Shown here: in pieces, positions 1 through 64,000 of the stretch | Position numbering within the stretch: the first letter of the stretch is position 1 | How the letters are laid out: each line of letters begins with the position of its first letter | Source: Xanthobacter autotrophicus | GTDB lineage: Bacteria > Pseudomonadota > Alphaproteobacteria > Rhizobiales > Xanthobacteraceae | DNA length: 64,000 nucleotides | Direction of reading: 5' to 3' | NCBI RefSeq assembly: GCF_005871085.1 | Contig: NZ_VAUP01000038.1 | Span: forward strand, 1-64,000 | Translations under genes and position numbers: made by a program | The notes under the pieces: generated by a model | Told to the model about the DNA's origin: nothing | The model's database searches: none | Seen by the model: the letters and a program-made list of their open reading frames with translations, nothing else

Positions 1-1136
1 GCGGCATGGAATTGCGCGGGCGCTACACCGTGTTCGCCGAGGGTGCGCGCGGCCATCTCACCAAGCAGCTCATCGCCAGATACGGCCTCGACGCCGGCCG
101 CGACGTGCCGAAATTCGGCATCGGGCTCAAGGAGCTGTGGAAGGTGAAGCCGGAGAAGCACAAGCCCGGCCTGGTGCAGCACGGCTTCGGCTGGCCGCTG
201 GACGGCAAGACCGGCGGCGGCGCCTTCCTTTACCATATGGAAGATGAGCAGGTGATGGTGGGCTTCGTGGTCCACCTCAACTACCAGAACCCCTGGCTGT
301 CGCCCTTCGACGAGTTCCAGCGCTTCAAGACCCACCCCTTCTTCAGGGACACCTTCGAGGGCGGCAAGCGCATCGCCTATGGCGCGCGGGCGCTGTCGGA
401 AGGCGGCTACCAGAGCGTGCCGAAGCTGAGCTTCCCCGGCGGCGTGCTGGTGGGCTGCGCGGCGGGCTTCGTGAACGTGCCGCGCATCAAGGGCAGCCAT
501 AATGCGGTGCTCTCGGGCATCCTCGCCGCCGACCACCTCGCCGGGGCGCTGGCCGAGGATCGCGGCCACGACGAGCTTGCGAGCTACGAGGCGGCGTGGC
601 GCTCCTCCGCCATCGGCGCGGACCTGAAGAAGGTGCGCAATGTGAAGCCGCTGTGGTCGAAGCTCGGCACCTTCATCGGCATTCCGCTCGGCGCGCTGGA
701 CATGTGGACCAACACGCTGGGCTTCTCTTTGTTCGGCACCCTGAAGCACGGCAAGACCGACGCCGCCTCCCTGAAGCCGGCCAAGGACTGCAAGAAGATC
801 GCCTATCCCAAGCCGGATGGCGTGCTGACCTTCGACAAGCTGTCCTCGGTGTTCATCTCCAACACCAACCACGAGGAAGACCAGCAGGTGCATCTGGTGG
901 TGAAGGACATGGCTTTGCAGAAGGCGTCGGAGCACGACATCTATGCCGGCCCGTCCAACCGCTACTGCCCGGCGGGGGTCTATGAATGGATCGAGGAGGG
1001 GGCGGACGCGCCGCGCTTCCAGATCAACGCGCAGAACTGCGTGCACTGCAAGACCTGCGATATCAAGGACCCCAACCAGAACATCACCTGGACCGCCCCC
1101 GAGGGCGGCGGCGGACCCAACTATCCGAACATGTGA
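1..1136 (+). CDS. Electron transfer flavoprotein-ubiquinone oxidoreductase, C-terminal part (5' truncated)
   Basis: ETF-QO passes electrons from electron transfer flavoprotein, reduced by fatty-acid and amino-acid dehydrogenases, into the membrane ubiquinone pool. The reading frame is open from the window edge, so the N-terminal FAD-binding part (about 170 residues by family length) is missing. What remains shows the typical central region (KFGIGLKELW, HGFGWPLD, GGAFLYH) and the C-terminal 4Fe-4S module. That module has a Cys in RYCPAGVYEW followed by NCVHCKTCDIKDP, giving the expected four-Cys set, and ends in the family-typical GGGGPNYPNM. It converges on cysG, separated by a palindromic repeat. 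Product is certain; the true start lies outside the window. Confidence 0.97.
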   Translation, partial: GMELRGRYTVFAEGARGHLTKQLIARYGLDAGRDVPKFGIGLKELWKVKPEKHKPGLVQHGFGWPLDGKTGGGAFLYHMEDEQVMVGFVVHLNYQNPWLSPFDEFQRFKTHPFFRDTFEGGKRIAYGARALSEGGYQSVPKLSFPGGVLVGCAAGFVNVPRIKGSHNAVLSGILAADHLAGALAEDRGHDELASYEAAWRSSAIGADLKKVRNVKPLWSKLGTFIGIPLGALDMWTNTLGFSLFGTLKHGKTDAASLKPAKDCKKIAYPKPDGVLTFDKLSSVFISNTNHEEDQQVHLVVKDMALQKASEHDIYAGPSNRYCPAGVYEWIEEGADAPRFQINAQNCVHCKTCDIKDPNQNITWTAPEGGGGPNYPNM

Positions 1137-1221
1137 GGGGGAGGGGCTGCAGTCCGCAGCTTGGGGCGCGGAGCGGAGCCGCCCCCGCCCTCCCCATCAC
1201 GCCCTGACGCCACCTCACCGC

Positions 1222-1308
1222 CGTCATCCCCCGGCTTGACCGGGGGATCCATCGAGCCGCTTGCCCGGCCCCGCGGCGTGGATGCCCCGGTCAAGCCGGG
1301 GCATGACG
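1222..1308. repeat. 87-bp intergenic inverted repeat (30-bp arms)
   Basis: Two arms of about 30 bp, each carrying a core like CCCGGCTTGACCGGG, face each other around a spacer of about 27 bp between the convergent ETF-QO and cysG genes. Each arm is itself a small palindrome. A related element lies at 3486-3578 and a single-arm version at 13940-13962. It resembles the dispersed palindromic repeats common between genes in Hyphomicrobiales. It could act as a transcript-end structure for both flanking genes. Confidence 0.75.
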
Positions 1309-1366
1309 AGCGTGTGTGGGACGTGTTCCTCAAGGGGCCGCGCAGGCTGGCGTCGGCGTTCGCCCC

Positions 1367-2875
1367 TCAGCCGCCGTTGGCGGCAGCCTGAGCGATCTGG
1401 GGCAGTGCCTCCACTACCACTTCGGCCAGGGCCTGGCCGTAGAGGATGAGGCAGGGGCCTTCGGCGCCCGCCTCGGCGGCGCGGGCCACCTCTTCCGCCA
1501 GCGTCGCGACGGTCGCGAGGATCACCTTCTCCTCCGGCCGCGTCACCGAGAACATGGCCACCGCCGGCGTGGCGGGGTCGATGCCGGCGGCCATCAGGTT
1601 GCGCACCAGATCCGGCAGGGTGCGGCGGGGCATGTAGACCACGGTCGTGGCCGCCTTGTCGGCCAGCGCGTTGAAGTCGAGGTCCTTGGGCAGCTTGCCG
1701 TCGCGGGCGTGGGCGGTGACGAATTGCAGCCGCCGCGCATGGTCGCGGTGGGTGAGCGAGGTGACGAGCCGGCTCGCCGCCCCCTGCGGCGCCGAGATGC
1801 CGGGGATCACCTCCACCGGAACCCCCGCCGCGCGGCAATGGGCGATCTCCTCGCCGGCGCGGCCGAAGATCATAGGCTCGCCGCCCTTCAGGCGCACCAC
1901 GCGGCGGCCTTCCTTGGCGAGGTCCACCATCAAAGCGTTGATGTCGTCCTGCTTGCAGGAGGGGCCGTAGCCGGTCTTGCCCACCAGCATCTTCTTCGCC
2001 TCGCGCCGGGCGAAATCGAGGATCGCGCCGGAGACGAGGTCGTCATAGAGCACCACGTCCGCCGATTGCAGCGCGCGCACCGCTTTCAGCGTCAGCAGCT
2101 CCGGATCGCCGGGACCTGCGCCCACCAGCACCACCGAGCCGCCATGGCCGGAGCGATGCGCCGTGCCTTCCGCCTCGATGGCGGCGAACAGGGCGGCGCG
2201 GTCGGTATCCTCCGGCACCCGGTTGGGCTCGGCCAGCGCGGTGGCGGCGAAGCGTTCCCAGAAGGCGCGGCGGGCATGGTGGGAGAGGCCGCGCGCGGTG
2301 ACCGCCTGCCGCCAGGTCTTCGCGGCCAGCGCCCAGGCCTTGAAGCCCGAGGGCAGGAGCGCCTCGATCTTGGCCCGCACCGCCTGCCCGAAGACGGGGG
2401 CCGCGCCATCGGTTGAAATGCCAACCACCAGCGGCGAGCGGTTGACGATGGCGCCGAAGGTGAAATCACAAAGGGCCGGCCGGTCGATCACATTCACCGG
2501 TACGCCGGCGGCGCGGGCGGTGGCGGTGAAGCGCCGGGCGTCCGCCTCTTCGTCAAAGCCGGCCACCGCGAGGACGGCGCCGGGGATATCGTCGGCATGC
2601 CAGTCGCGCACATGGATCGAGATGGGGCCGCGGGGCGGCGCGCCGGCCAGCCGCCACAGGTCCTCGCAGACATGGGGGGCGATCACCTCCACCCGCGCTC
2701 CGGCAGCGGAGAGCAGTTCCGCCTTCCAGGCCGCCGGCTCGCCGCCGCCCGCCACCAGCACGCGCCGGCCTTCAAGGCCGAAGAACACCGGCAGGCGCGC
2801 GAGGGCCTCCATGCGCGCATGTCCGGCTTGGCGCGGGGCGCGGGGCGATGGGGTTTCGGGGCCGGTGGCGGCCAT
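1367..2875 (-). CDS. cysG: Siroheme synthase, trifunctional
   Basis: Makes siroheme for sulfite and nitrite reductases. The C-terminal half is the SAM-dependent uroporphyrinogen-III methyltransferase (from about residue 245), opening with VVLVGAGPGDPELLTL and containing LKGGEPMIFGRAGEE. The N-terminal half (about residues 22-240) is the precorrin-2 dehydrogenase/sirohydrochlorin ferrochelatase domain, opening with FFGLEGRRVLVAGGGEPA. The 502-residue length fits a full trifunctional enzyme. The ATG at 2875 has GGGAG 11 nt upstream; an internal ATG at 2812 (MEALARLPVF) is an alternative that loses only a poorly conserved leader. No sulfite-reductase genes are visible nearby; the next gene upstream is a RidA-family gene 122 bp away. 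Confidence 0.96.
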   Translation of the reverse strand: MAATGPETPSPRAPRQAGHARMEALARLPVFFGLEGRRVLVAGGGEPAAWKAELLSAAGARVEVIAPHVCEDLWRLAGAPPRGPISIHVRDWHADDIPGAVLAVAGFDEEADARRFTATARAAGVPVNVIDRPALCDFTFGAIVNRSPLVVGISTDGAAPVFGQAVRAKIEALLPSGFKAWALAAKTWRQAVTARGLSHHARRAFWERFAATALAEPNRVPEDTDRAALFAAIEAEGTAHRSGHGGSVVLVGAGPGDPELLTLKAVRALQSADVVLYDDLVSGAILDFARREAKKMLVGKTGYGPSCKQDDINALMVDLAKEGRRVVRLKGGEPMIFGRAGEEIAHCRAAGVPVEVIPGISAPQGAASRLVTSLTHRDHARRLQFVTAHARDGKLPKDLDFNALADKAATTVVYMPRRTLPDLVRNLMAAGIDPATPAVAMFSVTRPEEKVILATVATLAEEVARAAEAGAEGPCLILYGQALAEVVVEALPQIAQAAANGG

Positions 2876-2997
2876 GGGGAAAGATGCTCCCGAACTGTTG
2901 GATCTTGAACGTAAGGCGTGCCGGTCCGCCGATCAACGCGGGTGCGGCGCTCCGGCGGCAGCGCGCGCCGTCGCCGGAGCATGTGGCAGGCTGAAGC

Positions 2998-3342
2998 TCA
3001 GCCGCGGGCGGCAACGACGATGATTTCCACCAGATACTTGGGGGCGGCGAGCTTGCCTTCGCTGGTGGCGCGGGCCGGCGGGTTGTCCTGGTCGACCCAG
3101 GCGTCCCACACGGCGTTCATGCCGGCGAAATTGGCGATGTCCGACAGCCAGATGGTGGCGGTGAGGAGGCGGGACTTATCGGTGCCGGCGCGGGCCAGAA
3201 GGGCGTCGATGGAGGCGAGGACGGCCTTGGTCTGGCTTTCCACGTCCGGCCCCTCGGCCACCTGGCCGGCGAGGTAGACGGTGTTGCCGTGGATCACGGC
3301 TTCGCTCATGCGGCGGCCCTTGTCGAGCCTCTCGATGCTCAT
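2998..3342 (-). CDS. RidA-family (YjgF/YER057c/UK114) protein
   Basis: A 114-residue protein of the Rid family. The best-studied members hydrolyse reactive 2-aminoacrylate and other imines released by PLP enzymes, acting as cytoplasmic trimers. Visible signatures are the N-terminal GNTVYLAGQVAEGPD, the central DKSRLLTATIWLSDI and the C-terminal PPARATSEGKLAAPKYLVEI. The Arg in PPARAT occupies the position of the catalytic carboxylate-binding Arg of active RidA. AAGGA stands 8 nt upstream of the ATG at 3342. It lies upstream of cysG on the same strand with a 122-bp gap. Subgroup and substrate cannot be told by eye. Confidence 0.9.
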   Translation of the reverse strand: MSIERLDKGRRMSEAVIHGNTVYLAGQVAEGPDVESQTKAVLASIDALLARAGTDKSRLLTATIWLSDIANFAGMNAVWDAWVDQDNPPARATSEGKLAAPKYLVEIIVVAARG

Positions 3343-3404
3343 GGGATGGTCCTTTTTGAGGGGGAAGCAGGGAGACGGTCTTTAGCAGCTTCAGGGGCGG
3401 CCAA

Positions 3405-3449
3405 GTCAACCGGGGGAACGTCAACCGGGGGAACGTCAACCGGGGGGAC
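3405..3449. repeat. Three tandem 15-bp units
   Basis: The unit GTCAACCGGGGGAAC occurs twice exactly (3405-3419, 3420-3434) and a third time with one change (3435-3449). It lies 63-107 bp upstream of the RidA start codon on the minus strand, where it reads as repeated GTTCCCCCGGTTGAC. It could be an upstream binding site array or simply a slippage product. Confidence 0.85.
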
Positions 3450-3485
3450 CGTCGCCGGCCAGTCGGTCGCGGACAACTCAAGCGC

Positions 3486-3578
3486 CGTCATGCTCCGGCT
3501 TGACCGGAGCATCCATCCCGTCGCCGGGTGCGATGCCCGGCTAGGGCATGGGCCCTCCGGTCAAGCCCGAGGGCGACG
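3486..3578. repeat. Intergenic inverted repeat, second copy of the 1222-1308 family
   Basis: The left arm carries CTCCGGCTTGACCGGAG, itself a hairpin, and the right arm CCTCCGGTCAAGCCC. It has the same CGGCTTGACCGG core and the same flanking CGTCAT/GACG as the element at 1222-1308, with a diverged right arm. Confidence 0.7.
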
Positions 3579-3731
3579 ATGGTTCGGGAGTGGAATGGAA
3601 GAGACCGTCGAAGGTGCTTCCAGAATCCGGCGCTTCTGGGGTTTGCCCCTCCCCAACCCTCCCCCGCAAGCGGGAGAGGGGGGCGCGGTGGCTCCAGAAC
3701 TGCAGTCGGCCGGGACACACCGGACGCCCCC

Positions 3732-6728
3732 TCAGTGCGCCTCTTCCCAGTTCTTCGCGGCCCGCGCGTCCACCTTCAGCGGCACGGCGAGGGCGATGGC
3801 GGGGGCGGCTGCCGTTTCCATGGCGTAGCGCACCACCGGGATGGTGGCCTCCGCCTCGCCCTCCGGCACCTCGAACACCAGTTCGTCGTGCACCTGCAGC
3901 AGCATGCGGGCTTCGAGCCTCGCCTTCTCCAGCGCCGGCTCCATGCGGATCATGGCGCGGCGGATGATGTCCGCCGCCGTGCCTTGCAGGCGGGCATTGA
4001 TGGCGGCGCGCTCATTGAAGGCGCGGATGGAGGGGTTCTTGGCCGCGATCTCCGGATAATGGCAGCGCCGGCCGAACAGGGTCTCCACATAGCCGTGCTC
4101 GCGACAGAAGGTCTTGGTCTCCTCCATATAGTCGCGGATGCCGGGGAAGCGCTCGAAGTAGCGCTTGATGTATTGCCCCGCCTCCTCGCGCGGAATGCCC
4201 AGCTGGTTGGCGAGGCCGAAGGCGGAAATGCCGTAGATGATGCCGAAATTGATGGCCTTGGCGCGCCGGCGCACCTCGGCCGGCATGTCCTTCACCGGCA
4301 CGTTGAACATCTCCGACGCGGTCATGGCGTGGATGTCCAGCCCCTCGGTGAAGGCGGTGCGCAGGGCCGGGATCTCGGCGATCTCGGCGAGCAGCCGCAG
4401 CTCGATCTGCGAATAGTCCGCCGAAACCAGCAAATTGCCCTCTTCCGCAACGAAGGCGCGGCGGATGCGCCGGCCCTCCTCGGTGCGGATGGGGATGTTC
4501 TGCAGGTTAGGATCGGAGGAGGACAGCCGCCCGGTGGTGGTGGCGGCCAGCGCGTAGGAGGTGTGGACCCGCTTCGTCTGCGGATTCACGAAATGGGGCA
4601 GGGCGTCCGTATAAGTGGATCGCAGCTTGGAAAGCTGGCGCCACTCCAGAATCTTCTGCGGCAGCTTGTGGCCGGCTTCGGCCAGCTCCTCCAGCGCGGT
4701 GGCCTTGGTGGACCACATGCCGGTGGCGGTCTTGGTGCCGCCGGGCAGGCCCATCCTGCCGAACAGGATGTCGCCCATCTGCTTGGGGCTGCCCACGTTC
4801 AGCCGCTCGCCGGCCAGTTCCGCGATCTCGTCCTCGATGCGCGCCGCGCCCTGGGCGAACTCGGACGAAAGGCGCGCCAGCATCGCCTTGTCGATGGAGA
4901 TGCCCCGGCTCTCCATGCGCGCCAGCACGGCGATGAGCGGGCGCTCCAAGGTCTCGTAGACGGTGGTGCGGCCCTCGGCGGCGAGGCGCGGCTTCAGCAC
5001 CTGCCACAGGCGCAGGGTCACGTCCGCATCCTCGGCGGCATATTGGGTGGCGGGCTCCATCGCCACCTTGTCGAAGGTCACCTTGCCCTTGCCCTTGCCG
5101 GTCACCTCGGAGAAGGCGATGGGCTGGTGGCCCAGATGCAGCACGGACAATTCGTCCATGCCGTGGCCGTTCTTGCCCGCGTCCAGCGCGTAGGACATGC
5201 ACATGGTGCAGTCGAACGGCGAAACATCAATGCCGTGGCGGGCGAGCACGAGCTGGTCGTACTTCACATTGTGCCCGACCTTCAGGGTGCCCTTGTCCTC
5301 CAGCACGCCCTTGAGCGCGGCGATGGCGTCGCGGACCGGGATCTGTCCCGGCAGCTGCCCCTCGCTGAACAGGCCGTCGCCGGCTCCGGTGTGGGCTAGC
5401 GGGATGTAGCAGGCTTCGTTGGGCGACAGCGCCAGCGAGACGCCCACGAGGTCGGCCTGCATTGGGTCGAGGGACGTGGTCTCGGTGTCGAAGGCGAGAA
5501 GCCCCTGGTCCTGCGCCTTGGCGCACCATGCCTTCAGCTCATCGAGGTCGAGGATGGTGCGGTAGGCCGTGCGATCCACGGGAGTGGCGCGCGCCGCGCT
5601 GGCGCGGGCATGGGCGAGGTCGGCGGGATTGAGCGTGCCGTCCATGGCCTGGGCCACGGCCGAGGGCGCTTCCCCACCCGTGGCCGGCGCTTCGCCGTCC
5701 GTCTCCTCCGTCGAGGAGGGGGCGGAGAGGGAGAACAGGCCGGCGGGGGCGAGCCTTGGGTCGGCCTCCACCTCGGCGGCCTCCACGCCATAGGCCTCGG
5801 CCACGCGGCGGGTGATGGTGGTGAATTCCATGGCCTTCAGGAAGGCGATGAGGCGCCGGGCGTCGGGTGCTTCCAGCACCAGGTCTTCCAGCGGCACCTC
5901 GACGGAAACGTCGCGCACCAGCGTGACCAGCGTCTTGGAGATGCGCGCCGCCTCGGCATTGGTAAGCAGAGATTCGCGCCGCTTGGGCTGCTTGATCTCG
6001 CCGGCGCGGGCCAGCAGGGTTTCAAGGTCGCCATATTCGCCGATGAGCTGGGCGGCGGTCTTGACGCCGATGCCGGGCACGCCGGGCACGTTGTCGGTGC
6101 TGTCGCCCGCCAGCGCCTGCACGTCGGTGACCTTCTCCGGCGGCACGCCGAAATATTCGAGCACCTCGCCTACCCCGATGCGTCGCTCCGGCCGCGCCCC
6201 GCGCCCGCCGCTCTCGCCGGAGGCGGGGTCGTACATGGCGACCTTGGGGCCGACCATCTGCATCAGATCCTTGTCGGCGGAGACGATGAGCACGTCCGCC
6301 CCCGCCTTCACCGCCTGGTCGGCATAGGTGGCGATGAGGTCGTCCGCCTCGTAGCGCGCCTGCTCCACCGGGATGAGGCCGAAGGCACGCACCGCTTCGC
6401 GCATGAGCGGGAACTGGGGGATGAGTTCTTCCGGCGGCTCGGAGCGGTTGGCCTTGTAGTCGGGATAAAGCTCCTTGCGGAAACTGTCCTCGGATTTGTC
6501 GAAGATGATAGCGAGGTGGGTCGGCTTGATGCCCACCGCCCCGTCGCGCACGAACTGCAGGAGCTTGGTGCAGAACAGTCGCACCGCGCCGGTGGGCAGC
6601 CGGTCGGAGCGGAAATTGTACTTCCGGTCCTGGTTGATGGACTGGAAATAGGCGCGGAACACGAAGGACGAGCCGTCCACCAGGAACACATGGTCGCCGG
6701 GCTGAAGCGGGCGGGGGGAGGGCGACAT
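3732..6728 (-). CDS. polA: DNA polymerase I
   Basis: Repair and Okazaki-fragment polymerase of 998 residues. All three domains are intact. The N-terminal 5'-3' exonuclease (about 1-300) opens with HVFLVDGSSFVFRAY. The 3'-5' proofreading domain has FDTETTSLD near residue 413, so this polymerase appears proofreading-competent. The family A polymerase has motif A (DYSQIELR, near 770), motif B (RRRAKAINFGIIYG, near 820) and motif C (VHDELVFEV, near 945). The ATG at 6728 is chosen because GAGGA sits 7 nt upstream and the protein begins just before the conserved core; an in-frame ATG at 6773 would add 15 atypical residues. Transcribed away from the small membrane protein gene at 6979. Confidence 0.97.
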   Translation of the reverse strand: MSPSPRPLQPGDHVFLVDGSSFVFRAYFQSINQDRKYNFRSDRLPTGAVRLFCTKLLQFVRDGAVGIKPTHLAIIFDKSEDSFRKELYPDYKANRSEPPEELIPQFPLMREAVRAFGLIPVEQARYEADDLIATYADQAVKAGADVLIVSADKDLMQMVGPKVAMYDPASGESGGRGARPERRIGVGEVLEYFGVPPEKVTDVQALAGDSTDNVPGVPGIGVKTAAQLIGEYGDLETLLARAGEIKQPKRRESLLTNAEAARISKTLVTLVRDVSVEVPLEDLVLEAPDARRLIAFLKAMEFTTITRRVAEAYGVEAAEVEADPRLAPAGLFSLSAPSSTEETDGEAPATGGEAPSAVAQAMDGTLNPADLAHARASAARATPVDRTAYRTILDLDELKAWCAKAQDQGLLAFDTETTSLDPMQADLVGVSLALSPNEACYIPLAHTGAGDGLFSEGQLPGQIPVRDAIAALKGVLEDKGTLKVGHNVKYDQLVLARHGIDVSPFDCTMCMSYALDAGKNGHGMDELSVLHLGHQPIAFSEVTGKGKGKVTFDKVAMEPATQYAAEDADVTLRLWQVLKPRLAAEGRTTVYETLERPLIAVLARMESRGISIDKAMLARLSSEFAQGAARIEDEIAELAGERLNVGSPKQMGDILFGRMGLPGGTKTATGMWSTKATALEELAEAGHKLPQKILEWRQLSKLRSTYTDALPHFVNPQTKRVHTSYALAATTTGRLSSSDPNLQNIPIRTEEGRRIRRAFVAEEGNLLVSADYSQIELRLLAEIAEIPALRTAFTEGLDIHAMTASEMFNVPVKDMPAEVRRRAKAINFGIIYGISAFGLANQLGIPREEAGQYIKRYFERFPGIRDYMEETKTFCREHGYVETLFGRRCHYPEIAAKNPSIRAFNERAAINARLQGTAADIIRRAMIRMEPALEKARLEARMLLQVHDELVFEVPEGEAEATIPVVRYAMETAAAPAIALAVPLKVDARAAKNWEEAH

Positions 6729-6978
6729 CTCAAGGTCCTCAGGAACAGGTCCGCGCAGACAGGCGGTTCGCAATGGCGCGCACGATGCCCGAGGGGGCGG
6801 CCCGGAACAAGTGCGCGGACCCCGCAGTCCCCGGCGCCGGGCACGGGCGGGCGGCGCGGCGCCCTGTCACGCAGCGGTGAGGCGCCGCCATTGGATTTGG
6901 CCCGCCGCCCACGCTATCCTGCGCCGCGCGCCCGGCCGACTGCCGGTGCGTGACCGCCGCAAGGGAAGTTGTTCGACC

Positions 6979-7197
6979 ATGGCCCTCACCCTCCACCGCC
7001 AGATGGACGACCACGCCGCCGGCCCCGCGCCGCGCGGGTCGCACTCCGGGCGGTCGGGCGTGGGGGTGCGGATGGTCGTGGTCGGCAGCGTGGTTGCCGC
7101 CGGTGCGCTGTTTGCGGCAGCCTGCGTGCTGTGGGCGCGGCATGGCGCCACCGTCTTCTTCGACATCATGAGCGCGGGCATCGCCGCCTGCCTGTGA
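6979..7197 (+). CDS. Small single-pass membrane protein next to the SCO gene
   Basis: A 72-residue protein with a charged, His-containing N-terminus and one hydrophobic segment (about residues 31-50, VVVGSVVAAGALFAAACVLW), followed by ARHGATVFFDIMSAGIAACL. Family not established; I recall similar short proteins as conserved hypotheticals in Hyphomicrobiales but cannot check this here. An AAGGGAAG stretch lies about 10 nt before the ATG. It ends 82 bp before the SCO-type gene on the same strand, so a role linked to cytochrome oxidase assembly is possible but rests only on position. Function unknown. Confidence 0.7.
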   Translation: MALTLHRQMDDHAAGPAPRGSHSGRSGVGVRMVVVGSVVAAGALFAAACVLWARHGATVFFDIMSAGIAACL

Positions 7198-7279
7198 CCC
7201 CACCCTCCCGCCGCGTTCGCGCCCGCCCGTGACGCCGCCGCGTGCCGGATCCGATCGCAAAGGCCAAGATCGCTCGCCC

Positions 7280-7894
7280 ATGTCCCAGATCAAGCTGTCG
7301 CAACGCACCAAGATCATCGCCCTGTTCTGCGCCTTCGCGGCCGGCGCCCTCGTCATGGTCACCGCGGTGACCATGCTGGTGGGCAACCCAGCGCCGCGGG
7401 TGACGAGCACCGGCACCGCCGCCGTGGGCGGGCCGTTCAAGCTGGTGGACCAGACAGGCGCTCCCGTCACCGAAGCCGCGCTGAAGGGCAAGCCCAGCCT
7501 GATCTTCTTCGGCTTCACCCATTGCCCGGACGTGTGCCCCACCGCCTTGTTCGAGATGTCGGAGATCCTCACAGCCCTCGGCCCCGACGCGGACAAGGCG
7601 CAGGTGTTCTTCGTGAGCGTGGACCCGGAGCGCGACACGCCGGAGACGCTGAAATCCTATCTGTCGAGCTTTGCCCCACAGATCCGCGGCCTCACCGGCT
7701 CGCCCGAGGCGGTGGATGTGATTAAGAAGGAATATCGCGTCTATTCCCGCAAGGTGCCGCTGACGGACGGGGACTACACCATGGACCACACTGCGGTGGT
7801 CTATCTCATGGACAAGTCCGGCACCTTCGTCGCCCCGTTCAATTCCAAGCGGCCGCCGGCCGAGGCGGCGGCGGAGCTGAAGCGCTATCTTTGA
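7280..7894 (+). CDS. SCO1/SenC/PrrC-family copper chaperone
   Basis: SCO proteins are membrane-anchored thioredoxin-fold proteins that help load the CuA or CuB centre of cytochrome c oxidase. This 204-residue protein has an N-terminal membrane anchor (about residues 10-35), the copper-binding CPDVC motif in FFGFTHCPDVCPT and the distal His in YTMDHTAVVYLMD, so the CxxxC...H copper site is complete. The ATG at 7280 places the anchor correctly; an upstream in-frame ATG at 7229 would add 17 arginine-rich residues with no family likeness. It follows the small membrane protein gene. Confidence 0.95.
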   Translation: MSQIKLSQRTKIIALFCAFAAGALVMVTAVTMLVGNPAPRVTSTGTAAVGGPFKLVDQTGAPVTEAALKGKPSLIFFGFTHCPDVCPTALFEMSEILTALGPDADKAQVFFVSVDPERDTPETLKSYLSSFAPQIRGLTGSPEAVDVIKKEYRVYSRKVPLTDGDYTMDHTAVVYLMDKSGTFVAPFNSKRPPAEAAAELKRYL

Positions 7895-7986
7895 GGCCTG
7901 ACGCCGGGCCGGGCCTGCTGAAAGCTGCGCCCGGGCGCGGCACCTGCCGCCCTGAACCGGCCACGGCCGCCCGCAGACGTGTGCTC

Positions 7987-8688
7987 ATGTCCCGTTCCGA
8001 ACGCCTTTTCGATCTGCTCGACGTCCTGCGTCGCCACCGCCATCCGGTGAGCGGGAGGGTGCTCGCGCAGGAGATCGGCGTCAGCATCCGCACGCTGTAT
8101 CGAGACATCGCCAGCCTTCAGGCGCAGGGTGCGCACATCGAGGGCGAACCGGGCGTCGGCTACGTGCTGAAACCGGGCTTCCTCCTGCCGCCCCTCATGT
8201 TCACGCTTGAGGAGGTTGAGGCGCTGGCGCTGGGGTCACGCTGGGTGGCGGAACGCGCCGACGGCAGGCTCGGCACGGCGGCCCGCAGCGCGCTGGCGCG
8301 CATCGCTGCGGTGCTTCCCCCCGATCTGCGCGAGGAGCTGGAGACATCGGCCCTGCTTATCGGTCCCGGCCCGATGATCCCCGGCGACGCGGTCGATCCG
8401 GCCCTGCTGCGCAAGGCGATCCGGACCGAACGGAAGCTGCGGCTTGCCTACAGCGATGCCTCTGCCGTGCCCTCGCAGCGTGTCGTCTGGCCCTTTGCAC
8501 TGGCGTTCTTCGATCAGGTGCGGGTGCTGCTCGGCTGGTGCGAGCTGCGCGGCGACTTCCGCAGCTTTCGCACCGACCGCATCCATGACGCAGAACTGCT
8601 CGAGGCCCGCTATCCCAGGCGCCGGCAGGCGCTGCTGAAGGCGTGGCGTCAGGCTCAGTCCCGGGTGCATGATGCTGCCGGAAACTGA
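7987..8688 (+). CDS. HTH/WYL-domain transcriptional regulator (YafY-like)
   Basis: A 233-residue predicted DNA-binding regulator. The N-terminal HTH (about residues 1-60, SERLFDLLDVLRRHRHPVSG then SIRTLYRDIASLQAQG) matches the HTH_11 type. The remainder is the WYL region, a ligand- or nucleic-acid-sensing fold, with RKLRLAY-like and FRSFRTDRI segments. The ATG at 7987 is chosen because the HTH starts directly after it. It lies 52 bp upstream of the VOC gene on the same strand, the common arrangement in which such regulators control an adjacent small enzyme gene. The effector is unknown. Confidence 0.88.
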   Translation: MSRSERLFDLLDVLRRHRHPVSGRVLAQEIGVSIRTLYRDIASLQAQGAHIEGEPGVGYVLKPGFLLPPLMFTLEEVEALALGSRWVAERADGRLGTAARSALARIAAVLPPDLREELETSALLIGPGPMIPGDAVDPALLRKAIRTERKLRLAYSDASAVPSQRVVWPFALAFFDQVRVLLGWCELRGDFRSFRTDRIHDAELLEARYPRRRQALLKAWRQAQSRVHDAAGN

Positions 8689-8740
8689 CAGCAGGGCACC
8701 GTAGGCATGGCTCCCGATCGAAATCGAGCAGGAGCAAATC

Positions 8741-9115
8741 ATGACCGAGACCAACAACCTTCTCCTTTATGTCGCCGACCCCGAGGCCAGCGGTCGCTTC
8801 TATGCCGGGCTGCTGGGGCTTGAGGCGGTGGAAGTGAGCCCGACCTTCGTGCTGCTGATGCTGCGCTCCGGGCTCGCGCTCGGCCTGTGGAAGGCATCGG
8901 GCGTCGAGCCGGTGCCTACGGCGTCCGGCGGCGGGAGCGAAATGGGATTCAAGGTGGCGCGCGCTGCCGACGTGGATGCCACTTATGCCGCATGGCTGAC
9001 GCGTGGGGCGAGGATCGCCCTGCCGCCTACCGACCTCGATTTCGGCCGCAGCTTCGTGGCGCTCGATCCCGATGGCCACCGCCTGCGCGTCTATGCCTTG
9101 GCGGATGCGGCATGA
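8741..9115 (+). CDS. VOC (glyoxalase/bleomycin-resistance superfamily) protein
   Basis: A 124-residue single VOC domain, beginning NNLLLYVADPEASGRFYAGL and ending SFVALDPDGHRLRVYAL, the two halves of the babab fold. Proteins of this size act as dimers and include drug-binding resistance proteins and metal-dependent lyases. Conserved metal ligands are not obvious, so drug or metabolite binding is as likely as catalysis. AGGAGC stands 5 nt before the ATG. It follows the WYL regulator, probably as its target. The last 25 bp overlap the 3' end of the convergent glycosyltransferase gene. Confidence 0.85.
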   Translation: MTETNNLLLYVADPEASGRFYAGLLGLEAVEVSPTFVLLMLRSGLALGLWKASGVEPVPTASGGGSEMGFKVARAADVDATYAAWLTRGARIALPPTDLDFGRSFVALDPDGHRLRVYALADAA

Positions 9116-11124
9116 GCGGGGCCGGCCGGGGGCCTCTTCGCAACGCCCATGGACCCGCTCCGGCGGAGCGCCGCCGCCTGCGCCACGCGGTGGCGGGCGA
9201 CGCCGTGCTCGGTCTTCTGCCAGTGGTGGGGCCGGCGCAGCAACTCGAACAGCGCCCGCCACGCCGCCGCTGACAGCAAGAGCCAGTAGAACGGGATGCC
9301 GAGCACCACCTTGAGCCCCGGCACGCGGGCGCGCCGTCGCAGCCCCACCCAGGTGATGGCGGCGGTGCCGGCGTAGCCGGCGAACAGGGTGGTGAAGGTC
9401 AGGGCCGAGGTCAGCGCCTCGGCCAGCGAACCGCGCGGCAGGCCGATGACCCCGCGCAGCATGTCCGCCAGCAGCAGTGCGACGCAGAACGGGTGGACGA
9501 GGGCCGCCGCAAACGGGCCTGCCGCGAGCAGCAGCAGCGCCAGCGCGGGGCCGACGCCGAGATCCGCCATCAGCGCCTTCGGCTGGCGCAGATGCACCAA
9601 GAGCGTTTGCGCCCAGCCCTTGAGCCAGCGGGTGCGCTGACCGAGCCAGGCGCGGGTGCTCACCGGGGCCTCCTCGAAGGTGGTGGATGAGATCACCCGG
9701 GTCTGCCAGCCGGCGCGGGCGAGGCGAATGCCCAGGTCCGCATCCTCGGTGACGTTGAACGGGTCCCAACCGCCCACCTCGTCCAGCACCCGGCGGCGGA
9801 AATGGTTGGACGTGCCCCCGAGCAGGATGGGCAGGCCCAGCGCGCTCAGCATGGGCAAGAGCACGTCGAACTGAGCGGCGTATTCGGCGGCGAACGAGGC
9901 GGCGATCCAGCTGTCGTCGCCATTGTCGATGGCAAGGCGCGCCTGCACGCAGGCCACATTCGGCCCGCCGTGGCGGAACGCCTCCAGCGCCCGGCGCAAC
10001 TGGTCCGGCTCCGGCAGGTCCTCCGCATCATAGACGGCGATGAAGCTACCGCGAGCAGCGGCGAGGGCCACCGCCAGCGCCTTGGGCTTGGTGCGCGGGC
10101 CGATGGCGGGCACCGGCACCTCTTCCATGTGTGGCGGCAGGGTGAGGGCGGCGATGGCGGCGCGGGTGCCGGCGTCGTCGGCTTCCACCACCAATTTGAT
10201 GTCCAGCTTCTCCGGGGGATAGTCCAGCGCCCCGAGGGCGGCCACCAGATGCGGCACGCTTGCCGCCTCGCGATAGAGCGGCACCAGCAGGGAATAGACC
10301 GGCAGTTGCCGGTCATCCAGCGTCGGCGGCAGGTCGGCGGGCGGGTCATAGGTGCAGGCGGCAAGGCGCAGGGAGACCCAGCCGAGGAACACCAGCGACA
10401 GCAGCGCCTGGACGAGAAGCACCCCCTGTTCCGGCGCCAGCGCCAGCAGGGCCGCCAGCGGCAGGCCCACCACCAGGGCAATGCGCCCGAGCACCCGCTT
10501 GGGGTCGAGGGTCGCGGCGGATTTCAGCGGGTCGCGGGCGGGCAGCCGCGCCACGGCGGCCTGCGCTAGGACTGGTCCGGCGGCGGCCATGACCGTGCGC
10601 CGGAGCGCCCCCGGCTCGGCGAGGCGCACCCGCCCGGCAAGGGCTGGATCCCGCCGCAGCGCCAGTGCCAGGCGTCGCACGTCGCGCCCCCGGGCGGCGA
10701 GCGTAAAGCGCGGGCGCGTGCCGGCCGGCGACTCGACGCACACGCCGGTGCGCAGCACGGCTTCGGCGGTCGCAGCGTCCTGGGGTGCGGCGATGCCATC
10801 CGGATCGACGACGGCGAGGCCGAGATGGGCGGCGAGCAGGCCCGTCGCCGCTGTCGCGTCGGTCGTTCCCTGGGCGATGAGCACCTGATCGCCACCGACG
10901 CCGAGCCGGCGGGCGCGGCGGGCTGCGGCCTGAATATCGTCGTGCGGCAGATGGCCGATGAACGGCCTCAGCTCGAAGGGCAGGGCTTCGGCATGGGGGT
11001 GGGTGGCAACAGGGGATGCGAGCGTCGCACACGGGCCGTGCGCGGCGCTGCGTTCCGGGCTATTTCGCTCCTCGGTCCGCCGTCCGGCCCACCCCTTGCC
11101 GGCGGACCGCGCATCCCCCACCAT
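9091..11124 (-). CDS. Membrane glycosyltransferase family 2 protein with an N-terminal GspE_N/MshEN-like region
   Basis: A 677-residue processive-type GT2 enzyme. The N-terminal 150 residues resemble the GspE_N/MshEN fold (DQVLIAQGTTDATAATGLLA then HLGLAVVDPDGI). A membrane segment pair follows (about residues 210-255, LVVGLPLAALLALAPE and LLVQALLSLVFLGWV), then the catalytic domain with YSLLVPLYREA, YDAEDLPEP (acidic metal site), EDADLGIRLARAGW and QRTRWLKGW (QxxRW). C-terminal membrane helices follow. The layout resembles cellulose-synthase-like and exopolysaccharide transferases; the product is unknown. The ATG at 11124 removes an atypical leader; an ATG at 11166 is also possible. The 3' end overlaps the convergent VOC gene by 25 bp. 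Confidence 0.85.
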   Translation of the reverse strand: MVGDARSAGKGWAGRRTEERNSPERSAAHGPCATLASPVATHPHAEALPFELRPFIGHLPHDDIQAAARRARRLGVGGDQVLIAQGTTDATAATGLLAAHLGLAVVDPDGIAAPQDAATAEAVLRTGVCVESPAGTRPRFTLAARGRDVRRLALALRRDPALAGRVRLAEPGALRRTVMAAAGPVLAQAAVARLPARDPLKSAATLDPKRVLGRIALVVGLPLAALLALAPEQGVLLVQALLSLVFLGWVSLRLAACTYDPPADLPPTLDDRQLPVYSLLVPLYREAASVPHLVAALGALDYPPEKLDIKLVVEADDAGTRAAIAALTLPPHMEEVPVPAIGPRTKPKALAVALAAARGSFIAVYDAEDLPEPDQLRRALEAFRHGGPNVACVQARLAIDNGDDSWIAASFAAEYAAQFDVLLPMLSALGLPILLGGTSNHFRRRVLDEVGGWDPFNVTEDADLGIRLARAGWQTRVISSTTFEEAPVSTRAWLGQRTRWLKGWAQTLLVHLRQPKALMADLGVGPALALLLLAAGPFAAALVHPFCVALLLADMLRGVIGLPRGSLAEALTSALTFTTLFAGYAGTAAITWVGLRRRARVPGLKVVLGIPFYWLLLSAAAWRALFELLRRPHHWQKTEHGVARHRVAQAAALRRSGSMGVAKRPPAGPAHAASAKA

Positions 11125-11166
11125 GCGCCGCCCCTTCGAGTGCAACCGTAAGGTAACCGCGCCCAC

Positions 11167-12135
11167 ATGGCTCTACCAGTCCTCATCGCCCACCTGCGGG
11201 CCGTGGTCGCGGGCCGTGGCCCGGGACGGCGCCTTTTCACTGTGCTTGTGTTCGCCGCGCTCGCGCTGGCGGTCCTGCCCTGGGGCGCGCAGGCCCAGCA
11301 GCCGCCGGGTCCGTCACCGGTGTGGGGGCCGGTCCGGGGCGGACAGGTGAGCGGGCAAGGGGGCGGCGGGGTTTCGGTGCCCAATTTCTGGAACGTGGAG
11401 CGCCGGCTGGAGCGCCCCGATGCCGCGCGGCTGCCCAAGGAATTGCGCTTCCTCACCACCGATGACTATCCGCCCTTCAACTTCCTCAATTCCGAGGGCG
11501 TCCTCTCCGGCTTCAACGTGGATCTCGCCCGGGCCATCTGCGCCGAGCTGGGGGTGACCTGCGTGCTTCAGGCGGCATCCTTCGACACGCTTGCTGACAG
11601 TGTCGAGCAGGGGCGGGCGGAAGCGGCCATCGCCGGCCTCGCCGCCACGCCCCAATCGCGCACCGCTCTGGATTTCTCCGAGCGCTATCTGGGCACCCCG
11701 GCGCGCTTCGTGGGCAAACGGCAGGAGACGCTCACAGCCGCCACCCCGGAAAACGTGGCCGCCAAGAAGGTGGCGGTGGTCGCCCGCACCGCCCACGAGG
11801 CCTATTTGCGCTCGTTCTTCAACGAAGCCGCCATCCGTCCCTTTCCGGACCTGAAGGCGGCGCAGGAGGCGCTGAAGGCGGGCCAGGTGGACCTCCTGTT
11901 CGGCGACGGGATCACGCTGGCCCTGTGGCTCAACGGCGCGGACAGCGCCAATTGCTGCCGCTTCATCGGCGGCCCCTTCACCGAGAGCCGGTTCTTCGGC
12001 GACGGCTTCTCCGTGGCGGTGAAGGAGGGCAACGACACCCTGCGCCACGCCATGGACTTTGCCCTCCAGCGCATCTGGGAGAAGGGCGTCTATACCGATC
12101 TCTACCTGCGCTGGTTCCCCATCGGCTTCTATTGA
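11167..12135 (+). CDS. Family 3 extracellular solute-binding protein (amino-acid type), orphan
   Basis: A 322-residue periplasmic binding protein with an N-terminal signal (hydrophobic FTVLVFAALALAVLPWG, cleavage after AQA). A proline/glycine-rich linker follows, then the SBP_bac_3 fold beginning LRFLTTDDYPPFNFLNSEG, with GFNVDLARAICAELGV, TPQSRTALDFSERYL and the C-terminal ALQRIWEKGVYTDLYLRWF. No permease or ATPase gene is adjacent, so it is either a stand-alone receptor or serves a transporter elsewhere. It is transcribed divergently from the glycosyltransferase gene; the start codons are at most 42 bp apart, so promoters must overlap coding or leader sequence. Confidence 0.9.
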   Translation: MALPVLIAHLRAVVAGRGPGRRLFTVLVFAALALAVLPWGAQAQQPPGPSPVWGPVRGGQVSGQGGGGVSVPNFWNVERRLERPDAARLPKELRFLTTDDYPPFNFLNSEGVLSGFNVDLARAICAELGVTCVLQAASFDTLADSVEQGRAEAAIAGLAATPQSRTALDFSERYLGTPARFVGKRQETLTAATPENVAAKKVAVVARTAHEAYLRSFFNEAAIRPFPDLKAAQEALKAGQVDLLFGDGITLALWLNGADSANCCRFIGGPFTESRFFGDGFSVAVKEGNDTLRHAMDFALQRIWEKGVYTDLYLRWFPIGFY

Positions 12136-12232
12136 GGGCGAGGGGATCCCGTCGCGGATGGCGTTTCGGCCGACGCGCGTTGACGCCACCCGCCGACATT
12201 CCTAAGTTCGCGCTCCTTTTTTGGAGCCTGCC

Positions 12233-13930
12233 ATGTCCGCCGCCCCGTCCGATACTGCCTCGCCCGTCTTCGCCGATCCGGCCGACCTCGCCGGCGAGCT
12301 GAAGCGCGTGGCCGAAACGGCCACGGCCTGGCCGTTCGAGGAAGCGCGCAAGTTGGTGGAGCGGCTGAAGCGCCACCCCAAGGAGCGCGGATCGGACGAA
12401 GTGCTGTTCGAGACCGGCTATGGCCCTTCGGGCCTGCCGCACATCGGCACCTTCGGCGAGGTGGCGCGCACCACCATGGTGCGCCACGCCTTCCGTGTGC
12501 TCACCGAAGACAAGGTGAAGACCCGCCTCGTCGCCTTCTCCGACGACATGGACGGCCTGCGCAAGGTGCCGGACAACGTCCCCAACAAGGACATGCTGCA
12601 GAAGGCCCTGGGCCTGCCGCTGACCAAGGTGCCCGATCCGTTCGGCACCCATGACAGCTTCGGCGAGCACAACAACGCCCGCCTGCGCGCGTTCCTGGAC
12701 GCCTTCGGCTTCCAGTACGAATTCATGTCGGCCACCGACTGCTACATGTCCGGCCGGTTCGACGCCACGCTGCTGAAGGTGCTGCATCATTACGAGAAGG
12801 TGATGAACGTGATGCTGCCCTCCCTGCGCGAGGAGCGGGCGGCGTCCTATTCCCCCTTCCTGCCCATCTGCCCGCGCACCGGCCGGGTGCTCCAGGTGCC
12901 GATCCTTGAACACCACGTGAAGCATGGCACCGTCACCTATGAGGACCCGGACACGAAGGAAAAGGTGACGGTCCCGGTCACCGGCGGCGGCTGCAAGCTG
13001 CAGTGGAAGCCGGACTGGGCCATGCGCTGGGTGGCGCTGGGCGTCGACTACGAGATGGCGGGCAAGGACCTTATCGATTCCGTCAAGCTTTCCAGCCAGA
13101 TCGCCAGGGCGCTCGGCGGGGAGCCGCCGGAGGGTTTCAATTACGAGCTGTTCCTCGACGAGAAGGGGCAGAAGATCTCCAAGTCCAAGGGCAATGGCCT
13201 GTCCATCGAGGACTGGCTGAAATATGCCTCGCCGGAGAGTCTCAGCCTGTTCATGTTCCAGTCGCCCCGCTCGGGCAAGCGGCTGTTCTTCGATGTCATT
13301 CCGCGCAACGTGGACGATTATTTCGGCTTCCTCGGCAAGTATGAGGAGCAGGACCTCAAGCTGCGCCTCGGCAACCCGGTGTGGCACATCCACGGGGGTG
13401 AGCCGCCCAAGGTGGAGATGCCGGTCTCCTTCACCATGCTGCTGAACCTCGCCTCCGCTTCCAACACCGAGGACGAGAGCGTGTTGTGGGGCTTCCTGCG
13501 TCGCCACGTGCCGGGGGTGTCCGCCGAAACCCATCCAAAGCTTGCCGAGCTGGTGGGCTACGCGGTCAAGTACTTCCACGATTTCGTAAAGCCGAACAAG
13601 GTGTTCCGGGCGCCCGACGAGGTCGAGCAGGAGGCCCTCGCCAAGCTCGACGCGGCGCTGGCGGCCCTGCCGGCGGGCGCCACGGCGGACGATATCCAGA
13701 ACGCGCTCTATGACGTGGCCCGCCCCATCCCGCGCTATCAGGACCTGAAGGCGAAGGGCGCCACCGCGGAGCGGCCGGGCGTGTCCATCGAGTGGTTCAA
13801 CACCCTCTATCAGGTGCTGCTGGGCCTCGGGCGCGGCCCGCGCTTCGGCTCGTTCGTGGAGATCTACGGCGTCGCCGAGACGAGGGAACTGATCCGCAAG
13901 GCGCTGGCCGGGGAACTGGCGACGGCCTGA
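12233..13930 (+). CDS. lysK: Lysyl-tRNA synthetase, class I
   Basis: Charges tRNA-Lys with lysine. This is the archaeal-type class I enzyme found in many alphaproteobacteria rather than the common class II LysS. It shows the class I HIGH motif as [11 protein letters not shown] and the KMSKS motif as KISKSKGNG, with [12 protein letters not shown] and the class I insertion around it. Length is 565 residues, as expected. The ATG at 12233 is preferred over an in-frame TTG at 12221 because GGAG sits 6 nt before it. A 23-bp palindrome follows the stop (13940-13962). Confidence 0.96.
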
Positions 13931-13939
13931 GGAACATTC

Positions 13940-13962
13940 ATGGCCGGGCTTGTCCCGGCCAT
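13940..13962. repeat. Short palindrome after lysK
   Basis: ATGGCCGGG and CCCGGCCAT flank a short CTTGT loop. The core GGGCTTGTCCC is akin to one arm of the repeats at 1222-1308 and 3486-3578. It sits between convergent lysK and the SDR gene and may serve as a transcript-end hairpin for lysK. Confidence 0.6.
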
Positions 13963-13990
13963 CATCCAGCCTTGCGCCCGTTCAGGCCTC

Positions 13991-14737
13991 TCACACCGGC
14001 ATCTGGAAGCTCAGCAGCTTGCCCTGCGGGAAGTCGTAGAGCTTGCCGGTTTCCATGAAGGTGGGCAGGCACAGGGGCAGGATGGCGGCAGCCGCCTCCT
14101 CGGGGGCGGGCAGCGTCATGGGGTCCTCGCCCGGAAACGCCTTGGCCCGCATCAGGGTGCGGATGGGGCCGGGGTTGAACAGGTTCACCTTGAGATTGCC
14201 GGAGACGCTCTCCGCCGCCCAGGTGCGGGCCATCACTTCCAGCCCCGCCTTGGTGAGGGCATAGGGACCCCAATAGGCCCGCGCCTTGTGGGCGGCGCCG
14301 GACGAGATCATCACCACCCGCCCGGCCGGCGACAGCTTCAGGAGCGGATCGAACGAGCGCACGCAGCGCCAGTTGGCGGTGAGGTTCACCGCGACGATGT
14401 CGTCCCAGTCCTTGGGATAGACATGGCCCAGCGGCGACAGCGGGCCGAGCACCCCGGCATTGGCCACGAACACGTCGAGCCGCCCGTAGCGCTCAAAGAG
14501 CGCGCCGCCGAGCCGGTCGATGGCTTCCGAATCCTTGAGATCCAGCGGCACCAGGGTGGCGGTGCCACCCACGGCGCGGATGTTGTCGTCGATGTCCTGG
14601 AGCCCGCCGTCGGAGCGGCCGACGCAGACCACATGGGCGCCGGCCCGGGCCAGTGCGATGGCTGTGGCCGCGCCAATGCCGCGGGTGGCGCCGGTGACGA
14701 GGGCGATCTTGTCGGCGAGGGGCCGGTCGGCGGTCAT
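13991..14737 (-). CDS. SDR-family NAD(P)-dependent oxidoreductase
   Basis: A 248-residue classical short-chain dehydrogenase/reductase. It has the cofactor motif TGATRGIG near the N-terminus, NAG in FVANAGVLGPL, and a catalytic triad with Ser in VVMISSGAAHK and Tyr/Lys in YALTKAG. Arg-containing VGRSDGG after the second strand suggests NADPH preference, an inference only. It lies 74 bp downstream of purF on the same strand, with a strong terminator between, so it is probably transcribed separately or by read-through. Substrate unknown. Confidence 0.93.
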   Translation of the reverse strand: MTADRPLADKIALVTGATRGIGAATAIALARAGAHVVCVGRSDGGLQDIDDNIRAVGGTATLVPLDLKDSEAIDRLGGALFERYGRLDVFVANAGVLGPLSPLGHVYPKDWDDIVAVNLTANWRCVRSFDPLLKLSPAGRVVMISSGAAHKARAYWGPYALTKAGLEVMARTWAAESVSGNLKVNLFNPGPIRTLMRAKAFPGEDPMTLPAPEEAAAAILPLCLPTFMETGKLYDFPQGKLLSFQMPV

Positions 14738-14759
14738 GCGGCTTCCGTGGACTGAAGGG

Positions 14760-14796
14760 AAAAAACACCCTCCCCCGCAGGTTGGGGGGAGGGTTT
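14760..14796 (-). terminator. Rho-independent terminator after purF
   Basis: On the minus strand a GC-rich stem (CCCTCCCCC / GGGGGAGGG) with a short loop is followed by TGTTTTTT. It lies between the purF stop (14812) and the SDR start (14737), so it ends the dnaB-purF transcript. Confidence 0.85.
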
Positions 14797-14811
14797 TTCA
14801 AGAGGCGCGGT

Positions 14812-16383
14812 TCAGCTCGCCTCGGCCAGGAGCGAGAGCTGCTGCTGGCCCACGGCGCCGGCCCGGTCGGTGAGCGGGGTGGGATAGTCGCCGGTGAAGC
14901 AGTGATCGGTGAATTGCGGCCTCACCGGATCGCGGCCCTCATAGCCCATGGCGCGGTAGACGCCGTCCACCGAGAGGAAGGCGAGCGAGTCCGCGCCGAT
15001 ATAGCGCCGCATGCCTTCCAGGTCGTGGGTAGCGGCCAGCAGCTTGTCGCGGTCCGGGGTGTCGATGCCGTAATAGTCGGGATGGGTGATGGGCGGGGAG
15101 GCGATGCGGAAATGCACCTCCCGGGCGCCGGCATCGCGCATCATCTGCACGATCTTCACCGAAGTGGTGCCGCGCACCAGGCTGTCGTCCACCAGAACGA
15201 TGGACCGGCCTTCCACCACCGAGCGGTTGGCGGAATGCTTCATGCGCACGCCCTGGTCGCGGATGGACTGGGTGGGCTGGATGAAGGTGCGCCCCACATA
15301 ATGGTTGCGGATGATGCCCAGTTCGTAGGGGATGCCCGAGGCCTGGGAGAAGCCGATGGCCGCCGGCACGCCGGAATCCGGCACCGGCACGATGACGTCG
15401 GCGTTGGCGGGGCTTTCCTCCGCCAGCACGCGGCCCATCTTCTTGCGCACCTGGTAGACCGAGCGCCCGCCCACCACGGAATCGGGCCGGGCGAAATAGA
15501 TGTATTCGAAGATGCAGGGCCGCGCCGCCATCTCCGGGAACGGCTTGAACGACTGCAGCCCGTCCTCGTCGATCACGATGACTTCGCCGTTCTCCACGTC
15601 GCGCACATAGCGCGCGCCGATGATGTCGAGGGCGCAGGTCTCGGAGGCGAGGATGGGCGATCCCTCCAGCATGCCCAGCACCAGCGGGCGGATGCCGAGG
15701 GGGTCGCGGGCGCCGATGAGCTTCTTGTTGGTGAGGGCCACCAGGGAGTAGGCCCCCTCCAGCGCGCGCAGGGCGTCGGTGAAGCGGTCGATGAAGCGCG
15801 GCTTCTTGGAACGCGCCACGAGGTGCAGGATGGCCTCGGTGTCGGTGGTGGACTGGGTGATGGCCCCGTCCCGCACCAGCTGCTTGCGTAGGGTCAGGCC
15901 GTTGGTGAGGTTGCCGTTGTGGCCCACGGCGAAGCCGCCGGCGTCCAGCTCGGCGAACAGCGGCTGCACGTTGCGCAGCAGGGTCTCGCCTGTGGTGGAA
16001 TAACGCACATGGCCCACCGCCATGTCGCCGGGCAGGCGCTCGATGACGCCGGCGTCGGAGAAGGCGTCGCCCACGAGGCCGAGGCGCCGTTCCGAATGGA
16101 AACGCTTGCCGTCATAGGAGACGATGCCGGCCGCTTCCTGACCGCGATGCTGGAGCGCATGCAGGCCGATGGCGGTGATGGCCGCCGCCTCCGGGTGATT
16201 GTAGATGCCGAAGACGCCGCATTCCTCGCGGAGGCGATCGCCGTTCAGGTCGAGATCGGCCTGTGCAGCCCTCGCGCGCTCATCCCCGGCTAGCTCCGCC
16301 CGCTGGGGATGGCCGTCCTCGGAAAGGGGCTGCTCGCCCCGCCCACCCGCGTTCATCGGGGCGTCACTGTCGCAATCCATCAT
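14812..16383 (-). CDS. purF: Amidophosphoribosyltransferase
   Basis: First committed step of purine synthesis: PRPP plus glutamine gives phosphoribosylamine. The N-terminal nucleophile Cys lies in EECGVFGIYNHPEAA, so about 53 residues of leader would be removed in the mature enzyme. The glutaminase part has GHVRYSTTG and AVGHNGNLTN; the phosphoribosyltransferase part has the PRPP loop IVLVDDSLVRGTTS and the family motif GRTFIQPTQ. Length is 523 residues. GGAGG lies 4 nt before the ATG at 16383 and 7 nt before a second ATG at 16380; the latter spacing is better. It lies 19 bp downstream of cvpA, as in many alphaproteobacteria. Confidence 0.97.
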   Translation of the reverse strand: MMDCDSDAPMNAGGRGEQPLSEDGHPQRAELAGDERARAAQADLDLNGDRLREECGVFGIYNHPEAAAITAIGLHALQHRGQEAAGIVSYDGKRFHSERRLGLVGDAFSDAGVIERLPGDMAVGHVRYSTTGETLLRNVQPLFAELDAGGFAVGHNGNLTNGLTLRKQLVRDGAITQSTTDTEAILHLVARSKKPRFIDRFTDALRALEGAYSLVALTNKKLIGARDPLGIRPLVLGMLEGSPILASETCALDIIGARYVRDVENGEVIVIDEDGLQSFKPFPEMAARPCIFEYIYFARPDSVVGGRSVYQVRKKMGRVLAEESPANADVIVPVPDSGVPAAIGFSQASGIPYELGIIRNHYVGRTFIQPTQSIRDQGVRMKHSANRSVVEGRSIVLVDDSLVRGTTSVKIVQMMRDAGAREVHFRIASPPITHPDYYGIDTPDRDKLLAATHDLEGMRRYIGADSLAFLSVDGVYRAMGYEGRDPVRPQFTDHCFTGDYPTPLTDRAGAVGQQQLSLLAEAS

Positions 16384-16402
16384 GCACCTCCGCTCGGGCG
16401 GC

Positions 16403-17107
16403 TTACTGGCCGGCGCCGCGCGTGCTGGCGACGAGCTGGTCGAGGCCCTGACGTTCCGTTGAACGGTAGGATTTAACCCCTACCGCGGATGCGTCAGCCG
16501 ATCCGGCTGGTCTTGTGGTGCCCCCCAAATCGGTACGCGGCCCCCCCGTCGGGGCGGCCGGGGCGGCGGGCGTGTCGCCCTCCTCTCCGGCGGGCGGCTT
16601 CTTCAACTTGTTCAAGATGGTGTTTTCAGGGTCATCCGGCAACTGCGCCTTAAGCCACTCCCCCGCGCTCTTGATGGCGGGGAGCGATTTTGCGTTGGCG
16701 ACCCACGGCGGCAGCTTCTCCGGCGGCACCAGCCAGTTGAAGAACAGCATGGCGATCACCATGAGGAGCAGGCCGCGCGCCAGCCCGAACATGAAGCCCA
16801 GCGTGCGGTCCAGCGCGCCGATTCGGCTGTCGAGCACCACATCGGAGATGCGAGCCGTGATGATCGATGCCAGAAGAAGCGTTCCCAGGAACAGGATTGC
16901 CACGGTGACGGCAAGCGCCGCCGTATCCTGGGCAATGTATTGCTTCACGACTGGCAGGAGCTGTTTCTGGAAATACACGGTGACGCCGGCCGCAACCACC
17001 CAAGACAGGATGGAGAAAACCTCGCGGAGGAAGCCGCGGACCATGGCCAGCAGCCCCGAAATCAGCATGACCGTCAGAACGATGATGTCGAGCAAAGTCA
17101 CAGGCAT
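16403..17107 (-). CDS. cvpA: CvpA-family membrane protein
   Basis: A 234-residue inner-membrane protein. Four hydrophobic segments occupy the first 130 residues (LLDIIVLTVMLISGLLAM, FSILSWVVAAGVTVYF, LAVTVAILFLGTLLLASII, GLARGLLLMVIAMLFF), with the family's MVRGFLREVFSILSW signature. A soluble Pro/Ala-rich tail follows. CvpA is linked to colicin V export and envelope stress resistance in enterobacteria; its biochemical role is unresolved. It sits directly upstream of purF, as commonly seen, and 142 bp downstream of radA. Confidence 0.92.
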   Translation of the reverse strand: MPVTLLDIIVLTVMLISGLLAMVRGFLREVFSILSWVVAAGVTVYFQKQLLPVVKQYIAQDTAALAVTVAILFLGTLLLASIITARISDVVLDSRIGALDRTLGFMFGLARGLLLMVIAMLFFNWLVPPEKLPPWVANAKSLPAIKSAGEWLKAQLPDDPENTILNKLKKPPAGEEGDTPAAPAAPTGGPRTDLGGTTRPAGSADASAVGVKSYRSTERQGLDQLVASTRGAGQ

Positions 17108-17249
17108 CGGCGCATTGATCCGTCATCCCCGCACCGCGACGCGCGCATGCGCGCGGCATGCCGTCCAGGTATTGCCTGGTGGGAGCCCGCCGCGCGGCTG
17201 ATATAGCTTGCGCGCCGGCCCGCGTCACCTTCCTGCGTTGGAGTTGGGC

Positions 17250-18719
17250 CTATCCGGCCTCATCCTCGGCCCATTCGGCGTGTTCCACGGCCCGGGGCCT
17301 TTTGTCCCGCTCGCCCCCGCCCCGCGAATCTCGCATGGCTGGTCGGCGGGGGGCGCAGGCCGCGATGGCCGCCACCAGCTCCGCCAGCGAGCCCACCGGC
17401 TGCAGCGAGACCTGCGCATCCACCCCGTCGAGGCCGCCGGAGGGCAGCACGGCGCGGGCAAAGCCGAGCTTCGCCGCTTCCTTCAGCCGCGCCGCCGCCT
17501 GCGCCACCTGCCGTACGGCGCCGGTGAGGCTGGCCTCGCCGAAATAGACCGCGTCCGCTGGCAAGGGCGCGCCGGTGAGGGAGGAGACGAGGGCTGCGGC
17601 AACGGCAAGGTCCGCCGCCGGCTCGCCGATCCTCAGGCCGCCGGCGACGTTGAGATAGACGTCATGCCCGCCGAGCCGCACGCCGCAGCGCGCGTCCAGC
17701 ACCGCCAGCACCATGGAGAGGCGGTTGGGGTCCCAGCCCACCACGGCGCGGCGCGGGGTGCCGAGCGAAGAGGGCGCCACCAGCGCCTGGATCTCCACCA
17801 GCACCGGCCGTGTGCCCTCCATGCCGGCGAACACGGCGGTGCCCGGCGCGCCGGCGTCGCGGTTGGAGAGGAACAGCTCGGAGGGGTTCGCCACCTCGGA
17901 GAGGCCGCGCCCGGTCATCTCGAACACGCCGATCTCGTCGGTGGGGCCGAAGCGGTTCTTCTGGGCGCGCAGGATGCGGAACTGGTGGCCGCCGTCGCCC
18001 TCGAAGGAGAAGACCGCGTCCACCATGTGCTCCACCACCCGGGGGCCGGCGATCTGGCCATCCTTGGTGACATGGCCGACGAGGATCACGCAGGCCCCGG
18101 TCTGCTTGGCGTAGCGCACCAGCAATTGGGCCGAGGTGCGCACCTGTGTCACCGTGCCGGGGGCCGACTCCACGCTGTCCGACCACATGGTCTGGATGGA
18201 ATCGATCACGACCATGTGAACAGGTGGGCCGCCGGACAGGGTGGCGATGATGTTCTCGGCATTGGTCTCGGCGGCAAGGCTCACCGGCGCCTGTTCCAGC
18301 CCGAGGCGCTGGGCGCGCATGCGCACTTGATCCACCGCCTCCTCGCCGGAGACGTAGACGACCCTTTGCCCACTCGCCGCCAGCGCTGCCGAGGCCTGCA
18401 CCAGCAACGTGGACTTGCCGATACCCGGATCACCGCCGATGAGCAGCACCGAGCCCGGCACGAAGCCGCCGCCGGCCACCCGGTCCAGCTCACCAATGCC
18501 GCAGACCATGCGAGGAGCGGGTTTGGCCGTGCCCTGCAGGCTCTCCAGCACCACCGGGCGGCCCTTGCGGCCGGAGCGCTGGGCGGCGGGCACGCTGGCG
18601 ACGACGGCCACTTCCTCCGCGAGGGTGTTCCAGGCGCCGCACGCCTCGCACTTGCCCTGCCAGCGGGTATAGGCCGCGCCGCAGGACTGGCAGATGAAGG
18701 ACGAGTCGCGCTTGGCCAT
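17250..18719 (-). CDS. radA: DNA repair protein RadA
   Basis: RecA-like ATPase and helicase that promotes branch migration in recombination. Length is 489 residues. It has the N-terminal four-Cys zinc finger (ICQSCGAAYTRWQGKCEACG), Walker A GGDPGIGKST, and the RadA-specific KNRFG motif in RAQKNRFGPTDEIGVFEM. The C-terminal Lon-like domain contains VGWDPNRLSMVLAVLDAR and FGEASLTGAVRQV. The ATG start is unambiguous from the zinc finger. It lies 101 bp downstream of alr, a gap that holds a palindromic repeat copy (18737-18777). Confidence 0.97.
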   Translation of the reverse strand: MAKRDSSFICQSCGAAYTRWQGKCEACGAWNTLAEEVAVVASVPAAQRSGRKGRPVVLESLQGTAKPAPRMVCGIGELDRVAGGGFVPGSVLLIGGDPGIGKSTLLVQASAALAASGQRVVYVSGEEAVDQVRMRAQRLGLEQAPVSLAAETNAENIIATLSGGPPVHMVVIDSIQTMWSDSVESAPGTVTQVRTSAQLLVRYAKQTGACVILVGHVTKDGQIAGPRVVEHMVDAVFSFEGDGGHQFRILRAQKNRFGPTDEIGVFEMTGRGLSEVANPSELFLSNRDAGAPGTAVFAGMEGTRPVLVEIQALVAPSSLGTPRRAVVGWDPNRLSMVLAVLDARCGVRLGGHDVYLNVAGGLRIGEPAADLAVAAALVSSLTGAPLPADAVYFGEASLTGAVRQVAQAAARLKEAAKLGFARAVLPSGGLDGVDAQVSLQPVGSLAELVAAIAACAPRRPAMRDSRGGGERDKRPRAVEHAEWAEDEAG

Positions 18720-18736
18720 GATCCTGTTCCGCTAGA

Positions 18737-18777
18737 GCACGCACCGATCAGATTGCGGAGCGAATCTCCCTGCGCTC
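18737..18777. repeat. Copy 1 of a dispersed GCAYGYRCCGAYC repeat family
   Basis: Begins GCACGCACCGATCAGAT and ends near CTGCGCTC, between alr and radA. It matches the better-preserved palindromic copies at 40772-40815 and 60552-60594 in its first half and in the central GCGAATCT/GCAATCT block. It is the most diverged of the three. Confidence 0.55.
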
Positions 18778-18820
18778 ATCCATTAGAGCACAAAATAGGA
18801 ACATGTGGTCCAGGGGCGCC

Positions 18821-19987
18821 TCATCCACCCACGTATTGCCGGGCGTAGCGGGCGCCCAGCGAGGTGAGCACCTCGTAGCCGATGGTGCCGGAGCGGGCGG
18901 CGAGGTCGTCCACGCTGATGCCGTCGCCGAGGAAGACGGCGGTGTCGCCCCGCTGCACCACGCCGTCCGGCAGATCCGTGATGTCGAGGGTGGCGAGGTC
19001 CATGGAGACGCGGCCCACCAGATGGCAGCGCTGGCCGTGGAGGATCGCCTCCACCCCCTTGGTGGCATCGGTGGAGCCACCGGCGCGGAACAGGCCGTCC
19101 GCATAGCCGATGGAGACGGTGGCGAGCCGGCTCGGCCGCTTCAGCCGCTGGGCGGCGCCATAGCCGACCGTCTCGCCGGCCGGGGCGGTGGAGACCTGCA
19201 CCACCTTCACCTCCAGCCGCACCACGGGTCGCAATGGCGGTACCCCGTTAATCGCAATGCCGCCGTAGAGGAAGATGCCCGGCCGCACCAGCTCGAAGCG
19301 GAAGTCGCGTCCGAGCAGGGTGCCGGCCGAATTGGCCAGCGATCCCGGAATGCCGGGGAAGCGTCGCACCACGTCGGCGAACACCATGCGCTGGCGGGCG
19401 GTGAGCACGTGCCCCGGCGTGTCGGCGCAGGCAAGGTGGCTCATGATCAGGCTGGGGGTGAAGCCCAGGAGGCGGAAGGTGCCGGAAAGCTGCACCGCCT
19501 CCTCAAGCGACAGGCCGAGCCGGTGCATGCCCGTATCCACATGGATGGCGGCGGGCAGCTTGGTGCCGTTGTCGCGGCAATAGTCGCTCCAGTCGGAGAT
19601 TTCCGGGGCCGATCCCAATACCGGGCGCAGGTTCGCGGCCGCATAGTCGGCGGCGCAATCCGGCAACAGGCCGTTCAGCACATAGATGATGGCCTCGGGC
19701 AGCAGGGCGCGCAGGGCCACCGCTTCCTTGAAATGGGCGACGAAGAAATTGCGCGCGCCGGCCCGCCACAGCACCGGGGCCACCCGGTCGATGCCGAGCC
19801 CGTAGGCGTTGGCCTTGACCACGGCGGCGCATTCGGCTGGGGCGGCGAGCGCGGCGATGGTGCGCCAGTTGTCGGCGATGGCGCCCAGATCCACGGTGAG
19901 GATGGCGCCGGCTTCCCGCGCCTCGCGGTCGGCGGTCTCGTGCGCTGCGGCGATGGCCGCGGCCTCCTCCTCGGAGGGCGCGCTCAG
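18821..19987 (-). CDS. alr: Alanine racemase
   Basis: PLP enzyme that makes D-alanine for peptidoglycan. It has the PLP lysine in VVKANAYGLG, the catalytic tyrosine in ETVGYGAAQR, the fold landmarks IHVDTGMHRLGL and MSHLACAD, and the C-terminal HLVGRVSMDLATLD. The start is uncertain. The frame has no ATG, GTG or TTG between the end of dnaB and the first core strand. A CTG (19987-19985) overlaps the dnaB TGA, preceded by GGAG at about 7 nt, and gives a plausible 388-residue protein. The next ATG (20149) would need 166 bp of overlap with dnaB and adds a low-complexity leader. Translational coupling to dnaB is likely. Confidence 0.9.
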   Translation of the reverse strand: MSAPSEEEAAAIAAAHETADREAREAGAILTVDLGAIADNWRTIAALAAPAECAAVVKANAYGLGIDRVAPVLWRAGARNFFVAHFKEAVALRALLPEAIIYVLNGLLPDCAADYAAANLRPVLGSAPEISDWSDYCRDNGTKLPAAIHVDTGMHRLGLSLEEAVQLSGTFRLLGFTPSLIMSHLACADTPGHVLTARQRMVFADVVRRFPGIPGSLANSAGTLLGRDFRFELVRPGIFLYGGIAINGVPPLRPVVRLEVKVVQVSTAPAGETVGYGAAQRLKRPSRLATVSIGYADGLFRAGGSTDATKGVEAILHGQRCHLVGRVSMDLATLDITDLPDGVVQRGDTAVFLGDGISVDDLAARSGTIGYEVLTSLGARYARQYVGG

Positions 19988-21465
19988 TGGCGCTCCGGCA
20001 GGTGGTCCTCCCGCGCCAGGTTGGAGAAGCGGGTGAACTGGGGCTCGAAATGCACCTTCACCGTCCCCGTGGGGCCGTGGCGCTGCTTTCCGATGATGAC
20101 CTCGGCCGTGTTCTCGGCCGCCTTCATCTCGATCTCCCACTTGAACCACTCCTCTGTGCCGGCCTTCGGCTCCTTGCTTTTAAGGTAATATTCCTCCCGG
20201 AACACAAACATGACCACGTCGGCGTCCTGCTCGATGGAGCCGGATTCGCGCAGGTCCGACAATTGCGGCCTCTTGTCGTCTCGCGATTCCACCTGACGGG
20301 ACAGCTGCGACAGGGCCATGATGGGCACTTGCAGCTCTTTCGCCAAGGCCTTCAGGCCGGTGGTGATCTCCGTGATCTCCTGGACGCGGTTCTGGGACGA
20401 ACTTTTGGAGGAGCCCGACAAGAGCTGGAGATAGTCCACCACCATGAAGTCGAGCCCGCGCTGGCGCTTCAGCCGCCGCGCCCGGGCCACCAATTGGGCG
20501 ATGGAAAGGCCGCCGGTGTCGTCGATATAGAGCGGGATGGTCTGCATGGTCTGGGCGGCGGCGGCGAGCTTGGAGAATTCGCTCTCCGAGATGTCACCGC
20601 GGCGGATCTTGTAGGAGGCGATCTCGGCCTGCTCGGCGAGGATACGGGTGGCGAGCTGCTCGGCCGACATTTCCAGTGAGAAGAAGCCGACGATGCCCCC
20701 CGACACGGTCTCGATGCCGCCGTCGGGCCGCGTCTCGCCGCGATAGGCCGCGGCGATGTTGAAGGCGATGTTGGTGGCAAGCGCGGTCTTGCCCATGGCC
20801 GGGCGGCCGGCGAGGATCACGAGGTCGGAGGGCTGGAGGCCGCCCATCTGGTGGTCGAGGTCGTCCAGCGCCGTGGCGATGCCGGAGAGGTGGCCGTCGC
20901 GCTGGAAGGCCTTGGAGGCCATGTCCACTGCCTCGCGCAGCGCCTCGCCGAAGCGCTGGAAGCCGCCGTCGTAGCGGCCGGTCTCGGCGATCTCGTAAAG
21001 CCGTTTCTCCGCCTGCTCGATCTGGTCCTGCGGGGTGGCGTCCACCGGGGCATCGAACGCCTCGTTGACGATCTCCTCGCCGATGCGGATCAGGTCGCGC
21101 CGCACCGACAGGTCGTAGATGGTACGCCCGTAGTCTTCGGAATTGATGATGGTGGTCGCCTCCGCCGCGAGGCGGGCGAGATATTGCGGCCCGGTGAGGC
21201 CGGCCACATCGAGGTCGGAGGGCAGGAAGGTCTTCAGCGTCACCGGCGTGGCGAGCTTGCCGGCGCGGATCAGCGCGCTCGCCAGTTCGAACACCCGGGC
21301 GTGGATGGGCTCGTAGAAATGGCGCGGCTCGAGGAAGTCGGAGACCCGGTAGAACGCCTCGTTGTTGACGAGGATGGCGCCCAGCAGCGCCTGCTCCGCC
21401 TCCAGATTGTGCGGGGCCTGACGATAGGAGGGTTCGAGATCGCCCGCGTTGGGGAGGTCGAGCAT
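19984..21465 (-). CDS. dnaB: Replicative DNA helicase DnaB
   Basis: Hexameric 5'-3' helicase at the replication fork. Length is 493 residues. The N-terminal helical domain (PHNLEAEQALLGAILVNNEAF) is followed by the linker and the RecA-like motor with Walker A AGRPAMGKTAL, GFFSLEMSAEQLA, the Walker B region MVVDYLQLLSG and the C-terminal LRESGSIEQDADVVMFVFRE. The ATG at 21465 is the first possible start. It heads the minus-strand run dnaB-alr-radA-cvpA-purF; alr overlaps its stop. A GTTC-N7-GTTC sequence (alphaproteobacterial LexA-box pattern) lies 63 bp upstream. Confidence 0.97.
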   Translation of the reverse strand: MLDLPNAGDLEPSYRQAPHNLEAEQALLGAILVNNEAFYRVSDFLEPRHFYEPIHARVFELASALIRAGKLATPVTLKTFLPSDLDVAGLTGPQYLARLAAEATTIINSEDYGRTIYDLSVRRDLIRIGEEIVNEAFDAPVDATPQDQIEQAEKRLYEIAETGRYDGGFQRFGEALREAVDMASKAFQRDGHLSGIATALDDLDHQMGGLQPSDLVILAGRPAMGKTALATNIAFNIAAAYRGETRPDGGIETVSGGIVGFFSLEMSAEQLATRILAEQAEIASYKIRRGDISESEFSKLAAAAQTMQTIPLYIDDTGGLSIAQLVARARRLKRQRGLDFMVVDYLQLLSGSSKSSSQNRVQEITEITTGLKALAKELQVPIMALSQLSRQVESRDDKRPQLSDLRESGSIEQDADVVMFVFREEYYLKSKEPKAGTEEWFKWEIEMKAAENTAEVIIGKQRHGPTGTVKVHFEPQFTRFSNLAREDHLPERH

Positions 21466-21527
21466 GGCGCCAAGGTTCCGCTGGATGGGTCACTTTCTTA
21501 TCAAGTCCGGGGTCGTGCGCACAGTAA

Positions 21528-21542
21528 GTTCTCAGTTTGTTC
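21528..21542. promoter_or_regulatory. Candidate LexA box upstream of dnaB
   Basis: GTTC-TCAGTTT-GTTC matches the alphaproteobacterial SOS consensus GTTC-N7-GTTC exactly and lies 63 bp before the dnaB ATG. An exact match could occur about once by chance in a window of this size, so the support is its position before a replication gene. Confidence 0.4.
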
Positions 21543-21738
21543 CGAAATCAAGGTGGTGTCGTTTTCCACAGGCGGATGGATCTGGGGATAGCGGGCACAA
21601 GCCGTCGGCTGCTCCGCGCGGGAGCGCTGCGCCGGCTTCCCTTCCGGTCCCGGTCGGTTCCTGCGACTTCTGGCTTTGCTCGCTCCCGCAAGGTGGGATA
21701 GAGCCGGTGCCGGCGGCACGAATGCGAAGGGAATCGTC

Positions 21739-22161
21739 ATGCGCGGAAATCTCGGCGGCGTGTTTGGCCGCGCCCTGCTGGCGATGGCGATCGCCGGCCT
21801 GTCCTTTTCCGCCCTTGCCCAGAGTGGGGATCCGCTGGCGCCGCCGCCGGACCTCGGCGCCTCCAACCTGCCGGTGCCCATGGACGGCACCGCCATCTAC
21901 GGCCAGAACACCCCGCCACCCGAGGGCATGATGGCCATTCCGGTGCCGCCCTCCACCTGCGGCGGAGTCTCCCAGGTGGTGCGCACCCAGGGCGTCATCC
22001 TCATTCCCACCGGCAACGGCAATGCCCAGCGCTATGTGCGCGACGAGCGCTATTGCGCCGAGGACCAGATCACCAAGCCGGCGTGGATCGCCACCTCGGA
22101 CAATCCGCGCTGCTTCGTCGGCTACACCTGCGGCGAGAGCAACGACGACGGCGCGAACTGA
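21739..22161 (+). CDS. Small exported protein of unknown function
   Basis: A 140-residue protein with a clear signal peptide (MRGNLGGVFGRALLAMAIAG, cleavage likely after ALAQ). The mature part is Pro-rich at first (DPLAPPPDLGASNLPVPMDG) and then carries four Cys (STCGGV, RYCAED, NPRCFVG, YTCGES), suggesting two disulfides in the periplasm. No family recognised. AAGGGAA precedes the ATG by about 6 nt; an in-frame ATG 63 bp earlier would bury the signal. Divergent from dnaB, convergent with the lipid-kinase gene. Confidence 0.7.
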   Translation: MRGNLGGVFGRALLAMAIAGLSFSALAQSGDPLAPPPDLGASNLPVPMDGTAIYGQNTPPPEGMMAIPVPPSTCGGVSQVVRTQGVILIPTGNGNAQRYVRDERYCAEDQITKPAWIATSDNPRCFVGYTCGESNDDGAN

Positions 22162-22179
22162 GGCGTTTCCGGTCGCCGC

Positions 22180-23103
22180 TCAGGTCACAGCCTGGGCGTC
22201 GTGCTCGCGCCACTGGATGGCGGTGGGCGGCACCAGCAGCTTCAGCGCGCCGGGGGCGATGGCGTAGCGCAGGGGCACGCGCTCCCGCTCCACTTCGCCG
22301 TCCGTCGCCACCCACGCGCGCTCGCGCCGGGCATGGATGGTGACCCGCCGGGCCTGGAAGGCATGGATGCCCGGCTTGTCGCGCCAGGCATTCACCAGCA
22401 CTTCCGCGCCGGTCTTCAGCCGCGCCAGGGTGCCGCGATCCTCCGCCACCAGCACTTCCAGCAGTCCGCCGTCGAGCCGCGAGCGATGCCACCCGGGGGC
22501 GTCGAAGGCGTTCACCGTCACCAGCGCCGCATAGGCCTCGATGGGCTCGCGCACGCCGGCCACTTCCACCTCGATGGACATACGGCCGGAGCGTGCCACC
22601 GCCTTGCCCAGCGCCATGAACCAGCCCAGCACCCGGCCGCGCTGGGCGCGCAGCTGCTCGCGGGCCAGCGCCATCTGGCTGAAGAAGCCCACCCCCGACA
22701 CCCCGTGGAAGGCCCGCCCGTTCAACAGGCCCACGTCCACCTGCATGGGCCGCGCCGCGAGCAGGGCATCGAGGGCGCCCGGCAGGTCGCGCGGCAGGCC
22801 GATGTCGTAGGCCAGCATGTTCATGGTGCCCAGCGGCAGCACGCCGAGGGTGACCTCGGTGTTGGCGAACACCGAGGCGGCATAGGAGACCGTGCCGTCG
22901 CCGGCGCCCACCACCACCGTATCGTAGCCGTCGCGCGCGGCGGACGAGATGGCACGGGCCATGGCCTCGCCGTGCGCCACCACCACGTCCACGTCCGTGC
23001 CCGGCCGTGTCAGGGCCTCGTCCACGATGGCGCGGACCTTGTCGGGGCCCATGTCGTGGACGGTTCCGGCTTTGGCATTGAGTACGACCCGCATCCGCCG
23101 CAT
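22180..23103 (-). CDS. Diacylglycerol/lipid kinase-family protein
   Basis: A 307-residue protein of the DAGK catalytic fold, shared by bacterial lipid kinases such as YegS and DgkB. It has VVLNAKAG at the N-terminus, the nucleotide loop GAGDGTVSYAASVF (GGDGT variant with Ala in the second position) and LPLGTMNMLAYDIGLP. The C-terminal half has the expected second-domain pattern (VDVGLLNGRAFHGVSGVGF). The Gly-to-Ala change in GGDGT is mild. The lipid substrate cannot be told. Confidence 0.87.
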   Translation of the reverse strand: MRRMRVVLNAKAGTVHDMGPDKVRAIVDEALTRPGTDVDVVVAHGEAMARAISSAARDGYDTVVVGAGDGTVSYAASVFANTEVTLGVLPLGTMNMLAYDIGLPRDLPGALDALLAARPMQVDVGLLNGRAFHGVSGVGFFSQMALAREQLRAQRGRVLGWFMALGKAVARSGRMSIEVEVAGVREPIEAYAALVTVNAFDAPGWHRSRLDGGLLEVLVAEDRGTLARLKTGAEVLVNAWRDKPGIHAFQARRVTIHARRERAWVATDGEVERERVPLRYAIAPGALKLLVPPTAIQWREHDAQAVT

Positions 23104-23205
23104 CGTGGCATCCTCCAGACCGGCACAAGCGCCGGCGCGGCCATATGGTTCCGGCTTCCGGGGCCACGCTGGCCGGGCTGGTGATTCTTCTCAAGGGTCC
23201 AAGAT

Positions 23206-23643
23206 ATGGTCAGTGCGCCCTCGCCTTCCAATGCCTCGCCCGTCCCGCCGACACCGCCGAAGCGGACGTCGTCGTCCATCCTGCGGCTGCGGGCCGGGCT
23301 GCTGCTTTTGATCGCATCGGTGGTGCTGTGCGGCGCCGGCGGGCATTTCGTGGCGCGGCAGTTCAGCCTGGGGATCGGCTGGGCAATCCTGCTGGCGGTG
23401 GTGATCTGGGTGGGCGTCGGCATGCTGCTGGCGCGGCTCGACACCCGCCTCTATTTCGGCGGCGCCGTGGCGGTGACCGCGCTGGTGGCCTATTTCGTCT
23501 ACGATTTCTCAGCCTCGGCGCTGGGCTGGGCGAACAGCGTCTCGCTGGTGCTGGCGCTTCTCGCCACCTTGTTCCTCGCCTTCACCTTCTACGATTTCCG
23601 GCGGCTGAAGCACGAGCTGCGCCTGTGGGCCTACCGGAAATAG
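23206..23643 (+). CDS. Four-helix membrane protein, unknown function
   Basis: A 145-residue protein. A Ser/Pro-rich cytoplasmic leader is followed by four hydrophobic segments (LRAGLLLLIASVVLCGAG, GIGWAILLAVVIWVGVGMLL, YFGGAVAVTALVAYFVY, VSLVLALLATLFLAFTFY) and a short basic tail (FRRLKHELRLWAYRK). No family recognised. AAGGG lies 8 nt before the ATG. It lies divergently from the lipid-kinase gene with a 102-bp intergenic region. Confidence 0.65.
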   Translation: MVSAPSPSNASPVPPTPPKRTSSSILRLRAGLLLLIASVVLCGAGGHFVARQFSLGIGWAILLAVVIWVGVGMLLARLDTRLYFGGAVAVTALVAYFVYDFSASALGWANSVSLVLALLATLFLAFTFYDFRRLKHELRLWAYRK

Positions 23644-23822
23644 GGCGCGGCGGCGCCGCCCCCGCCCGGCGGACGCAGCGCCCGCCTGCCTTGACATTCT
23701 GCTGAGGGCCACGTCCAAGGTATGGTGCGGTAGAATGCCAAGTTGTCGCGAGCGAAGCGGGGGTGGCGCGGCGACCATGGTGCAAGGGGAGGCGCCCCGC
23801 CGGTGGCGCCCATAGGCTAAGA

Positions 23823-25067
23823 ATGTCCGAGGGACGCCTTTATCTCCTGGCCGGCCCGGCCGTCTCGCTCATCGTCGCCTGCGTCTTTTTCCTCGTCTGG
23901 CTCCACCACCGCGAACGGCGCTACGTGCCCTTCTTCGCGGTGGCGTTTGGGGCCTATGCCATCGCGGCGCTTTCGCAATTGCTCCAGATCCCGCCGGGCG
24001 TCGGGATCAACACCATGGTTTCGGCCCTGATCTACACGTTCGGCATCTTCTGCCTGGTGGAGGGGGTGATGGCCCGGTTCGGCAAGGCGGGGGCCGCCCC
24101 GGTGCTTGTCGTCGTGTCCGTGCTGATCCTCGGGCTTCTGTCTTACTTCATGTTCGTCGAGCGCAACCTCGTCGCCCGCATCTATGTCCAGAATTTCGGC
24201 TACGGCCTCATGTTCCTGTTTGCCGCTGTGCAGATCTTCGCAGCCAGCCGACGGCGGACGGTGGACCGGATCCTGTTCTGGGTCTTCCTTCTGTTCGGTC
24301 TCCATTTCTTCGTGCGCACCGTGGTGACCATGTCCCTTTCGCCCGAGTTGTTCGCGCTCGACCGGATGCGGGTGAACGGCGCCGCCCCCGATGCCATCGG
24401 CCGCCTGTTCACGGGCTCGCCGTTCTGGCAGGTGCTCAATTTCTCGCTGCTGGTCAGTGGCCTCCTGGTGGCGCTGGCCCTGCTCGGCGCCATCGCCGTC
24501 GACGCCATGGATGACCTGAAGCGGCAGGGCGGCATCGATCCTCTGACCGGCCTCGCCAACCGGCGCGGCTTCGATGAGCGGGCGCGGGAGCTGCTGGCCG
24601 ATGCGGCGCGCCATCCCCTGAGCCTCGTGTATTGCGACATCGACCGCTTCAAGACCATCAACGATACGTTCGGCCATGCCACCGGCGATCTGGTGCTCGC
24701 CACCGTGGGCGGCCTCATCGCCCGCCTCGCCGCGCCGGGGGACGTGGCGGCGCGGCGTGGCGGCGAGGAGTTCGTCATGCTGCTCCCCGGCACCGACCTC
24801 CAGGACGCCTGCGGCTTCGCCGAGCGCATGCGCTTGGACCTGCGGGCCACCGCCTTTTCCATGCTACCGGCCGGGTTCGTCGTCACCGCCAGCTTCGGCG
24901 TGGCCAAGCGGCGGCGCGGCGAGGACCTTGCGGACCTCCTCCACCGGGCCGACGAACTGGTCTACGCGGCAAAGCGCGCCGGCCGCGACCGCATCCTGGC
25001 CGACGCTCCCGGGGCCGCCGCGGACGCCGGGGCCCTGGCGTCGCCGGTCGGCCACGGCATGGCTTGA
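23823..25067 (+). CDS. Membrane diguanylate cyclase
   Basis: Makes cyclic di-GMP. A 414-residue protein with six or so membrane helices (about residues 5-230) and a C-terminal GGDEF domain starting at DPLTGLANRRGFDERA. The active-site motif is GGEEF in ARRGGEEFVMLLPGTD, with DIDRFKTINDTFGHATGD upstream, so catalysis should be intact. The RxxD product-inhibition site five residues before GGEEF reads APGD here, so feedback inhibition by that site is probably absent. The ATG at 23823 starts directly before the first helix. Its stop codon lies inside an FNR/FixK box serving the next gene. Confidence 0.93.
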   Translation: MSEGRLYLLAGPAVSLIVACVFFLVWLHHRERRYVPFFAVAFGAYAIAALSQLLQIPPGVGINTMVSALIYTFGIFCLVEGVMARFGKAGAAPVLVVVSVLILGLLSYFMFVERNLVARIYVQNFGYGLMFLFAAVQIFAASRRRTVDRILFWVFLLFGLHFFVRTVVTMSLSPELFALDRMRVNGAAPDAIGRLFTGSPFWQVLNFSLLVSGLLVALALLGAIAVDAMDDLKRQGGIDPLTGLANRRGFDERARELLADAARHPLSLVYCDIDRFKTINDTFGHATGDLVLATVGGLIARLAAPGDVAARRGGEEFVMLLPGTDLQDACGFAERMRLDLRATAFSMLPAGFVVTASFGVAKRRRGEDLADLLHRADELVYAAKRAGRDRILADAPGAAADAGALASPVGHGMA

Positions 25068-25077
25068 TCCAGATCAA
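25064..25077. promoter_or_regulatory. Perfect FNR/FixK anaerobox
   Basis: TTGATCCAGATCAA matches the FNR/FixK consensus TTGAT-N4-ATCAA at all ten specified positions and is a full palindrome except for the centre. It overlaps the stop codon of the upstream cyclase gene and lies 120 bp before the start of a 36-codon membrane-protein gene. If the site sits at -41.5, transcription would start near 25112, giving a leader of about 85 nt. Confidence 0.8.
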
Positions 25078-25197
25078 AGTCGCGCGCGAGGCGGCTGCCT
25101 AGCCTTCCTGAAAACATCAGGCTGGGGCCGGAGGGGGACCAACCCCAACGGCAAACCGGACCTGCGTTGCGGGTGGACCGCATTCAGGGAGGCCGAC

Positions 25198-25308
25198 ATG
25201 GCTGCGCAGACTGCTCTCGTGGTGACCGGTATCGTCGTGGCCTTTGTGGGCTTCGCGCTGGTGCTCGCCTTCGCCGATTATTACACCCACTCCGGCCACC
25301 GCTCCTGA
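25198..25308 (+). CDS. 36-residue single-pass membrane protein under an anaerobox
   Basis: Encodes MAAQTALVVTGIVVAFVGFA followed by LVLAFADYYTHSGHRS: one hydrophobic helix filling most of the protein and a short polar tail with two His and two Tyr. AGGGAGG sits 5 nt before the ATG, a strong ribosome site. The upstream perfect FNR/FixK site predicts expression under low oxygen. Size and topology fit small accessory subunits of membrane complexes such as terminal oxidases or transporters, but I do not recognise the family. An open frame extends further upstream, but its composition is not protein-like. Confidence 0.7.
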   Translation: MAAQTALVVTGIVVAFVGFALVLAFADYYTHSGHRS

Positions 25309-25398
25309 CGCCGGGCTGAGGCGCTCCCCGTTCAGGCCGCTTCAACCGGACGCCATGCCGCTTTAGGCTAAGCTGCGGTGACGCTGCGGGAGGACGCC

Positions 25399-25899
25399 AT
25401 GGGGTTCGCGGATCAGCCACGCCGGGGATATGCGGCTGTCGATGCAGGGCGGTGCGCCGTTGCCGCGGTGCTGCTGCTTGCCTGGGCGATGCCGGCCGGT
25501 GCCAGTGGCAGCCTCGATTGCAGCATCGACGACAAGGCCATCGCCTTCGATGCTCAGGCGGTGTTTTCCCACGGGCTCGCCGCCTCCATCAGCAATTTCC
25601 GCGCGGAGCTGAACGCCAGGGGCAAGGATGCGCCGCCCGCCTTCGCCAAGGTGGAGATGGATGGCACGGCCCTCGCCCATCACTGGTTCCATGGCAGTGA
25701 GCTGAGGCTGCATCTCTATCATGAGCGGGCCGAGACGCCGTTCGGGTCGCTGGAACTGGTCCTGCGGACCCGCAGCCGGGACAAGGACGAAACCGCCTTC
25801 GCCGGTCACTATGAGCTGAAGCTCTTCCTCGCGGGCGTGGACGGCGGCAAGGCTTTCGAGCGGACCTACAGGGGGCGGGCCACATGCTCCGCCGGATAG
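25399..25899 (+). CDS. Exported protein of unknown function
   Basis: A 166-residue protein with an N-terminal signal (AVAAVLLLAWAMPAGASG, cleavage after GASG or nearby). The mature part has two Cys (LDCSIDD, ATCSAG), one near each end, likely a disulfide, and alternating polar/hydrophobic strands (AFAKVEMDGTALAHHW, SELRLHLYHE, YELKLFLAGVDGG), consistent with a beta-rich periplasmic domain. No family recognised. GGGAGGA lies 4 nt before the ATG at 25399. The last 16 bp overlap the next gene, so the two are probably co-translated. Confidence 0.65.
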   Translation: MGFADQPRRGYAAVDAGRCAVAAVLLLAWAMPAGASGSLDCSIDDKAIAFDAQAVFSHGLAASISNFRAELNARGKDAPPAFAKVEMDGTALAHHWFHGSELRLHLYHERAETPFGSLELVLRTRSRDKDETAFAGHYELKLFLAGVDGGKAFERTYRGRATCSAG

Positions 25900-26216
25900 C
25901 CGCCACGGGGGTGGGGTGCCTTCCGGTGCTCGCAGCTGGCGCCGCCATGGCGTCGCCCGGCGGCCCGGCGGTGGCGGGGTTGCCGCCCTTTGATAGCTCC
26001 GGCCCCTTCGCGCGGGATGCCAGCGCGACGGCACTCGCCAACAGGTTCGGCGCCGGCAAGGTGGTCTTCCGCACCGTGCCGGGGCCGGTGCGGCTGGTGC
26101 CCACGTCCGGCGCTCCGGCGGACGATGTGGACGGCGACCGGGATTTCCGCTCCGCAGCGCCGGCCATGCGGGCCGCGCAGTCGCTCGTCTACGAGATGAT
26201 GCTCCTGCTCGAGTGA
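25884..26216 (+). CDS. Small exported protein overlapping its upstream neighbour
   Basis: A 110-residue protein with a short signal (LRRIAATGVGCLPVLAAGAA, cleavage after AMA). The mature domain has no recognised family, and the C-terminus is helical (AMRAAQSLVYEMMLLLE). It begins 16 bp inside the preceding gene in another frame. The pairing suggests that the two exported products work together, an inference from position only. Confidence 0.55.
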   Translation: MLRRIAATGVGCLPVLAAGAAMASPGGPAVAGLPPFDSSGPFARDASATALANRFGAGKVVFRTVPGPVRLVPTSGAPADDVDGDRDFRSAAPAMRAAQSLVYEMMLLLE

Positions 26217-26252
26217 GCGGACGTCGTCGGCGGGGTGTGATAGAGGGCGCCC

Positions 26253-26858
26253 ATGACCAGCCCCGAAGACACCCCCCGGGATGACATCGCCCCGGCCGCC
26301 CTGGCGCCCGACGGGGCCAGCCTCCCGTTCTGGCGGGCCAAGCCCATGTCGGCGATGAGCGCGACGGAGTGGGAGAGCCTGTGCGACGGCTGCGGCCGCT
26401 GCTGCCTCGTCAAGCTCGAGGACGAGGACACCGGGCAGGTCGCCTACACGGATGTCGCCTGCCGCCTGCTGGATGCCGACACCTGCCGCTGCTCCGATTA
26501 TGAGCGCCGCTCCGAGATCGTGTCCGATTGCGTGCGCCTGACGCCCGAGGGCGTCGCGGAGCTGAACTGGCTGCCGCCCACCTGCGCCTACCGGCTGGTG
26601 GGCGAGGGCAAGGACCTGCCGTTCTGGCATCCGCTGGTGTCGGGCGATGCGGGAAGCGTGGCGGCGGCCGGCATAACGGTTTCGGGCAAGGTGGCTGGCA
26701 GCGAAAACGAGTTCGGCCTGTTCGAGCTGGTGGACCATATCGTCGCCTGGCCGGTGCGCTGGCCGCGGGGTGCGAAAGGTGGGGTGAAGGCGGGCACGAA
26801 GGGCGCGCCCGGTACGACCCGCCGGCGGCGCCCGAAGGCGGACGAACAGAAGGCCTGA
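26253..26858 (+). CDS. YcgN-family cysteine cluster protein (UPF0260)
   Basis: A 201-residue cytoplasmic protein of the YcgN/YkgJ-like zinc- or iron-binding cysteine cluster family. The signature is CDGCGRCCLVKLEDEDTG then ACRLLDADTCRCSDYERR and PTCAYRLV, giving eight or more conserved Cys. FWRAKPMSAMSATEWESL at the start is typical. The C-terminal 40 residues are Lys/Arg/Gly-rich and not conserved. Molecular function is unknown. It converges on the GGDEF/EAL gene. Confidence 0.88.
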   Translation: MTSPEDTPRDDIAPAALAPDGASLPFWRAKPMSAMSATEWESLCDGCGRCCLVKLEDEDTGQVAYTDVACRLLDADTCRCSDYERRSEIVSDCVRLTPEGVAELNWLPPTCAYRLVGEGKDLPFWHPLVSGDAGSVAAAGITVSGKVAGSENEFGLFELVDHIVAWPVRWPRGAKGGVKAGTKGAPGTTRRRRPKADEQKA

Positions 26859-27174
26859 CAGGAGTTGAAGGTCCGGCGTGGCACGCCTGAGGCCGAACCG
26901 GGATCCCTCGCCGGGCCGTGTCTCAGTTTGAAAGAAGACCGCAGGAGAAGCCTGCTCGCCGTCCCCGCACCAGTCTGCTCCCTCTCCCGCGTGTGGGGGA
27001 GGGGTGGGGAGGGGGTCGCCACGCCGGGGCAGACCCCTCGCCCGAACTCGGCTTCTGCCGAGTTCGGTTCCCACGAGCCAAGGCCGGACACATCCGGCCT
27101 CGGACGGGAGAGGGTTCCGCGGTGTTCCTGGTCGAAGCAGCAGCGTGCCCGAAGCCGGACGGCTCGCCCCGCGC
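26859..27174. other. 316-bp convergent intergenic region with a terminator hairpin
   Basis: Contains a GC-rich CCCTCTCCCGC/GTGGGGGAGGG element near 26980-27002 and a perfect 11-bp stem hairpin at 27042-27067. No gene seen. Confidence 0.6.
27042..27067. terminator. Bidirectional hairpin between convergent genes
   Basis: CCGAACTCGGC and GCCGAGTTCGG pair perfectly over 11 bp with a four-base TTCT loop. There is no T-tract, but it lies midway between the YcgN and GGDEF/EAL stops. Confidence 0.6.
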
Positions 27175-30117
27175 CTATTCGGCGGCGGTCGAGCGCTTCT
27201 TGCGGGTCTCCACCGGCGCCGGCTCGATGAGGGTGCGGCACTCCTCGGCGGTGAGGGGTTCGCCGAAGACGACGCCCTGGCCGTATTCGCAGCCGAAGCG
27301 CGCCATCTCGCCGGCCTCGGTCTCCTTCTCCAGGCCCTCCGCCATCACATCCATGCCGAGGTCGTGGGCGAGATCGATCATGGCGCCGACGATCACCGGC
27401 CGGGCGGCGCGGGCGGCGCCCTTGGCGGTGTCGCGCACGAAGCGCGGATCGATCTTCACGCTGTCGAACGGGAAGCGCTGGAGATAGGAGAGGGCGGAAT
27501 AGCCGGTGCCGAAATCGTCGAGGCACAGGCCCGCGCCCAGTTCGCGCATGCGGCCGAGCACCACGGCGGCATATTCGGGGTTCTCCATCACCAGGCTTTC
27601 GGTGACTTCCAGCTTGAGCGATCCCGGCGCCACCGCGTTGCGGGCGAGCACGGATTTCAGGTCCTGGATCAAATCGTGCCGCAGCAGCTGGCGGGACGAG
27701 ACGTTCACATGCATGAACAAGGGCGGGTCCACCCGCAGGGCGCGCTGCCACTGGCCGAGCTGGCGCGCCGCGGCATCGAGCACGAACAGGCCGAGGTCGA
27801 GGATGAGGCCTGTTTCCTCGGCCAGCAGCAGGAATTCGGAGGCGGCGAGTTCCCCGAGGCGCGGATGGTTCCAGCGCATATAGGCCTCGAACCCGCCGAT
27901 GGCCCGGTCGCCCAGGCGCACGATGGGCTGGTAGCGCACCGTGATTTCGTTCTTCGCCAGCGCCTCGCGCAATTCGCCTTCCAGCACCACGCGGTCGATC
28001 TTCTGCTGGCGCATCGCGGGGCGGAACACCTCGATGCGGTCGCCGCCGATGCGCTTGGCGTAATACATGGCCAGCTCGGCGTTCTTCAGCACCTCGTCGC
28101 GCTTGGTCTGGTCGGGTCCCGCCAGCACCAGCCCGATGGAGGCGGTGACGAACACTTCCCGGTCGGCGAAGGCGATGGGGGCGCGCAGGGAGCGGCGCAG
28201 GGTGTCGGCGAAGGTGGTGATGCGCTCGGCGTCGCGCTCGGACATGAGGATCATGCCGAACTGGTCGCCGGAGATGCGCGCCAGCGTGTCCTGCGGCTTC
28301 AGGAGGCGCATCAGCCGCCGGGCCACCGTAAGCAGGATGGAATCGGCCACCGCCATGCCCACACGCACGTTGACCTGCTTGAAGCGGTCGAGGTCGATGA
28401 CCATCACCGTCGGCTTCACCTTGTCGTCGAGGCGGGCCATGGTGAGGGCCTGGGACAGCCGGTCGAGGAACAATTCCCGGTTGGGCAGGCCGGTGAGATT
28501 GTCGCGCACCGCGTCATGGAGCAGGCGCTCGGCGGCGATGCGCTCGCCGGTCACGTCCATGAGGGTGCCGACGCAGCGCACCACCTCGCCGTCGGCGCCC
28601 ACCACCGGGCGGGCCTTCAGGTTGAAGGTGAGGTAGTGGCCGTCGATGGCGCGCAGGCGGAAGTCCTGGTCGATGCGGCCGCGGCGCTGGTCGATGATGC
28701 CGTCCAGCGTCGCGCGGAAGCGGTCGCGGTCGGCGGGGTGCAGCACCTCCAGCCAGCCGGCGGCCTCGGTCTCCAGCGAGTGGCGCTTGAGGCCCAAGGC
28801 CTCCTCCGCCTCGGGGGAGGTGTAGATGCGGTCGCTGTCGACATCCCAGTCCCATACGATGAGGCCGGAGCCGGCGAGCGCGAGCGCCCGGCGCTCCAGC
28901 TCGGAGGTGGAGCCCTGGATGCCGCCGATGCCGGCGAAGGCGTGCTGCATCACCGTGAAGCCGATGAGCATCACGATCAGCACCAGGCCGCCGGAGAGGG
29001 CGGGGGCGGCCAGATCGTTGGTGACGAAGCCGGCCACCGTGAGCCCGGCCATCAACACCCACACCACCAGCAGCGACCAGGTGGGGATGATGAGCACCGC
29101 CCGGTCATAACCGTGCTGGCTGAGCCAGATGATGACGCCGAGCCCGGCCACCGCCACCGCCAGCAGCGACAGGCGGGCGATGCCCGCTGCCATGGGTGCG
29201 TCGAGCAGGGCCACCACCACCAGGGCGGCGAGGAATGTGAGCCAGCCGGCCGCCACGTGCACGTAGCGCACGTGCCAGCGGTTGAGGTTGAGATAGGCGA
29301 ACAGGAACACCAAAAGGGTGGCGGTGAGGATCGCCTCGCCCGCGGCCCGCCAGAACTGCTCGGCGAGGGGCGAGAGGCCGAACACCTTCGACCAGAACGC
29401 GAAGTCGAGGCCGATATAGCCGAGCACCGCCCAGGCGAGGGCCGCTGCCGCCGGGAACATCACCGAGCCCTTCACCACGAACAGGATGGTGAGGAAGAGC
29501 GCCAGAAGGCCGGCGATGCCGATGACGATGCCGTGGTAGAGGGTGAAGGCGTTCACCCGGTCCTTGTAGGCGTCAGGCTCCCACAGATAGAGCTGGGGCA
29601 GGGTGGGACTGCCCAGCTCGGCCACGAAGGTGACGGTGGAGCCGGGATCGAGGGTGATCAGGAACACGTCGGCGTCGGGCGCGGTCTGCCGCTCCGGCTT
29701 GAAGCCCTGGCTGGGCGTGAGCGAGATGATCCGCCGGTTGCCGAGATCGGGCCAGAACAGGCCGGAGCCGGACATGCGGTAGTGCGGGGCGACGATGAGG
29801 CGGTCCACCTGCTCGTCGGTATTATTGGTGAGGGCGAAGGCGATCCAGTCGCCGTGGCTGCGCCCGTCGGAGGTGGGCACCTCGATGCGCCGCACCACCC
29901 CTTCGGTGTCGGGCGCGGTGGAGATCTGGAAGCGGCCGTCCTCGGTGGTCTCGCGCTGCACGGCGGGCAACAGGTCCACCACCTTGGCGTCGAGGCGCAG
30001 GGCGATGGCCTCCATCGCCTGCGCACCGCCGGTGGGCAGGGCCAGGACGAGCGCCAGAAGCAGCGCCACGAGAAACGCCACGGGCAGAGCGATGACGCGA
30101 GCGAGCAACGACCGCAA
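27175..30117 (-). CDS. Membrane sensor with 7TM-DISM, PAS, degenerate GGDEF and EAL domains
   Basis: A 980-residue cyclic di-GMP protein. A signal or first helix is followed by a periplasmic beta-rich region and seven membrane helices (7TMR-DISM layout, about residues 200-410), a PAS region, a GGDEF domain (DNLTGLPNRELFLDRL) and an EAL domain. The GGDEF signature is SGDQF in ARISGDQFGM, so cyclase activity is doubtful. The EAL part keeps key acidic residues (GFEAYMRW, EVTES, DDFGTGYS, VKIDPRFV, AEGLE), so phosphodiesterase activity is plausible. The most likely role is a phosphodiesterase tuned by a periplasmic ligand and by its cyclase-like domain. Confidence 0.92.
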   Translation of the reverse strand: MRSLLARVIALPVAFLVALLLALVLALPTGGAQAMEAIALRLDAKVVDLLPAVQRETTEDGRFQISTAPDTEGVVRRIEVPTSDGRSHGDWIAFALTNNTDEQVDRLIVAPHYRMSGSGLFWPDLGNRRIISLTPSQGFKPERQTAPDADVFLITLDPGSTVTFVAELGSPTLPQLYLWEPDAYKDRVNAFTLYHGIVIGIAGLLALFLTILFVVKGSVMFPAAAALAWAVLGYIGLDFAFWSKVFGLSPLAEQFWRAAGEAILTATLLVFLFAYLNLNRWHVRYVHVAAGWLTFLAALVVVALLDAPMAAGIARLSLLAVAVAGLGVIIWLSQHGYDRAVLIIPTWSLLVVWVLMAGLTVAGFVTNDLAAPALSGGLVLIVMLIGFTVMQHAFAGIGGIQGSTSELERRALALAGSGLIVWDWDVDSDRIYTSPEAEEALGLKRHSLETEAAGWLEVLHPADRDRFRATLDGIIDQRRGRIDQDFRLRAIDGHYLTFNLKARPVVGADGEVVRCVGTLMDVTGERIAAERLLHDAVRDNLTGLPNRELFLDRLSQALTMARLDDKVKPTVMVIDLDRFKQVNVRVGMAVADSILLTVARRLMRLLKPQDTLARISGDQFGMILMSERDAERITTFADTLRRSLRAPIAFADREVFVTASIGLVLAGPDQTKRDEVLKNAELAMYYAKRIGGDRIEVFRPAMRQQKIDRVVLEGELREALAKNEITVRYQPIVRLGDRAIGGFEAYMRWNHPRLGELAASEFLLLAEETGLILDLGLFVLDAAARQLGQWQRALRVDPPLFMHVNVSSRQLLRHDLIQDLKSVLARNAVAPGSLKLEVTESLVMENPEYAAVVLGRMRELGAGLCLDDFGTGYSALSYLQRFPFDSVKIDPRFVRDTAKGAARAARPVIVGAMIDLAHDLGMDVMAEGLEKETEAGEMARFGCEYGQGVVFGEPLTAEECRTLIEPAPVETRKKRSTAAE

Positions 30118-30340
30118 TGTCAGGTCTCCGCACCCGGACTGCCGCCGGGCCGAGTTTCGGTTGAGGAGGGCAGCCTGCCGAAGGTGCGACGCAAAGCGCG
30201 GGACGGCAAGAGCTCAAGCTCATCCATGAGGAATGCATGTGCGCCAGGGATGGCCCCGCGCGCCCGATTCCCTAGCCAAGCCGTGCGGCTGGAGCAAGGC
30301 ACTTGGAGGTTTTTAGATACCCCGACCCGTCGCGGGTCCG

Positions 30341-30374
30341 AAAAAACGAATGCGCGCCCGGGGCGGGCGCGCAT
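30341..30374 (-). terminator. Rho-independent terminator after the 30396-30971 gene
   Basis: On the minus strand, ATGCGCGCCC and GGGCGCGCAT form a 10-bp stem with a five-base loop, followed by TCGTTTTTT. It is placed 22 bp after the stop codon at 30396. Confidence 0.85.
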
Positions 30375-30395
30375 CGAAAAGGTGGTTCGCCCCGC

Positions 30396-30971
30396 TCAGA
30401 AGAAGCGGCGGGCGTTGTCCCGGTCGTCGGCGGAGAGGGGGGTGGGCTCGCGGGTCAGGCGGGCGGCCTCTTCCCGGCGCACATATTCGGAGAAGGGGTC
30501 GAGGGCTTCCTCCACCGCTTCCTCGGCGCGCGCGGAGATCACTTCCAGCGGGGGCTGCGGGGCCGGACGGGCGGCGGGCGGCACGGGATGGACATCCTCG
30601 GCCGGGACGGCGCGCTCGGAATCGGTGGTGCGCGAGGCCTTGGCGTCGAGCCACGGCAGGGGATAGGGCGAGGCGATGTAGGCCACGCCGTCTTCCTGCT
30701 CCCAGGCGATCATGTGGATGGCCTCTTCCGCCGGCATGCCGGGCAGGGAGAACATCTGCGGCAGTTCGCGGGCGCCGCCGGTCCAGCCGATGGTGTGGGC
30801 GAGCTGGAAGGCTTCATCGAGGAAGGCGGTCACGGCCGCGAGCCGGTCCGCACGAAGCGCCTGGGCGAAATCCACATCGAGAAGCCGGCGGAGATAGGTC
30901 TCCACGCTGTCCCCGGCGGCCCACTGGGCGCCGGAGGCGAACTGGTAAACATAAACGCGCGGACTTGCCAT
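30396..30971 (-). CDS. Conserved-looking hypothetical cytoplasmic protein
   Basis: A 191-residue protein beginning MASPRVYVYQFASGAQW. The first 110 residues look folded (ETYLRRLLDVDFAQAL, FLDEAFQLAHTIGWTGG, AEEAIHMIAWEQEDGVAYI); the rest is Pro/Glu/Arg-rich and probably disordered. No signal peptide, no membrane segment, no recognised family. The ATG at 30971 is supported by GGAGC about 7 nt upstream; an ATG 180 bp earlier would add a Cys-rich stretch that looks non-coding. It ends at a strong terminator and is divergent from the FAD oxidoreductase gene. Confidence 0.7.
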   Translation of the reverse strand: MASPRVYVYQFASGAQWAAGDSVETYLRRLLDVDFAQALRADRLAAVTAFLDEAFQLAHTIGWTGGARELPQMFSLPGMPAEEAIHMIAWEQEDGVAYIASPYPLPWLDAKASRTTDSERAVPAEDVHPVPPAARPAPQPPLEVISARAEEAVEEALDPFSEYVRREEAARLTREPTPLSADDRDNARRFF

Positions 30972-31256
30972 CACGCAGCTCCGAAAAACCATAACTGGGG
31001 GCCCCTCATACCAAAAGGGACCCGAAAACACAAAATCGTGCTGCCACTTAACCGGGCAAGGCTTAAATTTTGGTGATCCTGCGGTGCAGCAGAAGGCCGT
31101 TTCTGCCCCGCCCGAGACGTTTTGCACTGCAAGTTCGCGCTCCGATCTCATGATCTGGCCGTCGGATCTGCCAAACCTTGCCTATCTTCCATTTGGAGAC
31201 GGAATCACCGGTCCAGCCGGGTGAAACCGACGCAAGCTGCTGTGAAAGGGTGCCCC

Positions 31257-32552
31257 ATGTCGATCGCCCCGCATTCCCACGGCTTGTGGGAGGTCACGGC
31301 GCCGCCGGCTCCGGCGCTGGCGCCGCTCTCGGGCGCCCTGCGGGCCGACGTGGCGGTGGTCGGAGCGGGATATGCCGGGCTGTCGGCGGCGCTGCGCCTC
31401 GCCGAGGCGGGGGCGCGGGTGGCTGTCGTGGAGGCCGAGGAGGTGGGATTCGGCGGGGCCGGGCGCAATGTGGGCCTCGTGAATGCCGGCCTGTGGGTGA
31501 TGCCGGACGTCATCCGCGCCAATTTGGGTGAGGCGCGGGGCGAGGCGCTGATCGGCTTCCTCGGCGCGGCGCCGCAGGCGGTGTTCGACCTGGTGGCGCG
31601 CCATGGCATCGCTTGCGAGGTGGCGCCCGTGGGCACGCTCCATTGCGCCGTGGGCGCCGCTGGACGCGCCGAGATCGAGGCCCGCGCCGCCCAGTGGCAG
31701 GCGCGCGGCGCGCCAGTGCGGCTGCTGGGGGCCGATGAGGCCCGCACCATGGTGGGCGGCGGCGATTTTTCCGGCGCGCTGCTGGATTTGCGCGCCGGCA
31801 CGATCCAGCCGCTCGCCTATGCGCGGGGACTGGCGCGGGCGGCCCTTCACGCGGGGGCGCAGATCTTCGCGTCGAGCCCGGTCGTCGGGGCCGCGGAGAC
31901 CCCTGCCGGCTGGCGTCTTGTCACGCCGGGGGGAATCCTTGAGGCCGACCATCTCATCGCCGCCACCGATGCCTATGGCACCGGCCCGTTCGCCCCGTTG
32001 CGGCGCGAGCAGGTGCATCTGCCCTATTTCAATCTCGCCACCGCGCCTCTGCCGCAGGCGGTGCGCGACACCATCCTGCCCGGCCGGCAGGGGGCGTGGG
32101 ACACCCAAACCATCCTCACCTCATTCCGCATGGATGCGGCGGGCCGTCTGGTGTTCGGCAGCGTCGGCGCCCTCGACCGGGCCGGCGGCGCCATCCACCG
32201 TGCCTATGCCCGGCGGGTGCTGGCGCGGCTTTATCCGCAGCTCGGCCAGCTGGCCCCCGAGGTGACCTTCGAGGCCGGCTGGCACGGCATGATCGGCATG
32301 ACCGCCGACGCCCTGCCGCGCTTCCACCGGCTGGGGCGCAGCGGCGTCGCCGTGGCCGGCTACAACGGACGCGGCATCGCGCCGGGAACCGTGTTCGGCG
32401 CCCTGCTGGCGGACCTCGTGCTCGGCCGGGTGCGGGAGGCGGATCTTCCGCTGCCGCCAAGCGCGGTGGAGCCGGCCCGCTGGCGTCTGGTGCGGGAAGC
32501 GCTCTACGCCGCCGGCTCCGGCCTCGCCCACCTCATCACCGCTCGGTTCTAG
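31257..32552 (+). CDS. FAD-dependent oxidoreductase (DAO family)
   Basis: A 431-residue D-amino-acid-oxidase/glycine-oxidase-like flavoprotein, similar in layout to gamma-glutamylputrescine oxidoreductases. It has the dinucleotide-binding motif ADVAVVGAGYAGLSAALRLA, a second FAD contact GFGGAGRNVGLVNAG, and the C-terminal GVAVAGYNGRGIAPGTVFG that completes the flavin site. It probably oxidises an amine or amino acid; the substrate is unknown. The ATG at 31257 lies shortly before the FAD motif, and an earlier ATG (31122) would add an atypical leader. It precedes the frc genes by 217 bp, but that gap holds the frc operator, so it is likely a separate unit. Confidence 0.88.
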   Translation: MSIAPHSHGLWEVTAPPAPALAPLSGALRADVAVVGAGYAGLSAALRLAEAGARVAVVEAEEVGFGGAGRNVGLVNAGLWVMPDVIRANLGEARGEALIGFLGAAPQAVFDLVARHGIACEVAPVGTLHCAVGAAGRAEIEARAAQWQARGAPVRLLGADEARTMVGGGDFSGALLDLRAGTIQPLAYARGLARAALHAGAQIFASSPVVGAAETPAGWRLVTPGGILEADHLIAATDAYGTGPFAPLRREQVHLPYFNLATAPLPQAVRDTILPGRQGAWDTQTILTSFRMDAAGRLVFGSVGALDRAGGAIHRAYARRVLARLYPQLGQLAPEVTFEAGWHGMIGMTADALPRFHRLGRSGVAVAGYNGRGIAPGTVFGALLADLVLGRVREADLPLPPSAVEPARWRLVREALYAAGSGLAHLITARF

Positions 32553-32654
32553 GCGTCGGGCGCGGGCTTGGCCGGCGCTCCCTCGGCGCCCCGATTGAAC
32601 GCCGGTGCCCTTCCGGCAAGGCGTAATGGGGTGCCTTTGCTCGACTTTCTATTA

Positions 32655-32673
32655 ATAACTCATCTGGATTTAT
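32655..32673. promoter_or_regulatory. Candidate FrcR operator upstream of frcB
   Basis: A 19-bp imperfect palindrome, ATAACTC-ATCTG-GATTTAT. The right half reads ATAAATC on the other strand, so six of seven arm positions are symmetric. The same two arms, with a different centre, occur at 38852-38870 before the ROK repressor gene, and identity also covers the ATTA preceding the left arm. It lies 97 bp before the frcB start in an AT-rich patch that stands out from its surroundings. Confidence 0.75.
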
Positions 32674-32769
32674 GTATTGACTCGCCATGCGCCGTGCGCT
32701 CAGATGCCATGCGGATAACGCATCCGTCCGGCAAGCGGAAACCGCGCCGGCGCACTGGGAGGACGTTCG

Positions 32770-33825
32770 ATGCACCTGTGGCCACGGCTGCTCATGGCAG
32801 CTTCTGTCGCCTGGGCCGGGGTGGCCGCGACATCGCCTGCGGGGGCGGCGGAAAAGCCCGCCGAAAAGCCCATCGCAAAGCCCATTGTGGGCATTGTCAT
32901 CAAGACCTCCACCAACCCCTTCTTCGTCAAGATGAAGGAGGGCGCGGAAGCTGCCGCCGCGCGGCTGGGCATGGAGCTGCGCTCCTTCGCCGGCAAGATG
33001 GACGGCGACACCGACGCCCAGGTCACCGCCGTGGAAAGCCTGATCGCCGCCGGGGCCAAGGGCATCCTCATCACCCCGTCCGATTCCCGCGCCATCGTGC
33101 CGGTGCTGGAGCAGGCGCGGGCCAAGGGCATCCTGGTGATCGCCCTCGACACGCCGCTGGATCCGCCGAGCGCGGCCGACGCCACCTTCGCCACCGACAA
33201 TTTCAGCGCCGGCAAGCTGGTGGGCGAATGGGCGGCCAAGACGCTGGGCGCCAATGCCAAGTCGGCCAAGGTCGCCCTGCTCGACCTCAACGTGAACCAG
33301 ATCTCCGTGGACGTGGCCCGCGACCAGGGCTTCCTCCAGGGCTTCGGCGTGAACGTCGCCGATCCCGCCGTGATCGGCGACGAGAAGGACGCCCGCATCG
33401 TCGGCCACGATGTCACCCTCGGCAACGAGGAGGGCGGGCGTCGGGCCATGGAAAATCTGCTCCAGCGCGATCCCTATGTGTCGGTCGTCTACGCCATCAA
33501 CGAGCCCGCCGCCGCCGGGGCCTATGAGGCGCTGCGCTCCATCGGCCGTGACAAGGATGTGCTGGTGGTGGCCGTGGACGGCGGCTGCCCCGGTGTGCGC
33601 AATGTGAAGGACGGCGTCATCGCCGCCACCGCCATGCAATTCCCCCTCGCCATGGCCCAGATGGGCGTCGAGGCGGTGCTCAAATACGCCACCGACGGCA
33701 CCAAGCCGAAGCCTTCGGACGGGCAGGACTTCGTCAATACCGGCGTCGAGCTGGTGACTGACCGGCCGGTACCAGGACTGCCTTCCATCGACACTGCCGC
33801 CGCCCTGAAGAAGTGCTGGGGCTGA
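32770..33825 (+). CDS. frcB: Fructose ABC transporter, periplasmic binding protein
   Basis: Sugar receptor of a CUT2-type importer, 351 residues. It has a signal peptide ([20 protein letters not shown], cleavage after AGA) and the ribose/fructose-binding protein fold: [87 protein letters not shown]. The family match to Sinorhizobium FrcB is my reading; specificity could extend to ribose or mannose. It is the first gene of frcB-frcC-frcA, with the operator 97 bp upstream and a repeat in the 158-bp gap to frcC. Confidence 0.92.
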
Positions 33826-33833
33826 GCGGCACC

Positions 33834-33887
33834 AGAGCGTTTTCGAGTGAAGTGGATGCCGGTTCGCGTGAAAAACCGCGGTAACGC
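33834..33887. repeat. Dispersed palindromic repeat between frcB and frcC
   Basis: Starts AGAGCGTTTTCGAGTGAAGT and continues through GCCGGTTCGCGTGAA. It matches the minus-strand sequence at 57444-57497, which lies inside a histidine kinase gene, at most positions. Between frcB and frcC it could form a structure that protects the frcB message, so that the binding protein is made in excess. Confidence 0.75.
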
Positions 33888-33983
33888 ATGGTTTTAGAGC
33901 GATTTCCGTGAGCCAGGGCGAGCAAAAATCGGTCTAACGACAGCACGCGTGCGCCGGCCGGAACGGCCGGGGAGGGATCTGCA

Positions 33984-35066
33984 ATGACAGACACGAGTGG
34001 GGAGAAACGCGGGATGCAGGCGTTTGAGACCGTCCTGAGCAAGCAGGACACGCGAGTGGCGGAATTCGAGGTCCACGCCCGGTCCCCGCTGCAGATGCTG
34101 CAGCATTTCCTGCATGCCAACCCGACCGCGGTGCCGGCCATCGTGCTGGTGCTGGGGGTGGCCGTGTTCTCGGCCATCGTTGGGCCGCGCTTCTACTCGG
34201 CCTTCAACCTGTCGCTGATCCTCCAGCAGGTGACCATCATCTGCATCATCGGCGTGGCGCAGACACTCATCGTGCTCACGGCCGGCATCGACCTGTCGGT
34301 GGGCGCGGTGATGGTGCTGTGCTCGGTGATCATGGGCAAGCTGGCCGTCGCGCTGGGCCTGCCGGTGCCGGTGGCGTTTGCTGCCGGGCTCGCCACGGGG
34401 GCGGCCTGCGGTGCCTTCAACGGCCTGCTGGTGGTGCGGCTGAAGCTGCCGCCCTTCATCGTCACCCTGGGCACCTGGTCCATCTTCTTCTCGCTGAACC
34501 TGTGGTATTCCGGCGCCCAGACCATCCGCTCGCAGGACGTGGCGAAGGTCGCGCCGTTCCTGCAATGGCTCGGCACGCCGGTGGACCTTTTGGGCGCGCG
34601 GCTCACCTACGGCACCTTCTTCATGCTGGGGCTGGTGGCCATCGTCTGGTACGTGCTCAACCGCACCGCGCTCGGCCGCCACATCTATGCGGTGGGCGAT
34701 GATCCGGACGCGGCGCGCCTCGCCGGCATCCGCACCGACAAGGTGCTGTTCGCCGTCTATGTGGCGGCGGGGGTCATCTGCGCGCTGGGGGCCTGGGCGC
34801 TCATCGGCCGCATCGGCTCCATCAGCCCGCAGGCGGGGCAGACCGCCAACCTCGACAGCATCACCGCGGTGGTGATCGGCGGGGCCAGCCTGTTCGGCGG
34901 GCGCGGCTCCATCGTCGGCACCCTCATCGGCGCGCTCATCGTCGGCGTCTCGCGCTCCGGCCTCGCTTTGTCGGGGGTGGATGTGCTGTGGCAGGAATTC
35001 GCCGTGGGCAGCCTCATCATCGTCGCGGTCACCCTCGACCAGTGGATCCGGAAGGTGTCGGCATGA
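33984..35066 (+). CDS. frcC: Fructose ABC transporter, permease
   Basis: A 360-residue CUT2 permease with a cytoplasmic leader of about 50 residues and about ten membrane helices. Family features are VGVAQTLIVLTAGIDLSVGA-type sequence (here GVAQTLIVLTAGIDLSVGAV), LKLPPFIVTLGTWSIFFSLN, YAVGDDPDAARLAGI and VIGGASLFGGRGSIVGTLIG. The C-terminus DQWIRKVSA is the same as I recall for rhizobial FrcC. Its stop overlaps the frcA start (ATGA), so permease and ATPase are translationally coupled. Confidence 0.94.
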   Translation: MTDTSGEKRGMQAFETVLSKQDTRVAEFEVHARSPLQMLQHFLHANPTAVPAIVLVLGVAVFSAIVGPRFYSAFNLSLILQQVTIICIIGVAQTLIVLTAGIDLSVGAVMVLCSVIMGKLAVALGLPVPVAFAAGLATGAACGAFNGLLVVRLKLPPFIVTLGTWSIFFSLNLWYSGAQTIRSQDVAKVAPFLQWLGTPVDLLGARLTYGTFFMLGLVAIVWYVLNRTALGRHIYAVGDDPDAARLAGIRTDKVLFAVYVAAGVICALGAWALIGRIGSISPQAGQTANLDSITAVVIGGASLFGGRGSIVGTLIGALIVGVSRSGLALSGVDVLWQEFAVGSLIIVAVTLDQWIRKVSA

Positions 35067-35869
35067 GCACGACCTCGATCTCTCCAGACAACGGCGTCCG
35101 CCGGCCGCTCATCGAGGCGCGGGGCCTCGTCAAGCGCTACGGCCGGGTCACGGCCCTCGATCATGCGGATTTCGACCTCTATCCGGGGGAGATCCTGGCG
35201 GTGATCGGCGACAATGGCGCCGGCAAGTCCTCCCTCATCCGCGCGCTCTCCGGGGCACTGGTGCCGGACGAGGGCGAGATCCGCTTCGACGGCAAGCCGG
35301 TGCAGTTCCGCTCGCCCCTCGACGCGCAGGCGGCGGGCATCGAGACCGTCTACCAGTCGCTGGCGCTGGCGCCGGGCCTGTCCATCGCCGATAATCTCTT
35401 TCTCGGCCGCGAGCTGCGCAAGCCGGGGGTGCTCGGCCAGGTGTTCCGCATGCTCGACCGCAAGACCATGCAGCGCATGGCCCGCGAGAAGCTCACGGAG
35501 CTGGGGCTGATGACGGTGCAGTCCATCAACCAGCCGGTGGAGACGCTCTCGGGCGGTCAGCGGCAGGGCATCGCGGTGGCCCGCGCCACCGCCTTCGGCT
35601 CGCGGGTGGTGATCCTGGACGAGCCCACCGCCGCGCTGGGCGTGAAGGAATCCCGCCGGGTGCTGGAGCTGATCCTCGACGTGCGCCGGCGCGGCATCGC
35701 CGTGGTGCTCATCAGCCACAACATGCCCCATGTGTTCGAGATCGCCGACCGCATCCACATCCACCGGCTGGGGCGGCGGCTCACCGTGGTCCAGCCTTCG
35801 GCCTGCACCATGTCGGACGCGGTCGCCCTCATGACCGGCGCGCGCGCCCCGCAGGACATGGCGGCCTGA
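35063..35869 (+). CDS. frcA: Fructose ABC transporter, ATP-binding protein
   Basis: A 268-residue single ATPase domain, unlike the duplicated RbsA/XylG type, which is characteristic of the Frc subgroup. It has Walker A GDNGAGKSS, Q-loop TVYQSLAL, signature LSGGQRQGIAV, Walker B VVILDEPTA and switch His in LISHNMPHV. The ATG at 35063 overlaps the frcC stop. A strong hairpin begins 4 bp after its stop. Confidence 0.95.
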   Translation: MSTTSISPDNGVRRPLIEARGLVKRYGRVTALDHADFDLYPGEILAVIGDNGAGKSSLIRALSGALVPDEGEIRFDGKPVQFRSPLDAQAAGIETVYQSLALAPGLSIADNLFLGRELRKPGVLGQVFRMLDRKTMQRMAREKLTELGLMTVQSINQPVETLSGGQRQGIAVARATAFGSRVVILDEPTAALGVKESRRVLELILDVRRRGIAVVLISHNMPHVFEIADRIHIHRLGRRLTVVQPSACTMSDAVALMTGARAPQDMAA

Positions 35870-35873
35870 GGCT

Positions 35874-35914
35874 GGGCCGGTCATGGCGGCGTTCAGCGCC
35901 GCCGGGACCGGCCC
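35874..35914 (+). terminator. Hairpin directly after frcA
   Basis: GGGCCGGTC / GACCGGCCC outer stem and GGCGGCG / CGCCGCC inner stem with a TTCAG loop, starting 4 bp after the frcA stop. There is no T-tract; it probably stabilises or ends the frcBCA message. Confidence 0.65.
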
Positions 35915-36103
35915 GCGCGGGGCGGGCAGGTCATGGCACAAGCGCGGAAACAAACACCCGGACTACGGCCTGTCGGCTGTGATCCGGGCGTTTTGCTTTT
36001 GGGGTGGTGAGGCGCTTTGCCGAAGTCGGCGCGCGCCGTCCGTCATGACCGGTGCTGTGTCGGCCGTCCGCGTCTCAGGGCCGGAACGAAGTCTTGAAAG
36101 CCG

Positions 36104-37063
36104 TCAGCTTGCCATGGCCAGCGAGAGGCTGGCGTCCACTTCGGCGGCGGTGGGCAGGTCCGCCCCGGCGCGCGAGCAGGTGATGGCGGCGGCGGCCGTG
36201 CCATAGGCCACCAGTTCGCCCATGGCCTCGGTGTCGAGGGCGGCGATGGCGGCACCTTCGAGCCGGCCGGTGCGATGCAGCCCGGCGAGCAGGGCGGCAT
36301 GGAAGGTGTCGCCCGCGCCCACCGTATCGCGCACCACGACGCTGCGGCCGGGGACGCTGACTTCGCCCGCTCGGGAGTAGGCGACGGCGCCCTTGTCCCC
36401 GCGGGTGATCACCACCAGCTTGGCGCCGAGGTCGAGGAACCGGCGCGCTGCATCGGTGAGGCCGAGGCGCCCACCGAAGGCGATGTGGATGTCTTCGTCG
36501 CTGGCCTTCACGATGTCGGCGGTGCGGAAGAAGCGCTCCGTCGTTTCGGCCCAGCGGCTCAGGTCGCCCACCACCCCCGGCCGCAGGTTGGGATCGACGC
36601 TGATGACGCGCCGCCCGGCTTCCCGCTCGGCGAGGGCCGCATAGGTGGAGGCCACCGGCTCCACCACCAGGGTGTAGGAGCCGAAGGTGAGGGCGCGCAC
36701 CTCGTCCGGCAGGGCCGGCGGCAGGCGGTCGGGGGTGAGCATGCGGTCGGCCGCGCCCGCGCCATGGAAGGAATAGAGCGGCTGGCCGTCGGCCTGGGTC
36801 GCCACCACCGAGATGGTGGAGAGGCTGTCGGAGCGCACCACGAAGCGCGGGTCCACACCCTCGCGGGCCAGCACGTCCACGAGATGGGTGCCGAAGCGGT
36901 CGCGGGAGATGCCGCCGAAGAAGGCGGTGGGCGCGCCGAGCCGGGCAAGGCCCACCGCCACGTTGAAGGGGGAGCCGCCGGCCACCGCCCGCGCCGGCAT
37001 CTCGTTGCCCTCGGGGGCGCCGACCAGCAGGTCGATGAGGGCTTCGCCGCAGACCAGGATCAT
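36104..37063 (-). CDS. frcK: PfkB-family sugar kinase, probable fructokinase
   Basis: Phosphorylates imported sugar in the cytoplasm. Length is 319 residues. It has the first PfkB signature in AVAGGSPFNVAVGLARLG and the second, with the catalytic Asp and anion hole, in VVRDTVGAGDTFHAALLAG, plus VVITRGDKGAVAY before it. Fructose is inferred from the frc context; PfkB kinases overlap in specificity. Its start overlaps the stop of the FucU-type gene by ATGA, so it is the last gene of frcR-fucU-frcK. It converges on frcA. Confidence 0.9.
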   Translation of the reverse strand: MILVCGEALIDLLVGAPEGNEMPARAVAGGSPFNVAVGLARLGAPTAFFGGISRDRFGTHLVDVLAREGVDPRFVVRSDSLSTISVVATQADGQPLYSFHGAGAADRMLTPDRLPPALPDEVRALTFGSYTLVVEPVASTYAALAEREAGRRVISVDPNLRPGVVGDLSRWAETTERFFRTADIVKASDEDIHIAFGGRLGLTDAARRFLDLGAKLVVITRGDKGAVAYSRAGEVSVPGRSVVVRDTVGAGDTFHAALLAGLHRTGRLEGAAIAALDTEAMGELVAYGTAAAAITCSRAGADLPTAAEVDASLSLAMAS

Positions 37064-37503
37064 GGCGCGTCCCCTTCCGGCCGGATCACGCCCTTGCGCA
37101 GGATGATGTTGCCGTAGAGCCGGCGCTCGCCGCTGGCGACGATGGCATAGGCCGCGCGCACCCGGTCGTAGAAGCCGGGGCCGGCGATGGGCACCAGGCT
37201 GAATCCGGGCTCGCGGGCGGCGATGGCGGCCTCGAATTCCGAAAACACGCTCTCCTGGCGCGCGCAGTCGCCGAAGGCGCAGGGGCGGAAGGCGGCCTGC
37301 GGCACGTCGGTATCGAGCGGCATCACCGAGAGCACGGCATCGACGAGGCGCGGGGCGTCATGTCCATCCATGCGCACCAGCCGCTTGGCGTGGGCCTCGG
37401 CTGGATAATTGGCGTCCACGATGGCGATCTCGTCGCCGTGGCCCATGGCGCGCAGGGTGGCCAGCAGATCGGGGCCCAGCAACGGGTCGATGCCTTTGAG
37501 CAT
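37060..37503 (-). CDS. RbsD/FucU-family sugar mutarotase-like protein
   Basis: A 147-residue protein of the RbsD/FucU family, which interconverts sugar anomers to feed kinases and isomerases. It begins MLKGIDPLLGPDLLATLRAMG and has the family's GHGDEIAIVDANYPAE, whose His and Asp lie in the active site, then PLDTDVP and the C-terminal LYGNIILRKGVI. It starts 2 bp after the frcR stop and overlaps frcK (ATGA). FucU is typical of L-fucose use; here it probably supplies the sugar anomer used by FrcK. Confidence 0.9.
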   Translation of the reverse strand: MLKGIDPLLGPDLLATLRAMGHGDEIAIVDANYPAEAHAKRLVRMDGHDAPRLVDAVLSVMPLDTDVPQAAFRPCAFGDCARQESVFSEFEAAIAAREPGFSLVPIAGPGFYDRVRAAYAIVASGERRLYGNIILRKGVIRPEGDAP

Positions 37504-37505
37504 GG

Positions 37506-38738
37506 TCAGTCCTTGAACAGAACGTCGAGGTCGCGGCCGAAGGTGTCGAGCAGGGGCAAAGCGGCGCCGCCGATGGCCCGCGCGGCGCGGCCCATGGTGC
37601 CGGCGACGATGCGGGTCTCGGTCAGGCCCTGCCGGTCGAGGCGGGCGAAGGCGGCGACGGTGCGCTTCACCAATTTGTCCCGCACCGCTGCCGGGAAGGC
37701 GCCGTCGATGACCATGGCCTCGAAATCCACTACCGCGAGACAGGAGGCGATGGCCTGGGCGAGGCCCTCGGCGGCCTCTTCGATCCAGGCGTCGACGGGG
37801 CCGGAAAAGCGGGTCCAGTCGTCGGGCTGCTCCCACAATTGCGAACCCGCGATGCCGATGGCGCCGAGCTGGCGTTCCAGCCGGTAGAGGGACGCCGAGC
37901 GGATGAGCTGCTGGACCCCCGTGCCGCCGCCGGGCCCGCGGGCCACCACCGGCATGGAGCCGAAGGCACCGGCATTGCCGCTGCGGCCGGGAAACAGGCT
38001 GCCGTTCAGCACGATGCCGCCGCCGATAAAGGTGGCGATGTAAAAATAGGCGAAGTCGCGATAGGCCGAGCCGCCGCCGAAGGTCAGCTCGGCGGCGCAG
38101 GCGGCGGTGGCGTCGTTCATAACCCGCACCGGGCCGGGGGCGAGGCGGGACAGCTCGGCCGCCATGTCGAAGTCGTGCCACCCGGCAAGGGCATCCTTGG
38201 GGGCCTCCAGCACTTCCTCCCAGTTCCACAGCTCGAACGGCATGGCGATGCCGGTGCCGCAGATGCGCGCCTGGGCGGCGGGGGGGAGTGTCGCGATCAG
38301 GCCGGGAAGGGTGCGGCCGGCGAAGGCGATGAGCTGGTCGGGCAGGGGATAGGGATAGGTCAGGCGCTCACGCCGGCGCACGCCCGCGACGAAATCCATC
38401 AGCACCAGCTCGCAGGCACGCCGGCCCACCACCATGCCGAGGCCGTAGGCGCCATCGGGATTGAGCAGATAGGGCACCGCCGGCTGGCCAATGCGCCCGC
38501 GCTGGCGCTCGCCGGCGAGCAGCAGGCCGTCGGCCTCAAGCCGGTTCATGACCACCGTGGTGGTCTGCAGCGACAGGCCGGTGAGGCGGGCGATGTCCAC
38601 CTTGGTCAGGCGGCCGTGTCGGCGGATCAGGGAGAGGATCAGTCGCTCATTGTAGAGGCGCACGCCGGTCTGGTTGGTGCCCCGCCCGTGCGAGGCGTGG
38701 ACCGGGCCGGGATCATCCGGCAAGGGGTTGCGTTGCAT
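37506..38738 (-). CDS. frcR: ROK-family transcriptional repressor of the frc genes
   Basis: A 410-residue ROK/NagC-type regulator. The N-terminal winged HTH (about residues 20-85) has RLILSLIRRHGRLTKVDIAR, TGLSLQTTTVVMNRLEADGL and GRIGQPAVPYLLNPDG. The sugar-binding ROK domain has VMNDATAACAAELTFGG and FYIATFIGGGIVLNG, but the zinc-binding GHxxxxxxxxxCxCGxxGCxE signature of canonical ROK proteins is not visible; NAGAFGSMPV stands in its place. It is the first gene of a three-gene operon and has a matching operator 114 bp upstream, so autoregulation and control of frcB are expected. Confidence 0.9.
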   Translation of the reverse strand: MQRNPLPDDPGPVHASHGRGTNQTGVRLYNERLILSLIRRHGRLTKVDIARLTGLSLQTTTVVMNRLEADGLLLAGERQRGRIGQPAVPYLLNPDGAYGLGMVVGRRACELVLMDFVAGVRRRERLTYPYPLPDQLIAFAGRTLPGLIATLPPAAQARICGTGIAMPFELWNWEEVLEAPKDALAGWHDFDMAAELSRLAPGPVRVMNDATAACAAELTFGGGSAYRDFAYFYIATFIGGGIVLNGSLFPGRSGNAGAFGSMPVVARGPGGGTGVQQLIRSASLYRLERQLGAIGIAGSQLWEQPDDWTRFSGPVDAWIEEAAEGLAQAIASCLAVVDFEAMVIDGAFPAAVRDKLVKRTVAAFARLDRQGLTETRIVAGTMGRAARAIGGAALPLLDTFGRDLDVLFKD

Positions 38739-38851
38739 GAAATCCGACCCCGTTCGACGCCTTGGCGGGCGGTCCGGCGGCGCCCGCCTTTGCGCGCCGG
38801 ATCGTCTTGTTCTGGCGGAATGATGAACCAGGTCAGCGGCTTCGTCAATTA

Positions 38852-38870
38852 ATAACTCGTACTGATTTAT
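38852..38870. promoter_or_regulatory. Candidate FrcR operator upstream of frcR
   Basis: ATAACTC-GTACT-GATTTAT: both arms are identical to the site at 32655-32673 and the five-base centre differs, as expected for a dimer-binding site. It lies 114 bp before the frcR ATG, in an AT-rich patch. Confidence 0.75.
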
Positions 38871-38931
38871 TAAAGTGGTCCGCGTGATCTCCGTGCCTCG
38901 CGGAAGACCGCGCCCCCCGAGGAGGCGCTGA

Positions 38932-39858
38932 TCAGAAGTGGTAGGCGATGCTCATGAACGGGCCATGGAGCGTCGTCTCGTAGCGGAAGTTCGAGCGAGG
39001 GCCGGTCACCGATTCGTAGTCCGTGTACAGCGCGCGATAGCCGAGGGCGGTGGACCAGGCCTCGGTCCAGTTGTAGCCGACCGAGATCAGGCCCTGCGAC
39101 GTCAGCTTGGAGCTGGAGGAGAGGCCGAAGCCGCCCACGTCGGCAAGGGCGTTGAGGAACCACTTCTCGTTGATGCGATATTGAAGGGCGAGGCCGAACA
39201 CCGGATCGAGCCAGTCCTTCACGTCGGTTTCGGAAAGCGAGATGAGGCCGCCGAGGGAGGAGAGCGTGGTGTCGGCGGTCAGGCGCTGGTAGCGGAAGCC
39301 CGCCGTGGCGCTGAGGTCGAAGCCCGGCCCGCCGATGGGCAGGCGATAGCCGGCGGCGCCGGAGACGATCAGGAGGCGCTGCGATAGGTCGAACTGCGTG
39401 CCCCGGCCATCATCGATGGACTTGCTGGCGCTCAGCTGCGACCAGAACAGGTCGGCGAACAGGGTCCAGTTGTCCTTCTTGGCGAGGAAGCTGCCCATCA
39501 CCGCGCCGTCGAAATGGGACAGAATGTCGGCGAACGAGGCGTCCACCGGAAAGGTCGGCAGGTCGCGGATGCCGATGTTGCCGTTGATGCCCGTGGCCCA
39601 GCCATAGAGCACCGCCTCGAACTGCCATTTCGAATCGGACGGAGGGGAGAAGGACGGGGCGGCCGCCGGACTGGTCGCGAGGTCGGCGGCGCTGGCGGGC
39701 GCGCTCGGGATGCTGAGCCCGAACGAGAGGGCCGCGACCGGCAGGGCGGCGCGACAGGCCACCGCCACGGCGCGCGCGCGCCGACGCAGCCGCTCCTTGC
39801 GTGGGGGGTGTCGATCGGCCCCCGACGGGGCGGCGGTTTCGGTGCGATGCAGTGTCAT
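38932..39858 (-). CDS. Outer-membrane beta-barrel protein
   Basis: A 308-residue exported protein. A long basic leader and signal (AALPVAALSFGLSIPSAPAS, cleavage after ASA) precede a barrel made of alternating strands (WQFEAVLYGWATGINGNIGI, WTLFADLFWSQLSASKS, FDLSATAGFRYQRLTAD, WFLNALADVGGFGLSS). It ends in SIAYHF, whose terminal Phe is the usual barrel-assembly signal. It resembles uncharacterised outer-membrane proteins of Hyphomicrobiales. The ATG at 39858 is preceded by a GGGGGGAA stretch. The role may be structural or transport; unknown. Confidence 0.75.
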   Translation of the reverse strand: MTLHRTETAAPSGADRHPPRKERLRRRARAVAVACRAALPVAALSFGLSIPSAPASAADLATSPAAAPSFSPPSDSKWQFEAVLYGWATGINGNIGIRDLPTFPVDASFADILSHFDGAVMGSFLAKKDNWTLFADLFWSQLSASKSIDDGRGTQFDLSQRLLIVSGAAGYRLPIGGPGFDLSATAGFRYQRLTADTTLSSLGGLISLSETDVKDWLDPVFGLALQYRINEKWFLNALADVGGFGLSSSSKLTSQGLISVGYNWTEAWSTALGYRALYTDYESVTGPRSNFRYETTLHGPFMSIAYHF

Positions 39859-39967
39859 GAGGTTCCCCCCTCGTGTCGTCAGTCTTCGGCTGTTGCAGGC
39901 GGACCTGACCCCATGCCGCATGCCCGAGCCGGACCGGCGCCCGCCGTGTGGCGGGCGCCGGGCGCGC

Positions 39968-40741
39968 TCAGTAGCAGGGCGGGTAGGGGTAATAGCCGCA
40001 ATAGTAGGCAGGCGGCGGCGGTGGCGCCGCCGCAGCGGCCCCGATCGCCGCACCGGCGGCAACACCCACGGCGGCACCGGCCACGGCCGCGCCTGCCGGA
40101 TAGGCGGGATGGGCATACCAGGCGCCGTGATAGACCGGCGCGTGGTAATAGGCGCCGCCGTGATAGGCGCCGTAGCCGCCCACATGCACCGCGCCGCCGC
40201 CATAGGGACCGCGCACCGCCCAGGCATCGATGAAGAGCGCCACCGGACCGCCGGGGGTCAGGGTGCCTTCCAGCACCGCCACGTCGAAGGTGAGGGTGGA
40301 GCCATCGAGCTTCGGCGTCTTCAGCGTGACCACCACGTCGGACACCTCGCCGGGCTTGGCGCCCAGTACCGAGACGGTGGCATTGGGCGGATCGATGGCG
40401 AAGCTGTCCTTGCCCTCGTCCCACTGCATGAGGAATTGCTGGATCGTCTCATGGCCGGCCGCGCGCACCGGGCGGTCGGCGAAGACGATGGTATTGGCGG
40501 AGACGCCGGTGAGGGTGAGCTTGTTCCCCTCAAGCTTGGCGCCCGCAGCATTGATCACGGCCAGCGAGGGGATCGGGCGGCCGGCATGGGGCACGCCGAT
40601 GGTCTTCTGCAACGGCACGTGCTGGGGCTTGGCCGCGTCCTGCGCCAGCGCGGCGTCGCAGGTGAGAACCAGCATCGCCGCCGCAAGGGTGCCGGTCCAG
40701 CGGCGCGGCGGCGTCGGGGAGCATGCAGGGGTCGTGATCAT
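39968..40741 (-). CDS. Exported Gly/Tyr/Ala-rich protein of unknown function
   Basis: A 257-residue protein with a signal peptide (WTGTLAAAMLVLTCDAALAQ). A beta-rich domain occupies the middle (ANTIVFADRPVRAAGHETIQ, SDVVVTLKTPKLDGSTLTFD, VAVLEGTLTPGGPVALFID). The C-terminal 80 residues are low-complexity: a Gly/His/Tyr-rich stretch, an Ala/Gly/Val helix-like stretch (GAAVAGAAVGVAAGAA) and a Pro/Tyr/Cys end (YYCGYYPYPPCY). Surface or matrix association is possible. No family is assigned with confidence. A palindromic repeat (40772-40815) lies 31 bp upstream of its start. Confidence 0.7.
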   Translation of the reverse strand: MITTPACSPTPPRRWTGTLAAAMLVLTCDAALAQDAAKPQHVPLQKTIGVPHAGRPIPSLAVINAAGAKLEGNKLTLTGVSANTIVFADRPVRAAGHETIQQFLMQWDEGKDSFAIDPPNATVSVLGAKPGEVSDVVVTLKTPKLDGSTLTFDVAVLEGTLTPGGPVALFIDAWAVRGPYGGGAVHVGGYGAYHGGAYYHAPVYHGAWYAHPAYPAGAAVAGAAVGVAAGAAIGAAAAAPPPPPAYYCGYYPYPPCY

Positions 40742-40771
40742 GATCTCGGCTTCCTTCAATGCGGAGCTAAA

Positions 40772-40815
40772 GCACGCGCCGACCAGAGTGCGCCGCAATC
40801 TGCGCGGCGCGTGCA
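40772..40815. repeat. Copy 2 of the GCAYGYRCCGAYC repeat family
   Basis: A palindromic element starting GCACGCGCCGACCAGAG and ending GCGCGGCGCGTGC. The outer GCACGCGCC/GGCGCGTGC arms pair exactly. Near-identical in order and length to 60552-60594. Confidence 0.7.
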
Positions 40816-40950
40816 TTCTTTCTAAAAGTTGCGAGCCGGATTCACCACACGCGTTGCGTCATTCCGCACGGATTTGTCCAGGCCTCCGACTTCCGACGCC
40901 AGGCCAGGAGGGAGGCCCCCCGCGCGCGGCGCCCGTACCATCTTGGGGAA

Positions 40951-40975
40951 CCCGCCAGGCCACAGGCCTGGCGGG
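40951..40975 (-). terminator. Hairpin after the sulfatase gene
   Basis: CCCGCCAGGCC and GGCCTGGCGGG form an 11-bp perfect stem with a three-base loop, 13 bp after the sulfatase stop on the minus strand. It is followed by TTCCCC, so the T-tract is weak. Confidence 0.65.
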
Positions 40976-40988
40976 CCCTGGGACGGCG

Positions 40989-43646
40989 CTACCGGAGGCA
41001 GCCTTCCACGAACTTGATCCGGTCGAACATGTCGAGGCCCTTGGCGAGGGCTTCGGCCCGGCAGGACTTCAGCTTGTCCAGCCGGTCCGCCATCCGGGGC
41101 GCGGCGATGCCGCCCACCGGGTTGACGCCGGCCTCGCCGGGGGCCGGGCCGTCACCGGCTTTCGCCGCCGCGTCGCGCAGCTTGGCGATGTCCTCCGGCG
41201 TCAGCTTCGGCTGGTCGATGGCCAGCGTGATCTTGTTGATCTTGCCGGTGAAGGCGAACGGCACCTGATAGTCGGCGTCGTCCACCGGGGTCCCGGTGTC
41301 GGAGCCCACGTCCAGATTCTCGTCCCAGGCGAGGATGAGCGGGATGGTGTGGGGCATGGACTGGGTCGCCACCACCTTGCCGTCCACGCTCAGGGTGCCG
41401 GTGCCGCTCTGGCCGAGTCCGCTGCTGGAGCCGAAGGCCAGCGTTCCCATGCCGAGGCCGTCATATTTGAAGTCGAACACCAGGGTGTGCTTGCCCGGCG
41501 CCAGCGGCTCGGTGCCCTGCCACTTCACCTTCTTCAGGCCAACGAGGTTCCAGGTGAAGGTCGGCTTGCCCTTGAGCAGGTAGAAGCCATAGCCGGCGAA
41601 CCGCCCGCCCTGGGTGATGAGCATGCCGTCGCCGCCACCCTCGGGCACCACCACATCCGCCGTGAAGCTGTAGGAGGTGTTCAGCACCGAGGGCGCGTCG
41701 CCATTGGGTGTGCCGGTGAGCGGCGTGGTCCAGGTGAAGACGTTGCGGCCCGCGGTGATGCTCGGGCGCGGCGTGATGAGCCGCGTGGCCACGGTGGAAT
41801 CGAGGGGAAGCACCTGGTATTTCCGGGCCTCGGACCAGAACAGGTCCGCCATCGCCTTCACCTTGTCGGGATGCTTGGCGGAAACGTCCTCGTACTGGGT
41901 CCAGTCTTCCGAAATATTGTAGAGTTCCCACGGATATTTGGCGGGATCGGAGACCAGCGTGCCCTGCGTCACCCACGGCGGGCGCATCACCTTGCTGCTC
42001 AGCATCCAGCCCTCGTTATAGATGGCGTGATCGCCCATCATCTCGAAATACTGGGTCTTGTGGGTGGAGGGCGCGGTCGCATTGGCCTTGTCGAAGGTGT
42101 AGGCCATGCTGACCCCTTCGATGGGGGCCTGCCTGACCCCGTCCACCATATCGGGAGCCTTGATGCCGCTGGCCTCCAGGATGGTCGGCGCGATGTCGAT
42201 CACATGGTGGAACTGGGAGCGGATGCCGCCCTTGTCCTTGATCACCTTGGGCCAGGAGATGGCCACGCCCTGCCTGGTGCCGCCGAAGTGGGAGGCCACC
42301 TGCTTGGTCCAGGAGAAGGGAGTCGAGAAGGCCCAGGTCCAGCCCACCGCCATGTGGTTGTAGGTCTTGTCCGAGCCCCAGACATCATAGAAATACTTCA
42401 GCTGGTCTTCCACCGGCACGTCGACGCCGTTGAACATGGCGACTTCGTTGGGGGTGCCGATGAGCGTGCCTTCGGCGCTGGAGCCGTTGTCGCCGCTGAT
42501 ATAGATGATCAGCGTGTTGTCCAGCTTGCCCATGTCCTCGACCGCCTGGATGACGCGGCCGATCTCATTGTCCGTATACATCAGGAAGGCGGCGTAGACA
42601 TCCACCTGACGCTTGAACATCTTCTGCTCGTCGTCGGTGAGCTTGTCCCAGCGCTTCAGCAGGTCGTCCGGCCAGGGCGTCATCTTCGCGTTCTGGGGGA
42701 TGACGCCGAGCTTCTTCTGGTTCTCGAAGATCTGGTCGCGCAGCGCGTTCCAGCCCTTGTCGAACAGGTGCAGGTTCGTCGCCTTCTCGATCCATTCGGG
42801 GGTCGGATGATGCGGGGCGTGGGTGCCGCCGGGCACGTAATAGACGAAGAACGGCTGGTCCGGCGTCAGGGTATTGATCTTGTTCATATAGGCGATGGCT
42901 TCGTCCGCCATGGCCGTGGTCAGGTTGAACGAGGGATTGCCCTGGAACGGATAGATATAGGTGGTGTTGCGGGCCAGGTTGTCCGGCTGCCACTGGCTGG
43001 TGTCGCCGCCCATGAAGCCGTAGAAATACTCAAACCCCATGCCCGTGGGCCACTGGTCGAACGGGCCGGTTGAGATGGCCTGGAAGGCCGGCGTGTTGTG
43101 GTTCTTGCCGAACCACGAGGTGCGGTAGCCGTTGTCCCTCAGGATCCGGCCGACGGTGGCCTTGTCTTCGGAGATAATGCTGTTGTAGCCCGGATAGCCC
43201 GTGGCCATCTCGGACACCACGGCGAAGCCGGCGGAATGGTGGTTGCGTCCGGTGATCAGCGCCGCGCGGGTGGGCGAGCACAGGGCGGTGGAGTGGAAAT
43301 TGGTGTAGCGCAGCCCGTCGTTGGCGATGCGGTCGAGGCTGGGCGTGGGAATGACGCCGCCGAAGGTGGACGGCGCGCCGAAGCCGACGTCGTCGGTCAT
43401 GATGAGCAGCACGTTGGGCGCGCCCGCGGGCGGCACGATCCGCGCCGGCCAGAACGGCTTGGAGTCCTGCGCCAACTCCTTGATCACGCCCTCGAACTTC
43501 TGCGGCGGCGCGGGGATCTGGGCACCATCGATCACGATGGTGGAATCCGGGGCGCCGGGCGTCCCGTTGATCTTCTGGGCACTGGCGGGCAACGCGCCGA
43601 GTACGGTGAGGCCGGCCATCATTGCCAGCACAAAGATACGGGACAT
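40989..43646 (-). CDS. Periplasmic arylsulfatase, type I
   Basis: Hydrolyses sulfate esters. An 885-residue precursor with a signal peptide (MSRIFVLAMMAGLTVLGALP, cleavage after ASA). The formylglycine motif CSPTR lies at residues 123-127, so activity depends on Cys oxidation by a formylglycine-generating enzyme, not encoded here. Metal ligands appear in LLIMTDDVGFG and YISGDNGSSAEG; AAALITGR-like sequence follows the motif. The last 260 residues form a lectin-like beta-sandwich (TADVVVPEGGGDGMLITQGG, HTLVFDFKYDGLGMGTLAFG) that may bind polysaccharide. The length agrees with the large sulfatases of proteobacteria. Physiologically it would release sulfate from esters. Confidence 0.93.
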   Translation of the reverse strand: MSRIFVLAMMAGLTVLGALPASAQKINGTPGAPDSTIVIDGAQIPAPPQKFEGVIKELAQDSKPFWPARIVPPAGAPNVLLIMTDDVGFGAPSTFGGVIPTPSLDRIANDGLRYTNFHSTALCSPTRAALITGRNHHSAGFAVVSEMATGYPGYNSIISEDKATVGRILRDNGYRTSWFGKNHNTPAFQAISTGPFDQWPTGMGFEYFYGFMGGDTSQWQPDNLARNTTYIYPFQGNPSFNLTTAMADEAIAYMNKINTLTPDQPFFVYYVPGGTHAPHHPTPEWIEKATNLHLFDKGWNALRDQIFENQKKLGVIPQNAKMTPWPDDLLKRWDKLTDDEQKMFKRQVDVYAAFLMYTDNEIGRVIQAVEDMGKLDNTLIIYISGDNGSSAEGTLIGTPNEVAMFNGVDVPVEDQLKYFYDVWGSDKTYNHMAVGWTWAFSTPFSWTKQVASHFGGTRQGVAISWPKVIKDKGGIRSQFHHVIDIAPTILEASGIKAPDMVDGVRQAPIEGVSMAYTFDKANATAPSTHKTQYFEMMGDHAIYNEGWMLSSKVMRPPWVTQGTLVSDPAKYPWELYNISEDWTQYEDVSAKHPDKVKAMADLFWSEARKYQVLPLDSTVATRLITPRPSITAGRNVFTWTTPLTGTPNGDAPSVLNTSYSFTADVVVPEGGGDGMLITQGGRFAGYGFYLLKGKPTFTWNLVGLKKVKWQGTEPLAPGKHTLVFDFKYDGLGMGTLAFGSSSGLGQSGTGTLSVDGKVVATQSMPHTIPLILAWDENLDVGSDTGTPVDDADYQVPFAFTGKINKITLAIDQPKLTPEDIAKLRDAAAKAGDGPAPGEAGVNPVGGIAAPRMADRLDKLKSCRAEALAKGLDMFDRIKFVEGCLR

Positions 43647-43971
43647 GTCTAGTTTCCTCCGGAAATAGAGGTATTCGCGTATTTCTGACCCGTCTTGTTA
43701 CTTAACGTCAGTAGAAGCTGTCGCTGGCAGAACATCGATCAGTGTCGGCGCGGAGGAGCGCATATCCTATGATCGAGGTCAATGCGGCTGGCCGGCGTCG
43801 AGGCGCCGAATTATACCTCACGCGCCACCGCGTGCCGTGCCCTACTTGCGTCTCGCCGTTAGCGGCGCCGATCATCATTCGATGGGTGGCCGGCGAGGCG
43901 CGTGGGCACGCTCTCCCGACGCCCGTCGCAGACCGAGACCACGTGGCGGGGGAAGGAGCGTTCGCGGCGGC
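43647..43971. other. 325-bp intergenic region upstream of the sulfatase gene
   Basis: Holds the sulfatase promoter (minus strand) and the downstream side of ybaK. The first 90 bp are AT-richer than average, as expected for a promoter. I see no gene, recognisable operator or strong terminator. Confidence 0.5.
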
Positions 43972-44445
43972 TCACGCCACCAGCGGCACCACGGCGGCAT
44001 TGAGCAGGGTGGCCGCCTCGCGCGGGTTGAGCCGCACCTGAAGCCCGCGCTGGCCCCCGTTGATGAAGACCGTATCGTGGTGGATGGCCTGCTCTTCCAT
44101 GGCGGCGGGCACCTTCTTCATCTGCCCGAACGGGCTGATGCCGCCCACCTTGTAGCCGCTCATGCGCTCCGCGTCGGCCGGCTTCATCATCTGGGCGGAC
44201 TTGCCGCCGAACGCGGCGGCGAGCTTCTTCATGGAGACCTCGTGGTCCGACGGCACGATCACGCACACCGCCTTGCCGTCCACCAGCGCCATCAGCGTCT
44301 TCAGCACGCGCTCGGGTGTTTCCCCCAGGGCCTCGGCGGCCTGGATGCCGATGCGGTCCGCGTCGGGGTCATAATCGTAGCTGTGCACGGTGAAGGCGAT
44401 CTTCGCCTGTTCCAGCGTCTTGGTGGCCCGCGTCGCCTTCGACAT
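43972..44445 (-). CDS. ybaK: Cys-tRNA(Pro)/Cys-tRNA(Cys) deacylase, YbaK/EbsC type
   Basis: Editing enzyme that removes cysteine misattached to tRNA-Pro. Length is 157 residues, the full stand-alone domain. It has TLEQAKIAFTVHSYDYDPD, VLKTLMALVDGKAVCVIVPS, the catalytic-site Lys region EVSMKKLAAAFGGKSAQMM and YKVGGISPFGQMKKVPAAM near the C-terminus, all typical. The ATG at 44445 has AGGA 9 nt upstream. It stands alone, with a long hairpin about 180 bp upstream. Confidence 0.93.
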   Translation of the reverse strand: MSKATRATKTLEQAKIAFTVHSYDYDPDADRIGIQAAEALGETPERVLKTLMALVDGKAVCVIVPSDHEVSMKKLAAAFGGKSAQMMKPADAERMSGYKVGGISPFGQMKKVPAAMEEQAIHHDTVFINGGQRGLQVRLNPREAATLLNAAVVPLVA

Positions 44446-44756
44446 CCCGATACATCCTGTCCCCATCCGGTCCGCGCCCATGTTGGTCCGCGCGGAGGAA
44501 CTTGGGAAGATGCTGGGCCGGTCACGCGGGTCGAACGCCGGTACCGTTGTGCGGGAATCTACAGTGTCGGGCCGGCGGATTTCACCTCCGTGAACGCGCG
44601 GACCGCGCCCTGATGACCAAACAGGAGCGCCCCGCCGATGGACGGCTTCCGTGGGGGGACCGGAAGCCGTCCATCCGCGGGGCGTGCCCGTGGGGTCTGT
44701 GGTTGGAATGCCTGCCCGGGCGGCCTCAGGTCCGACCGCCCTGGGCGGGCCGAGCC
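44446..44756. other. 311-bp intergenic region holding a long hairpin
   Basis: Lies between ybaK and the 80-residue exported protein gene, both on the minus strand. It contains the inverted repeat at 44628-44684 and otherwise nothing recognised. Confidence 0.5.
44628..44684. repeat. Long inverted repeat (about 23-bp stem)
   Basis: GATGGACGGCTTCC (44637-44650) and GGAAGCCGTCCATC (44662-44675) pair perfectly around an 11-base G-rich loop. Flanking CGCCCCG and CGGGGCG extend the stem after a small mismatch. No T-tract on either side, so it is not a classic terminator. Confidence 0.8.
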
Positions 44757-44999
44757 TCAGCCGTTGCCGAGGCCGCGGTCGCCCTGCTCCAGGAACAGGC
44801 GGTCCTGCTCGGTGATGGTCTGCTGGTCCTTCTGGCCGGAGAGGACGTGGAAGGGCTTGGCAGCATTGCTGTTCTGGTGGGTGGCGGGGGCATAGGCGCG
44901 GGGCGTCTCCCGCGAGGTGTTCTGGCCATTCTCCTGGGCCATGGCGGCGGTGGAGGTGAGGGCGAGAGCCGAAACGGCGGCGATGATCAGATGACGCAT
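44757..44999 (-). CDS. Small exported protein divergent from a two-component system
   Basis: An 80-residue protein: signal peptide (MRHLIIAAVSALALTSTAAM, cleavage after AMA) and a mature peptide of about 60 residues, polar and rich in Gln/Asn/Thr (QENGQNTSRETPRAYAPATH, DQQTITEQDRLFLEQGD). It has no Cys and no membrane segment; a small periplasmic protein. AAGGAAG lies 6 nt before the ATG. It is transcribed divergently from the response regulator gene across a 383-bp region, so it may be a target of that system. Family unknown. Confidence 0.68.
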   Translation of the reverse strand: MRHLIIAAVSALALTSTAAMAQENGQNTSRETPRAYAPATHQNSNAAKPFHVLSGQKDQQTITEQDRLFLEQGDRGLGNG

Positions 45000-45382
45000 G
45001 GGACACTTCCTTATGTGACCGGTCTCGATGGAGACGGGCTTGATGTCGAAGCCGGGCGGTGCTGCCCGATGCCCAGACCCTAGGGGGTGCTTGTCGCAGA
45101 ACTGTCCCCGGAAACCGTCGGGTTCGTCGTCAAATGTCGCGTCCGGCGGCCTCGTCACAGGCCGATACATTCGCGGGCGGCGACGCCGGTCGAGGGATGG
45201 TGTCAGCCGGGCCGGGCGAGGCGGCAGAGGCGCCAGAAACGGGCCCGGGCAAAGGCGAAAACGGTGGTCCGGGCGCCGGGGAATCGTCCCCGATCGCAAA
45301 TCCGTGAGCGGTTACAGTCTGATACACTTTTGAACTGGGCACCGCGCGCGCTCGGCCTATGGTCCCTGAAGGAGCAGAGGAA
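45000..45382. other. 383-bp divergent promoter region
   Basis: Lies between the 80-residue exported protein gene and the response-regulator gene and must carry both promoters. An AT-richer patch with GGTTACAGTCTGATACACTT sits near 45308-45330, about 55 bp before the regulator start, and could hold its promoter. No direct repeats typical of an OmpR-type site were clear by eye. Confidence 0.45.
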
Positions 45383-46105
45383 ATGGACAGCGCACCCCAC
45401 ATCGCCATCGTGGACGACCATCGCGACATCCGCGATCTGGTCGGCAAATACCTCACCCAGCATGGCTATCGCACCAGCCTCGCGGACAGCGCGGCGGCCC
45501 TGCGGCGTCAGCTGGAGCGCGGGGCCGCGCCCGATCTGGTGGTGCTGGATGTGATGATGCCCGGCGAGGATGGCCTTGCCCTGTGCCGCTTCCTGCGCAG
45601 CACCACCGACCTGCCGGTGATCCTGCTCACCGCCATGGCGGAGGAGACCGACCGCATCGTGGGCCTGGAGATCGGTGCCGACGATTATGTGACCAAGCCG
45701 TTCAGCCCGCGAGAGCTGCTGGCGCGCATCAAGGCGGTGCTGCGCCGTGTCCACAGCCTGCCGCCGCAGAAGGGGCATATCGCCGCCAAGACCGTCCGCT
45801 TCGACCGGTGGAAGCTGGACGTGGGCCGCCGCGAGCTGATGACCGAGGATGACGTGGCCGTGCCCCTGAGCACCGCCGAATTCCGCTTGCTGTGCGCCTT
45901 CCTCGACCATCCCGGCATCGTGCTGAGCCGCGACCAGCTGCTCGACCTCACGGCGGGGCGCGCCGCCGATCCGTTCGACCGCAGCATCGACAACCAGGTC
46001 AGCCGCCTGCGCAAGAAGGTGGAGGCCGATCCCAAGGTGCCGGCCCTCATCAAGACCCACTGGGGCGGCGGCTACAGCCTCACAGCGGAGGTGGAACGCG
46101 CATGA
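45383..46105 (+). CDS. OmpR-family response regulator
   Basis: A 240-residue regulator. The receiver domain has paired acids IAIVDDHRDIR, the phospho-acceptor Asp in LVVLDVMMPGEDG, Thr in ILLTAMAEE and Lys in DDYVTKPFSP. A winged-helix domain follows (FRLLCAFLDHPGIVLSRDQL, SIDNQVSRLRKKVEADP). The ATG at 45383 follows GGAGCAGAGGAA; an upstream ATG at 45359 is less likely. The stop overlaps the kinase start by ATGA. Confidence 0.95.
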   Translation: MDSAPHIAIVDDHRDIRDLVGKYLTQHGYRTSLADSAAALRRQLERGAAPDLVVLDVMMPGEDGLALCRFLRSTTDLPVILLTAMAEETDRIVGLEIGADDYVTKPFSPRELLARIKAVLRRVHSLPPQKGHIAAKTVRFDRWKLDVGRRELMTEDDVAVPLSTAEFRLLCAFLDHPGIVLSRDQLLDLTAGRAADPFDRSIDNQVSRLRKKVEADPKVPALIKTHWGGGYSLTAEVERA

Positions 46106-47580
46106 TCCGCCTGTTCCGGCGCAGCCTCGCCGCGCGCTTCATCTGCTTCACTTTGGTCATTCTTGCGTTGTCGCAGGTGGTGGCCTTCTGCATCTCCTGG
46201 GATCAGCACGGCCAGTCTCTGCGCAAGGTGGCCAAGGGCGAGATGCTGAGCCGCTGCGCCGCGCTGGTGCGGGTGCTGGTAGCGACGCCGCCGTCGCTGC
46301 AAAACGATATCCTGCGCGCCAGCGACACCAGCTTCACCCGCTACTGGATCTCGGCGGCCACCCCCCGGCCGCCCGCCGAGTGGCGCGCCGCCGCCTGGAC
46401 CGAGCTGCGCCGGCCGCTGCCACGGGTCCATCTGCCCGCCCATGTCGGCGCGGGAGAGCCGGAGCCGGTGGTCCAACTGCCCAAGGTGCCGCCCCAGGGG
46501 GGCTCCACCCAATGGATCCCGCTGTCGGCGGAGCTGTGGCCGCTGCCCACCCCGGCCCAGTTCATCTATCTGGATGACGAGAACGGCATGGGCATCGCCG
46601 CCCAGCTGCCCGATGGATCGTGGCTGAACGCGGCCTTCGTCAAGCCCGGGCACGAATGGTTCTGGACTGCGCGGTCGCTCACTTTCCTCGGCGCGGCGGG
46701 CCTGTTCTTCTGCGTCCTCGCGGTGGTCGCCGCGCAGGGCATCACCCGGCCGCTGCGGCGCCTCGCCAATGCGGCGGAAGCCCTCGGCCGGGGCGAGAAG
46801 ATCGATCCCCTGCCGGAGAGCGGCCCGGACGACGTGACCGCCATCGCCTTCAACCGCATGCAGGAGCGCCTGACGCGCTTCGTGGACGACCGCACCCGCA
46901 TGTTCGCGGCCCTGAGCCACGATTTGCGGACGCCGCTCACCTCCCTGCGCCTGCGCGCCGAATTCGTCGCTGACGACGACCTGCGGGAGAAGATGCTCGG
47001 CACCATCGCCGAGATCCAGGGCATGGCGGAGGCAAGCCTGGCCTTCGTGCGGGCCGAGGCCACCGCCGAGACCACCCGCACGGTGGAAGTGTCGGCTCTG
47101 GTGGAGAGCTTGTGCGACGACCTCGCCGAGATCGGCTGGGACGTGACGTTCGAGGACTCCCCCAAGGTCGGCTGCCGCTGCCGGCCGGATGCGGTGCGCC
47201 GCGCCTGCCGCAACTTGGTGGAGAACGCGGTTCGCTACGGCGAGCGGGCGCGGGTGCGGGTGGAGCGCAGCGGCGATGCCGCCCTCATCGTGGTGGAGGA
47301 CGATGGGCCGGGTATCGCCGAGGAATTGCAGGAGCAGGTGTTCGCTCCCTTCTTCCGGCTGGAAAGCTCCCGGTGCCGGGAGACCGGCGGCCACGGCCTT
47401 GGCCTTGCCATCGTGCGTACCGTCGCGCGCCGCCACGGCGGCGACGTGACCCTCGCCAACCGGGCGGGCGGGCTCACCGCCGTCTTCAGCCTGCCCCTCG
47501 CCGGCCATGGGGCTGTGCTGGAGACCGAGCCTGCGGCGCGACCGGAGCGAGTGCCGCAGGGCCTGGCCGCGACCTCGTGA
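46102..47580 (+). CDS. Sensor histidine kinase (EnvZ-like)
   Basis: Partner of the preceding regulator. Length is 492 residues: N-terminal helix (FICFTLVILALSQVVAFCIS), a periplasmic domain of about 160 residues that is Pro-rich, a second helix (LTFLGAAGLFFCVLAVVAAQ), HAMP (GITRPLRRLANAAEALGRGE), dimerisation domain with His273 in ALSHDLRTPLTSLRL, and the ATPase domain with NLVENAVRYGE, DDGPGIAEE and GGHGLGLAIV. All catalytic boxes are present. It is translationally coupled to the regulator. The periplasmic sensor is not similar to any I recognise, so the signal is unknown. Confidence 0.95.
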   Translation: MIRLFRRSLAARFICFTLVILALSQVVAFCISWDQHGQSLRKVAKGEMLSRCAALVRVLVATPPSLQNDILRASDTSFTRYWISAATPRPPAEWRAAAWTELRRPLPRVHLPAHVGAGEPEPVVQLPKVPPQGGSTQWIPLSAELWPLPTPAQFIYLDDENGMGIAAQLPDGSWLNAAFVKPGHEWFWTARSLTFLGAAGLFFCVLAVVAAQGITRPLRRLANAAEALGRGEKIDPLPESGPDDVTAIAFNRMQERLTRFVDDRTRMFAALSHDLRTPLTSLRLRAEFVADDDLREKMLGTIAEIQGMAEASLAFVRAEATAETTRTVEVSALVESLCDDLAEIGWDVTFEDSPKVGCRCRPDAVRRACRNLVENAVRYGERARVRVERSGDAALIVVEDDGPGIAEELQEQVFAPFFRLESSRCRETGGHGLGLAIVRTVARRHGGDVTLANRAGGLTAVFSLPLAGHGAVLETEPAARPERVPQGLAATS

Positions 47581-47810
47581 CCTGAGGCGGGGGCCGGCCG
47601 TCCCAAAGGTCGGCTCGCAAGGGTCGGCTCGTCCGCAGCTTCCCCTGACCTGTCATGGGGTTGCGCCCGGATGGGGCCGGCCGCGGCGGGCGGCGTGCCG
47701 GCGATGGCGAGGCATGGCGAGGAGCTGGCATGGCCTGCGCGCCCTTTCCCGCAGGCGCCTGATGGCCTATTTGCGCGCACAAGCTCCCCATCTCCCCGAG
47801 ATCCCCGCGC

Positions 47811-49433
<1,623 letters not shown>

Positions 49434-49437
49434 CGCC

Positions 49438-49466
49438 AACGGCCTCGGTCAGGGACCGAGGCCGTT
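49438..49466. terminator. Bidirectional hairpin between ABC-F and autotransporter genes
   Basis: AACGGCCTCGGTC and GACCGAGGCCGTT pair perfectly over 13 bp with a three-base loop, 4 bp after the ABC-F stop and about 50 bp after the convergent autotransporter stop. The tail is not T-rich. Confidence 0.75.
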
Positions 49467-49517
49467 CGGGTTGGTGCATATCGCGCCCCGGCTGGATCAG
49501 CCCGGGCGCTCCCGTGC

Positions 49518-52500
49518 TCAGAACTTGTAGGACAGTGTGGCCTTGCCGCCGTTGTCGGTGGCGCCCGAGCCGAACTGGCCGGCATAGACGAGGCCGAGCG
49601 TCGCCTGCGGGGAGAGCTTGATGTCGAGGCCGGCTTCCACCACCGCCGCATCCTCGGCGATGGGCACGCCCGCCACCGTGTAGGCGTCGAACACCGCGAA
49701 GGCGTTGACGGAGGTAGGCGTGGTGTCGCCGAAGGCGTGCCGCCAGCCCAGCGTGCCCCGCGCCACCGCGGCCATGGAGCCGAGGTCGAAGGCGGCGGAG
49801 GCCCGAAGCCCCAGGGTGGTGAAGGTGACGCCGGTGCTCTCGCCGTCCACGGTCAGCGCCGCGATGCCGCCGGTCTCGGTGAAGCCCTGGGTGTCGAGAT
49901 TCACATAGGCGAGATTGGCGAAGGGCTCGAAGGCGACGCCGGCGGCGTTGATCCGCCAGCCCAGCTCGCCGAACACCTGCGCGGTGCCGGCCGTGTAATC
50001 GCCCGAGAGCTGGTCGAACAGGCCGGGGAAGGCGACGGTGCGGGTGCTGGACACATCCTGCCACGTATAAGCCGCGCCGGTGCGCAGGGAGAGCGCCCCC
50101 CAGGCGCTGCCGCCATAAAGGCCCACGTGGTAGTTGTCGCTGCTGCCGGAGGAGGCGCGGTCATCCACCGAGAATGACGTGCCACTGTAGCCGGCGAGGA
50201 CGCCGACGCGCCAGTCGCCCACCGGAGCGTCCGCCCCCACGAGCAGGCCGCCCGTGGAGCTGTCGAGGCTCGCCGCGTTGCCGTCGGTGTCGATGGAGCC
50301 CCAGGAGCCGAAGCCGGTGGCCCAGAACACGAGCCCGTCATGGTTCGGCGCCACCTTGGTGGGCACGCCCTTGACGTAGGCGAGGGCCGGCGCGCTCGCC
50401 GTGGCGACGGCGTCGGTGGCGGCGCGCAGGCGGTCGTTCATGGCGTTGCGCACGAAGCGGCTGTCCTCGATGAACACCGTCTTGGCGCTGGCATAGAGCT
50501 CGCCGGACAGCAGGTCGAAGGCGACGCGGGCGGCGGCGAAGCTCGCCTGGTTGCCCACCGCGAAGGAGAGCGCGCCGTCCGCCGGCAGCCGGTCGAGGGC
50601 GGCGGCGGTGTTGCGCTGGTTGAAGGTGAGGGCGGCGTCGGCGAACTGGGTGGTCTTCTCCACTTCCAGCGCCATGGTGGTGCCGTCGGAGACGAGGCCG
50701 AGGTCGTAGAACGGGGTCAGATAGGTGTCGCCGGTGAGGGCGAAGAGGCCGCTGATGCCGCCCGCGGCGGTGAGCACGGTGTATCGCGTCCCCACCAGGT
50801 AGGGGCCCGAGCCGGAGCGGTCCACGTCGAGCACGGCGCCGGTGGCGATGGTGGCCGCGCCGTCCACGACGGTCTTGTCCGCCGCGCCGGTGGAGGTGTT
50901 CAGCTCCACCGCATAGGTGGAGGTGGACGTGAAGCCGGCGTTGCCGCCCACCGAGAGGGTGCCGATGGAATTGCCCGGCGCCAGCGTGCCGGCCACCGTG
51001 AGGTTGCCGCCGATCTTGCCGTAGCCGCCCAGCGTGCCGGCGCTGTCCACCACCACGTTGCCGCCGAGCACGGTGCTGCCGCCGTCCGCGCCCACCAGCA
51101 GGGTGCCGCCATGGACGGTGGTGAGGCCCTGGAAGCCGGAATCGTCCCCGGTGAGGCGGGTGACGCCGGCATACACGTCGATGGCGCTGGTGGTGCCGGT
51201 GCTGGAGATGTTGGCGGCCAGCTCGTAGGGCGAGATGGCGGTATGGTTGAGGACGAGGGTTCCGGCGCCGTCGCCGAACGCGATGGAGCCCACCTGCAGC
51301 GTGCCCGCCGCGGCCGGTGCATCGGCCGCCGCCGCGCCGATGATGAGGGTGCCGGCGCTGCCCGCGGCGGTCGCGATATCAAGCGTTCCGGTACCGGTCG
51401 CGCCGACCTTCACCACGCCGCCGTCGGTGACGGTGAGGCTGCTGCCGCCGTCGATGTGGAGGCTGGAGCTGTTGCTCCAGATGGATCCGGCGCCCGAGAT
51501 GGTGGCGCTGCTGGCGAACCCGTCCGAGCCCAGATAGCCGTCGGTGTCGGAGACGCTGCCGCCATTGGTGACGTTCAGCGTGCCGGTGCCGTCGATGTGG
51601 AGGCTGGCGCTGTTGCTCCAGGTGGAACCGGTGCCCGAGATCGTGGCGGTACCGCCGAGCCCGTTCGTGCCCACATAGCCGTCCTGGGAGGAGACGCCGC
51701 CGCCGTCGGTGACGGTGAGCGTGCTGCCGCCGTCGATGTGGAGGCTGGCGCTGTTGCTCCAGGTGGAGCCGGTGCCCGAGACCGTGGCCGTTCCGGCGAT
51801 CCCGTTCGAGCCCAGATAGCCGTCCGTGTCGGAGACGCTGCCGCCATCGGTGACGTTCAGCGTGCCGGCTCCGAGATAGCCCACGTAAACCGTGTCGCTG
51901 GACAGGCTCGATCCGGTCCCGGTGATGGTTGCCGTGCCGCTGGCAGAGCCGCCGATATAGGTCGTCGGCGCGGAGGCGGTGGCGCCGTTCTCCACGTTCA
52001 GCGTGCCGGTGCCGAGGAAGCCCACGTACAGCACGGAGCTGCCGGTGATGGAGGATCCCGCCCCGGTGACGGTCGCGGTGCCGTCCTTGAAGCCGCCGAT
52101 GGTGGTGTTGATGGCGGAGACGGAGCCGCCGTCCTCCACGTTCAGCGTGCCGGTGCCGAGGAAGCCCACGTACAGCGTGGAGCCGCTGGAGAGGGAGGAT
52201 CCCGCGCCGGTGACCGTCGCGGCGCCGTCGGTGAAGCCGCCGATGAACACCACCGTCGCGGAGACGCTGGCGCCGTCCTCGATGTTCAGCGTGCCGGAGC
52301 CGAGAAAGCCCGAATACAGGACCGTGGAGGAGAGGGACGACCCGGTCCCGGTGACGGTCGCGGTGCCGGTGGCGAAGGCGCCCACCGAGACGGTCGGCGC
52401 GGAGACGGTGCCGCCGCCTTCCACCGTCAGGCTGCCTTCGTTCAGGAAACCGACCTCGAGCGGAACGGCCAGGTTCCAGTCGGGCGAAACGGCGGGGCTG

Positions 52501-52676
52501 GGGTTCACGTCGCCGGTGGTGGTGACGCTCTGCGCCCAGGCGGTGACTGGCACGACCATGCCGGCGGCCAGCACCGAGGCAGCACTGATTCGCGCTCCGG
52601 CCCGCAGGGCGCGCAACGTCATCGTGCCGCCGATGGCCTTGCGCCCGCGCAGCCGCTCCGTCTTCCCGTTGCCCAT
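49518..52676 (-). CDS. Type V autotransporter with repeat-rich passenger
   Basis: A 1052-residue surface protein. The N-terminus has an extended basic leader and a signal (ISAASVLAAGMVVPVTAWAQ). The passenger holds about eight repeats of about 47 residues (consensus around GTLNVTDGGSVSDT, GTATVTGTGSSLSS), then a PATR-like segment (VHGGTLLVGADGGSTVLGG, VAGTLAPGNSIGTLSVGG). The last 280 residues form the autotransporter barrel (FWATGFGSWGSIDTDGNAAS) ending in TLSYKF. It is probably an adhesin or biofilm protein. The ATG at 52676 is chosen for its G-rich upstream stretch; ATGs at 52694 and 52721 are possible. No protease motif was seen in the passenger. Confidence 0.9.
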   Translation of the reverse strand: MGNGKTERLRGRKAIGGTMTLRALRAGARISAASVLAAGMVVPVTAWAQSVTTTGDVNPSPAVSPDWNLAVPLEVGFLNEGSLTVEGGGTVSAPTVSVGAFATGTATVTGTGSSLSSTVLYSGFLGSGTLNIEDGASVSATVVFIGGFTDGAATVTGAGSSLSSGSTLYVGFLGTGTLNVEDGGSVSAINTTIGGFKDGTATVTGAGSSITGSSVLYVGFLGTGTLNVENGATASAPTTYIGGSASGTATITGTGSSLSSDTVYVGYLGAGTLNVTDGGSVSDTDGYLGSNGIAGTATVSGTGSTWSNSASLHIDGGSTLTVTDGGGVSSQDGYVGTNGLGGTATISGTGSTWSNSASLHIDGTGTLNVTNGGSVSDTDGYLGSDGFASSATISGAGSIWSNSSSLHIDGGSSLTVTDGGVVKVGATGTGTLDIATAAGSAGTLIIGAAAADAPAAAGTLQVGSIAFGDGAGTLVLNHTAISPYELAANISSTGTTSAIDVYAGVTRLTGDDSGFQGLTTVHGGTLLVGADGGSTVLGGNVVVDSAGTLGGYGKIGGNLTVAGTLAPGNSIGTLSVGGNAGFTSTSTYAVELNTSTGAADKTVVDGAATIATGAVLDVDRSGSGPYLVGTRYTVLTAAGGISGLFALTGDTYLTPFYDLGLVSDGTTMALEVEKTTQFADAALTFNQRNTAAALDRLPADGALSFAVGNQASFAAARVAFDLLSGELYASAKTVFIEDSRFVRNAMNDRLRAATDAVATASAPALAYVKGVPTKVAPNHDGLVFWATGFGSWGSIDTDGNAASLDSSTGGLLVGADAPVGDWRVGVLAGYSGTSFSVDDRASSGSSDNYHVGLYGGSAWGALSLRTGAAYTWQDVSSTRTVAFPGLFDQLSGDYTAGTAQVFGELGWRINAAGVAFEPFANLAYVNLDTQGFTETGGIAALTVDGESTGVTFTTLGLRASAAFDLGSMAAVARGTLGWRHAFGDTTPTSVNAFAVFDAYTVAGVPIAEDAAVVEAGLDIKLSPQATLGLVYAGQFGSGATDNGGKATLSYKF

Positions 52677-53117
52677 AAAGCCCCCAACGCCCATCCGAAC
52701 CCTGCCCAGGTTCTGCAACATCCGAACGTATATGCTGCGTCGCGGCGGGCCAATAGCCAGGGGCGGCCCGCAAGTTGAGCTTGGCCATTCCTGAATTGCG
52801 AAAGAGAGTTGCCGGCTGAGGGATGCGCATTCGACAGAATCGGGTTGTATCTCGGGCAGTTACGTCAGGACTCTCCTGGCAAACCACTGGATGAACCTCG
52901 TCGATCGCTTGGTATCATTGGAGCTTGGTCGCAGGTCGGGTGGTCGCGCGTAAGCAATGCTGCGCCGGCTCTACCCGCATTGCGTGCGTTAACGCCTGTG
53001 GAGTCTGTGCTGCCCCCGTGGGCGGCTGCTGGGGTCTCAGGCGGGGTGGGTGGTATTGTCGCAGGTGGGCGGTCCTGTCTTCTGACCCCGCGACAAGGAG
53101 CGCTCCCGCGCTCAGGA
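52677..53117. other. 441-bp region between the autotransporter and exonuclease genes
   Basis: Carries the autotransporter promoter (minus strand, near 52680-52800) and the downstream side of the exonuclease gene. The part around 52900-53050 is AT-richer than its surroundings and has no convincing gene on either strand; open frames here are continuations of frames antisense to the exonuclease gene. Confidence 0.45.
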
Positions 53118-55277
53118 TCAGTAGCGCAGGCGGGCGTAATAGGAGGTCTGCGCCGCGGCGCGGGCCTGCCCCAGGGTGAGGATGCCGCGTGCGCGCAGCA
53201 GCGGCAGCAGCTTCAGGAAGATCTCGGCGGTGGCCAGCGCGTCGCCCAGCGCGGTGTGGCGGCCGGAGACGGCGATGCCGAGGCGCGCCGCCATGGCTTC
53301 CAGGCCGTGGCTGTCCTCCCCCGGATGGACGATGGCGGCGAGCAGCAGGGTGTCGAGCACCGGCTGATCGAAGCGCACCCCGCTGGCGTTTTCCTTGAGG
53401 GTCAAAAAGCGCATGTCGAAGGCCACGTTGTGGCCCACGAGAACGGTGTCGGCGGCAAAGGCGTGGAAGGCGGGCAGCACCTGCGGGAGGGTGGGCTTGC
53501 CGCGCACCATCTCCGGCCGGATGCCGTGCACCGCGATGCCAGCCTCCGGAATGGAGCGCTGCGGGTCCACCAACTGGTCGAAGCATTCGCTGGCGAGCAG
53601 CCGGCCGTTGACGATGCGGGTGGCGCCGATCTGGAGGATTTCGTCGCCGCCGGCGGGATCAAGGCCGGTGGTCTCGGTGTCGAACACCGTATAGGCGATC
53701 TCGCTGAGCGCCCGCTCGTCGCTCTCACGGCTCTGCGCGCTCGCGGCGAACAGGTCGAAATCATAATAGGCCGGGCGGCTCTCGCCGGGGGCAGGCACTT
53801 GCGCCACCGTGCCGGCGGCCACCGGCAGCAGGAAGCGGAACAGCGCCCCCGAACCGTCGCGCGCATGCTCCAGCCACAGCTCGCCGCCGTGCCGCTCCAC
53901 CACGTCGCGCACCGTGAGGGGGGAGGGAGCGTCGGAGGTCTGCATGGGGCGGGTCTGCCAGCCTGCGAGGTCGAGGCCGGGCGCGGTGCCCTGGAACGCG
54001 AGGTCGAGATGCGCCCGCCCGCCCGCCGGCGCCAGGCGCAGGGCGAATCTGGGAGCGTCCAGCGCCTCGGCAAGGCGCGCGGCGAGGAAGGCGAGGGCCT
54101 GAATCAGGGCGAAGCTGTCCACGCTCAGCCAGAGGTCGGCGTCCACCGCAACCGTGTCCACCTCCTGCCCGGTCTCGGCGGTGATGCGCTGGGCGGCGGC
54201 TGCGGCAAGGTCGGCGCCCAGCATGTCCTGCAGCGGCCAGCGGGTCTTCATGTCGTGGGAGGCGTCGGCGGCGAGTGTCGTGAGGCGGTGGCTCATGACG
54301 CCCACCTCGTCGCGCACCACGGCCTGGAAGCGCTCCCGGTCGGCGGGTTCCAGATCCGGATAGTCCAGCATGTCGAGGGCGGCCTGCATGCTGGCGAAGG
54401 AGGCCCGGCTTGCCTCGGAGAGATCGAGCCAGCGGCGGTCCTGCCGCGAACGCGCCTCGTATTCGTCGGTGATGTCGTCCAGCAGCAGCACGAAGCCGGT
54501 GATGTCGCCCTTGTCGTCCGCCGCCGCCCGCACCGGGGCAAGCGACACCTGGATGAGGTGGCCAAGCGGCGTCGTGGTCACGAAGCGCGCCGAGGCCTGG
54601 GCGTCGCCGCGGGCGATGCGCCGGGCGATGCCTTCGCGGGCATGGTCGATGAGGGCGCGGTCGATGACCGCATGGATGGACCGGCCGAGGCCGATCAATT
54701 CAGCGCCCGCCACGCCCCCCGGCGCCTGCGACAGGGTGCGGAAGAGGGCGCGGGCGCGGGCGTTGTAGAGCAGGATCCGCCCTTCGAGATTGAGCACCAC
54801 CACCGATTGCTCCAGCTCCGCCATCAGGGCGGCGAGCTGGTCGCGTTGGAGCGCCACGTCGCGGCTGGCCTCGGCGATGAGGCGGGCCATGTCGTCCTGA
54901 AGGGCGCGGCGCTGGCCGGCGAGGGCGTTGATGGCCTCGCCAAGCGCACGCATCCCGGTACCGGCCTGGGGCGGCAGGGGCGGGGCAGCGGCATCGCCGG
55001 CCAGCACGCGGGTGGCATCGGCGAGGCGGGCCGGGGCTTCCCCATAGCGGGCATAAAGGCGAAAGGCGACGAAGCCGGCGCCGAGCGCGGCCAGGAACCA
55101 CCACAGCACCACCAGCATGCCATGGCTGTCGATCAGCGGCGCGAGGGTATCGGCGACTGCGGCGCGGTCGGCGGGGCCGAGCGCTGCAAACAGCAGGCCG
55201 GCGCCGAGGAGGAGCCACAGGCCAAGAAGTGCGCCCGGCGCGAGCACGACCAGCGCCAGACGCCGGTTGAAGTTCAT
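53118..55277 (-). CDS. Membrane PAS/kinase-like protein fused to a DnaQ-type 3'-5' exonuclease
   Basis: A 719-residue fusion. Two N-terminal helices (ALLGLWLLLGAGLLFAAL, GMLVVLWWFLAALGAGFVAF) are followed by a linker, a PAS domain (about 150-280, ELEQSVVVLNLEGRILLYNA) and a kinase-like region (about 290-490, with RDEVGVMSHRLTTLAADASH and FLLPVAAG-type ending) that lacks clear N and G boxes. The DEDDh exonuclease has TVFDTETTGLDPAGGDEILQ (acids near 530 and 532), VGHNVAFDMRF and the RHTALGDALATAEIF motif with His near 671. All catalytic residues are present. It likely degrades DNA or RNA ends near the membrane. Its ATG overlaps the receiver gene stop (ATGA). Pseudomonas has a nuclease gene next to actP, but I recall it as a smaller protein. 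Confidence 0.88.
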   Translation of the reverse strand: MNFNRRLALVVLAPGALLGLWLLLGAGLLFAALGPADRAAVADTLAPLIDSHGMLVVLWWFLAALGAGFVAFRLYARYGEAPARLADATRVLAGDAAAPPLPPQAGTGMRALGEAINALAGQRRALQDDMARLIAEASRDVALQRDQLAALMAELEQSVVVLNLEGRILLYNARARALFRTLSQAPGGVAGAELIGLGRSIHAVIDRALIDHAREGIARRIARGDAQASARFVTTTPLGHLIQVSLAPVRAAADDKGDITGFVLLLDDITDEYEARSRQDRRWLDLSEASRASFASMQAALDMLDYPDLEPADRERFQAVVRDEVGVMSHRLTTLAADASHDMKTRWPLQDMLGADLAAAAAQRITAETGQEVDTVAVDADLWLSVDSFALIQALAFLAARLAEALDAPRFALRLAPAGGRAHLDLAFQGTAPGLDLAGWQTRPMQTSDAPSPLTVRDVVERHGGELWLEHARDGSGALFRFLLPVAAGTVAQVPAPGESRPAYYDFDLFAASAQSRESDERALSEIAYTVFDTETTGLDPAGGDEILQIGATRIVNGRLLASECFDQLVDPQRSIPEAGIAVHGIRPEMVRGKPTLPQVLPAFHAFAADTVLVGHNVAFDMRFLTLKENASGVRFDQPVLDTLLLAAIVHPGEDSHGLEAMAARLGIAVSGRHTALGDALATAEIFLKLLPLLRARGILTLGQARAAAQTSYYARLRY

Positions 55278-55741
55278 GCCGGCATGTCCTTCGGCAGCTC
55301 GCCCGCCCCGGCGCTGCCGGTCGCCAGTGCCCGGGCTGCGGTGTCCTTCGCCAGCATGTCCTTCACCTGCTGCACCAGGTCGCGGGTGGAGAAGGGCTTG
55401 GTGACATAGGCATCCGCCCCGGCGCCGACGCCGCGCGCCATGTCGGTCTCGCGGCCCTTGGCGGTGAGCATGACGATGCAGGTGGAGCGCACGTCGGCAT
55501 CGGCCCGCACCGCCTCGCACACGTCGAAGCCGGACATGCCGGGCATGGTGGCGTCCAGCAGGACGAGGCGAGGACGCTCGCGGCGGATGGCCTCCAGCGC
55601 CGCGCGCCCGTCACGGGCCACCAGCACCTCGAAGCCCTCGCGCTTCATCATGAATTCCAGCGACACGACGATGTTGGGCTCGTCGTCGGCGATCAGCACC
55701 TTGGCGGCGCAGGCCTTGGCCGGGGCCAATTCGGGAATCAT
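55274..55741 (-). CDS. Receiver-only response regulator
   Basis: A 155-residue protein with one receiver domain: acids in VLIADDEPNIV, phospho-acceptor Asp in LVLLDATMPGMSG, Thr in VMLTAKGRE, Lys in YVTKPFSTRD. No DNA-binding domain follows; the last 30 residues are Ala/Gly-rich. CrbR, the regulator normally paired with CrbS, carries a LuxR-type HTH, which is absent here. It overlaps both neighbours by ATGA: the kinase upstream and the exonuclease downstream. The output may therefore be protein-protein, possibly to the exonuclease. Confidence 0.93.
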   Translation of the reverse strand: MIPELAPAKACAAKVLIADDEPNIVVSLEFMMKREGFEVLVARDGRAALEAIRRERPRLVLLDATMPGMSGFDVCEAVRADADVRSTCIVMLTAKGRETDMARGVGAGADAYVTKPFSTRDLVQQVKDMLAKDTAARALATGSAGAGELPKDMPA

Positions 55742-58638
55742 GGCGTTTCCTCCCTCGTGTTGCCGCCGGCCAGGGCTTCCACCTTGCCTGCGGGTTCGGA
55801 TGCGGCAGGGGCAAGCCCTTCCGCACCGGCATCTGGCTGGAAGGGCAGTCGGAACGCGAAACACGCGCCGCTGCCGTCTTGGTTCTCCAGCCACATCCTG
55901 CCGCCGAAATGATCCACGATCCGGCGGCTGATCGGAAGCCCCAGCCCGGTGCCGGGGGGGCGGGTCAGGGCGTCGCCGCCCTGACGGAACTTCTCGAATA
56001 TGGTGTCGCGCTCGCCCTCGGGCACCCCCGGCCCGTTGTCTTTCACCCGAACGACGAGGCCGTCGCCCTCCACATGAAGGCTGACGTGGACACGCCCGCC
56101 CTCGGCCGGGACGAACTTGACCGCATTGGAGATGAGGTTCAGCACCACCTGCGTCAGCCGGTCGGGGTCGGCGCGCAGCAGTGGCACCGCGTCGGGCGCC
56201 TCGAACGTGATCTGCGCGCCCCGGCTGCGCGCCAGCTCGGTGGTGGCGGTGACGGCGTCGCGGACGAGGCGGCGCAGGTCCACGTCGGCATTGTGCCATT
56301 CGCCATGACCGGATTCGAGCTTGGCCATGTCCAGCACCTGGTTGACGAGCCGGCCCAGCCGCTCGCTCTCGCCCACGATGATGGTGAGGAATTCCTGGCG
56401 CTGGGGCGCCTCCATGTCGGGGGCGTCCAGCATCAGCTCGGACAAAGCGCGGATGGCGGTGAGCGGCGTGCGCAATTCGTGGGTGACGGAGGAGACGAAA
56501 TCGTCCTTCAGCTCGTCGAGGGTGCGCAACTGCGCGTTGGCGGCGGACAATTCGGCCGAGGCGATCTCCAGCGAGCGGGATTTTTCCTCCAGCGCCAGCG
56601 CGTAGACCCGCAATTGCGAGGCCTCGTTCAGGATCTCCATGACATCGGCGGGGCTGAGCGGCTCCTCCTCCGCCACCGCCGCCACCAGCACCCGCGCCGA
56701 GGCGCTGCCCACCGCGCCGGCAAGGCGCCGCTCCACCTTGTCCACGAGGCGGGCGTCGGCGGTGAGGTCGGTTCCCACGGCGACGCCGCTCTCGTGGGAA
56801 TGCTCTTCGAAGATCTGGCGCGCGGCGTCGGGGCCGAGCAGGCGGCTCGCCAGCGCCATCAGGTCGGCGGGGCGCGCGCGGCCGCGCCAGAACACCGGGT
56901 CGGCGGCGCCTGCGGTTGCCGTGGCATGGCCGCGGGCGAACACGTCCACGAACAGCAGCGCCTGGCTTGCCTCCCGCCCCGAGGGCGCGCGCCACAGGGA
57001 CAGGCCCACATAGAGCGCGACGTTGACGGTGAGGCTCCAGAACAGGGAGTGGGAGAGGTTGTCGAGACCCTGAAGGCCGAACAGGCGCTCCGGGGCGAGG
57101 GCGGTGATGCCGAACGGGCCGTGGGTGAGGAAGCCGTCGTCGATCCATCCCGATTTCGCCACCGAGGGCAGCATCAGGGTGTAGGCCCACACCACAAAGC
57201 CGCCCAACAAGCCCCCGAGCGCCCCGGCGCGGGTGGCCTCGCGCCAGTACATGCCGCCGAACAGGGCCGGTGCGAACTGGGCCACGGCGGCAAAGCTGAT
57301 GAGGCCGATGGAGACCAGTGCATAGGCCTCCCCCGCCACCTGGAAATAGAGATAGCCGAGCAGCAGGATGGCGAGGATGGCGGCGCGGCGGATGTTGAGG
57401 ATGAGCGCCGTCAGGTCGCCGCCGGCCCGCGCATTGTCCTGTCGTGACGCGTTTTCTTCACGCGAACCGGTTTCCACTTCGCTTGAAAACGCTTTGCGAC
57501 CCTGGCGCCGCAGCAGGGCAGGCATGACGAGATCGTTGCAGACCATGGTGGAGACGGCGATGGTCTCCACGATCAGCATGCCGGTGGCGGCCGAGAGCCC
57601 GCCCACATAGGCGAACAGCGCCAGCCCGGTGGCCCCGTTGGCCAGCGGCAGGGACAGCACGAAGGTCTCCGGGTCCGCGCCATTCGGGCCGAGCAACAGC
57701 AGGCCGCCCAGCGCCAGCGGCAGCACGAAGATGTTGATGACGAGGAGATAGGCCGGAAACACCCAGGCGGCGCGCTTCAGGTGCCGCTCGTTCACGCACT
57801 CCACCACCATCATCTGGAACTGGCGCGGCAACAGCAGCACCGACAGCATGGAGAGCAGCGTCAGCGTGAACCACTGGGCATAGCCGAAGGCGCCGGCCCC
57901 GCCCGTGCCGCCGAGGCGCAGCAGGGAGGCCATCTCCGGCACCGCCTTGGCCCGCGCCCAGATGTCGGCCATGCCGTCGAACAGGCCATAGGTGACGAAC
58001 ACGCCCACCGCGAGGAAAGCCACCAGCTTGACCAGGGATTCGAACGCCACCGCCGCCACCATGCCCTCGTGACGCTCGGCGCTGTCGAGGTGGCGGGCGC
58101 CGAACAGGATGGTGAACAGGGCAAGGGCCAGCGCCACCAGCAGAGTGCCGTCCTGCCACCAGGCCGGGCTCGGCCCGCCGCCGGCCGCCCCGGAAGCGGT
58201 GAGCAGCAGGTAGCCCGAGGACACGGCCTTCAGCTGGAGCGCGATGTAGGGCACGATGCCCACCACGGTGATGAGGGTGACCAGAGCCGCCACCAGCGGG
58301 CTCTTGCCGTAGCGGCTGGCGATGAAATCGGCGATGGAGGTGATGCGATAGGTGTGGGCGATGCGGATCATCTTGCGCACCACGATCCATGCCAGAAGCA
58401 TAGCCAGCATGGGCCCGAGATAGATGGGCAGGAACCACACGCCGGTGGCGGCGGCGCGCCCGACGCTGCCGAAATAGGTCCAGGCGGTGCAGTAGACCGC
58501 CAGCGACAGGGCATAGATCCAGGCGTTGCCGATGATCGAGCGGCCTTCCCGCGCGCGCCGGTCGGCGAAGGCGGCGACGGCGAACAGGAGCGCGAGGTAG
58601 AAAACCGCCGCGCCCACCACCACGGGCGCGGAGATCAT
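55738..58638 (-). CDS. Symporter-histidine kinase (SSS/PutP-type, CrbS/CbrA-like)
   Basis: A 966-residue sensor made of a sodium/solute-symporter domain with about 13 helices (SIIGNAWIYALSLAVYCTAW and others) and a cytoplasmic histidine kinase. The kinase has the His box SSVTHELRTPLTAIRALSEL, N box LNLISNAVKF, VKDNGPGVPEGE and the G box GTGLGLPISRRIVDHFGG. CrbS-type kinases sense acetate-linked signals and activate acs and actP; CbrA binds histidine. The nearby actP favours a CrbS role. A 54-bp palindromic repeat is inserted in frame within the symporter region (57444-57497), adding about 18 residues. ATGA overlaps join it to the genes on both sides. Confidence 0.93.
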   Translation of the reverse strand: MISAPVVVGAAVFYLALLFAVAAFADRRAREGRSIIGNAWIYALSLAVYCTAWTYFGSVGRAAATGVWFLPIYLGPMLAMLLAWIVVRKMIRIAHTYRITSIADFIASRYGKSPLVAALVTLITVVGIVPYIALQLKAVSSGYLLLTASGAAGGGPSPAWWQDGTLLVALALALFTILFGARHLDSAERHEGMVAAVAFESLVKLVAFLAVGVFVTYGLFDGMADIWARAKAVPEMASLLRLGGTGGAGAFGYAQWFTLTLLSMLSVLLLPRQFQMMVVECVNERHLKRAAWVFPAYLLVINIFVLPLALGGLLLLGPNGADPETFVLSLPLANGATGLALFAYVGGLSAATGMLIVETIAVSTMVCNDLVMPALLRRQGRKAFSSEVETGSREENASRQDNARAGGDLTALILNIRRAAILAILLLGYLYFQVAGEAYALVSIGLISFAAVAQFAPALFGGMYWREATRAGALGGLLGGFVVWAYTLMLPSVAKSGWIDDGFLTHGPFGITALAPERLFGLQGLDNLSHSLFWSLTVNVALYVGLSLWRAPSGREASQALLFVDVFARGHATATAGAADPVFWRGRARPADLMALASRLLGPDAARQIFEEHSHESGVAVGTDLTADARLVDKVERRLAGAVGSASARVLVAAVAEEEPLSPADVMEILNEASQLRVYALALEEKSRSLEIASAELSAANAQLRTLDELKDDFVSSVTHELRTPLTAIRALSELMLDAPDMEAPQRQEFLTIIVGESERLGRLVNQVLDMAKLESGHGEWHNADVDLRRLVRDAVTATTELARSRGAQITFEAPDAVPLLRADPDRLTQVVLNLISNAVKFVPAEGGRVHVSLHVEGDGLVVRVKDNGPGVPEGERDTIFEKFRQGGDALTRPPGTGLGLPISRRIVDHFGGRMWLENQDGSGACFAFRLPFQPDAGAEGLAPAASEPAGKVEALAGGNTREETP
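57444..57497. repeat. Palindromic repeat inside the kinase coding sequence
   Basis: GCGTTTTC and GAAAACGC flank a 28-bp centre that is itself near-palindromic. On the minus strand it reads AGCGTTTTCAAGCGAAGTGG and so on, matching 33834-33887 between frcB and frcC. It preserves the reading frame and encodes AFSSEVETGSREENAS, a polar loop between membrane helices. Confidence 0.85.
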
Positions 58639-58985
58639 GGCGCCTCCGCTGGAGGCTGCTGCACGCCGTCTCGCGGCGGCAGGATCGGTGGCCAGATTTG
58701 AGGGGTGACCTTCGGCCGGCGCTCGCTGGCCACCGCGAGGGCGGCGATCAGCGCCGCCCAGATGGCGAACAGGGCCACCGGCAAGAGCGGCAGGCCGAAC
58801 ACGGTTGCCTCCGCGTCCCACACCATGAGCAGCGGGAAATTGAAGGCCAGCACGCCGGTGGCGAACAGGGCCAGCAGGATCTGCGGGCGCGGCCCACGCT
58901 CGGACGGGGCATGCGCCTGCGCCGCCGCCGGAACGGCGGGGCGGGGCGGGGCGGGATCCCCGCCGGTCTGGTCACCCGCGCTCAT
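58635..58985 (-). CDS. Small two-helix membrane protein of the acetate block
   Basis: A 116-residue protein with a Pro-rich N-terminal region, two hydrophobic helices (LLALFATGVLAFNFPLLMVW, LPLLPVALFAIWAALIAALA) and a short Pro-rich tail. The layout resembles the small helper proteins that accompany SSS symporters (DUF485/DUF4212/YhdT-like), which pair with the symporter subunit; here the following gene is a symporter-kinase. The ATG at 58985 overlaps the stop of the CBS/DUF294 gene, and its stop overlaps the kinase start, both as ATGA. The helper role is inferred from layout and position. Confidence 0.78.
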   Translation of the reverse strand: MSAGDQTGGDPAPPRPAVPAAAQAHAPSERGPRPQILLALFATGVLAFNFPLLMVWDAEATVFGLPLLPVALFAIWAALIAALAVASERRPKVTPQIWPPILPPRDGVQQPPAEAP

Positions 58986-60445
58986 AGGGCGTCGAACCGG
59001 TAGTGCCGGGACAGCCATTGCTTGAAGCCCCGCACGATGGCGAGGGCCTCCTTCAGAGCCTGGCGTTCCAGGGTGCCGAGATCGGTGAGGCGGATGGCGT
59101 TGCCGGGGGCGCGGCCGGCTGCGATCTGGCGCAGATTATTGGCGAGCTTCAGCGAGATGAGGAAGCGCAGCGCGTCGGTGAGGTCGCGGGCGAAGCTTGC
59201 CTCCATATGGCCGGTGGCCACCAGCGCCTGGAGCCGGTCGGCGGTGCCGAGCGCGCCGACCCGGTGTTCCAGCGCCAGCGCCCGCACCCCATGCACCAGA
59301 GGGAAGATGCCGAGCTTCTTGATGTCGATTTCCGCCGCCGCCCGCCCGGTGAGGCCCGGCAGCCTCGTCCACCAGCCGCCACCCTCGCCGAAGCGCTCCA
59401 CCGCCTGGGCGAAGCGGGCGAAATAGCCGGCGTCGTTCATCATCAGGAAGTCCACATGGTCCCGCGCCGCCTTCAACAGCGCGGCGTCCCCCGCCACCGG
59501 AGCGGCATCGAGGAAGATGGCGAGATTCATGGGCCCGTCCCGGTCGCCGCCGTGGATCCACTGCCGGAGCGTCTCCTTGAAGGCCGACACATTCTGGCAC
59601 CACAGGGGCTGGCTCAGCATGATGCCGCCGGGGCAGGGCGGATAGCCGAAATCGATCAGCGCCGCGGTGAAGCGGGCGGTGATGTCGTCGAGGCCGTCGC
59701 AGGTGAAGCCGTCGGCCAGCAGCAGGGCATTGTCCTGGTCGGTCTTGATGATCTGCTCGCCGCGCCCCTCCGAGCCCATCACCACGAGGCAGGAGTTGGC
59801 GCGCAGGTCCTCCGGGGCCAGCATCTCCCACAGGCGGCGGAACACCTGCCGGTTCAGTTCGCCCACCAGCGCCGCGATGACTTCCACCCGCACCCCGTCC
59901 GCATCGAGCACGCCGACGAGGCTGTCGATCTGCCGCGCGGCGGCCTTCAGTTCTTCAAGGCTGGTGGCCTGCTCGGCCTCCAAAGCGATGAGGTGGGAGT
60001 GGTTGGCCACGAAGGCCATGAGATCGAGCTGGCCCAGCACGCCGACGATGCCGGCCTCGTCCGTGCCCTCGCGCACCACCACCCGGTGGATGCGGTGGCG
60101 CAGCATGAGGATGAGGGCCTCGAACAGCTCGGCGTCGGGGCGCACCGAACAGGGGTCGAAGGTCGCCACCGCCCGCACCGGCAGGCGGGCGGGGGGCGTC
60201 TCGCCCAGCAGGGCGTCGCGCAGGTCGGTGGTGGTGAAGATGCCGATGCGGCCGCCGTCGCGCACCAGGGCCTCGCTGAGCCCACGCTCGGACAGGGCAC
60301 GGCACAGGCTGACGAGGTCCATGGACCCGTCCACGTAGAACGGCTTGCGCAGGAACACGTCGCGCACCCGCGAGGTCATCAGCGAGACGAACTCGCGGCG
60401 CTCGCGGCTGGTATTGACGAGAGGCGAGCCTGTTTCATCGGTCAT
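58982..60445 (-). CDS. CBS-domain protein with DUF294 nucleotidyltransferase-like region
   Basis: A 487-residue cytoplasmic protein. Two CBS repeats (about residues 25-160) are followed by a nucleotidyltransferase-like domain (DUF294) with VVMGSEGRGEQIIKTDQDNA, the GSxxRxEx...D catalytic pattern of GlnD-type enzymes, and the DUF294_C helical domain (about 330-487). Such proteins are regularly encoded beside actP/yjcH and a DnaQ exonuclease, for example in Pseudomonas. CBS pairs commonly bind adenine nucleotides, so the protein may report energy charge. Its target is unknown. It heads the five-gene overlapping block. Confidence 0.92.
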   Translation of the reverse strand: MTDETGSPLVNTSRERREFVSLMTSRVRDVFLRKPFYVDGSMDLVSLCRALSERGLSEALVRDGGRIGIFTTTDLRDALLGETPPARLPVRAVATFDPCSVRPDAELFEALILMLRHRIHRVVVREGTDEAGIVGVLGQLDLMAFVANHSHLIALEAEQATSLEELKAAARQIDSLVGVLDADGVRVEVIAALVGELNRQVFRRLWEMLAPEDLRANSCLVVMGSEGRGEQIIKTDQDNALLLADGFTCDGLDDITARFTAALIDFGYPPCPGGIMLSQPLWCQNVSAFKETLRQWIHGGDRDGPMNLAIFLDAAPVAGDAALLKAARDHVDFLMMNDAGYFARFAQAVERFGEGGGWWTRLPGLTGRAAAEIDIKKLGIFPLVHGVRALALEHRVGALGTADRLQALVATGHMEASFARDLTDALRFLISLKLANNLRQIAAGRAPGNAIRLTDLGTLERQALKEALAIVRGFKQWLSRHYRFDAL

Positions 60446-60551
60446 GGATGAAAGCCCCCGCGGTGCCTGGCTAGAGCGCGATCCGAGCAGATGGAATGAA
60501 TTTGTCCGGTGAATCGCGCACCAAATTCAAGGAACCAAATTCAAGGAAGAA

Positions 60552-60594
60552 GCATGTGCCGATCGGAGCGCGGCGCAATCTGGCCGGCGCATGC
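60552..60594. repeat. Copy 3 of the GCAYGYRCCGAYC repeat family
   Basis: Begins GCATGTGCCGATCGGAG and ends GGCCGGCGCATGC. It shares order, length and the central GCGCAATCTG with the copy at 40772-40815. Confidence 0.7.
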
Positions 60595-60792
60595 CCTGAA
60601 GCCGTCCCGGCGCCGTACGGCCGGGGCCGGCGGCGTCAATGCCGAAGCCCGCCCGGTGTCGGGCGGGTTGGGGGCGCAGGAGCGTCCCGGGAGAGCGGCA
60701 GGCCGCTCTCGTGGTTCTTGGGCGGGAAACGGACGCGCCGGTGCGGTCGGATGGCCCGACCGCCTCCAGCTGCCGGAGCGAGGACACCTTGT

Positions 60793-60816
60793 CCCCGGGC
60801 CGTGTCGGCCCGGGGG
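60793..60816. terminator. Hairpin downstream of actP
   Basis: CCCCGGGCCG and CGGCCCGGGG pair around a TGT loop, about 75 bp after the actP stop on the minus strand. A T-tract (ATTTTG) follows on the plus strand only. Confidence 0.55.
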
Positions 60817-60890
60817 ATTTTGATCCGGCTGTCCTCGTCTTTATGCCGGGCCGGAGGTGATCCGGCCACGGCATCAGGAGAGCCGTGAGG

Positions 60891-62627
60891 TCAGTGACCC
60901 GAGGCTTCCGAGGCTCCGATGCCGGTTTCGGAGCGCACCTGCTGCGCCGGGAAGCCGGCCCGGTCGATCTTCGCCCGCGGGCTGTTGTCGAGGATCGAGA
61001 ACAGCCAGATGCCGACGAAGCCGAACGTCATGGAGAACAGCGCCGGCGAGGTGTAGGGGAACGGTGCCGAGCCAACCGGGTTGCCCAGGGTAGCTTCCCA
61101 CACCGACGGCGACAGGATGGTGAGGATCACCGAGGAGGCGAGCCCGAGGAAGCCGCCGATCACCGCGCCGCGGGTGGTGCAATCCTTCCACAGCACCGAC
61201 ATGAACAGCACCGGGAAGTTGGCCGAGGCCGCCACCGCGAAGGCCAGGGACACCATGAAGGCGATGTTCTGCTTCTCGAAGGCGATGCCCAGCAGCACCG
61301 CCAGGATGCCGAGGCAGATGGTGGTGATGCGCGAGACCTTGAGTTCCGCCGCGCTGTCGGCCTTACCCTTCTTCAGCACCGTGGAATAGAGGTCGTGCGA
61401 CACCGCCGAGGCGCCCGAGAGCGTCAGGCCCGCCACCACCGCGAGGATGGTCGCGAACGCCACCGCCGAGATGAAGCCGAGGAAGATGTTGCCGCCGACC
61501 GCCTGGGCCAGATGCACCGCCGCCATGTTGTTGCCGCCCACCAGAGCGCCCTTGGCGTCGAGGAAGCCGGGATTGGTGAGGACGAAGGTGATGGCGCCGA
61601 AGCCGATGATGAAGGTGAGCAGGTAGAAGTAGCCGATCCACCCGGTGGCCCACATCACCGACTTGCGCGCTTCCTTGGCGCTGGGCACGGTGAAGAAGCG
61701 CATCAGGATATGGGGCAGGCCGGCGGTGCCGAACATGAGCGCCATGCCGAAGGAGATGGCCGAGATCGGATCCTTGATGAAGGTGCCCGGCCCCATGATG
61801 GACTGGCCAGCCGCTTCAGCGGCCGCCGGGGCAGCGCCCTTGGCGGTGGCGATCTGCGTCTTCACGGCGACCGCCGCCGCGAACATGTTCTCCGGGCTGA
61901 AGCCGTAGCGCCACAGCACCATGAGCGCCATGAAGGTGGCGCCGCCGAGCAGCAGGCAGGCCTTGATGATCTGCACCCAGGTGGTGGCGGTCATGCCGCC
62001 GAACAGCACGTAGACCATCATCAGCGCGCCGACGATCACCACCGCGATCCAGTAGTCGAGGCCGAACAGCAGCTTGATCAGCTGGCCGGCACCCACCATC
62101 TGGGCGATGAGATAGAAGGCCACCACCACCAGCGTGCCGGAGGCCGCGAACACGCGCACCGGGGTCTGGGCGAAGCGGAAGGCGGCCACGTCGGCGAAGG
62201 TGAACTTGCCGAGGTTGCGCAGGCGTTCCGCCATCAGGAAGGTGAGGATGGGCCAACCCACCAGGAAGCCGATGGAGTAGATGAGGCCGTCGAAGCCGGA
62301 GATCATCACCGCCGCGGAGATGCCGAGGAACGAAGCCGCGGACATGTAGTCGCCGGCGATGGCGAGGCCGTTCTGGAAGCCGGTGATGCCGCCGCCGGCG
62401 GTGTAGAAGTCGGCCGCCGACTTGGTCTTCGCCGCCGCCCATTTGGTGATGAAAAGGGTGCCGACCACGAAGATCGCGAACATGGCGATCGCGGTCCAGT
62501 TGGTGGCCTGTTTTTCCGAGGCGCCGATGGCCTCGGCAGCGAAGGCCGCCGCGGGAGCCAGCGCCAGCGCGCAAAGGGTCAGGCCCGCAAGGCGCGCCGC
62601 CTTGCCGATGAAAGCATGCGTCGACAT
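60891..62627 (-). CDS. actP: Cation/acetate symporter
   Basis: Imports acetate, glycolate and related short acids. Length is 578 residues with a cleavable or first hydrophobic segment ([20 protein letters not shown]) and about 13 helices. SSS family signatures are [53 protein letters not shown] and [17 protein letters not shown]. The ATG at 62627 overlaps the yjcH stop by one base (TGATG), so the two are translationally coupled as usual. A large open extension upstream is not real: it runs through yjcH in another frame. Confidence 0.96.
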
Positions 62628-62935
62628 CACTTGAGCACCTGCTGCTTGATCTTCTCGGAAAGGTCGTCGAACTCGCTGTTCGCGCGGCGGACATAGATGG
62701 CGGTGATGAGGATCGTGAAGACGATCACGCCGAAGCCGATGGGAATACCCCATGTCATCACGCCGGAGCCGATACGCGCGGCAAGAACGGCCTTGTCGAA
62801 GGCAATAAGCAGGATGAAGCCGTAGTAAACGACCAGCATCGCGAAAGTGAGAATCCAGCCGAAGCGCGAGCGCGTCGCCTTCAACTTCTGATAATTGGGG
62901 TCGGCCGCAATGCGCGCGGCCAGAGATGCGTCCAT
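62627..62935 (-). CDS. yjcH: DUF485 membrane protein, YjcH type
   Basis: A 102-residue inner-membrane protein with two helices ([33 protein letters not shown]) and the DUF485 pattern [20 protein letters not shown] at the N-terminus. It is the standard partner encoded before actP and is thought to assist the symporter. AGGGAGGGGC lies just before the ATG at 62935. First gene of the yjcH-actP unit; a long promoter region lies upstream. Confidence 0.93.
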
Positions 62936-63667
62936 CGGAGCCCCTCCCTTTGCGGTCCACGGCTGTTCCGCGGACCTGATTGTTATCGTGGGACGACGCA
63001 GGGCCGGAGCGGGCCACACGTCGCGCCTGCAATCTGGACCAGCCGCGCGGCGGACGCTAGTTGGGGAGATACCGTACTTTGGGCGATACTCCTGCGGCAG
63101 GCTCCCGCACCGCACACAGTGCTTTTGGGGCAAAGAATCGCTTCAGATCAGAAGTTTAGCGGTATTTTCGGTGTTTTGCAGTTGCGTTCGACCAGGTCCG
63201 GAGCGGCTTTTTCCAAAGCCGCCAGAATCTTATACTTTCGGGTGAAGCAACTCAACGCTCCGCCCTTCGTATTATGAGGATCAGCGCGATCTGTTCCGTG
63301 TGAGGTAGCGGGCGGAGGGGTGGCCGGCATTCCGGTGCTCCGGCAGGGGCGCTCTCGGCCCCAACGAATTCCATGTCCTGCCGGAGTCGCTCCGGTGGAC
63401 ACAGGCCGCGCGGGGCGCGCCATGGTGTGCGGTGCAGCACCGCCACCTTGCCGCCGCTCCCGGGGCTGCGGTGCTCTATTTCGGCATCCTCTGCCCCGTT
63501 CCCCCTCGACGTGGCGACGACACCCTTGCCCCCACCGTGCCCTCCGCCCGAAATTGGCAGGCGCCGAATCCGGCTACGGTGCGGCAGAGGGGCCGGGCGG
63601 GGCCCGGCCGCAGCATCAGAATTCCAGGCCCGGGCCGCGCCCCGCGCCGATCCATCGAGGACAGGTC
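62936..63667. other. 732-bp divergent regulatory region upstream of yjcH-actP
   Basis: Long region between yjcH (minus) and the hydroxyacid dehydrogenase gene (plus). The part at 63130-63290 is clearly AT-richer than the rest. GATAC occurs twice 17 bp apart (63068-63072 and 63085-63089). A hairpin GCGGCTTT-T-AAAGCCGC-like (GGCTTTTTCCAAAGCC, 63209-63224) is visible. Short open frames here lack protein-like composition, and I call none. Confidence 0.5.
63068..63089. promoter_or_regulatory. Candidate regulator site: spaced GATAC direct repeat
   Basis: GATAC at 63068-63072 and at 63085-63089, separated by CGTACTTTGGGC, lie 133-154 bp upstream of the yjcH start. Whether this is the site for an acetate-responsive regulator is unknown. 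Confidence 0.3.
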
Positions 63668-64000
63668 ATGAAGCCCGAGATCATCCAGTTTTGCCCGCAG
63701 CTGCCCGGCCTTGAGGCGGCGCTGGCCGAGCGCTTCACCGTGCATCGCTTCTTCGAGAGCAAGGACCCCGAGGGGTTCCTCGCCCGCCACGCCGGCGCCA
63801 TCCGGGGCCTCGTCACGGGCGCCCACCTCGGCCTGCCGCCGGACCTCGGGGCGAGGCTGCCGGCGCTGGAGATCGTCGCCATCAACGGCGTGGGCTTCGA
63901 CAAGGTGGATCTGGTGGAGGCCCGTCGCCGGGGTGTTCGCGTCACCAACACGCCGGATGTGCTCACCGAGGACGTGGCGGACTTCGCCATCGGCCTGTCC
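63668..64000 (+). CDS. D-isomer-specific 2-hydroxyacid dehydrogenase, N-terminal part (3' truncated)
   Basis: The frame runs from ATG 63668 to the window end without a stop, giving 111 residues. It starts MKPEIIQFCPQLPGLEAALA and shows the family's first substrate/NAD-domain region: GLVTGAHLGLP, LEIVAINGVGFDKVDLVEAR, RGVRVTNTPDVLTEDVADFA. This is the glyoxylate/hydroxypyruvate reductase-like group, acting on NAD(P)H. The ATG has GAGGACAGG just upstream. The nucleotide-binding motif and catalytic Arg/Glu/His lie beyond the window. A glyoxylate-type enzyme beside actP, which also carries glycolate, may be meaningful. Confidence 0.9.
   Translation, partial: MKPEIIQFCPQLPGLEAALAERFTVHRFFESKDPEGFLARHAGAIRGLVTGAHLGLPPDLGARLPALEIVAINGVGFDKVDLVEARRRGVRVTNTPDVLTEDVADFAIGLS

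Follow-up and report, generated by a model that had tools for sequence, protein, structure and literature searches.

The usual endpoint of a two-component system is a transcription factor, a second-messenger enzyme or a motility switch. In CbrA (with CbrX), CrbS/MxtR and RpuS, an SLC5 transporter domain is fused to a kinase, an arrangement shared by the operon kinase analyzed here. The overlap between the CbrX and CbrA genes provides translational coupling, and the CbrX peptide is dispensable for growth on histidine, according to the accessible parts of PMC6591292 and PMC13022988. In P. putida, pp_0354 and pp_0353 are targets of MxtR/ErdR, and a pair of this type adjoins actP/yjcH in P. aeruginosa PAO1; deletion of pp_0353 in P. 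putida affects growth on pyruvate but not on acetate (accessible part of PMC9927547). Judged by the description available in the same source, this pair consists of a CBS protein and an RNase_T exonuclease, as found in the block described below, which lies in a 64,000-nucleotide stretch of Xanthobacter autotrophicus DNA, the whole of which is referred to as the window.

Results

Layout of the locus

Direct reading of the sequence showed that ATGA overlaps at 58985-58982, 58638-58635, 55741-55738 and 55277-55274 join five minus-strand genes (Table 1), exactly as the original prediction had claimed. It had also placed yjcH-actP directly upstream; the two genes do lie on the same strand, but "directly" is a loose description because 445 bp intervene between the actP stop and the start of the DUF294 gene. 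yjcH and actP themselves overlap by 1 nt, counted from the actP ATG. Searches against Pfam and NCBIfam returned RNase_T, PAS_4, Response_reg, HisKA with HATPase_c, CBS with DUF294 and DUF294_C, ActP and DUF485.

Table 1. Coordinates of the genes and the gap that make up the locus.
Feature	Position	Strand	Basis
yjcH-like DUF485 membrane protein	62627..62935	-	PF04341, E 7e-35
actP, SSF-family cation/acetate (monocarboxylate) symporter	60891..62627	-	NF006903 ActP, 950 bits (cut-off 750)
445-bp gap, actP to five-gene block	60446..60890	-	sequence read directly
CBS-CBS-DUF294-DUF294_C protein, GlnE/GlnD-like nucleotidyltransferase	58982..60445	-	PF00571, PF03445, PF10335
Two-helix peptide, 116 aa, positional counterpart of CbrX	58635..58985	-	overlap and position
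SLC5(-STAC)-HisKA-HATPase transceptor kinase, 966 aa, without own receiver	55738..58638	-	HisKA and HATPase_c, 10ed_A
Stand-alone receiver, 155 aa, phospho-Asp D63 and K115	55274..55741	-	PF00072
PAS-exonuclease	53118..55277	-	RNase_T and PAS_4

The gap contains a G+C-rich hairpin at 60792-60816, which is also found in relatives and has no T-run on the minus strand. Scanning for sigma-70 promoters gave 0 against 0.6 expected, and scanning for terminators gave 6 against 4.7 expected. An ACTU-like pattern, drawn by eye from three Pseudomonas sites printed in the accessible part of PMC5715377, matched the window 14 times with at most 2 mismatches, against 16.2 expected, which is chance level.

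The kinase and the small gene overlapping it

To judge by homology, the kinase is a CbrA-like transceptor. It aligned with the solved CbrA chain 10ed_A (E 5e-68) over residues 11-374 and 408-560, and its K204, which corresponds to the Na2-site lysine K196 of CbrA, was invariant in 49/49 aligned members. The Pfam SSF profile did not match the SSF part of the window kinase, and 12 of the 49 aligned members match it at E<=1. Four helices, a candidate STAC domain, are predicted at 590-655 between SLC5 and the kinase domain, and similarity to longer SLC5 kinases extends to about residue 679. The HisKA/HATPase_c part appears to carry the complete set of active-type residues, with H720, N834, N838, D867, G869, G896 and G898 invariant in all 49. 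No Response_reg was found within the 966 aa, the receiver being encoded separately. Elsewhere, the same genome encodes a canonical hybrid SLC5-PAS-HK-REC kinase.

At 58638-58635 a small gene overlaps the start of the kinase gene by ATGA, in a position like that of cbrX relative to cbrA; a small overlapping gene upstream and the Na2-site lysine are thus both common to CbrX/CbrA and the block. The encoded peptide had no match in Pfam or NCBIfam and none among PDB sequences at E<=10, and its two hydrophobic stretches were judged by eye only.

A degenerate kinase fused to a nuclease

The exonuclease protein consists of two membrane-type helices, a coiled coil, a PAS domain, a degenerate DHp/CA part (~270-490) and a DEDDh exonuclease (~525-719). 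Sequence comparison and structural modelling identify its middle part as a degenerate histidine kinase, that is, a pseudokinase. HMM-HMM comparison of this part with the operon kinase domain gave a probability of 99 and an E value of 6e-18; when two further segments of the protein were compared, the E values were 0.12 and 0.14. The AlphaFold2 model (mean pLDDT 86) shows DHp-like helices at 270-304 and 311-342 and a CA-like fold, and Foldseek returned kinase matches as well as DnaQ/PolC matches. The place of the phospho-histidine was never His in 107 exonucleases (the region being absent from 4 of the 111 aligned rows) and was acidic in 92 of them (Glu 82, Asp 10). At the G1-box position (kinase D867), Asp occurred in 0/109 and Trp, Phe or Tyr in 108/109; Asn occurred in 0/109 and 1/109 at the two N-box positions (kinase N834 and N838), and the G2-box glycines of the kinase align to a gap.

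By contrast with these losses, the nuclease part looks intact: D533, E535, D621, H674 and D679 were invariant in 112/112 exonucleases. By sequence, its best solved relatives are PolC and the epsilon subunit. PADLOC matches to the exonuclease involved the DEDDh domain alone and the receiver had one weak match (2e-7), and we therefore claim no defence role for either.

Two marks of the DHp part, R291 and E324, were both kept in 89/89 exonucleases with a receiver neighbour versus 11/19 without one. The association was not significant once relatedness was handled (median p 0.125); 3-4 independent pairs differed in the same way, 0 in the opposite way, and 4-5 showed no difference. When mutual information with average-product correction was computed for 90 pairs of receiver and exonuclease, the DHp part was not clearly enriched (0.9-1.3 fold), a result that speaks neither for nor against docking.

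Conservation of the receiver-exonuclease neighbourhood

The receiver Asp and Lys were conserved in 90/90 receivers paired with exonucleases, and Pfam/NCBIfam revealed no DNA-binding or other output domain in the operon receiver. A full-length exonuclease was present in 13/14 genomes of the genus, and the exonuclease profile matched 41/299 sampled phylum genomes, the window's own included, 31 of them nearly full length; 20 phylum loci were chosen by us among these 41. A further set of named loci comprised the best 80 of 555 relatives among 589 stretches matched with two nuclease-domain peptide patterns, and is therefore enriched for close, full-length relatives. Adjacency was called from tblastn searches that used proteins of the window as queries, so neighbours that have diverged, the short two-helix gene most of all, may have escaped detection.

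A receiver lay directly upstream of the exonuclease in 17/20 selected phylum loci and in 62 of the 76 named loci (best 80 of 555) for which 1 kb or more of upstream sequence was available, the other 14 having no receiver. Among the 52 named loci (best 80 of 555) that extended 4.5 kb or more to either side, 39 had kinase and receiver, and none had a kinase without a receiver. Five named loci of the best 80 of 555 (L103, L105, L108, L126 and L130) had more than 4 kb upstream and a receiver but no SLC5-kinase match, as did 6/17 phylum loci with room on both sides; three others of the best 80 of 555 (L104, L129 and L132), with room available, had none of receiver, kinase, DUF294 and symporter. All seven genes stood in the window's order in 7/80 named loci (best 80 of 555) and in 2/20 selected phylum loci, and 3/20 of the latter had a permuted order.

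The block is conserved, and its order, kept over wide distances, suggests more than chance. The original prediction of one unit is thus supported across genomes, as a conserved set joining sensor, receiver, CBS-nucleotidyltransferase and nuclease, with conserved order and co-occurrence in the genomes surveyed rather than a rare and scattered arrangement. The "fixed stoichiometry" that it had read from the ATGA overlaps does not follow, because these are absent in many relatives; besides, the CbrX-CbrA overlap serves translational coupling, and the peptide is not needed for growth on histidine. In the named loci (best 80 of 555), four-base overlaps (ATGA, GTGA or TTGA) joined 39/64 close receiver-exonuclease pairs, 24/55 close kinase-receiver pairs and 3/44 close pairs of two-helix gene and kinase.

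CBS-DUF294 proteins and DnaQ exonucleases

In the operon protein, CBS, DUF294 and DUF294_C all scored above curated cut-offs, and Pfam detected no second transferase or HD domain. DUF294 is grouped with GlnD/GlnE in the accessible part of PMC3710099, and the second DUF294 match of the window's own genome is GlnE. In a survey of 30 DUF294 loci, mostly best-scoring matches, DnaQ was found within the 1.5-kb flank in 20, and 8 more lay within 0.9 kb of a long exonuclease. The GlnD control gave 0/30 loci, although it reaches less far into the neighbouring genes because GlnD is longer. Exonuclease, CBS and DUF294 formed one chain in 10/10 loci picked for long frames. The link between CBS-DUF294 proteins and DnaQ exonucleases therefore extends outside this block, and the two are sometimes fused. 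In Pseudomonas (G425), Colwellia (G428) and Piscinibacter (G426), DUF294 and DnaQ pairs resemble the exonuclease in the nuclease domain alone, and the long fused exonuclease is present as well.

Discussion

We give an even chance to a two-component pathway at the membrane that appears to have a nuclease as its output, running from kinase to receiver to a pseudokinase-gated exonuclease. By homology, the SLC5(-STAC) kinase, of the CbrA class and with a CbrX-like peptide, would sense a small carboxylate or carbon status and phosphorylate the stand-alone receiver, in which competent residues are observed. The receiver would then bind the PAS-exonuclease, anchored in the membrane, at its pseudokinase part, which has kept the helical hairpin of a kinase and lost its phospho-histidine and ATP site, and this binding, together with PAS input, would gate the DEDDh 3'-5' exonuclease. 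The CBS-DUF294 protein may report adenine-nucleotide status and cooperate with the nuclease by acting on the same substrate, either nucleotidylated or RNA, and yjcH-actP could be the carboxylate-uptake arm of the same response. "Acetate status", the signal originally proposed, is not supported in that form; the ErdR-target exonuclease pp_0353 of P. putida matters on pyruvate and not on acetate (accessible part of PMC9927547); by analogy, the published Pseudomonas data on this simpler CBS/exonuclease pair point to pyruvate.

The pseudokinase might instead pair with the transceptor kinase in a RetS/GacS- or DivL-like heteromer and tune kinase output, with the receiver acting on targets elsewhere and the nuclease serving as a local effector or scaffold. 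RetS/GacS and DivL are indeed precedents for pseudokinases, and DivL and RetS structures were among the Foldseek matches of the operon kinase. The kinase-like part of the exonuclease resembles the neighbouring kinase. A search of the exonuclease against its own genome listed three matches, and among these no histidine kinase other than that neighbour appeared. We nevertheless consider such a heteromer unlikely, given that receiver-exonuclease adjacency is retained in more loci than kinase-exonuclease proximity, both in the named loci with room (42 versus 39 of 52; best 80 of 555) and in the phylum loci with room on both sides (receiver 14 versus kinase 8 of 17).

It is conceivable but unlikely that the genes are co-regulated and mechanistically independent, a CrbS-like pathway running carboxylate use and the exonuclease being merely another product of the regulon. 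It might, for example, turn over the mRNA of genes for central carbon use, a role about which Henriquez et al. speculated for pp_0353. The promoter of pp_0354, whose operon includes pp_0353, is bound by ErdR (accessible parts of PMC8402216 and PMC9927547), and the window's genome encodes the hybrid kinase elsewhere; here, however, the receiver has no DNA-binding domain, the nuclease shares its chain with a module derived from a kinase, and receiver and exonuclease remain neighbours in much of the survey, permuted operons included. Horizontal transfer of a carbon-use gene island between classes, with adjacency reflecting joint transfer only, would agree with the exonuclease tree, in which the window's genus is nested in a mainly Burkholderiales clade, and with G373 of the sampled phylum genomes, which is nearly identical to Piscinibacter L072 and is related to the window at no closer level than phylum. 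Since joint transfer alone would not lead one to expect the permuted order, the single-chain exonuclease-CBS-DUF294 proteins or the general DUF294-DnaQ link, we regard this explanation as very improbable.

If a phosphorelay to the nuclease does operate, two-component outputs would gain a new kind in the membrane-bound pseudokinase-exonuclease, and some bacteria may thus control a nuclease with signalling normally used for genes; it would also give a reason for an exonuclease among carboxylate-uptake genes and for slower growth on pyruvate without pp_0353. The chain of kinase, receiver, pseudokinase and nuclease is concrete and testable, and DUF294, an enzyme recurring beside such nucleases, is a candidate partner. 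As a long shot, CBS-DUF294 and DnaQ might act as "writer and eraser" of nucleotidyl groups: a protein or an RNA end would receive nucleotides from the GlnE/GlnD-like transferase and lose them again to the DEDDh exonuclease, a cleaver of phosphodiesters, and the block would be an eraser controlled by phosphorelay through the pseudokinase, with a transporter-type sensor. The two-component output would then be reversible nucleotidylation or RNA-end editing, not transcription.

The original prediction had not mentioned the pseudokinase, the resemblance of the small protein to CbrX in position, the occurrence of the block beyond the genus or the wider association of DUF294 with DnaQ. Searches of the open PMC library yielded no description of a kinase-receiver-pseudokinase-exonuclease system. 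An orphan receiver of Xanthomonas, considered as a related case, proved unrelated (accessible part of PMC7698356).

In our judgement the block represents a variant of two-component signalling of the SLC5/STAC type. In S. fredii, CrbS and RpuS are hybrid kinases that work with regulators of the LuxR family (accessible part of PMC9100948), whereas the operon kinase is non-hybrid; likewise, the kinase of CrbS/CrbR has a C-terminal receiver and the operon kinase has none. CbrB is an AAA+ regulator (accessible part of PMC13022988), whereas the sole operon partner here is a bare receiver, followed by the pseudokinase-exonuclease. DUF294 and DUF294_C are relatives of the nucleotidyltransferases GlnE and GlnD, from which the block's protein differs by its CBS sensor domains and its genetic link to a DEDDh exonuclease. 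Finally, the exonuclease has five catalytic residues in common with DnaQ, PolC and DinG, but where these have a polymerase or helicase partner, it has membrane-type helices, a PAS domain and a pseudokinase.

Organization and conservation of the gene block

Direct reading of the sequence bore out the proposed anatomy: five minus-strand genes are joined by four exact ATGA overlaps, and yjcH–actP lies upstream on the same strand.

Genes of the block, listed from upstream to downstream
Gene	Strand	Length	Family or domains
yjcH-like gene	minus		DUF485
actP	minus		ActP
CBS-DUF294-DUF294_C protein	minus		CBS, DUF294, DUF294_C (profile families)
Two-helix protein	minus	116 aa	no family assigned
Kinase	minus	966 aa	HisKA + HATPase_c
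Receiver	minus	155 aa	no output domain
Exonuclease protein	minus	719 aa	PAS_4 + RNase_T

The distance between actP and the DUF294 gene is 445 bp in the window and 49–147 bp in eight loci from named genomes in which both genes lie close (starts set approximately by script). A G+C-rich hairpin (60792–60816) lies in this gap; it has no minus-strand T-run in the window, is by eye also present in 7 of 9 aligned genus relatives, and may separate expression of the yjcH–actP and DUF294 parts. Upstream of yjcH, positions 63052–63089 hold a block around AAGTACGGTAT...CCAACTAGCG, common by eye to 8 of 10 aligned genus sequences, which is a candidate regulator site. Downstream of the gene block, a 1067-aa frame (49518–52721, minus strand) looks autotransporter-like, by eye only, with a repetitive passenger and a barrel-like C-terminus.

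The full-length exonuclease was found in 13 of the 14 genus genomes (G000–G013), that of G008 being split over two contigs; one of 47 other relatives searched (G057) had it nearly full-length, from residue 72 on. Gene order was counted in 11 genus stretches. All seven genes occurred in identical order in 8 of them; two others, L037 and L040, are truncated by contig ends, and the exception, L038 (G007), has exonuclease, CBS and DUF294 in a single 704-aa frame near an SSF symporter. Two stretches outside this count, L057 (G008) and L058 (G005), are also cut by contig ends, and their neighbours agree with the window.

By title, the best 80 of at least 555 relatives in named genomes belong mostly to Betaproteobacteria (in the old sense) and Gammaproteobacteria, plus one Spirochaetia and one Desulfobacteraceae MAG. 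Within these best 80, a receiver adjoined the exonuclease in 62 of the 76 loci with at least 1 kb upstream; in the 52 loci whose stretch extends 4.5 kb or more to each side, it contained a receiver in 42, a receiver with an SLC5 kinase in 39, an ActP-like symporter in 38 and a DUF294 gene in 36. None of these 52 had an SLC5 kinase without a receiver, and in three (L104, L129, L132) no receiver, kinase, DUF294 or symporter was found in the stretch. The order kinase–receiver–exonuclease occurred in 55 of the 80, and the seven-gene order of the window in 7. In L120, L127 and L131, and in L122, L124 and L128, a long exonuclease without a nearby receiver or kinase lies beside ActP/YjcH or another SSF symporter; the DHp-like region of the L124 protein is decayed.

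An exonuclease profile (E ≤ 1e-60) matched 41 of 299 evenly sampled genomes of the phylum, own genome included, with matches starting before model position 160 in 31 and at position 300 or later in 10. Among 20 loci fetched by choice from these 41, the receiver was adjacent in 17, the seven-gene order recurred in 2, and 3 had a permuted set (yjcH–actP–DUF294–receiver–exonuclease–kinase, in which a two-helix match precedes the kinase). The same members in reshuffled order argue for a working unit. The possibility, raised with the original prediction, of a rare and scattered order with no co-occurrence was not what the named and phylum loci revealed.

A quick 112-row tree built on the PAS and nuclease columns grouped the window's genus with G302, from another family of the same class, within a clade made up mainly of Burkholderiales. 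G373 is nearly identical to Piscinibacter L072 and ranks as same phylum, not same class, relative to the window; transfer between classes is thus likely, several forks of the tree being open as to donor and direction.

The exonuclease protein is a predicted pseudokinase–nuclease fusion

The AlphaFold2 model (74-row alignment; mean pLDDT 86, pTM 0.48) predicts two membrane-type helices and a coiled coil at the N-terminus, a PAS domain at about residues 155–268, a two-helix DHp-like hairpin (270–342), a CA-like domain (350–486) and a nuclease domain (529–716). Foldseek likened the middle to histidine kinases and the end to PolC/DnaQ. In profile comparisons, residues 270–505 matched the kinase domain of the neighbouring kinase with a probability of 99 (E 6e-18), against E 0.12 for the N-terminal 150 residues and 0.14 for the nuclease domain as controls. 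None of the 107 relatives (of 111 aligned) with a residue at the phospho-histidine position has His there (Glu in 82, Asp in 10). The N-box asparagine places hold Asn in 0/109 and 1/109, the G1 aspartate place is Trp, Phe or Tyr in 108/109, and the G2 glycines of the kinase align to a gap. All five DEDDh residues are kept in 112/112 exonucleases (79/79 in another alignment). Loss of the kinase residues and retention of the DEDDh residues indicate that a pseudokinase is joined here to a nuclease expected to be active.

The phospho-Asp and Lys are kept in all 90 receivers paired with an exonuclease. In the DHp-like hairpin, R291 and E324 are conserved together in 89/89 exonucleases that have a receiver neighbour versus 11/19 that lack one (Fisher p 2e-7); in independent pairs, an underpowered comparison, 3–4 went the same way and 0 the other (median p 0.125). 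Mutual information across the 90 pairs gave no clear signal. The receiver likely docks on the pseudokinase part. This docking, phosphotransfer, nuclease gating, the ligand and the substrate are all inferred.

Linkage of DUF294 and DnaQ-type genes

A same-strand DnaQ-type frame lay downstream, within the 1.5-kb flank, in 20 of 30 DUF294_C loci (mostly best-scoring matches) returned from 120 phylum genomes. In eight further loci the long exonuclease lies, by coordinates, no more than 0.9 kb away on the same strand, with a receiver in between in all four fetched (L157, L160, L161, L171). In the window the exonuclease comes after three genes, and in L205, the one locus of the 30 left, an exonuclease is about 2.5 kb off on the other strand. 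The identical test, with a shorter reach, found no DnaQ-type frame around 30 GlnD genes. All ten loci picked for long frames (L038, L046–L054) have a single frame, about 700–970 aa from stop to stop, that encodes exonuclease, CBS and DUF294. In Pseudomonas G425 (twice), Colwellia G428 and Piscinibacter G426, DUF294 is followed by a nuclease-domain-only match, in addition to the long protein. DUF294_C has been grouped with GlnD/GlnE (PMC3710099), and the other DUF294 match of the own genome is GlnE. This linkage and kinship are the basis for a speculative reading of the pair as writer and eraser, in which the DUF294 transferase would attach nucleotides and the DEDDh exonuclease would remove them.

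Comparison with known systems

In its membrane part the kinase matches the CbrA transceptor, for which a structure is solved (10ed_A, E 5e-68), and K204, invariant in 49 aligned members, falls in the printed alignment on CbrA K196, the Na2-site lysine (PMC13022988). CbrX is a two-helix peptide whose gene overlaps cbrA; it co-purifies with CbrA (PMC13022988), and translation of the two is coupled (PMC6591292). A search of PDB sequences found no match to the two-helix protein of the window; by analogy, the natural reading is that this protein and its overlap would be a CbrX-like counterpart before the kinase. The own genome also encodes, at L149:8591-12091 (G000:C32), a canonical hybrid SLC5-PAS-HK-REC kinase of 1166 aa from the same sensor family, with no LuxR regulator among the nine scanned neighbouring frames. 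Given this additional canonical hybrid, the block counts as a second system, and a divergent one.

Acetate genes are controlled by CrbS/CrbR-type systems, and the CBS protein Pflu5625 belongs to the CrbR regulon (PMC5715377). In Pseudomonas putida, pp_0354 and pp_0353 (CBS protein and RNase_T exonuclease) form one operon with a promoter bound by the response regulator ErdR (PMC9927547, PMC8402216). Deleting either gene left growth on acetate unaffected, pp_0353 matters on pyruvate, and its role in mRNA decay is those authors' speculation (PMC9927547). A link between an exonuclease and carboxylate signalling is therefore already in print. No description of the receiver–pseudokinase–exonuclease arrangement was found in the open-access literature searched. 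Anatomy, conservation and residues are what we observe directly, and the block is real, conserved and little described; it is a variation on SLC5/STAC two-component signalling whose apparent output is a nuclease.
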